Assembly (NCBI GenBank): GCA_018645845.1 | Contig: JABGVY010000541.1 | Span: forward strand, 1 to 33,552 | Reading direction: 5' to 3' | DNA from: Gammaproteobacteria bacterium | GTDB lineage: Bacteria; Pseudomonadota; Gammaproteobacteria; Pseudomonadales; Azotimanducaceae | Length of the DNA stretch: 33,552 bases | Part shown: one piece after another, positions 1 through 33,552 of the stretch | Layout: every line of letters starts with the position of its first letter | Position numbering within the stretch: the stretch's first letter is position 1 | The notes under the pieces: model-generated | Seen by the model: only the letters and a program-made list of their open reading frames with translations | The model's database searches: none | What the model was told of the DNA's origin: nothing | Translations under genes and position numbers: made by a program

Positions 1-443
1 AAAAAACGCGGGTGATGCTGAAGCCAGAAATGATCTGGGAAATTGAAGGAGGGATGAAACTGACGGGTGATGACGTCTATCGAGCCTCTATAGCAAGATC
101 CGAATGGTATCGCGCACTGTTAACCGCGTTTGGGCAGTACGACTATCTGGTTCTGCCGACCGCCCAGCTGTTCCCCTTTTCCGCGGAAACCAACTGGCCA
201 CAATCTATTAATGGCCGCGCCATGGATACCTACCATCGCTGGATGGAGATCGTCATTATGGGAACGCTCTCGGGATGCCCGGTCATTAATGTTCCCGCTG
301 GTTTCAGTGACAAGGGCCTGCCGATGGGACTACAGATTATCGCGCCTCGTTATCATGATCAAAGTGCGTTACAGATCGCCTATGCATATGAGCAGGCTTC
401 CCGCTGGAATCTCGATCACGACCCGATCGTCAAGTCAGCCTAA
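1..443 (+). CDS. Amidase (amidase signature family), C-terminal part, truncated by window start
   Basis: Frame is open to the left edge (K-T-R before the listed start). C-terminal amidase features: 'YDYLVLPTAQLFPF', 'SGCPVINVPAGFSDKGLPMGLQIIAPRYHDQSALQIAYAYEQ'. Confidence 0.85.
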   Translation, partial: KTRVMLKPEMIWEIEGGMKLTGDDVYRASIARSEWYRALLTAFGQYDYLVLPTAQLFPFSAETNWPQSINGRAMDTYHRWMEIVIMGTLSGCPVINVPAGFSDKGLPMGLQIIAPRYHDQSALQIAYAYEQASRWNLDHDPIVKSA

Positions 444-648
444 AAAAGAGACTGCTGCAATAGTAGTTTACGGCGTTAGCGTTCTGGCCTTCTGCATGTT
501 GACGGGTGCGTTCGTCGGCGACATTAAGCAACGGTAGATGAAAGACCAGAACAACGGGAAACACCAGGGCTTCCCGCAGTTCCTAAAGGGCGCCAACCAC
601 AGAAACCAAAAAAGGTTTAAGGGCCGACGAAGCTATTGCTGATTGCCC

Positions 649-1095
649 TTACTCAGTCGCGCCAGTCTCAACGCCAGTCACGTCAAACTTCATTGTTTTA
701 GCAACGAAATCAACCGTACCTAGCGCCAGATTAATTACGCCATCGCTAACCAGGTCAAAAGAATACATTTTGAATACCTTGCCATCTTTCACGTAAACGC
801 CTTGCAGAGTAGCTGTATTTACTTCCTCACCGTTCTGTGTCCACGCATGTCCTGTGAATTCGCCCCGGTCTTTCAGGCCAATCATATCGGTAAAAATGTA
901 AGACAAATATACGCGACCATAGGGACCTGCATCTCCAGATGCCGATACTTCATAAGTCTTACCATCTCGCGTAAATATGGAGTCAATTTGAAAATCACCC
1001 TGGAATTTTTCAGCGCCCAGATTGAGTTCACCTGCATAGGCATTCAATTGAGCAAGAGCTAAGCAGGCTATTAAAACTAATGTAATTACTTTCAT
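649..1095 (-). CDS. Secreted protein of unknown function
   Basis: ORF 649..1155 (-). The internal Met at 1095 gives a clean signal peptide, MKVITLVLIACLALAQLNAYA. No family recognised. Confidence 0.6.
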   Translation of the reverse strand: MKVITLVLIACLALAQLNAYAGELNLGAEKFQGDFQIDSIFTRDGKTYEVSASGDAGPYGRVYLSYIFTDMIGLKDRGEFTGHAWTQNGEEVNTATLQGVYVKDGKVFKMYSFDLVSDGVINLALGTVDFVAKTMKFDVTGVETGATE

Positions 1096-1207
1096 TTTTA
1101 CCTCTTCCTGTAGATAAACTTCATAAGCCGTTTGAAAAAACCTAAATACACGCAAATTGAATGACGGCGCACCACTTCAACGACGTTAGTCACGTGGAAG
1201 CCATGAG

Positions 1208-1993
1208 TTAGTCAGCGGCTTTTATTAGGTACTCAGCAACCCAGGTATCCTCTCCATCACAGCTGGCGTAAGACGACAGGTAGTCGTTTACTGCAGCTGA
1301 ACCACCGCCATTAGCGATCCAGTTTTCATTAGCCATGAGTTTCGCCATGCTTGTGTAGGACACCAGGTGCATAAATTTGCCTTGACGCTCACCCGCGCCC
1401 TGAGCAGGAATAACAATGTTCCAGGCCGCAACCTCCTGGTCATCTCCGTTATCTGTAAGCCATGAAGCATGCTTAGCTTTTAACTGTTCGTAAGAAACGC
1501 CCTCTTTAGGAGAGCACCAGTTCATTGTCATTATACGGTTGTCGGTGCTATCAAGTTCCTCGGCATTCATCATTTTGTTGGTGCCGCGAGCAAATTTAAA
1601 TCTACAATCGCCAAACTCACCCGAGTCCGCAATGATCTTCTGGCCTTCAGCTGACGCTATGAACTTGTCCCATGCAGAACCAAATTCGTCAATATCACCC
1701 ATGACGAGGTCGATGTAATCAACCGATGGCCGACCAGGCATTCCATGGCTAAACATCGGTGTCAATCGAAGAAGAGAAAGGTTTATATCCATGTTGGCCC
1801 AGGCTTTCTTTAACCGGGGATCCATTTTCACCACGTCGGCTAGCGACTTCCCTTCTTTTAAAGCACACACTTCGAATTGCAAACCGAAATTCCTGTCTAG
1901 ATTGATGCCTCTCCAGGTATTTGTGCCGTCGTCAGCCAAAGCCCCTTGTGTTGAAAAGCCTAGTGCGCAGAGAATAAGTAGAATCTTTTTCAT
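1208..1993 (-). CDS. Secreted/periplasmic protein of unknown function
   Basis: 261 aa ORF with signal peptide MKKILLILCALGFSTQGALA. Long ORF, no family recognised. Confidence 0.65.
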   Translation of the reverse strand: MKKILLILCALGFSTQGALADDGTNTWRGINLDRNFGLQFEVCALKEGKSLADVVKMDPRLKKAWANMDINLSLLRLTPMFSHGMPGRPSVDYIDLVMGDIDEFGSAWDKFIASAEGQKIIADSGEFGDCRFKFARGTNKMMNAEELDSTDNRIMTMNWCSPKEGVSYEQLKAKHASWLTDNGDDQEVAAWNIVIPAQGAGERQGKFMHLVSYTSMAKLMANENWIANGGGSAAVNDYLSSYASCDGEDTWVAEYLIKAAD

Positions 1994-2179
1994 TGATCGA
2001 TCTCTTTATGTTTTTGTCACTTTTACTCTATCGGACAACATAACGGCCTACAAAATTAGTACGGTTTTGGTTAGCTCGCTCAGGTAGCACCCTGACCTAT
2101 CGATTCACAGGTGTCGCTTATGCACTCCTAAGAAGCTTCCTTTATAATGAATCCCAATCAAACCTGTACCTGGAGTCTT

Positions 2180-2854
2180 ATGATGAAATATCTATTTCTG
2201 CTTCTCACCTTCACATTCCTCGCGGGATGCGAAACAACGTCGCCGACACTTCAAACAGGCGCTAATGCCGAAATAACCTTCGATGGACTACATAGAGTTG
2301 ATGGTTCCTATATGCAATATGCCTGGCTGAAACCAGACCTTAACCTTGCCGCCTATACAAAGGTCCGTGTGGTTAACGCAGGGATTGAATATCGAGAGGT
2401 AAAGCCAGCATCCAGAAGCCCCAGCGCAAATGCCAGGAGAAGTGAATTTCCACTAACAGAAAAGAAGAAGGCCCGGCTGGAAAATATCCTGCGGGAAGTA
2501 TTTCAGGAAGAACTCCGCAAGAGTAAGTACTTCACCCTGTCGTACGAACCGGGGCCTGATGTGTTGACATTAACCGGTGGCTTACTTGATGTGGTTTCAG
2601 CAATACCGCCAGAAAGCGCAGGCAGAAGTGATTTCTACGTGTCCAATATCGGATCGGCAAAACTGGTTCTGGAATTACAAGATTCACAAAGTAACGAGAT
2701 ATTGGCCCGTGCTCTTGATGGCCGTAACGCCCAGCCATTAACCATGCAAAAATCTTCGCCGGGAACCAATGCCCAGGAAGTAAGACGAGAGTTTCGACAG
2801 TGGGGTAAACGTTTAACCGCGACTCTCGACCAACTCCATGAGGGTCAGCCCTAA
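2180..2854 (+). CDS. DUF3313-like lipoprotein
   Basis: Lipobox in MMKYLFLLLTFTFLAGCETT. The body resembles DUF3313 lipoproteins ('YTKVRVVNAGIEYR...LTLTGGLLDVVSAIPPE...AKLVLELQDSQSNEILARALDGR'). Confidence 0.65.
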   Translation: MMKYLFLLLTFTFLAGCETTSPTLQTGANAEITFDGLHRVDGSYMQYAWLKPDLNLAAYTKVRVVNAGIEYREVKPASRSPSANARRSEFPLTEKKKARLENILREVFQEELRKSKYFTLSYEPGPDVLTLTGGLLDVVSAIPPESAGRSDFYVSNIGSAKLVLELQDSQSNEILARALDGRNAQPLTMQKSSPGTNAQEVRREFRQWGKRLTATLDQLHEGQP

Positions 2855-2890
2855 GCTTGCATAATTTTTTGGCTAACTAAATGCACCTGA

Positions 2891-2915
2891 GGCTAATCGA
2901 AGACATTGATTAGCC
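2891..2915. terminator. Hairpin, possible terminator element
   Basis: Perfect 8-bp inverted repeat GGCTAATC-N9-GATTAGCC downstream of the DUF3313-like gene. No strong T-tract. Confidence 0.35.
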
Positions 2916-3218
2916 CTAAAGGTCGGGAATAACAAGGTTCGCCCGGTAAAGGCTTGTCTATCGCTTTAAACAAAGCAAGAGTGCTCTACAAAAATTATAG
3001 AACGATCGCATTTGCGCGTATGATACCCCGAGAAATTGGTCGTTTTGTTGCGCCCGGCAATTTTGCGCTGCAATTACGACTAGCAGCCAGGGTTCAAAGC
3101 GAGACAAGAAATAAAACGATACAAAACATTTTGCTGCGAGCGCTCGTCAATGACTTGCATGTCGTCGATCAATGTCGCGGCTTTTTGACTGCATCTATTA
3201 ACAACCAGGAAGAGCTAC

Positions 3219-4133
3219 ATGCCTCTGAATAGCAACCTATCGCCTTTTATCACCTGCGCCGTTACAGGCTCAGGCGGGACTCAAAATCGCTCGGAACATG
3301 TGCCACGTTCGCCAGAACAGATTGCTAATAGCGCGATTGATGCGGCCAAGGCGGGTGCCGCAATTGTTCATTGCCATGTACGTGAACCTGAGAGTGGCGA
3401 ACCGAGCCGTCGACCTGAACTTTACCGTGAAGTGCTAGACAGAATTCGTGACTCGCAGACCGATGTGGTTGTTAACTTCACCGCTGGAATGGGTGGGGAC
3501 ATTGTCTTCGGTGATGCAGAGAACCCGCTACCATTGAATACTGCGGGAACCGATATGGTTGGTGCGACGGAACGGCTGGAACACATTGCTGAGTGTTTGC
3601 CGGAAATCTGTACCTTAGATTGCGGCACAATGAATTTCGCCGAAGCAGATTATGTGATGACCAATACACCGAGCATGCTAAGGGCAATGGGTCAGATGAT
3701 AACTGATCTCGGTGTTCGGCCAGAGATTGAAGTATTTGAGACGGGACACCTTTGGTTTGCAAAGCAACTTGTTTCAGAGGGCATCATTGAAGACCCCGTC
3801 ATGATTCAAATGTGTATGGGTATTCCCTGGGGTGCGCCGGATGATTTGAATACCTTTATGTCCATGGTGAATAATACCCCGGAGAATTGGACTTTTTCCG
3901 CCTTTTCTATTGGTCAACATCAAATGTCCTATGTTGCCGCGGCTATGCTCGCTGGCGGGAATCTTCGCGTTGGTTTGGAAGACAATCTGTGGCTCAGTCG
4001 TGGCAAGCTCGCGACCAACGCACAGCTTGTCGAGAAAGCCGCCACAATAGCAACCAATATGGGCGCAACGTTGATGGGGCCGGCTGAAGTGCGGGAAAAG
4101 ATGCAGCTTGTAAAGCGAGCCCCCCGGGTCTGA
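3219..4133 (+). CDS. Beta-keto acid cleavage enzyme (BKACE, DUF849 family), possibly 3-dehydrocarnitine cleavage
   Basis: 'PFITCAVTGSGGTQNRSEHVPRSPEQIANSAIDAAKAGAAIVHCHVREPESGEPSR' and 'VNFTAGMGGD' are BKACE family motifs. Adjacent to an L-carnitine dehydrogenase-like gene. Confidence 0.88.
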   Translation: MPLNSNLSPFITCAVTGSGGTQNRSEHVPRSPEQIANSAIDAAKAGAAIVHCHVREPESGEPSRRPELYREVLDRIRDSQTDVVVNFTAGMGGDIVFGDAENPLPLNTAGTDMVGATERLEHIAECLPEICTLDCGTMNFAEADYVMTNTPSMLRAMGQMITDLGVRPEIEVFETGHLWFAKQLVSEGIIEDPVMIQMCMGIPWGAPDDLNTFMSMVNNTPENWTFSAFSIGQHQMSYVAAAMLAGGNLRVGLEDNLWLSRGKLATNAQLVEKAATIATNMGATLMGPAEVREKMQLVKRAPRV

Positions 4134-4146
4134 GCAGGAGTCGAAT

Positions 4147-5145
4147 ATGTCCACCATTGAACGTGCTGCGATTATTGGTGGCGGGGTCATCGGCGCAGGT
4201 TGGATTGCGCGATTTATTGAAAACGGTATAGATGTTGAGGTCTATGATCCGGCGGCTGACGCTGCGGCTAAGGTCGAAGCCGTTCTGGTAAATTCTCGTT
4301 ACGCCTATGACAAATTGGTAAAAGTACAGCGACGGCAAGAAGGTAGCGTCACGTTTTGCGATAGCCTTGTTGACGCAGTCTCAAATGCCCAGCTTATAGT
4401 AGAGTCCGTGCCGGAACGCCTTGAGATAAAACAGTCCGTTTATGCGAACATTGAGCGCCATGCAGATCGCGATGCAATTATTGTTTCCTCTACCTCGGGA
4501 ATTATGCCATCGGATCTTCAGTCAGAGATGCAGACACCAGAGCGACTATTGGTTGCGCATCCCTTTAATCCGGTCTATCTGCTGCCATTAGTTGAACTGG
4601 TAGGTGGTCGAAAAACAAGCCCAACAGTTATTGAGAGAGCAAAAGCGTTCTATTCATCAATCGGCATGAAGCCTCTGCTGGTCAAAAAGGAAATTGAAGC
4701 ATTTATCGCTGATCGCCTCTTGGAAGCTATTTGGCGTGAATCGCTGTGGTTGGTCAAGGATGGTGTCGCAACGACCCAGGATATTGATGATGCAGTACGC
4801 TTTGGGTTTGGGTTGCGGTATGCACAAATGGGTGTCTTTGATACTTACCGGGTTGCCGGCGGCGAAGCGGGTATGCGCCACTTTATGGAGCAGTTTGGTC
4901 CCTGTCTAAAGTGGCCCTGGTCAAAACTTACCGACGTTCCCGAATTTAATAAAGAGTTGGTTGACTTGATCGCCACACAATCGGACCAACAATCCGGCCA
5001 CCTGAGCATTCGGGAAATGGAGCGCATTCGAGACGATAATCTGATCGACATACTCTGTGCTCTTAAAGGTAATAACTGGGGTGCAGGGAGAACTCTCGCT
5101 AACCATGAAGTACGCCTTTTAGAAGCCGCTAACGACCCAAATTGA
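4147..5145 (+). CDS. 3-hydroxyacyl-CoA dehydrogenase family, likely L-carnitine dehydrogenase
   Basis: Rossmann motif 'AAIIGGGVIGAGWIARFIENGIDVEVYDP' and 'AHPFNPVYLLPLVELVGG'. Separated by 13 bp from the BKACE gene. Confidence 0.82.
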   Translation: MSTIERAAIIGGGVIGAGWIARFIENGIDVEVYDPAADAAAKVEAVLVNSRYAYDKLVKVQRRQEGSVTFCDSLVDAVSNAQLIVESVPERLEIKQSVYANIERHADRDAIIVSSTSGIMPSDLQSEMQTPERLLVAHPFNPVYLLPLVELVGGRKTSPTVIERAKAFYSSIGMKPLLVKKEIEAFIADRLLEAIWRESLWLVKDGVATTQDIDDAVRFGFGLRYAQMGVFDTYRVAGGEAGMRHFMEQFGPCLKWPWSKLTDVPEFNKELVDLIATQSDQQSGHLSIREMERIRDDNLIDILCALKGNNWGAGRTLANHEVRLLEAANDPN

Positions 5146-5156
5146 CTCATCTCCAA

Positions 5157-5498
5157 TCAATCAGTCAAGTCGTCCATTTCGGGCAACTGCATCACGGCTA
5201 GTTTCGGTAATGCCGACATAAACATAATGCCGTGGTGAGGCGTGTCCAATTCCCCGCGATGAAAAATATAATCGAACACCATTTCGGCGCGATCAGATTC
5301 AACCGCCACCTCCAAAACATCTTTTTCCTGCTGTGCTCCTAGGCCAACCATTGAGGAAAGCCTGTTTACCCCGCGAGCATGATAAAAATTTGCATTGCGA
5401 ATACCGAAGTCATTTATCAATCCTTCTTCAATAAAAGAACCCTTTCCCCGCGGAAGGATACATGTGATCTGTTTTGCATCCTGCAATATCACTTTCAC
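5157..5498 (-). CDS. PII-like (GlnB/GlnK-type) protein, paralogue 2
   Basis: PII-type ferredoxin-like fold pattern: 'ITCILPRGKGSFIEEGLINDFGIRNANFYHARGV...EMVFDYIFHRGELDTPHHGIMFMSALPKLAV'. Overlaps the upstream PII-like gene by 4 bp. Confidence 0.65.
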   Translation of the reverse strand: MKVILQDAKQITCILPRGKGSFIEEGLINDFGIRNANFYHARGVNRLSSMVGLGAQQEKDVLEVAVESDRAEMVFDYIFHRGELDTPHHGIMFMSALPKLAVMQLPEMDDLTD

Positions 5499-5860
5499 GA
5501 TGCCCGTCCTACTTTCTCTTTGATTTCGGGGGGGATATAGGTCGCAGCTTTTTCAAGCTTGGTCAGATACATAATACCTGCACCCGGCAGATCCATTTCA
5601 GCCGCAAAGTAGATGCGCTCAAAAATCCGATCCGCCTGATCATCCGCCACAAGAATTGTTATAACCTCTTTTTCTACATCTACGGCAAGGCCAAGTAGCC
5701 CAAGCCGCTCTCTTACACCACTGCCATACCCATAGTGTATCGTCGCACCCTGAGCACCTGCGTCCTGAGCGGCTTGCACTACTTCATCAGCCTTACCTCT
5801 TTGGATAATGCAGGTAATCATCGAAACATCGGTGAGAATCGTAAAATCACGTGTCGACAT
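5495..5860 (-). CDS. PII-like (GlnB/GlnK-type) protein, paralogue 1
   Basis: 'MITCIIQRGKADEVVQAAQDAGAQGATIHYGYGSGVRERLGLLGLAVDVEKEVITILVADDQADRIFERIYFAAEMDLPGAGIMYLTKLEKAATYIP' has PII family organisation. Confidence 0.8.
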   Translation of the reverse strand: MSTRDFTILTDVSMITCIIQRGKADEVVQAAQDAGAQGATIHYGYGSGVRERLGLLGLAVDVEKEVITILVADDQADRIFERIYFAAEMDLPGAGIMYLTKLEKAATYIPPEIKEKVGRAS

Positions 5861-5915
5861 AGCTATCTCCTTTTACTATCAGGCGCCGCTTCTAACGTAG
5901 TGTCTAGCAAAAATA

Positions 5916-7688
5916 TCAAACGACACCATCAGTTTCAGCGATATCATCTGACATCGCATGACTCTTGAAAATCTTCCAGCGGATATACAAGCCCGTGCTT
6001 AGCACGGCAATAATAGGACCAATCGAAGCCATTGAAAGAATTCCAAAACCCTCAACCGCTCCTAATGCGTTACCAAAACCAAGGCCCATAGCCAACACCA
6101 AAGGAACGGTAACCGGCCCGGTTGTGACGCCCGCACTGTCCCATGCAATATTCACATACTCTTCGTTCGATGCATATGTCAGACCGATAGCGATCAGGTA
6201 ACCCGGAACCAACAGGTAAGCGATTGGAATTTCAAAAATTATCTTTGCAACGCCCAGAGAAATCCCACACGCAACACCAAGAGACACCGCATACATCAGC
6301 GTCGATTTTTTAAATGATCCACTCGTCAAACTCTCTACGGTCATACCTAGCGCGTTCAACGCAGGCTCAGCGAGGGTTGCACCAAAACCGAGTATCCACG
6401 CGAACCCGACTGCAATAAACAGGCCGAAAGAAAGCACATACAACGGTGAACCCTGTACAGACTCTAACGCAGTGAAAGCTGCAGGCACTACCCCTCCACT
6501 CTGCCCTCCTAGCTTCGAAAGCCCGTAGCTCAAACCCAAACTAAAGACAATCATGCCGATGACGCAGAGAAATATGCCGAAACTAACAATCTTTGCATGT
6601 GGAATTCGCTCACCCAACAACAACACCATTACGAGCAATAGAAATATCACCAGGGGCACAATGGCTCTGATACCACCGACAATCTCGACTCCGGGAGATG
6701 ACTCGTACCAGGGTATTTGACCCAAACCCGTCGTCGCCACTGTCGCGGCGGTTATAATCTCGTCAGGAGAATAGGACAATGAAAGCGTCAGCGCGAGGAC
6801 CATTACCGCGACAATAGGAAACAGAGATGCCAAGGTTACGATACCAAACCCTGACATAGCATCACTACCTCGACCTGCTGCTCGCGCAATCCCGATACCA
6901 AGCGACAATACCAGTGGCACAGTGACTGGCCCGGTTGTTACAGCACCGCAATCGAAGGCCAGCCCAAGCACCTTCGATAGCTCTGCATCAAGCGCCATGT
7001 ATATAGCGATAAGTAACACAGGCACCAGCGTCATATAAATCAACGGCTTTAGGCTCCAGCCGTAAATAGATCGAATCGTTCCCAACGCTGCTGCTAGTCC
7101 GACACCCACACCGACGCTTAACACCAGTGAACCTGACCACTGGGTCAGTAAAAAGTACAGGTAAGGTGCCTGATGCACGTTAACTAAAGACCCTGCGATT
7201 TGCAGAGCGCCAATTGCAGGTTCGGCAAAGGTCACGCCAATACCCAACAGAAATACCACAACGACGACGGTCATTAATTTTGCTCTTGCCGGCAAGGACG
7301 TACCCAGAGCTTCACCGAATGGCATCAAGCCCACCTTCAGCCCTTCCATAAATAACATCAAGCCGACTATCACGGCGACCAGACCTGCAGTAATAACGCT
7401 GGAATCCGCAATTGGTTGGCGAAGAATGAACAACTGGAACAACACGAGGTAGATTGCTAGGGGAGTTACAGCGCGAAACTGTTCATTGAATCTAACGGAG
7501 AGATAAGGTTTCAACAGCCTGTAGATATCGCCACTACCTGCTGCAATCGAGGCAGGCCTATATGGTTTTTCATTGCCCTGCGCATCATATTCAATGGGGG
7601 GCACCATTTTGTTGTAACTAAGCTTGTCGACGTGCACATAGAGTTCACGGGTATATCCACCAAAAGATATTTTGCCGTCATTCGCCAT
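5916..7688 (-). CDS. DUF1538 family polytopic membrane protein with internal duplication
   Basis: 590 aa with many TM segments. Duplicated motif: 'DCGAVTTGPVTVPLVLSLGIGIA...GFGIVTLASLFPIVAV' and 'DSAGVTTGPVTVPLVLAMGLGFG...GFGILSMASIGPIIAV'. Confidence 0.82.
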   Translation of the reverse strand: MANDGKISFGGYTRELYVHVDKLSYNKMVPPIEYDAQGNEKPYRPASIAAGSGDIYRLLKPYLSVRFNEQFRAVTPLAIYLVLFQLFILRQPIADSSVITAGLVAVIVGLMLFMEGLKVGLMPFGEALGTSLPARAKLMTVVVVVFLLGIGVTFAEPAIGALQIAGSLVNVHQAPYLYFLLTQWSGSLVLSVGVGVGLAAALGTIRSIYGWSLKPLIYMTLVPVLLIAIYMALDAELSKVLGLAFDCGAVTTGPVTVPLVLSLGIGIARAAGRGSDAMSGFGIVTLASLFPIVAVMVLALTLSLSYSPDEIITAATVATTGLGQIPWYESSPGVEIVGGIRAIVPLVIFLLLVMVLLLGERIPHAKIVSFGIFLCVIGMIVFSLGLSYGLSKLGGQSGGVVPAAFTALESVQGSPLYVLSFGLFIAVGFAWILGFGATLAEPALNALGMTVESLTSGSFKKSTLMYAVSLGVACGISLGVAKIIFEIPIAYLLVPGYLIAIGLTYASNEEYVNIAWDSAGVTTGPVTVPLVLAMGLGFGNALGAVEGFGILSMASIGPIIAVLSTGLYIRWKIFKSHAMSDDIAETDGVV

Positions 7689-8045
7689 GGTTAGCCGCCA
7701 TAAATTTAGAATACATCAAGTAAGTTGAATCGATGCCGCTATTTACTGCTTCTAGACCAACGACAAATGACCTCATATGCTTCAGTTGCCAAAGTATTTA
7801 ACACAAAATGGCCTTCGGAGACAATTACCTGCGGCCGCTATCCAAGCCAAGAACGCGGCTAATAGAGCCACGATAACGGCACGCGATCATCACACTCTTT
7901 TCCCGGGATTCAACGCGACGATCCACAAAAGTGACTGATTATCCTCTCTCTTTCAAAATCTGTCAGACTGATATCATTCCCATTCATGCTTTAGACTAGC
8001 GGATAAAAGGCCGGCGCGGCGGGTCCTAAAAGTTGAGATAGATTA

Positions 8046-8546
8046 TTGAGAAAATTTAAGTTTTGTCCCATGTGCGCTGCACCCTTAATCGAACGACGAG
8101 TTGACCGTCACGAATGCTCCGTCGAGTGCGGCTTCGTTAACTACGATAATCCAACGCCGGTGGCGGCTGTAGTGGTCGAATACGAAGGGAACATAGTGCT
8201 CGCTCACAATCGATCATGGCGAAACACGTTTTACGGATTGATTACAGGTTTTGTCGATCATTGCGAGGGCCCGGCCGAATGCGCTGTTCGCGAAGTTAAA
8301 GAAGAACTCAATTTAGACGCATCGACGCCGACATTGATCGGAGTTTACCCATTTGAGCAAATGAACCAGGTCATCATTGGTTACCACCTTACAGCGACAG
8401 GCACTATAACGCTGAACGAAGAACTGGACGGCTTTAAACTGGTTTCACCAGAGGACTGTCTGGTGTGGCCCTCGGGAACAGGATACGCCCTGCGCGATTG
8501 GCTGTTACGATTAGGCTTTAAACCACAGACAATCGAGCTACCCTGA
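8046..8546 (+). CDS. NUDIX hydrolase with N-terminal zinc ribbon
   Basis: TTG start. 'CPMCAAPLIERRVDRHECSVECGFVNYDNPTPVAAVVVE' zinc-ribbon region and Nudix-box-like 'GFVDHCEGPAECAVREVKEELNL'. Confidence 0.88.
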   Translation: MRKFKFCPMCAAPLIERRVDRHECSVECGFVNYDNPTPVAAVVVEYEGNIVLAHNRSWRNTFYGLITGFVDHCEGPAECAVREVKEELNLDASTPTLIGVYPFEQMNQVIIGYHLTATGTITLNEELDGFKLVSPEDCLVWPSGTGYALRDWLLRLGFKPQTIELP

Positions 8547-8626
8547 ACAAGAATATTCCGAAGCTGCGGAACCCAAAGTCAGCACACAACCAAGGACAGA
8601 TAACCTTAACCACCGACTATAAAATC

Positions 8627-10399
8627 ATGATGGTCCGAAAAAACAGTCTGCACCGACTAACTTTCTCAATGTTTCTAGCTTTGATGCTCATCACAGTTTG
8701 CGAAGCCAATGAACCGTTGCCCGAGGCCGTGCCCCGAAGCATTGAAACCATTGCCGATGATTACGTCGAGGCATTACTCTTACGCTATCCCAGCATTGCG
8801 ACTTCTTACGGGTTGCAAGGCAGACGACATAACCGACTTTTCGATAATTCTCTTCCGGCCCTTTCACGCTGGCAGGCGAAAGAAAATGCCCTTCTAAAAG
8901 AACTACTTGGGCAGGATGCAACGTTTACCGTCGGCAGCCGGGACTGGGTCACTTATGGGTTTCTTATCGAAACGCTCAGCGCTAGCCAGGCGACGCGAAC
9001 CTGCCGAAAGGAACTTTGGGAAACCAGTACCGCCACAGCCTGGCACACCGGTTTACCGTTCATTTTTGATGTGCAACCGCTCGCAACAAAAGCAGAGCGG
9101 GACGATGCACTGATACGTCTGGATGCCGTTGCCGGCTATATCGATACGGAAATCAGTAACCTGACGCTGGGTCTGACGAAAGGTTATTCCTCTCCCCGAC
9201 TCACCGTGGTTGAAGTCCCCGCTCAAGTTCGAGCCTTACTCAACCCGGACAACCCTTTCCTGAACATGGGTCGACGGTCTGGTGATAGCGGGTTCGAGGC
9301 CGCTGTAAGCACTATCTATGAGCAATCTATTCAACCCGCTCTCCATCGATTTATCGATTACATCGAAACCCAGTACCTACCGAATGCCCGAACTGGAATC
9401 GCGATCAGCAACAATCCTGACGGCGCGCAATGCTATAAGGCTTTGATTCGAGCGTTCTCTACCCTACCGGCAACGCCCTCCGAGATTCACGCTGTGGGAC
9501 TTGTGCAAATGGCCGGCATTCGAGCAGAGATGCGCGCTGTAATTGACACCCACTTCAACGGTGAAGCCACCGAAACATTCCTGCGACGTATCAATCAGGA
9601 CCCGGAGTTCACCTTTGAGAGCGAACAAGCCGTACTCGAGTTTTCGATACAGGCGCTGGCCCAGGCGCGCCCCAGAATGAATGAAGTCTTTGACCTACTG
9701 CCAAAAGCATCGGTATTGATCAAACCTTATCCCGACTTTGCGGCTAGCGGCAGCGGGGAATACCATTCCTCCTCCGAGGATGGCACACGACCGGGAATCT
9801 ATTACATTGCAGTAGGCGAACCCAACTTACGGACCCAGGCAACCCAACAATCCACGCTCTATCATGAAACCTATCCGGGCCACCATCTTCAAGGAGCACT
9901 TGCGCTCGAATTAGGTGACAAGGTTCACCCTATCGCACGCTATCTGGGCAATGCGGGCTATGGCGAGGGTTGGGCGCTTTATTCCGAAAGACTTGCGGAC
10001 GAGCTCAATCTTTACTCCCGGCCGTTGGACCGAATGGGCTTATTGTCCGACCAGGGCGCCAGGGCGGCCCGGATGGTCATCGATACCGGCATTCATACCC
10101 TGGGCTGGAGCCGAACCCAGGCGGTCGACTACATGCTCAATAATTGCGGCTGGTCTCGACTCGACATTGAAAACGAAATCAATCGCTACATTTCCTGGCC
10201 TGGCCAGGCCAACGCATACATGTTGGGTATGCTCGAAATCAATCGCTTACGCGCATTGGCACAAGACCAACTAGGCACGCAATTTGACCTGAAGACCTTT
10301 CACCGGCGGGTTCTGGAAAATGGCAGTGTCACCTTGCCCATGGTGGAAGCCGCGATTCTGGATTGGATAGAACCCACACCAATCAGAGCGCCTCGTTAG
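8627..10399 (+). CDS. DUF885 family protein (putative metallopeptidase-like), secreted
   Basis: 'YHETYPGHHLQGALALELG', 'GYGEGWALYSERLADE' and 'YISWPGQANAYMLGMLEI' are DUF885 hallmarks. N-terminal signal-like segment. Confidence 0.9.
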   Translation: MMVRKNSLHRLTFSMFLALMLITVCEANEPLPEAVPRSIETIADDYVEALLLRYPSIATSYGLQGRRHNRLFDNSLPALSRWQAKENALLKELLGQDATFTVGSRDWVTYGFLIETLSASQATRTCRKELWETSTATAWHTGLPFIFDVQPLATKAERDDALIRLDAVAGYIDTEISNLTLGLTKGYSSPRLTVVEVPAQVRALLNPDNPFLNMGRRSGDSGFEAAVSTIYEQSIQPALHRFIDYIETQYLPNARTGIAISNNPDGAQCYKALIRAFSTLPATPSEIHAVGLVQMAGIRAEMRAVIDTHFNGEATETFLRRINQDPEFTFESEQAVLEFSIQALAQARPRMNEVFDLLPKASVLIKPYPDFAASGSGEYHSSSEDGTRPGIYYIAVGEPNLRTQATQQSTLYHETYPGHHLQGALALELGDKVHPIARYLGNAGYGEGWALYSERLADELNLYSRPLDRMGLLSDQGARAARMVIDTGIHTLGWSRTQAVDYMLNNCGWSRLDIENEINRYISWPGQANAYMLGMLEINRLRALAQDQLGTQFDLKTFHRRVLENGSVTLPMVEAAILDWIEPTPIRAPR

Positions 10400-10503
10400 C
10401 ACTCGCGCCAATAGAAGCGCTCACCTACTTAACAGGGGGCTGATACCCACGGAGAAGAGTGCATGAGTAGCCCGTAATCATCCAAAAGGGCCCGACCAGC
10501 TGA

Positions 10504-11121
10504 TTAGTAAAGCGTCGTTGCTTCGTGTTCCCTAAGACCCTCGTCCAGCTCATCCACGGCGATACTAAGTTTGCCGTGATCGACCAGCGCTTCGCCATAG
10601 GTCGGTAGGCCATCGACCGGGCCCCACCGCTCTGGCGACCAAAGGTTCGATCGCACCACAGCCTTACCGCAGTGAAACATCGCTTCTTCAACGTGCACAA
10701 TAATCGCAAGGCTCGGCGTTTTACCATTGACTGTCATGGTCTCCATCAGCGATGGGTCGCGCGTCAGACTCGCGCCGCCACTAACCCGAACCACTTCTCG
10801 TCGGTTTGGCACCATAAACAGCAAACCGGCACGTGGGTTCTCTAAAATATTTTGAAAGGTATCTGCTCGATTATTGCCCGGTCGGTCGGGTATGGCGATG
10901 GTGTTCTCGTCTAACACCTGCCAGGCGCCCAGCGGATCCCCTTTGGGCGCCACGTCAATTTGACCCGACAGGCTGTAGGTCGACAGGATCAAAAAGGGCG
11001 ACCGCTCTATCCATGCTCGACAATGATCATCGATGTGATCAATGCACTTCGTATCCTGGGTGTATTTTACCTCTCCGATTAGGTCTCTGATTTCAGCAAT
11101 TGAAGTGATGCGATTTACCAT
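10504..11121 (-). CDS. Pyridoxamine 5'-phosphate oxidase (PPOX)-type FMN-binding protein
   Basis: 'PFLILSTYSLSGQIDVAPKGDPLGAWQVLDENTIAIPDRPGNNRADTFQNILENPRAGLLFMVPNRREVVRVSGGA' is a PPOX flavoprotein pattern. Confidence 0.85.
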   Translation of the reverse strand: MVNRITSIAEIRDLIGEVKYTQDTKCIDHIDDHCRAWIERSPFLILSTYSLSGQIDVAPKGDPLGAWQVLDENTIAIPDRPGNNRADTFQNILENPRAGLLFMVPNRREVVRVSGGASLTRDPSLMETMTVNGKTPSLAIIVHVEEAMFHCGKAVVRSNLWSPERWGPVDGLPTYGEALVDHGKLSIAVDELDEGLREHEATTLY

Positions 11122-11409
11122 TTTCTAACCTTTAATTTATGAATATAAACACAAGATATTTCAAGAGCTAACGCCTCATTAAGAGGTTAAAAATTATTTG
11201 CTTAAATGTCGAGAAACGAAACAGAAAACTGTCTTCGGTCCTGACTGGAGGTGCTTGAATAAACCCCGCACAAGATCGGGTTGACTCGCCAGTTTGCATA
11301 CCTTTTTAGAAATGTTAGCTTTGTATTAGCCTAGCGAAAAGTCAGGTGTGCTTTTGACGGCGCCTTTGCGCAAACCATAAACGAATAGCGGAACGAAGAG
11401 GAGACGTTA

Positions 11410-12396
11410 ATGTCGCAACCAAAGTCATCAGCAACTGCAAGTGTGCAATCCACCTCCCCTTTTCTGGCGGCCACTAACGACCCAGCCCTGAAGCGAACCA
11501 TTGAGCGGGTTGATAAATTGGGTTTAACGAGCAATCTATTAGAACTCAACCTACAGGGTTATACGGTTGTAAAATCTGTCCTATCTCAAGATCGAATCGA
11601 TCGGGCAAAAGCGGCGATTCTCCGTCGTGTTGAAAGCACTGTGCATAAATCGATCGATCCCCACACGGCAACCAGCGATGACTTCAACGGAATGAGCTAT
11701 CAGCACTATCTTCTTTTCGATGACGCGGTTTTCCCGGAAATCTTGCTTGAACCGAAACCCCTGGCGTTGATTGACTATTTATTAGGAGAAAGCTGTGTTC
11801 TTTCCTCAATGGGAAGTCATTTTCGAGGACCGGGCGGCATGCCGTTGGGGATCCACGCCGATGGACAAACTGATGGCTTCCTTACCGACGCAGCGTCAAT
11901 CGCCAATTGCAATTATGCACTCACGCCATACAGCCAGGAGCAAGGTGCTTTAGTGATATTTCCCGGCAGTCATCTTAAAAAACGTCAACCAACGCTGCAT
12001 GAAAATTGGAAAACTAATGACGAGACACTTGTCGACATTATGGACAAGAAACTTAGCCGATTAGAACTAGATAATGTGAACTGGAAGCTTCCTCACGGTG
12101 CCGTAACCATGGACGTTGAACCTGGCGATGCGGTCATCTGGCACGGAAATACATGGCATGGAGGTTGGCGCAGAGATGCTCCAGGCGCGCGCATTAACCT
12201 TGCTGCCTATTTTTGCAGGCCATTTATGTCGACCCAAGAGCGACGCGGCGATGACAGATACCCAGAAGTTTTCGCACGCTATGCCGATGATCCGAGGTTC
12301 GCAAAGCTATTAGGCGAGAAAACCTTTAATGGCTGGCGAGAAGAGGGACCAGACTTCACCGGCCAAAAAACGAGCCCTCGAGGACTTTACGATTGA
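11410..12396 (+). CDS. Phytanoyl-CoA dioxygenase (PhyH) family protein
   Basis: 'GIHADGQ' (HxD metal motif), 'LVIFPGSHLKKRQP', 'GDAVIWHGNTWHGG', 'RINLAAYFCRPF'. Confidence 0.85.
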   Translation: MSQPKSSATASVQSTSPFLAATNDPALKRTIERVDKLGLTSNLLELNLQGYTVVKSVLSQDRIDRAKAAILRRVESTVHKSIDPHTATSDDFNGMSYQHYLLFDDAVFPEILLEPKPLALIDYLLGESCVLSSMGSHFRGPGGMPLGIHADGQTDGFLTDAASIANCNYALTPYSQEQGALVIFPGSHLKKRQPTLHENWKTNDETLVDIMDKKLSRLELDNVNWKLPHGAVTMDVEPGDAVIWHGNTWHGGWRRDAPGARINLAAYFCRPFMSTQERRGDDRYPEVFARYADDPRFAKLLGEKTFNGWREEGPDFTGQKTSPRGLYD

Positions 12397-12436
12397 TCCT
12401 TAGGTAGCGTTTACAAATCTAGGCCGGCATCACCTG

Positions 12437-12457
12437 CCAGAGTGACCGGCACTCTGG
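12437..12457. terminator. Hairpin between convergent genes
   Basis: Perfect 8-bp stem CCAGAGTG-ACCGG-CACTCTGG between the PhyH gene (+) and MFS gene (-). No T-run, so termination is tentative. Confidence 0.35.
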
Positions 12458-12501
12458 GAAAGCGGCTTGTGCGTGCTTGACTTCAGCATTTGGTTTTGAG
12501 G

Positions 12502-13833
12502 CTACTGTAGCTTCTGCATCATTAGCGCCTCAGTAGAATCAAGATCCGCGCGCAATGATCTTGCACCCATAAAGTAATGAAAAGCTGCCCATAGGTTCGC
12601 TAAAACACACAGACACAGGGCATAGCGTAGTGAGTCAATCCTGAATTCTGGTGAAAGCAGGTCGCTAGCGATACCGACAAAATATGGGCCTAACCCCATG
12701 CCGATGATATTCAACATGAACAACAACAAAGCAGAGGCCACCGCTCGCATCCTCAAGGTCACCAGACCCTGGGTCATGGCGAAAGATGGCCCAAGATACA
12801 TGCCCCCCAATACTGAAACGACCGCAAGGGCTGGTATGACTGCAATTAAGTCTTCGTATAGATAGGCAGTGAACTGGAATGGCACCATGAGAAGGGTCGA
12901 AATCCCGGCAATCCACAAATACCAGCGCCTGTCTGCGGTCCAGTCGCTGACCTTGTCTCCAAGATATCCTCCAGCAAAAGTGCCGATAGCGCCGATACCT
13001 GAGATTATCGCCAGCCACGAACCGACTTCTGTAATAGGCATTTCGTGACTGCGAATCAGGAACGGCGCATTCCAGGTTCCAGCGCCGTAACCGACAAAGG
13101 CGTGCAGGCCTGCAGCGAAGCCGATGTGCCTGAAGGAACGACGGTGCCAGAGAAATTTAAAGACCTCTTTCAGCGAGGGTGCCGGCTCTGTAGTTTTAGC
13201 GACCGCTGCTTTGACTGCAGCGGTTTCAGATAAGCCTCTGGGTGGTTCGCGTAGTGTCCCGAGTATCAGCAGTGCGACAAAAATTCCAGGCACACCCACC
13301 AGGAAGAAAGTCATTCGCCAGCCAAGCTCTGATGCGCCCCAGCCTCCCACATAGTTGCCGATCATGGAACCGAAAGGGATGCCCAGAGCATAAATGGACA
13401 ACGCCGTTGCTCTGGACTCGATGGGGAAATAGTCCGAAATAAGTGAGTGCGAGGGCGGACTAGCGCCTGCCTCGCCTACGCCGACACCTATTCTTGCAAG
13501 CAGAAGCATCGTAAAGTTACTTGCTGCACCACACACTGCCGTCATCGCACTCCATATTATCATGGAGATCGCGAGAACCTTGGTGCGGCTCCAACGATCT
13601 GCCAGGGAGGCTATCGGAATACCGAGGGTTGCATAGAACATCGCAAACGCGAGCCCGCCAAGTAAACCCAGTTGTGTATCTGTGAGCAATAGTTCGTTTT
13701 TAATGGGCTCAAGTAGAATAGAGAGAATAGAGCGGTCGATGAAATTAACGACATAGCCAAGGAACAGGACGCCCAGGGCATAGTTTCTATATTTCTTCGA
13801 GTAGATCGTGTTTGCAACGCTAACATCTGACAT
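12502..13833 (-). CDS. MFS transporter (Spinster-like)
   Basis: 12-TM pattern: 'NFIDRSILSILLEPIKNELLLTDTQLGLLGGLAFAMFYATLGIPIASLADRWSRTKVLAISMIIWSAMTAVCGAASNF' and 'RIGVGVGEAGASPPSHSLISDYFP'. Confidence 0.9.
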   Translation of the reverse strand: MSDVSVANTIYSKKYRNYALGVLFLGYVVNFIDRSILSILLEPIKNELLLTDTQLGLLGGLAFAMFYATLGIPIASLADRWSRTKVLAISMIIWSAMTAVCGAASNFTMLLLARIGVGVGEAGASPPSHSLISDYFPIESRATALSIYALGIPFGSMIGNYVGGWGASELGWRMTFFLVGVPGIFVALLILGTLREPPRGLSETAAVKAAVAKTTEPAPSLKEVFKFLWHRRSFRHIGFAAGLHAFVGYGAGTWNAPFLIRSHEMPITEVGSWLAIISGIGAIGTFAGGYLGDKVSDWTADRRWYLWIAGISTLLMVPFQFTAYLYEDLIAVIPALAVVSVLGGMYLGPSFAMTQGLVTLRMRAVASALLLFMLNIIGMGLGPYFVGIASDLLSPEFRIDSLRYALCLCVLANLWAAFHYFMGARSLRADLDSTEALMMQKLQ

Positions 13834-14023
13834 ATTTGATCTACATCCACATTGATATGGTCGGTTAATCTCCGACTGTATCAGGTTTGAGAGCAGGAAC
13901 TATCAAACGGGAATAGATACAAATAAAAGTATTTTCCCAAAACTGCAAAAATACCCGAAAGGGGGCATCTCTGGGAATAGATCCTGATAAATGCCTGGCC
14001 CTAGTTTTCGCGGGGTTTTTATC

Positions 14024-14262
14024 TGAAACCTTGGGCCAGGCTGTGGTGAAGAATCCACCAGGTATTCACTGTTCATCACCGCGATTGCTGGAAACAGCGA
14101 GTTTGCTTCGCGTGATTATCTGGCATTCCGAACATTGCATGAGGATCTTGATGCCAACAATCATCTGGTTGAGCCATCACCTATTACTGAGTAGACGGGG
14201 TATGATCTTGCGCAAAGCTTCAAGGGGAAAAGTTGGGAGGATGCCATGAATTCAGGCAGGCA
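14024..14262 (+). pseudogene. Possible decayed cassette ORF interrupted by an in-frame TAG
   Basis: One frame reads '...STRYSLFITAIAGNSEFASRDYLAFRTLHEDLDANNHLVEPSPITE*TGYDLAQSFKGKSWEDAMNSGRQHN' up to attC-1, with a single TAG at 14192-14194. Family not identified. Confidence 0.3.
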
Positions 14263-14376
14263 ACATAACATGCGCTTGAAGTCACGCCCCGCGGGAGCTA
14301 GGATGAAACGACCGCGGTTCAAATGTGAAACACATTTGAACCCTCGGCATCTTAAACGCTTAATTGGGTGTTAGGT
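14263..14376 (+). repeat. Integron attC site 1
   Basis: R''-like ACATAAC (one mismatch to RYYYAAC) and R' GTTAGGT. Arms partly complementary: ATAACATGCGCTTGAAG against the reverse complement of CGCTTAATTGGGTGTTAGGT, with an unpaired G. Central palindrome CAAATGTGAAACACATTTG. Confidence 0.82.
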
Positions 14377-14382
14377 GACTCC

Positions 14383-14706
14383 GTGATTCACAAGTGTCCA
14401 GCATGTGGCTACCAGCTTTCAACATGGGAGAAACTTCTTAACAATTCCTCTGGCAGTTGTTGTCGCTCATGCATTAGAACTGTCCTAGTAGCGAGTAAGA
14501 AAGTCCAGCGCCTGGAATTGTTAATATTTGTCGTTACACTCTGCTCGATAATTGTGGCTCTCCCGACACTCAACCTGGATGAGTGGATTGCAGGTGGGTT
14601 GGCCTTACTAATTCTCCTAGTAAGTTTCGGTTTGATAATTTGGATTCGACTCAAGGCGAACCTATATGCAAAGGAACCTCCACCTATGGATGGGGGCGCC
14701 ACCTAA
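14383..14706 (+). CDS. Cassette ORF A: small membrane protein with N-terminal zinc-ribbon-like CxxC pairs
   Basis: GTG start just inside the cassette, stop overlapping R'' of attC-2. 'HKCPACGYQL...CCRSC' plus two TM helices. Located between attC-1 and attC-2. Confidence 0.7.
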   Translation: MIHKCPACGYQLSTWEKLLNNSSGSCCRSCIRTVLVASKKVQRLELLIFVVTLCSIIVALPTLNLDEWIAGGLALLILLVSFGLIIWIRLKANLYAKEPPPMDGGAT

Positions 14707-14816
14707 CATGCCGTTGAAGTCGTTCCCTACGGTCACTCGGAACAAGCAACTTGTCACCTGGCTTGCTTGCGCAACCCAAGCGCCAGCAGTCCTGTCCGCT
14801 TAATAGGTTGTTAGGC
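14701..14816 (+). repeat. Integron attC site 2
   Basis: R'' ACCTAAC and R' GTTAGGC. Arms ACCTAACATGCCGTTGAAG and CGCTTAATAGGTTGTTAGGC pair with an extrahelical G. 116 bp. Confidence 0.88.
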
Positions 14817-14819
14817 GTC

Positions 14820-15314
14820 ATGGAGAGTCCCACTGAGCTGCTACGATGGACGTTAATTTTATCGTGTTTAGGCAGTGGAATGATGGCTGGTCTTTTTGTC
14901 TCTTTCTCAACATTCATGATGAAAGCACTTGGTTCACTGGATTCTTCGAACGGAATGCAAGCGATGCAGGCGATCAACCGTACCATCTTAAGACCAAGCT
15001 TCTTATTGGTGTTCTTAGGAACCGCAGTTCTAGCGGCAGTATCCGGGTTTATCGCCTATGCATTAGTCAAGCCTTGGCTATATATCATTGCCGCAGCCGC
15101 GATATATATTTTTGCTTGCATTCTCTCAACTGGATTATTCAATGTCCCTCTAAACAACCTCTTGGAGCGAGCTGATGCGGAAACAGATGAAGGACAACGT
15201 CTCTGGAGAGATTACCTAAGTCAATGGACAAATTGGAATCATGTGCGGTCATTCGCCTGTGTGTTGTCGACGATACTCCTTGCATATTCACTCTCTGAGA
15301 CCGGGGGACTTTAA
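14820..15314 (+). CDS. Cassette ORF B: DUF1772 / anthrone oxygenase-like membrane protein
   Basis: ATG 4 bp after the attC-2 R' box. 'LSTGLFNVPLNNLLERADAETDEGQRLWRDYLSQWTNWNHVRSFACVLSTILL' matches the DUF1772 pattern. Confidence 0.8.
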   Translation: MESPTELLRWTLILSCLGSGMMAGLFVSFSTFMMKALGSLDSSNGMQAMQAINRTILRPSFLLVFLGTAVLAAVSGFIAYALVKPWLYIIAAAAIYIFACILSTGLFNVPLNNLLERADAETDEGQRLWRDYLSQWTNWNHVRSFACVLSTILLAYSLSETGGL

Positions 15315-15321
15315 CGTTGCC

Positions 15322-15429
15322 GCCCAACATAGAGTTCAAATCGCTTTGCTCGGTGCCATGTAGCTGTCATTTGGCTTGCCTACGCAACCCAAACGCCCGG
15401 CAGCTGCGCCGCTTAACTGGTTGTTAGGC
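15322..15429 (+). repeat. Integron attC site 3
   Basis: R'' GCCCAAC and R' GTTAGGC. Arms GCCCAACATAGAGTTCAAA and CGCTTAACTGGTTGTTAGGC pair with one extra base (C). 108 bp. Confidence 0.87.
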
Positions 15430-15438
15430 GGCAAGCGT

Positions 15439-15903
15439 GTGACTGCTGCATCTCAGATCAGCAAAATCCTTACGGCCTACTATGGCCTTTATCAAGCAGT
15501 CCACATTCTGGTGAACATTCGCGGCACATGGATACTTATGTCTGGCTCCCAACTCGATTTTCCTGCGCCACCTCCACCATCTGGTTGGCCTGTTGAGGTT
15601 ATCCATTTCATGATTGCGATTGGTGTACTTGATTTGATGAATGCAATCGCTTCGGTATTCTTTGTTTACGCGTTCTTTCATCGCAGACCTAACGCTTTCT
15701 GGCTAGGCAACCTTACGCTCTCAATTTCAGTTTATGCGTTTGGACTTTATACTTACTGGACATATGCAAGCAATGCATGGGTGGCGGGTAATATTTGGGC
15801 TTATGTGTTTGTTTCAGTTACATTCATTCCTATACTAGTTTTGTGGTGCATGTATTGTTATTGGGGCATTCGGAATGAACTCAAATTTGGTAAGCGCGCC
15901 TAA
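15439..15903 (+). CDS. Cassette ORF C: four-TM membrane protein of unknown function
   Basis: GTG start 10 bp after R' of attC-3. The TAA stop is inside R'' of attC-4. Hydrophobic segments throughout. Confidence 0.7.
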   Translation: MTAASQISKILTAYYGLYQAVHILVNIRGTWILMSGSQLDFPAPPPPSGWPVEVIHFMIAIGVLDLMNAIASVFFVYAFFHRRPNAFWLGNLTLSISVYAFGLYTYWTYASNAWVAGNIWAYVFVSVTFIPILVLWCMYCYWGIRNELKFGKRA

Positions 15904-16011
15904 CATGCAGTTGAAGCCGCGCCCTGCGGGCGCTCGGACGAAGTACCTGCGGTCAAAATGTGAATCACATTTTGATCCTCGGCGTCTTCGCCGCTTAACT
16001 GGGTGTTAGGC
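15898..16011 (+). repeat. Integron attC site 4
   Basis: R'' GCCTAAC and R' GTTAGGC. Arms GCCTAACATGCAGTTGAAGC and GCTTAACTGGGTGTTAGGC are strongly complementary with an extrahelical G. Central palindrome CAAAATGTGAATCACATTTTG. 114 bp. Confidence 0.92.
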
Positions 16012-16013
16012 GG

Positions 16014-16481
16014 ATGAACTCCAAGCATCGATGGACATCAAGATTCGTGGTTTTTGTCGCAATTGTACTTCTCTGTAGCGGGTGCGGTCGTTTTGTAGAA
16101 CGCGAGCTTCAAGGAGTTGGTGCAAGAGCACCTAGTGACTTTGAGTTTCTTGGTGACAAGTATCCTTGCTATCTAGAACTAGAGAAAGGAGAGGTCGCCT
16201 TGAGGGTGAACTGTTTTGAGATAGGTGGGTCACTACACATACACTCCTCTCGCTGGGCAAACTTGCCGAGATTTGAAGGAGAAAGCTGGAGAGATAGCAT
16301 ACGTAGGCAGCCTGAGGTCAGGATTGAGATAGAAAAGAAGATATACGCAATGACGGCAACAGTTATTGATAACGAGGAGCTTCGTCGGAGAATGCTAAAA
16401 GATCGCGGCTACATCTACCCCTGGTCGGGAATCACCATTTTTCGTTTTGAACCCCTATCTAAAAACGAGATTCGAGGGTGA
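16014..16481 (+). CDS. Cassette ORF D: lipoprotein of unknown function
   Basis: ATG 3 bp after R' of attC-4. Signal peptide with lipobox 'VVFVAIVLLCSGC'. Confidence 0.72.
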   Translation: MNSKHRWTSRFVVFVAIVLLCSGCGRFVERELQGVGARAPSDFEFLGDKYPCYLELEKGEVALRVNCFEIGGSLHIHSSRWANLPRFEGESWRDSIRRQPEVRIEIEKKIYAMTATVIDNEELRRRMLKDRGYIYPWSGITIFRFEPLSKNEIRG

Positions 16482-16485
16482 CGTC

Positions 16486-16532
16486 TACCATGCTGCAGTT
16501 GACGCCGTGGCTTCGCCACTCGGACGCAGTCA
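16486..16532 (+). repeat. Truncated/degenerate attC (left half only)
   Basis: GTCTACCATGCTGCAGTTGACGCCGTGGCTTCGCCACTCGGACG aligns with the left half of attC-4 (GCCTAACATGCAGTTGAAGCCGCGCCCTGCGGGCGCTCGGACG). No GTTRRRY R' box follows before the next gene. Confidence 0.65.
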
Positions 16533-16570
16533 GCCGACACGAATTGATTACTGGTTTTTACACTACTTCT

Positions 16571-17782
16571 TCAAACTTCGAGTGTGACGTCCCTCACACC
16601 AAATGGAAAAGCTGACACTCCCTGGGCAGCCTTTCGTCTTATCCGCTGCGAGCCCAGCGCAAACCCCGCTAAACGGCGAACGGGTTCGCCCCACCACGCG
16701 CGACTGAGTACAATTTTTGGCGGTTTCGCCTGCAGGTTTTGAATGTAATCAACCTCAATTCTGCGTTCTTTCTCTATGCTCTGCAGTGCGGAGGTCATCT
16801 CTGTTACTGATGTCGACGGGTTGTTCAATATAGGCACCAGATAATTAGCGGCAACAATCGCATCGCGCAGCGCAATATTGACGCCCTGCCCACCCACCGG
16901 TGACATCGTGTGCGCGGCATCCCCAATCAACAAGACCCCGGGCCCACTCCAACTATCGACGCAGTCAGACACGGTATCAAGGAGAAAAGGCTTTTGGGCA
17001 GCAGCGCTGTGAGCCCGTAAATGAGCCGCTAAATCGGGTGACACATGGCGCGCCATTTCTTCTATCCATGCTTCAATTCCTTTGTCGCGAAGCTCTCCAA
17101 AGGTCCCCTTAAGAATAACCCACCCTAGTTGCAAACTGTGATCCCAGGTATGGTATGCCACTAGCAAATGTCCACGACCAACATAGGCTTTTACGCCTGG
17201 CCAATCCTCCGGGCAAGGAAGTTTGCACCAGACAATGTCCATGGGAGGACTATTTTCGGTCACACCGTGATCGAGATGTTTGCGGACTACCGAGTTTCGA
17301 CCATCTGAACCGATAACCAGGTCGGCTGGCAGAAACCTATCACCGTCATCATCTCGAATGGTGACACCTGTAACAGCCCCACCTTCCTCAACCAATTCTT
17401 TCACTGACACGCCACGTTCAAATTTAAACCTGGGAAGTTTTTCGGCTTCTGCCACAATGGCTTCAAGTAGCGCAGGTTGAGAAATCGCAAGCGGGGGATG
17501 TCCCTGAAAAAACTCAGGGTCGAGATGTTCGGCCACTATCTGCTTGCTATTCATGTATAACGTAAAGTCTGGCGCGGCATGACTATCTGTTTGCGCCAAC
17601 GCTTCACCGAGCCCCATCTGATGCAGTGCTTCGATTCCACTAGGCATCAAGATTTCACCACGAAATTCCCTGGCGAAATCTCGACGCCGCTCCACCAGTG
17701 TCACAGCTATGCCACGATTCGCCAGCAAATAGGCAATACTTGCGCCTCCGGGCCCTGCGCCAACGACCACCACGTTTTTCAT
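16571..17782 (-). CDS. FAD-dependent monooxygenase (group A aromatic hydroxylase family)
   Basis: 'VVVVGAGPGGASIAYLLANRGIAVTLVERR' GxGxxG and 'VLLIGDAAHTMSPVGGQGVNIALRDA' FAD motif. Confidence 0.88.
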   Translation of the reverse strand: MKNVVVVGAGPGGASIAYLLANRGIAVTLVERRRDFAREFRGEILMPSGIEALHQMGLGEALAQTDSHAAPDFTLYMNSKQIVAEHLDPEFFQGHPPLAISQPALLEAIVAEAEKLPRFKFERGVSVKELVEEGGAVTGVTIRDDDGDRFLPADLVIGSDGRNSVVRKHLDHGVTENSPPMDIVWCKLPCPEDWPGVKAYVGRGHLLVAYHTWDHSLQLGWVILKGTFGELRDKGIEAWIEEMARHVSPDLAAHLRAHSAAAQKPFLLDTVSDCVDSWSGPGVLLIGDAAHTMSPVGGQGVNIALRDAIVAANYLVPILNNPSTSVTEMTSALQSIEKERRIEVDYIQNLQAKPPKIVLSRAWWGEPVRRLAGFALGSQRIRRKAAQGVSAFPFGVRDVTLEV

Positions 17783-17842
17783 GGCTAAGCCTTATGAGAC
17801 GTTTAAAAAAAAGAGAATAACTATTTTCACAGGGATATTCAG

Positions 17843-17861
17843 TCGATATTCTGAATATCGA
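17843..17861. promoter_or_regulatory. Palindromic candidate operator upstream of the FAD monooxygenase
   Basis: TCGATATTC-T-GAATATCGA, perfect 9-bp arms, about 60 bp upstream of the start codon. Confidence 0.4.
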
Positions 17862-17970
17862 AGCAGCATCCAATGGCTTTCAATTAGCGAGCAACGGAAA
17901 TTGATTGCCTGATAACCGCTATACACTGTCAGGGGCTGGCAAAGCGTTCGGGTTGCGTAGCTCAAAATGG

Positions 17971-18771
17971 CTAAACAAAATCAACCTCAATGGAACCTGA
18001 TTTTCCATAATCAGCAAAGACACGATCCCCCGCCTTCACAGGCACGGGCCTTGTAAACGAGCCGGAGAGAATAACCTGGCCAGGCTCAAGGGCGATTCCA
18101 TGCGGAGCGAATCGTTTGCACACCCAGCGGATACCATGTGCAGGATGGCCCATCACCGCCGCGCCCATACCTGAATCTTCAATCTCATCATTAAGATAGA
18201 GCAAAGAACCAGCCCATTTGAGATCTATATCCTCCGGCGCAACTTTCTCGCCACCACAAATTATCCCGGCATTCGCCGCATTGTCAGCAATAGTGTCACA
18301 CACATTTCGGGTATAGCCCGTTTCAGGATCGACCCGACGACTTCTAGCCGAAATGAGTTCAAGCGCGGGCTGTACATAATCCGTGGCGTCCATCACCTCT
18401 TGAATAGAAACATTGTCTCCAAAAAGTCGCTTTTTCATCACGAACGCAAATTCTGATTCAATTCGCGGATCTAAATAATCTGCGGCTTTAAGCTTCGATT
18501 GATTTGGGAACAGCATCGCATCTGTCAGCACACCGTAATCCGGCGTATCGATATTCATCGCAACTTGCATCGTGCGCGAGGTCAGGCCGATCTTATATCC
18601 AATAATTTTTTCGCCATCCCTCAGCCTGCTGTCTATCCAGGCTTTTTGAATAGCATAGGCGTCGTCCATGTCCATACTAAAAGACATCGATAGCGCCTTA
18701 ATTTGTTCATGTTTCTTTTCCGCCTGGTACAGACGATCCGCCGCATCCGTAATCTGTTGTTGGGTCAACAT
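17971..18771 (-). CDS. hpaH: 2-oxo-hept-3-ene-1,7-dioate hydratase
   Basis: 'IIGYKIGLTSRTMQVAMNIDTPDYGVLTDAMLF', 'PRIESEFAFVMKKRL', 'GHPAHGIRWVCKRFAPHGIALEPGQVILSGSFTRPVPV' is HpaH-like, in hpa context. Confidence 0.9.
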   Translation of the reverse strand: MLTQQQITDAADRLYQAEKKHEQIKALSMSFSMDMDDAYAIQKAWIDSRLRDGEKIIGYKIGLTSRTMQVAMNIDTPDYGVLTDAMLFPNQSKLKAADYLDPRIESEFAFVMKKRLFGDNVSIQEVMDATDYVQPALELISARSRRVDPETGYTRNVCDTIADNAANAGIICGGEKVAPEDIDLKWAGSLLYLNDEIEDSGMGAAVMGHPAHGIRWVCKRFAPHGIALEPGQVILSGSFTRPVPVKAGDRVFADYGKSGSIEVDFV

Positions 18772-18772
18772 C

Positions 18773-19141
18773 CTAAAAATTCCTGCTGTTAAACTTCACC
18801 TTTTCTTCCAACTCCCGCATCTCGTAAGAGAGCGTCACCGAATACTCAGCCATCAGCGGCTCGAGATGTTCCAGCATGATTTTCCAGAACGTTTCACCGG
18901 CTTGCATTCTGGTCGGTTCATCGCGGCCGCGACCCACTTTCATACTGAGGTTGAGAAAACCTTTATCAGGGGCACCATCGGCAACGCGGAAGTGCTCACA
19001 CTTGATAGCCCTGCTTCTCATTCCAGCCATCGGAAATATATTAGTTTCCGCCGCCTTCTGGTGCATCTTTTGCATTAAGCCCTGCAGGTCTAACAGTTCC
19101 TCTGGCAGATTAGCGGAGTACTCATAAATAAAATGTGCCAT
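18773..19141 (-). CDS. hpaF: 5-carboxymethyl-2-hydroxymuconate delta-isomerase
   Basis: 'MAHFIYEYSANLPEELLDLQGLMQKMH...GMRSRAIKCEHFRVADGAPDKGFLNLSMKVGRGR' is HpaF-like, in hpa context. Confidence 0.9.
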   Translation of the reverse strand: MAHFIYEYSANLPEELLDLQGLMQKMHQKAAETNIFPMAGMRSRAIKCEHFRVADGAPDKGFLNLSMKVGRGRDEPTRMQAGETFWKIMLEHLEPLMAEYSVTLSYEMRELEEKVKFNSRNF

Positions 19142-19167
19142 GTTTTTTACCCCCCAACATCTATAGC

Positions 19168-20016
19168 CTAAACCGGAAACTCAACATTGATTTGCCCCGT
19201 GCCAGAGCTGCCAAAGTAAGGACTGATAACCTCTGCCTTACCTCGGTACTGATCCCACCCTAATGCACCCAGCAACATTGCAGTGTCGTGCATAAATCCT
19301 TCACCGTGACACTTGTTCGCATACTCGGGCAATATTTCCGTGAAGCGTTCCCAGTCACCGTTCTGCCACATTTCAATCACACGATGGTCAAATTCTTCCA
19401 AAAAGGGAGACCAGACTTTATGCAAAAACTCATCGGCGGTACCATTTTGTGCAAACCTGTGTGACAAGGACCCAGAAGCGAATATGGCAACTTTACCGTC
19501 ATAATCATTTTCGATAGCCGACCGAAGCGCCCTTCCCGCGGTCGCGCTATCCTTCAGGTCATGCACCATAAGCAAAGAGGCAATTGAAACCACTTTGAAG
19601 TGCCGGTCTTCATTCATATAGCGCATAGGGACCAGGCTGCCGTATTCTAAACTCAAGCTGGTATCCTCATGAGCCCGCATGGACACCCCTGCTTTTGTGA
19701 CAGCATCTGCAATCAGGTGGCCAAGTTCAGGGTTACCATCATATTCGTAAGGTAAATTTTTAATGAAGTGAGGTAATTCGTTACTTGTATAGATTCCTTT
19801 AAAAAGCGGCGCGTTGTTCAGGTGATAGCCTGAATTGACTAACCAATGTGTATCAAACACAACAATCGTATCAACACCCAGAGCGCGACACCGTCTTGAA
19901 ATTTCCCGATGGCCTTCGATCGCGTGATCTCTGCAACCCTTGTGCGGCCCATCCATCTCAGACAGATACATAGAGGGGACATGCGTAATTTTAGCTGCGT
20001 AGGCGAGTTCGCCCAT
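19168..20016 (-). CDS. hpaD: 3,4-dihydroxyphenylacetate 2,3-dioxygenase
   Basis: 'MGELAYAAKITHVPSMYLSEMDGPHKGCRDHAIEGHREISRRCRALGVDTIVVFDTHWLVNSGYHLN' is HpaD-like. Confidence 0.92.
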   Translation of the reverse strand: MGELAYAAKITHVPSMYLSEMDGPHKGCRDHAIEGHREISRRCRALGVDTIVVFDTHWLVNSGYHLNNAPLFKGIYTSNELPHFIKNLPYEYDGNPELGHLIADAVTKAGVSMRAHEDTSLSLEYGSLVPMRYMNEDRHFKVVSIASLLMVHDLKDSATAGRALRSAIENDYDGKVAIFASGSLSHRFAQNGTADEFLHKVWSPFLEEFDHRVIEMWQNGDWERFTEILPEYANKCHGEGFMHDTAMLLGALGWDQYRGKAEVISPYFGSSGTGQINVEFPV

Positions 20017-20047
20017 GGTAAATCTCCTTCTCTACACTCTAAACGGT

Positions 20048-21577
20048 CTATCTACCCAAGACGGGTACATTGTGAAGGTCATGTGCAATACAAACGTTCT
20101 TGGTTTCCATGTAAAAATCGAAACTAAAGTCACCTCCGTCCCGACCTATCCCGCTGGCTTTCATGCCACCAAAGGGTGATGGCAGGTTCCTGTTATTCTC
20201 GGAATTAAACCAGAGCATACCCGCCTCCAAATTCTTTGCCAGACGCATTGTTCTCCCCACATCTTTAGTCCAGACATACCCAGCCAGTCCGTACGGCGTA
20301 TCATTAGCCATCCGAACGGCATCTTCTTCTGAATCAAATGTCATCGCCGTCAACACCGGGCCAAATATCTCTTCTCTTGCGACCCGCATACTGTTATCGG
20401 CCTCTGTGAATAGAGTCGGGCAAATATAATTACCATCACCCAGGGTTTCTATTGCATAACCACCTACGGCTGTTGTTGCACCATCGCTTTTCGCGACATC
20501 CATATAACTCATGACTTTTTGAAAATGCGCCCGGCTGACAACCGGCCCTACCTCTGTCTCAGGATCAAGGGGATGACCGACCTTCAGGTTTTCTACCCTT
20601 TCTTTAAGCGCAGCCATAAACTCAGCCTGGATCCCCTGTTGCACCAACAACCTTGAACTCGACGTACAACGCTGACCGTTAAGGCTGTAAAGCATAAACA
20701 CCACGGCGTCCAGCGCACGGTCAAAATCGGCATCATCAAAAACGATGACAGGGTTTTTACCACCCAACTCAAAGTGAACGCGTTTTAGCGTATCGGCAGC
20801 CTGGCGCATGATATGCGTGCCGGTAGCACTTTCACCGACTAACGCGACAGCTTTGATTGCCGGGTGTTCTGTCAACCGTTTACCCGCGGTTTCACCAAAG
20901 CCATTGACGGTATTTAGGACACCATCCGGAATCCCTGCCTCTTTGGCAACTTCAGCCAACAGCAGCGCACTCAGAGGTGACATTTCCGCAGGTTTGTGCA
21001 CAACAGTACAGCCCGCCGCAAGTGCCGGTGCAATTTTCCAGGTCGATAGCATAAACGGTGTATTCCACGGCGTGATAACACCCACCGGCCCTACCGGCAT
21101 TCGCATGGTGTAATTGGTATGAACATCCTGGTAAAGCGCTTGGCCATTGACAGCTTCAGGCGCTTTGTCAGCAAAAAAACGAAAGTTGTCTGCTCCCCTG
21201 AGTGCCGCCTGCTTCATAAATCGAATTGGCTGCCCACAGTCCATCGATTCGATCAGTGCGATTTCCTCTGCACGCGCGGCAATTTTGTCTGCAAAGTGGT
21301 TAAGCAGTTTCTTACGAGCGGCTCCAGACATATCCCGCCAGTCGGCGAAAGCAGCCTTGGCGGCATCACAAGCCCGGTCTATATCCTGATTACTACCGGA
21401 CACAACCTTACCGAGTGTTGTATTGTCAACGGGTGTAAAGTTCTCAAAGGTCTCAGCGTTTGTGGGCACTTCAAATTGGCCGTTGATGAAATGCCCTGTG
21501 ATATTCTCACTAAATCTTTGCAGATAAGATTTCGCTTTGCCCAGATTTTCCTCATTGCTCACTTTGTTGTTCGACAT
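20048..21577 (-). CDS. hpaE: 5-carboxymethyl-2-hydroxymuconate semialdehyde dehydrogenase
   Basis: Aldehyde dehydrogenase motifs 'FELGGKNPVIVFDDADFDRALDAVVFMLYSLNGQRCTSSSRLLV'. Position in the hpa operon indicates HpaE. Confidence 0.9.
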   Translation of the reverse strand: MSNNKVSNEENLGKAKSYLQRFSENITGHFINGQFEVPTNAETFENFTPVDNTTLGKVVSGSNQDIDRACDAAKAAFADWRDMSGAARKKLLNHFADKIAARAEEIALIESMDCGQPIRFMKQAALRGADNFRFFADKAPEAVNGQALYQDVHTNYTMRMPVGPVGVITPWNTPFMLSTWKIAPALAAGCTVVHKPAEMSPLSALLLAEVAKEAGIPDGVLNTVNGFGETAGKRLTEHPAIKAVALVGESATGTHIMRQAADTLKRVHFELGGKNPVIVFDDADFDRALDAVVFMLYSLNGQRCTSSSRLLVQQGIQAEFMAALKERVENLKVGHPLDPETEVGPVVSRAHFQKVMSYMDVAKSDGATTAVGGYAIETLGDGNYICPTLFTEADNSMRVAREEIFGPVLTAMTFDSEEDAVRMANDTPYGLAGYVWTKDVGRTMRLAKNLEAGMLWFNSENNRNLPSPFGGMKASGIGRDGGDFSFDFYMETKNVCIAHDLHNVPVLGR

Positions 21578-21602
21578 GCTCTCACCTTAATGCCTTATTA
21601 CA

Positions 21603-21654
21603 TAACATGTTAATCAATAATGCTGGATAATACCATTTTATTGGCTTATTATCC
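21603..21654. promoter_or_regulatory. Divergent hpa promoter region with candidate operators
   Basis: Perfect palindrome TAACATGTTA (21603..21612) and inverted repeat GGATAATA-N14-TATTATCC (21625..21654) between hpaE (-) and the hpaG-like gene (+). Confidence 0.45.
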
Positions 21655-21694
21655 GAATATATCCATAACAAGTTAAGCTATTAAGGTTTTTACT

Positions 21695-22573
21695 ATGCGC
21701 TTTCTCTCTTTCATGAATGGCCACCATTCCGCTCAATCCCATAGCTCCTGGGGCGCCATTACGGAGCAGGGAATCATTGACCTCGGCGGACGAATGAAAT
21801 GCGACTTCAAGCAGGCCATTAGTAGTGGTCGCCTGAATGAGGCGCAAGAGCTCGCTTCCGGGCTATCGCCTGATGTAAACACTGATGAGATCACCTATCT
21901 TCCACCTGTTGCTAATCCCGAAAAAATTGCCTGCATTGGCGTCAATTACGCTAACCGGAACGCTGAGTATAAAGACGGATCCAAAGAAGCAAAATTTCCG
22001 AGTCTCTTTATGCGAACACCCGATTCCTTGGTAGGCCATGGTCATCATCTGCTGCGACCACCTGAGTCAGACCAATTGGATTATGAAGGCGAGATTGTCG
22101 TCATCATAGGTCAGGGGGGTCGCCGCATATCAGAAGACAATGCCTATGATCATATCGCAGGGCTCACTATTATGAACGAGGGGACGATCCGGGACTGGCT
22201 AAGGCATTCTAAATTTAATGTTACGCAGGGTAAGAACTTTTACCATTCTGGTAGCGTCGGCCCCTGGATGGTCACCGCCGATGAATTCACCCCCGCCCTC
22301 TACGAGGATATGACCGTGAGAACTCGGGTCAACGGCGAAGAACGGCAGCACGATACAACCAACAACATGACCTTCCCAATCAAGTACCTGATCGCGTATA
22401 TGTCACAGTTTTTCAATCTAAAACCCGGGGATATGATTGCCACTGGGACGCCCAATGGTGCCGGCGCTCGATTCGAGCCCCCACGCTACCTGAAACCAGG
22501 TGACGTTGTTGAAGTTGAGGTTGAAGGAGTCGGCATCCTGTCGAATGAGGTTATAGATGAGGTTGTTGAATAG
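21695..22573 (+). CDS. hpaG: Fumarylacetoacetate hydrolase family protein (HpaG-like isomerase/decarboxylase)
   Basis: 'KIACIGVNYANRNAEYKDGSKEAKFPSLFMRTPDSLVGHGHHLLRPPESDQLDYEGEIVVIIG' and 'GDMIATGTPNGAG' are FAH family motifs, in hpa context. Confidence 0.82.
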   Translation: MRFLSFMNGHHSAQSHSSWGAITEQGIIDLGGRMKCDFKQAISSGRLNEAQELASGLSPDVNTDEITYLPPVANPEKIACIGVNYANRNAEYKDGSKEAKFPSLFMRTPDSLVGHGHHLLRPPESDQLDYEGEIVVIIGQGGRRISEDNAYDHIAGLTIMNEGTIRDWLRHSKFNVTQGKNFYHSGSVGPWMVTADEFTPALYEDMTVRTRVNGEERQHDTTNNMTFPIKYLIAYMSQFFNLKPGDMIATGTPNGAGARFEPPRYLKPGDVVEVEVEGVGILSNEVIDEVVE

Positions 22574-22624
22574 ATAGTTGAATAGACGGTTGAATAGACG
22601 GTTAAATAGACGGTTAAATAGAAG
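22565..22624 (+). repeat. 12-bp tandem repeat, 5 units
   Basis: GTTGAATAGATA / GTTGAATAGACG / GTTGAATAGACG / GTTAAATAGACG / GTTAAATAGAAG. The first unit contains the hpaG-like stop codon. Confidence 0.9.
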
Positions 22625-22641
22625 GACGACTAGAGGCTTCA

Positions 22642-23097
22642 GTGACTAGCTCACAAAACGAAACACTGCGCGCATTTGATCGCTCACTGCCCATGGCATT
22701 ACTACGTGCCAGGGAAGCAGTCATGAAAAAATTCACTCCTTCATTACGCGAAAACGGTCTATCACCGCAACAGTGGCGGGTCATTAGGGCTCTGAATGAA
22801 GAGGCAGGGCTCGACATCACAGAATTAGCAAATAGATGTTTCTTGCTAATGCCCAGCCTTTCACGAATCATCCAAAACTTGGAGAAACGTGAGCTGGTCA
22901 GTCGAAACCAGTCTTCATTAGACAATCGAAAATCGGTTATATCAATCACTGGGTCTGGCAAGAAACTGTTTCAAAAGATCGCGCCAAAATCAGTTGAACG
23001 CTATGACCTGATAACTGAAAAATTTGGCTACGGTAAGCTTGAGTTACTTTACGAATTGTTAGACGAGTTGATTGAAAAAATTGATGAGAAAGACTAA
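22642..23097 (+). CDS. hpaR: MarR-family regulator, homoprotocatechuate degradation regulator HpaR-like
   Basis: 'RSLPMALLRAREAVMKKFTPSLRENGLSPQQWRVIRALNEEAGLDITELANRCFLLMPSLSRIIQNLEKRELVSR' is HpaR-like. GTG start. Confidence 0.88.
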   Translation: MTSSQNETLRAFDRSLPMALLRAREAVMKKFTPSLRENGLSPQQWRVIRALNEEAGLDITELANRCFLLMPSLSRIIQNLEKRELVSRNQSSLDNRKSVISITGSGKKLFQKIAPKSVERYDLITEKFGYGKLELLYELLDELIEKIDEKD

Positions 23098-23120
23098 CCA
23101 ATATCGATGCGGAAAGAACC

Positions 23121-24431
23121 ATGAACAACGATAAGGACGACGCCTACCACAAGATCAGTGTTCCACCTGCGACCCAACCAACCGGATGCCCTGTTGATTC
23201 TTCGTTCACACCATTTGACGAAGACTATCTGGCTAATCCATACCCCCAGCTTGAAGCCTTGATGTCGGACAAACCTATTTTCTATGCCGAAGAACTCGGC
23301 TACCTGGTGGTGACGGGAATGGATAACGTCACGGCAGTATTAAAGAACCACGAAGTCTTTTCATCGGAGAATGTTCAAGACCCTGTTTTCCCGGTCTGTG
23401 AAAAAGCCACCGCAGTGATGTCCGCCGCCGACTATAACCCGAAAGCAGTGATGTCGAATTGCCAGCAACCCGACCACACTCGAATCCGCAAGCACAGCCG
23501 TGATGGTTTTAACGCGCGCCGCATGAACCTGCTCGAACCCTACATCCGCGAGACGACCTCCGATTTAATTTCTCAAATGATCGCCGGTGGACAACAATCG
23601 GAAGTTGTTTCTTCTCTAGCACATGCTCTGCCAGGACGGGTAATTTTCCGGCTTATTGGTTTTCCGGAAATTGACGATGAGCAGCTAATCTTCTGGACTT
23701 CAAACCGTCTGATCTTCACCTGGGGCAAACCCACCGATAAGGCACAGACACAAATTGCGGAGAACATGCTGAAATATTGGCGGTATTGCCGGGAATTTGT
23801 TGCTCAAAAAGACAAGGCGCCCGCAGACGATCTTACCTCTGAATTACTAGCGGCTCACAAAGCAGACCCCGAAGGCCTTACTTACCGTGAGGTGGAGTCG
23901 ATCATTTACGGTCTGTCATTCGCTGGGCATGAGATCGTCAGCAACTTTATTTCTCTAACACTCATGAACATTCTTCCCGAACGGGAGCATTGGGAGGCGT
24001 TAGTCAATGACCCGTCACTCATACCCAATGCGCTGGAAGAGATCCTACGAGCCGATTCGCCGCAAACCAGCTGGCGGCGGGTCGCCACTCAGGATACGCA
24101 TCTAGATGGCGTCGACATTCCCAAAGGCACCAGAATTTTCGTCAGTCTGGGTGCAGCCAATCATGATCCAGCGCTTTTTCCTACACCATCGAAATTCATT
24201 CCAGACCGAAATAACGCGAACAAACATATTTCTTTTGGCCACGGTATCCATTTCTGCCTGGGCGCCAGGCTTGCTCGTCTTGAAGCTCAAATCGCAATTG
24301 AGATACTCGCTAAGCGACTTCCTAAACTGCGTCTGGTAGAAAACCAAGAATTATCATTTGCGCCGAACATTACATTTCGAGGACCTTCCACACTGTACGT
24401 AGAATGGGATAAACCAGACGAACAAACATAA
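23121..24431 (+). CDS. Cytochrome P450
   Basis: Heme-binding 'FGHGIHFCLGARLARLEAQIA', ExxR in 'ALEEILR', I-helix 'FAGHEIVSN'. Confidence 0.92.
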   Translation: MNNDKDDAYHKISVPPATQPTGCPVDSSFTPFDEDYLANPYPQLEALMSDKPIFYAEELGYLVVTGMDNVTAVLKNHEVFSSENVQDPVFPVCEKATAVMSAADYNPKAVMSNCQQPDHTRIRKHSRDGFNARRMNLLEPYIRETTSDLISQMIAGGQQSEVVSSLAHALPGRVIFRLIGFPEIDDEQLIFWTSNRLIFTWGKPTDKAQTQIAENMLKYWRYCREFVAQKDKAPADDLTSELLAAHKADPEGLTYREVESIIYGLSFAGHEIVSNFISLTLMNILPEREHWEALVNDPSLIPNALEEILRADSPQTSWRRVATQDTHLDGVDIPKGTRIFVSLGAANHDPALFPTPSKFIPDRNNANKHISFGHGIHFCLGARLARLEAQIAIEILAKRLPKLRLVENQELSFAPNITFRGPSTLYVEWDKPDEQT

Positions 24432-24519
24432 ACTTTCACGGCGGGGTTAACTCATCACTACTCAATCAACAAATATCAGCGAACTAATAGATCACGGAAA
24501 TTTTTCTGGTCGACAAATA

Positions 24520-25791
24520 ATGATTGTGGCCCTTTGTCTTATCTTCAATATGGTTGACGGCTTCGACATTACCGCAATGGCGGTGACTGCCCACCAAATC
24601 GCTGAGGAAATGCAATTGAGCGCAGAAAAACTTGGTCTTGTGTTCAGTTTCTCTCTTGCAGGCATGATGATGGGGGCAATGTTTCTAGCAACCTTTTCCG
24701 ACATCATCGGTCGGCGAACCATGATTATCATCACACTATTACTGGTCGGCTCAACGGTATTACTCACGGCAACGGTCAACTCCTTCCCCATGCTCATCGT
24801 TCTCCGGTTTGTCAGTGGACTCGGTGCCGGTGCCATGCTGGCCTGTGTGGCAACACTCGCCGCCGAATACAGTCCCGAGCGTTATCGCGCACTTTCGGTG
24901 ACCGCCGTCACCTCTGGGTACCCACTGGGCGCTATGATGACGGGGCTTGTCGCTTCCAGTGTCGTACCAGAATTTGGCTGGCGCGGCATGTTCATCGCCG
25001 GTGGCTCGATAACAGTAGTCCTGGCACTAATCGCCTTTACGCTCATTCCAGAATCCCTACATTTCCTTTGTAACAAACAACCAAAAGGTGCATTACAAAA
25101 GGTCAACAAGATCATCGCTATGTTTTCAGTTCAACCCTTGTCGCAACTACCCACCAGGGGATCAGGCAAAGAAAACACCGCAGCTGATCGCGCCAGTAGC
25201 CTGCAAAAAGTCATGTCGCTGTTAACACCGGCATTAAGACGCTCTACCCTAATGCTCTGGGGAACATTTTTCCTCTGTATCAGCACGCTTTACTTTCTGA
25301 TGAGCTGGACTCCCAAACTCATCATTAACCTGGGTTACGACATAGAGGCAGGTAACCTGGCATTCACGCTATTCAATTTCGGTGGGGTTCTAGGAATATA
25401 CGCTCTCGGTTGGCTGGCAACCAGATGGTCACTCTCGACCCTGATTAGCATCTTTGCGATTACCGCTGCGATACTCATGTGGTTCTTTGCTGCGGCAGCA
25501 TATTTTGCAGCGGCTAAAACCATCCTTATGGCGCTCATTTTTGTTATTGGGATCAGCTTACAAGGCGGGTTCACCGGCATGTACGCCGTGGCCGCCAAAC
25601 TCTATCCTGCTGAAATAAGAAGTACCGGTGTCGGCTGGGCAATTGGCCTTGGGCGCTTTGGCGCTGTACTTGGGCCAGGCATTGCGGGTTATATGATTGC
25701 CATGGGCGTTTCCATCACCGCGAACTTCCTGGTCTTCGCAATACCCATGTTAATCGGTGGGATTTTCGCCTACAAATTGCGCGTGAGTTAA
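24520..25791 (+). CDS. MFS transporter, aromatic acid:H+ symporter (AAHS)-like
   Basis: 'FNMVDGFDITAMAVTAHQIAEEMQLSAEKLGLVFSFSLAGMMMGAMFLATFSDIIGRR' is an AAHS pattern. The true N-terminus may extend upstream (see findings). Confidence 0.88.
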   Translation: MIVALCLIFNMVDGFDITAMAVTAHQIAEEMQLSAEKLGLVFSFSLAGMMMGAMFLATFSDIIGRRTMIIITLLLVGSTVLLTATVNSFPMLIVLRFVSGLGAGAMLACVATLAAEYSPERYRALSVTAVTSGYPLGAMMTGLVASSVVPEFGWRGMFIAGGSITVVLALIAFTLIPESLHFLCNKQPKGALQKVNKIIAMFSVQPLSQLPTRGSGKENTAADRASSLQKVMSLLTPALRRSTLMLWGTFFLCISTLYFLMSWTPKLIINLGYDIEAGNLAFTLFNFGGVLGIYALGWLATRWSLSTLISIFAITAAILMWFFAAAAYFAAAKTILMALIFVIGISLQGGFTGMYAVAAKLYPAEIRSTGVGWAIGLGRFGAVLGPGIAGYMIAMGVSITANFLVFAIPMLIGGIFAYKLRVS

Positions 25792-25861
25792 AAGCCTCGT
25801 ACCGACCAGATTAAGAGAGCGGGCAGGTAGCCTCAGTGGCGATTGTGGAAACTACCCCCTT

Positions 25862-25904
25862 CCTGTTTCTGTTTCTGTTTCTGTTTCTGTTCCTGTTTCT
25901 GTTC
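25862..25904 (+). repeat. Hexanucleotide microsatellite (CTGTTT)n with minor variants
   Basis: CCTGTTTCTGTTTCTGTTTCTGTTTCTGTTCCTGTTTCTGTTC, about seven 6-bp units, about 100 bp upstream of the acyl-CoA dehydrogenase start. Confidence 0.9.
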
Positions 25905-26002
25905 TTGGGCACCAATCCACGGGGCCTGGGTGAAGCCCTTGCTATCTGCACCAAAATGGAAGGACAATCTGGGAGCGACCAACACATACAGGAGCAGGTA
26001 AT

Positions 26003-27298
26003 ATGTGGGATTTTGAAACCGATGAAGAATACCAGGGCGTATTATCCTGGGCTGATGATTTTGTAACCAAGAAGGTAGAGCCACTCGATATGGTTCTGGG
26101 AGCTACCAAAGAATACCAGGATCCCGATTTCATCCGACAGATTCGACCTCTACAACAGGAGGTTAAAGAACGTGGTCTCTGGGCCTGTCACCTTGGTCCA
26201 GAATTGGGTGGACTGGGATTCGGCCAACTGAAACTCGCATTGCTCAACGAAATCCTCGGTCGATCCAGGTTTGCACCGGTAGTTTTTGGTTGCCAGGCGC
26301 CAGATACTGGCAACGCTGAAATACTCGCTCACTATGGGACCGAAGAAATCAAGAAGGAGTACCTGCAACCGCTTCTGGATGGGGAAGTTTCTTCAAGCTA
26401 TTCCATGACAGAACCCCAGGGCGGTTCTGACCCAACTCAGTTTCAGTGCCGCGCTACAGAGGATGGTGATCACTTCGTCATCAATGGCGAGAAGTGGTTT
26501 TCTTCCAGCGCAAGATATGCAAGTTTCCTGATCACGATGACCGTGACAGATCCGGACGCTGCGCCTCATCAACGCATGTCAATGTTCGTCGTACCTACCA
26601 ATACTCCTGGCGTGAATATCATTCGCAATGTGGGAGTTGGCACTGAAGCCCCCGGCGAAGGTTCACATGCCTATATCAAATATGACAACGCCAGGGTGCC
26701 AAAATCCAACATGCTGGGACCGAGGGGCCAGGCCTTCGCGGTTTCCCAGACACGCCTGGGTGGCGGCCGTATCCACCATGCGATGAGATCTATGGGACAA
26801 ATCAAAGTTGCCTTTGACATGATGTGTAAGCGCGCACTATCCCGGACCACAAAGGGTGAACCTTTGGCGAACAAACAGATGGTTCAGGAAAAAATTGCCG
26901 ATTCCTGGATAGAAATGGAGCAGTTCAGGCTATTGGTACTTCGCACTGCCTGGCGTATTGATCAATACAACGATTATATGAAGGTGCGAAAGGATATAGC
27001 AGCAATAAAAGCGCTAATGCCAAAAGTGTATCACGATGTCATCTCTCGCTGCATCCAAATCCATGGATCTCTGGGAGTGTCCAACGAACTGCCGCTGTCC
27101 GGCATGTTGCTCGGCTCTTACGTCATGGGCATTGCTGATGGCCCAACTGAGGTTCACAAAGTAACAGTCGCGCGTCAAATCTTACGTGACTACGAGGGAA
27201 CCGACGCACTCTTCCCTGATTACACATTGCCGAATCGACAGGCTGATGCGATTGCCCAGTTCGGCGACCAGATTGAGCGGGAGGTCGAGGCCTGGTAG
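26003..27298 (+). CDS. Acyl-CoA dehydrogenase family protein
   Basis: 'SSYSMTEPQGGSDPTQFQCRATEDGDHFVINGEKWFSSSARYASF' and 'IQIHGSLGVSNELPLSGM'. Confidence 0.93.
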   Translation: MWDFETDEEYQGVLSWADDFVTKKVEPLDMVLGATKEYQDPDFIRQIRPLQQEVKERGLWACHLGPELGGLGFGQLKLALLNEILGRSRFAPVVFGCQAPDTGNAEILAHYGTEEIKKEYLQPLLDGEVSSSYSMTEPQGGSDPTQFQCRATEDGDHFVINGEKWFSSSARYASFLITMTVTDPDAAPHQRMSMFVVPTNTPGVNIIRNVGVGTEAPGEGSHAYIKYDNARVPKSNMLGPRGQAFAVSQTRLGGGRIHHAMRSMGQIKVAFDMMCKRALSRTTKGEPLANKQMVQEKIADSWIEMEQFRLLVLRTAWRIDQYNDYMKVRKDIAAIKALMPKVYHDVISRCIQIHGSLGVSNELPLSGMLLGSYVMGIADGPTEVHKVTVARQILRDYEGTDALFPDYTLPNRQADAIAQFGDQIEREVEAW

Positions 27299-27396
27299 CA
27301 GGCTCGTACGGCGTGGGACCTTGTGAGTGCAACCACGTACCACTAGAATCGCACGTGTCATCTGAGGCTACGGTGGGCTACCAAGGCAGGGAAGGC

Positions 27397-27768
27397 TCAA
27401 ATCGCCGGGTCCGGACACCACCGTAATCGATAGACAAACAGATACAGACACAATACCGCGAAAGTGCCATGCAGGATAACATCGACAAATAGCTCATCCG
27501 CAATTGCCAGCGCAACAGCGATGGCCAGGTGAAAGCTAAAGAGGATACCCAACACCGCACCTGCGGCCGTAAAGCTATCCCTATGGGGCCAAGTCCAGAA
27601 AACGGCACTGCCAACCGCAAGAGCCACAAACCCATAATTCCAGGACCACAACACCGCGCTGGCATTTCCTGCATCGACAAGGAATTCCGGCGCAGCAAAC
27701 AGAGCAAATGCACCAGCGCTTTCAATCAATAAATTCGCGATAAGAACAGCAGAATAGACTTTTTTCAT
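27397..27768 (-). CDS. Small integral membrane protein of unknown function
   Basis: 123 aa, about four hydrophobic segments, start near 27768. No recognised family. Confidence 0.55.
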   Translation of the reverse strand: MKKVYSAVLIANLLIESAGAFALFAAPEFLVDAGNASAVLWSWNYGFVALAVGSAVFWTWPHRDSFTAAGAVLGILFSFHLAIAVALAIADELFVDVILHGTFAVLCLYLFVYRLRWCPDPAI

Positions 27769-28008
27769 GTTCTGAGGCCGTCAATTGGTCATGGCCCTTT
27801 TTTAGCAGTAATGGCAGGATACGAGCAAGCGGGAATCCGGGCAACTGGTTCCTACCTGGCGGCAGCCATTTGTTCATTGCTTGCCTGAGGACTCAAGTAT
27901 AGCCCCACCCTACTCTTCAAACGAACAAGCGAATCGCCAAGCCTGGCTCACCAATTTGTGAATCGTGAATTTGGTGGCATGATGGTTATTCTGTGAACGA
28001 GGCATGAC

Positions 28009-28998
28009 ATGGCTAAATCTCCATACAAACCTTACACCCCTAAACCAGAGCAAATGGCTTTGGTACCTGAGGTGTCCGGAAATACCATTAATGGCCTGGG
28101 TGAAACCGAATTTCGGCAACCCAAGCATGTTTACTGGAGTGAGCCTGAGAACATACCCCATGGCGGCCTTCAAAAATTCTTTTTTGAGCAGAACCCTGAT
28201 AATCCTGCGATCGTCGAAGCACGCGCCAACCGCGATGAGCTCACGGCCGCAGATGTCGCCCCCGTCAGCGGCCCTCCCCTGCAACAATCCGCACAGCAGT
28301 GGTCACAACAATTGGCTGAATATGCTGAAACCATTGAACTGGAGCTTTTCGGGATTACTGCATTCAACCCAGACTGGGCGTTTGAAGGCGTAGAGCTGGA
28401 TTACCAATGGGTCATTGTGATTGGTGTCGCGCACGACTACGAAAAAATCAAAACAGCACCACAGGATATCGCGGGCGCCGAAGTCATACGCCAGTATGGT
28501 AGGGCCAAAAAAGCCAGCAAAGACGTGGCGACCTGGATAAGAAATCGCGGCTGGGACTCATTTGCAAACACCGGCCCCATGGCAGGCACCATGGTAATGA
28601 TTCCTGCTGCCATTGAATGCGGCTTTGGTGAGCTGGGCAAACACGGTTCCATCATTAGCAAGGAATACGGATCTTCGTTCCGGCTCTCTTGTGTGCTCAC
28701 TAATGCGCCATTGATCCCAACTCCTCGCCAAAGCTATCACGTAGACGATTTTTGCAGCCGCTGCCGAGTTTGTGAAAGTGCTTGTCCACCCGGGGCAATT
28801 GGTCCCGAGAAGGTCACTGTTCGAGGGAACGAAAAATGGTATGTGGACTTCGACAAATGCATCCCATTTTTTAATGAAAATTACGGCTGCTCTATCTGTA
28901 TTTCAAGCTGCCCCTGGAGTATTCCCGATAGGGGGCCGAGAATAGTGGAGCAACTGCTACGGCGAAAAGAAAAGCTGAGTAGTTTGGTTGATGAATAA
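28009..28998 (+). CDS. Reductive dehalogenase/QueG-like 4Fe-4S protein
   Basis: Two 4Fe-4S motifs: 'CSRCRVCESACPPGAI' and 'CIPFFNENYGCSICISSCPWS'. Upstream region resembles the corrinoid-binding-type N-terminus of RdhA/QueG. No Tat signal. Confidence 0.72.
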   Translation: MAKSPYKPYTPKPEQMALVPEVSGNTINGLGETEFRQPKHVYWSEPENIPHGGLQKFFFEQNPDNPAIVEARANRDELTAADVAPVSGPPLQQSAQQWSQQLAEYAETIELELFGITAFNPDWAFEGVELDYQWVIVIGVAHDYEKIKTAPQDIAGAEVIRQYGRAKKASKDVATWIRNRGWDSFANTGPMAGTMVMIPAAIECGFGELGKHGSIISKEYGSSFRLSCVLTNAPLIPTPRQSYHVDDFCSRCRVCESACPPGAIGPEKVTVRGNEKWYVDFDKCIPFFNENYGCSICISSCPWSIPDRGPRIVEQLLRRKEKLSSLVDE

Positions 28999-29029
28999 CT
29001 CCTCACTTCAATGACATTGAAAAATTGCA

Positions 29030-30274
29030 ATGAATAGACCATCCCCCCCTCTTTTCCATGGTGTCGTGCTAGTGACTAGCGCCACTATTGGTGCTGGCAT
29101 TTTTTCCTTACCGGTTGTCTCCGCAGGGATGTGGTTTACATGGACCGCTGCCTGTCTATTTGCGGTTTGGTTGCTCAGCTATCTGGGCGCCTTGCTGTTG
29201 TTGGAAGCGACTCTGGTTTTTCCTCGCGGTGCCAATTTATACACCATTGTTAACGGGATACTGGGTGCAAAATGGAATCTGGCGACCTCGATTGGCATGG
29301 CATTTCTGATGTACATTCTGATTTATGCTTATATCAGCGCGGGGGGCAATATTGTCAATCACTCTTTTGCCTCCATTACCGGTGGCGAAAGTCCACTATC
29401 ACAAAATATCTCGAGCCTTTTGTTCGCGACTTTTTTCGCCACATTGATCTGGTTTGGCACCACCCTGGTCAGCCGTCTTTGCACCGTGCTAGTAATTGGA
29501 ATGGCTATCAGTTACCTATTATTCAATTCTGGCCTGGTGCTACATGTAGAAATGTTCAAGCTCTTCGGTACCCAGGTAGACGGAGAGCGCTATAGTCATT
29601 ACATCTGGGCAGCCCTACCTTACTTCCTGACTTCCTTTGGGTTTGCCGGCCTGGTTCCCAGCCTGGTGAAGTACTATGGCTCAGAACCCACGACAGTACT
29701 GCGTTGCATACTCTACGGCACCCTGATCACTCTCGGGCTTTATCTAATCTGGATTTTGGTGGCTTTTGGTACCCTATCACGCGGCTCTTGGGTGCCAGTA
29801 ATTACCGCGGGCGGTAATATTGCAGACCTCATCGTCGGCTTCCAGGGCGTGACTGAAGCCTACAGCCAAAACATGAGCCTGCTGTTGAACTTGTTTTCCA
29901 ATTTCGCCGTGACGTCTTCCATATCAGCCGTCGGTCTTGTCATGTTCGACTATATAAGCGATGCCTTTGGTTTTGACAATGATGCAACTGGGCGACTCAA
30001 AAGCCTGTTGATTGCTTTCGGACCACCGGCACTGGTCTGCCTGTTTTTTCCCCACGGGTTCATCGTGGCCATTGGTTACGCCGGCCTTGTTATGATTTTC
30101 GGTTATTTTGTCGTGCCGGCGCGGCTGGTACTGAAGCTGCGTTCGGACCAGCTTGAAACCCCATTCCGCGTTTGGGGTGGCAACCCGCTTGTCTACGGGG
30201 TTCTCGCTTTCAGCCTTCTTATCGGCGTGTTCGAGGTCATGTCGATGTTTAACGCACTGCCTGTTTATCCATAG
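29030..30274 (+). CDS. Aromatic amino acid permease (HAAAP family, TyrP/Mtr-like)
   Basis: 'GVVLVTSATIGAGIFSLPVVSAGMWFTWTAACLFAVWLLSYLGALLLLEATLVFPRGANLYTIV' is a HAAAP signature. Confidence 0.85.
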   Translation: MNRPSPPLFHGVVLVTSATIGAGIFSLPVVSAGMWFTWTAACLFAVWLLSYLGALLLLEATLVFPRGANLYTIVNGILGAKWNLATSIGMAFLMYILIYAYISAGGNIVNHSFASITGGESPLSQNISSLLFATFFATLIWFGTTLVSRLCTVLVIGMAISYLLFNSGLVLHVEMFKLFGTQVDGERYSHYIWAALPYFLTSFGFAGLVPSLVKYYGSEPTTVLRCILYGTLITLGLYLIWILVAFGTLSRGSWVPVITAGGNIADLIVGFQGVTEAYSQNMSLLLNLFSNFAVTSSISAVGLVMFDYISDAFGFDNDATGRLKSLLIAFGPPALVCLFFPHGFIVAIGYAGLVMIFGYFVVPARLVLKLRSDQLETPFRVWGGNPLVYGVLAFSLLIGVFEVMSMFNALPVYP

Positions 30275-30310
30275 AACCTCGGGTTTCTGGCTCTGGACTC
30301 AGCTAATTGA

Positions 30311-30344
30311 GTGTCCGGCTTCGCCCGGCACCCTTCTTTTTTTG
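30311..30344 (+). terminator. Candidate rho-independent terminator
   Basis: Imperfect GC-rich stem GTGTCCGGC-TTC-GCCCGGCAC followed by CCTTCTTTTTTTG, downstream of the HAAAP permease. Confidence 0.6.
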
Positions 30345-30409
30345 TTGTATCTCCTTTCCAACCTGACATAGCATAAAGGCATTACTTACCGATCGAGGTC
30401 CGTAGTCAT

Positions 30410-31591
30410 ATGTCTGATTTGAAGAACTTCCGTGAAACGACGCGGGCATGGCTTGAAGAGCATTGCCCACCGGGCGCCAGAGGTCTTGGTGAAGTCTCAA
30501 ACGGTTCCACAAAAATAGTCATAGAGGATGCAGATACCAGGCTCTGGCTTGAACGCATGGTTGAAAAAGGCTGGACGGTACCCAGCTGGCCAACAGCTTA
30601 TGGCGGCGGCGGCCTGAGCACAGGGGAATATGTCATCCTGCTGGAAGAAATGAAACGGATCAGTGCCAGGCCCGCCCTTTCTGGATTCGGCACGAGCATG
30701 ATCGGTCCTACCTTGCTTGAACTTGGTACAGAAGAACAAAAACTTCGTCACCTGCCACGCATTGCACGAGCAGAGGTTGAATGGTGCCAGGGCTATAGCG
30801 AACCGGGCGCTGGTTCTGATCTTGCCAGCCTGCAAACCCGTGCTCTACTCGACGGCGACAACTATGTCATCAATGGATCTAAGATATGGACTTCAGGCGC
30901 GCACAATGCAGATTGGATGTTCATCCTGGTCAGAACCAACCCCGATGCGCCAAAACACGAAGGCATCAGTTTTATGCTTTTACCCATGGACCAACCCGGT
31001 GTAGAAGTCAGACCTATCAAACTGATCAGCGGCAACTCGCCTTTCAACGAAACCTTTTTCGATGATGCTCTGGCTGCCCGGGAAGATCTTGTAGGAGAGT
31101 TGAACCGGGGCTGGACCGTAGGCAAACGACTGCTTCAGCACGAACGTTCAGGCATGGAGTCTCTGCTTCAGGGCGGCACCAGCAAAGGTAAATCAAATCT
31201 GTCGAGTATCGCCAAAGATTATATTGGCGAAGCTGATGGAAAAATCGCAGACAGCGCCATGCGTGATCAGGTGCTGCGCTACGAAATGGCGCAACGCTCG
31301 CTGAACCTGACGAAGCGAAGAGTTATCCAGGAATCCGCAGACGGGGCGACGCCTGGTCCGGCAACATCCATTTTCAAAGTTATGTCGACAGATCTACAAA
31401 AAATTTACTCAGACCTTGCAACCAGTTTACGAGGTAGCCAGGGCTTCGGCTGGGAAGGTGATGCCTTTACCGACACCGAGCGAGAAGATTTGCGGGTACT
31501 CTTATCATCGAGAGCGGCCTCGATTTACTCGGGCAGCAATGAGATACAAAGAAACATTATCGCGAAGCGCGTTCTGGGATTACCAGACTAA
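30410..31591 (+). CDS. Acyl-CoA dehydrogenase family protein
   Basis: 'WCQGYSEPGAGSDLASLQTRALLDGDNYVINGSKIWTSGAHNADWMFILVRT' and 'SIYSGSNEIQRNIIAKRVLGLP'. Confidence 0.94.
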   Translation: MSDLKNFRETTRAWLEEHCPPGARGLGEVSNGSTKIVIEDADTRLWLERMVEKGWTVPSWPTAYGGGGLSTGEYVILLEEMKRISARPALSGFGTSMIGPTLLELGTEEQKLRHLPRIARAEVEWCQGYSEPGAGSDLASLQTRALLDGDNYVINGSKIWTSGAHNADWMFILVRTNPDAPKHEGISFMLLPMDQPGVEVRPIKLISGNSPFNETFFDDALAAREDLVGELNRGWTVGKRLLQHERSGMESLLQGGTSKGKSNLSSIAKDYIGEADGKIADSAMRDQVLRYEMAQRSLNLTKRRVIQESADGATPGPATSIFKVMSTDLQKIYSDLATSLRGSQGFGWEGDAFTDTEREDLRVLLSSRAASIYSGSNEIQRNIIAKRVLGLPD

Positions 31592-31798
31592 CTCATCTAT
31601 TGTTTCGAATGGTGGGATCTCATCGACAAATTTTTCGACCTCGGTTGCGAACCAATTACCTTTCCGCGGATCCTGCGAAATCTGCTCTGACGTTCCGGCG
31701 ATGCGTTTGAAGTTGAGAGATTTTATCTCGCGGCCTTTAGGCACTTCCGATCGTGCATAGATGGTCATTTTCTCCCTAACATCAACCTGAGTAAGCCC

Positions 31799-32251
31799 CT
31801 AGCGTCGATCAAATTTAGTCGACAGCACGATGGCCGAGTCCGTATCTCGCACACCATCGATTTCCCCAATTCGGTCAAGTACGGAATCGAGTTCCGCCGG
31901 AGCATGGACCCGAATAATCGCCACCAGATCAATTTTCCCCGAGACCGTATGAAGGGCCTCCAGCTCCGACATACCCTCCAGCGCACTGACCACCTGATTA
32001 CCCAGGTGCGGATCTACCACCAGATTGACATAGGCCTGGAATGTACGTGACTGATAAACGTCACCCAGTTTGAGGTTGTACCCGGCAATGATTCCGCTTT
32101 CCTCCAATTGGGCCAGGCGCTTTTGAACCGTGGTGCGAGAGAGGTCCAATTCACGGGACAATTCGCTGATGGTCTGCCTCGCATTAAGTCGCAAGGCTTT
32201 GATCAGCCGTCGATCATTTCTGCTTAAGTCCACAAACTCGCCACTTTGCAT
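31799..32251 (-). CDS. Lrp/AsnC family transcriptional regulator
   Basis: 'DRRLIKALRLNARQTISELSRELDLSRTTVQKRLAQLEESGIIAGYNLKLG' HTH plus RAM-type C-terminal domain. Confidence 0.9.
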   Translation of the reverse strand: MQSGEFVDLSRNDRRLIKALRLNARQTISELSRELDLSRTTVQKRLAQLEESGIIAGYNLKLGDVYQSRTFQAYVNLVVDPHLGNQVVSALEGMSELEALHTVSGKIDLVAIIRVHAPAELDSVLDRIGEIDGVRDTDSAIVLSTKFDRR

Positions 32252-32363
32252 ATTTTAGTATTCATAATGCGCACTATTTGATCATATTAATCATTTTTTG
32301 CAACTATCCGCTGGTCACGCTGGCACAAGATAATAGCCTCATAATAAACACAGGGTGATTGAT

Positions 32364-33552
32364 ATGACTGGCAGGGTCGCTACCGCTTTTAACAAACCTG
32401 AAACGGCCAACTTCTACCAGGACGCCGCACAGATCACCGGCAAATTGAAGCCCACCGAACCTCTGTACCTGTTTTGCCCTGACGCTCTTCAGGCTCGAGC
32501 CAATCGGTTTCTGACGCATTTTCCAGGCACAGTCAGTTATGCCGTCAAAGCCAACCCGGAAATCAGGGTGTTAGAAACCCTGGCCGCCACGGGCCTCCAA
32601 AACTTCGATGTCGCCTCACTCGATGAGGTTCGCCGAGTCTCAGAATATTGCCCGGGGTCGATACTTCATTACAACAATCCTGTTAAAGCAGAAGAAGCCA
32701 TCGCAGAGTCTTATTTAGGTTACGGTGTTCGCTCTTTCGCCCTCGACGAGATATCAGAGCTAGAAAAAATTCAGCGCTGCACCGGAGGTGATCCGAGTGT
32801 TACTTATACGGTTCGCTTCAAGCTGGCGCACGCCGGTGCAGCCTACGACTTCGGCAGCAAATTCGGGGCCACAGAAGACTATGCTGTTGAGTTATTGCAG
32901 GCCATTGAAAAAATCGGGGGCCGCTCTGCCCTGACCTTTCATCCCGGTTCACAGTGCACTGATCCGCAAATGTATGAGCGCTACCTGGAGGCGGCATCTC
33001 GCATCATTAACCGCGCCGGCAACCGCGCCGGCAACCGCGCCGGCAACCGCGCCGGCGTCAAGCCAACATTTATCAACGTGGGGGGTGGGTTCCCCGAGCA
33101 CTATCAAGGCACCACTATCCCGGCACTGGAAGAATACTTCGCGGTTATTTCTTCATCCATGAACAAATATTTTGACCGTGATATTCCGCTGATTTGCGAG
33201 CCTGGCAGAAGCATGGTCGCCTCATCGGTTTCTCTGTTAGCGCGAGTGATTCACGTGCGCGATTGTGGAAAAAGTTTGTTCGTCAACGACGGCGTATATG
33301 GCGGGATGCAAGAGCAATCCCTGGTGGATATCTGCTTGCCCGTGCGCGCCTGGAGGAGCGGTGAGGCACTGAGTGCTACTGAGACCGATTACCACGTATT
33401 CGGCCCCACCTGCGACCCGGTAGATCGCCTATCCAAGACGACGGCGCTCCCAAAGGAGCTGAGGACAGGCGACTATATCGAGTTCGGGTTAATGGGAGCC
33501 TACGGGTCCGCAACGACCACTACCTTCAATGGCTTTAGCTCCTGTACCTACG
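32364..33552 (+). CDS. Ornithine/diaminopimelate-type PLP decarboxylase (fold III), 3' truncated by window end
   Basis: ATG at 32364, open to the edge. 'GTVSYAVKANPEIRVLETLAATGLQNFDVASLDEV' (PLP Lys), 'TFHPGSQC', 'INVGGGFP', 'ICEPGRSMVA', 'FGPTCDPVDRL'. Confidence 0.92.
   Translation, partial: MTGRVATAFNKPETANFYQDAAQITGKLKPTEPLYLFCPDALQARANRFLTHFPGTVSYAVKANPEIRVLETLAATGLQNFDVASLDEVRRVSEYCPGSILHYNNPVKAEEAIAESYLGYGVRSFALDEISELEKIQRCTGGDPSVTYTVRFKLAHAGAAYDFGSKFGATEDYAVELLQAIEKIGGRSALTFHPGSQCTDPQMYERYLEAASRIINRAGNRAGNRAGNRAGVKPTFINVGGGFPEHYQGTTIPALEEYFAVISSSMNKYFDRDIPLICEPGRSMVASSVSLLARVIHVRDCGKSLFVNDGVYGGMQEQSLVDICLPVRAWRSGEALSATETDYHVFGPTCDPVDRLSKTTALPKELRTGDYIEFGLMGAYGSATTTTFNGFSSCTY
33009..33056 (+). 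repeat. 12-bp tandem repeat (AACCGCGCCGGC)x4 inside the decarboxylase CDS
   Basis: Four identical units encode NRAG-NRAG-NRAG-NRAG, in frame. Confidence 0.97.

Follow-up and report, generated by a model that had tools for sequence, protein, structure and literature searches.

How does a run of integron gene cassettes, with no integrase beside it, come to lie within an aromatic catabolic cluster? We addressed this question for a 33.5-kb stretch of DNA (hereafter the window), which is the entire contig C438 of a MAG from a marine gammaproteobacterium (4.07 Mb in 591 contigs, 76% complete). The array lies on the + strand, with an MFS transporter gene to its left and a FAD monooxygenase gene to its right, both on the − strand; these flanks, proposed earlier from the sequence, were confirmed by matches to Pfam families (Table 1). 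By the IntegronFinder definition, a cluster of attC sites lacking an integron integrase is a CALIN, and 2,961 of these were found in the IntegronFinder 2 survey (PMC9024848). The window falls in this class (at least two attC sites with no integron integrase nearby), as it holds four sites and no integron integrase ORF in its 33.5 kb, the nearest known intI being on contig C140. It is not a complete integron with adjoining intI and attI: about the last seven codons of intI are all that is present, and no attI was seen at the array.

The first-pass annotation had described four complete attC-type sites of 108–116 bp, and its boxes, lengths and spacing were all correct. The sites follow the pattern RYYYAAC ... 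GTTRRRY, with the R″ of attC1 departing from RYYYAAC at one position, and the L″ and L′ arms pair to leave one extrahelical base, in line with the complementarity that had been claimed for the outer arms. Exact matches to the half-site CTTAANNGGNTGTTAGRY occur in the 33.5 kb at the four R′ ends only, which argues that the sites are not due to chance. An Rfam search of the window returned no match. We used two covariance models, both of which recovered all four sites at the positions first assigned. Model R1 comprises the four window sites and one C140 site, and its scores on the window are circular because it was trained on them. Model R2 was made from 13 sites of three related genomes (G001, G008 and G013), with those of the window, G004 and C140 excluded, and provides an independent test of attC identity. 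With all filters off, R2 scored the four sites at 31.9–131.5 bits (E 1.4e-33 to 1.5e-6), the next best match elsewhere reaching 12.1 bits.

The bottom strand of each attC, which would be the folded substrate, was also folded as the first-pass annotation had suggested, giving z-scores of −2.7, −2.4, −1.5 and −6.7 for attC1 to attC4. By single-sequence folding alone attC3 is thus weak; it is without the side hairpin present in the other three sites. In an alignment of 53 sites, 92.4% of cells were paired and 306 had changed on both sides, against 97 in shuffles and 20–58 in slid controls, the alignment having been fitted to the model, with a few opposite-strand copies of strong sites included, and being biased towards structure.

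Table 1. Coordinates of the array, its edges and flanks in the window, and of the integron on C140 (positions of the last row are those of locus L007). G and C numbers denote genomes and contigs.
Feature	Positions	Strand	Evidence and remarks
MFS transporter of catabolic locus (left flank)	12502–13833	−	Pfam MFS_1 1.4e-48; syntenic, about 90–91% DNA identity, in G001:C171 and G004:C100
3′ tail of the MFS gene neighbouring native integrons; frame-broken pseudogene fragment	13993–14194	+	86% DNA identity to G001:C122 beside intI; 72% to G014:C132
Scar of deleted intI: stop and about last 7 codons	14184–14207	−	DHTPSTQ(stop) vs DIFPSTQ(stop); reverse-strand translation vs intI of G001 and G014
Stretch separating the intI scar from attC1, probably a truncated cassette's tail	14208–14262	+	No match in compared loci
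attC1	14263–14376	+	R″ 14263–14269 ACATAAC, R′ 14370–14376 GTTAGGT; 114 bp; R2 79.8 bits, E 1.6e-19; R1 104.3 bits
Cassette A ORF, small protein with N-terminal zinc-ribbon-like CxxC pattern and hydrophobic region	14383–14706	+	Weak NCBIfam TIGR04104, 20.4 bits, under cut-off of 45
attC2	14701–14816	+	R″ 14701–14707 ACCTAAC, R′ 14810–14816 GTTAGGC; 116 bp; R2 72.6 bits, E 1.4e-17
Cassette B ORF, DUF1772/anthrone oxygenase-like membrane protein, 164 aa	14820–15314	+	Pfam Anthrone_oxy 1.2e-16
attC3	15322–15429	+	R″ 15322–15328 GCCCAAC, R′ 15423–15429 GTTAGGC; 108 bp; R2 31.9 bits, E 1.5e-6; R1 71.2 bits
Cassette C ORF, hydrophobic protein, 154 aa	15439–15903	+	Hydrophobicity from sequence
attC4, folds best	15898–16011	+	R″ 15898–15904 GCCTAAC, R′ 16005–16011 GTTAGGC; 114 bp; R2 131.5 bits, E 1.4e-33; folding z −6.7
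Cassette D ORF, 155 aa, lipoprotein-type N-terminus (LLCSGC)	16014–16481	+	Lipobox read from sequence
Left half of attC5, severed at the flank junction	16483–16537	+	86% identity to G001:C122 attC
FAD-dependent monooxygenase of catabolic locus (right flank)	16571–17782	−	Pfam FAD_binding_3 2.6e-42; 92% identical in G001:C171 and G004:C100
C140 integron (L007)	8634–10823		intI, LexA-box-like palindrome at L007:9671, attI-like GTTATAC, single cassette

The sites alternate with single ORFs that lack promoters and all run the same way. These start 2–9 bp past an R′ box (GTG 14383, ATG 14820, GTG 15439, ATG 16014) and stop inside the next R″ or within 10 bp of it, which is the layout of gene cassettes. 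Cassette B has a 63% identical homologue in G013, beside which no attC was found, and homologues of cassette D, about 30–50% identical, occur in other genera of the family, with no attC by them at the loci scanned. Cassette C gave no Pfam or NCBIfam match and, among 59 genomes, is present only in the window genome and G004. The cassettes contain no excess of promoter-like sequences (2 found against 4.0 expected); in place they are probably silent, or weakly read from neighbouring transcription.

At 13993–14199 the window matches G001:C122 (86%) and G014:C132 (72%), and in G013, G014 and G016 the corresponding sequence makes up the 3′ end of an MFS gene, which is arranged tail-to-tail with intI. 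The match crosses the MFS stop, continues into about seven intI codons on the opposite strand and then ends, with attC1 about 55 bp further on. We take the MFS tail and last intI codons at 13993–14207 to mean that intI was deleted here and left a scar; and because the match ends about 55 bp before attC1, intI, attI and the head of at least one cassette are missing in between. The scar past the MFS stop is about 20 bp long and degenerate, and it is mainly the 200-bp MFS tail that points to loss of intI. A near-palindrome at 13993–14041 was considered as a terminator or element end and rejected, as it sits within the MFS tail. Insertion by homologous recombination between MFS paralogues (those of the window and of the integron are about 50% identical) was likewise rejected, because the remnant is opposite in orientation and meets the upstream region of the other gene, not the matching part.

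The site in relatives shows what may have stood there before. In G001:C171 and G004:C100 both flanks are syntenic (about 90–92% identity), and in the array's place is a gene for a TonB-dependent receptor (797 aa, its identity read from the sequence). Comparison with related strains, which had been recommended, thus showed that the cassettes are not collinear chromosomal genes there. Homology with these two contigs stops at about 13990 and resumes at about 16538, and at the right junction CACG is common to the sequences on either side. The feature therefore reaches further than first drawn, to 13993 on the left (the MFS/intI remnant) and 16537 on the right (the half attC). The receptors of G001 and G004 share 93% protein identity, a divergence similar to that of the flanks. 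Because the receptor-bearing state has been seen in two genomes only, the polarity of the receptor and array states is not proven; G019:C55 (a locus with a 66% homologue) and L067 (an 88% locus) were set aside as evidence of polarity, as neither keeps the neighbourhood. The array and its junctions are also found in G004:C449, with about one difference per 2.5 kb, the window assembly and G004 possibly sharing a source environment and so not being fully independent.

We consider it highly probable that this integrase-less array is a broken-off piece of the integron native to the genus, lodged in the aromatic catabolic cluster by illegitimate recombination. The first-pass annotation had read the array as an orphan, or as ectopically integrated, between catabolic loci, a view that holds and can now be refined to a degraded platform piece with an intI scar. 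The ancestral platform would have consisted of the 3′ end of the MFS gene, intI, attI and cassettes. A deletion presumably removed intI, attI and the first cassettes; what survived would be the tail of the MFS gene, some seven codons of intI, the four complete cassettes and the half-site of attC5. Illegitimate recombination would then have joined this piece between the MFS and FAD-monooxygenase genes, the right side possibly through the 4-bp microhomology CACG, and it is likely that in doing so the array replaced the TonB-dependent receptor gene.

Other explanations have to be weighed against this. If the sites were ordinary intergenic repeats amid resident chromosomal genes, and not attC, one would readily understand why relatives hold homologues of cassettes B and D outside detected arrays; the independent R2 matches, the covariation and the presence of the same sites adjoining intI in relatives leave this idea with practically no credence, and the integron-derived nature of the array is near certain. 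A more serious proposal is that an integrase inserted the cassettes, singly or as a block, at a secondary attG-like site where there was never a platform. The same genome does encode a full-length integron integrase, and the literature discusses both off-target insertion at attG and the occurrence of CALINs at dispersed loci (PMC12444791). Insertions made by an integrase end at an R′ box or attG, whereas here the right edge cuts through the middle of attC5 and the left edge consists of an MFS tail and intI codons, which are absent from cassettes. These edges largely refute such an insertion, which we regard as improbable, and the intI scar gives good support to a degraded piece of a platform over the one-by-one insertion of cassettes.

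The direction of the exchange is less constrained, since just two receptor-bearing alleles are known and the copies of a 60–80 bp repeat that flank the G001 receptor could mark its insertion. That the array is ancestral at the locus, and the receptor gene of G001 and G004:C100 the later arrival, nevertheless seems unlikely to us: the receptor and its flanks have diverged alike, which fits vertical descent, and the array, with its truncated ends, looks like a damaged latecomer. Finally, as MAGs whose repeated attC sites hinder assembly, the two genomes might contain an artificial fusion of an integron contig with a catabolic contig. That the junctions recur in G004:C449, which differs at about one position in 2.5 kb, and that they lie outside long repeats, makes this a very remote prospect.

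That no integrase accompanies the array, as the first-pass annotation had stated, is true of the 33.5-kb window and not of the genome. A search for intI and attI elsewhere led to contig C140 of the same MAG, which carries an attI-like site and a full-length integron integrase (TIGR02249, 398 bits against a cut-off of 265); the genome is therefore not without an integrase. That protein has 70% identity to one in G017 but only about 45% to the genus-typical integrase. As the genome is 76% complete, an intI of native type could also exist uncollected. The single C140 cassette is dienelactone-hydrolase-like, and its attC (107.7 bits with R2) is of the same type as those of the window. The attC sites of the window still fold well, so that an integrase working on the bottom strand in its folded form, such as that of C140, could release any of the cassettes in trans, and these might then be re-inserted at the C140 attI. 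At the head of the C140 intI frame there is no ATG, and the earliest of the usual start codons is a TTG at 9593. A further small cassette group of the same genome is found on contig C9 (L056 135–937), where one attC (517–602) lies between two small − strand ORFs near the contig end.

The genus offers several stages of integrase decay with which the window can be compared. G013, a 100% complete genome, has an extended series of same-type attC sites that ends beside an intact intI, and in G008 such sites adjoin a complete intI. In G001:C122, which has an attI region and six attC sites, intI is split by a frameshift in a T run. G004:C353 (L190 3162–3443) retains only about the first 100 intI codons, joined to other sequence near the contig end. 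On G001:C115 (L188 about 8976) and G004:C538 (L189 about 7953) an intact MFS gene is followed by what by eye appears to be a short intI tail, so that the native integron site has apparently been emptied. In the genus intI genes are thus found frameshifted, truncated and reduced to a tail, and the loss in the window is one among several; this agrees with the view of CALINs as degraded integrons (PMC9024848) and the repeated inactivation of intI in Xanthomonas (PMC12444791). A bolder proposal, and a rather doubtful one at present, is that integron platforms of this genus relocate whole, with a recurrent left edge in the MFS gene, and then shed intI, their cargo cassettes being usable by the unrelated C140 integrase.

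CALINs and intI loss are already well known, and what distinguishes the window is an unusually readable history. It shares with other CALINs at least two attC sites, one-direction cassette ORFs and the absence of a nearby intI, and differs in that the scar of the lost intI and the tail of a flanking gene are legible, with another integrase on a different contig. The sedentary chromosomal integron of G013, in the same genus, shares its attC type with the window (R1 scores of up to 117.5 bits), and its intI lies next to the same MFS gene, but it has a complete intI and a long array, whereas the window is at another locus without intI or attI. In Xanthomonas, integrons show lineage-wise intI inactivation and off-site CALINs (PMC12444791). 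The parallels with the window are recurrent intI loss (truncation or deletion), leftover arrays that persist stably, and CALINs dispersed among loci, also near a FAD-dependent oxidoreductase; the lineage is a different one, and its platform neighbour is ilvD rather than the MFS gene. CALINs are very common and have been proposed to be degraded integrons, yet the event that generates them can rarely be read. Here the deleted integrase has left a scar, relatives show the site with a receptor gene, and a single genus contains intI in intact, frameshifted, truncated and deleted form; together these make a small natural series on which to test how integron platforms decay and relocate, and whether a foreign integrase keeps leftover cassettes mobile.

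Some further observations concern the surroundings of these loci. In G001:C122 the whole integron segment (L055 9527–15249) lies between 122-bp direct repeats that are 98% identical, and its MFS remnant is cut within about 15 bp of the cut in the window, the two loci being unrelated. To the right of the array, genes at 17971–23097 form a homoprotocatechuate-type meta-cleavage-like cluster (hydratase, isomerase, extradiol dioxygenase, aldehyde dehydrogenase, FAA hydrolase and MarR regulator, all assigned by eye from translations). The 60–80 bp repeat is present in the window 5′ of the FAD monooxygenase gene (17813–17901), where it may be a shared regulatory sequence, and its copies on either side of the G001 receptor gene are at L051 6921–6979 and 9796–9873. 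At about 11750–12000 the identity of the window to G004:C449 rises from about 90% on the left to 99–100% on the right, which may reflect population recombination or a chimeric contig.
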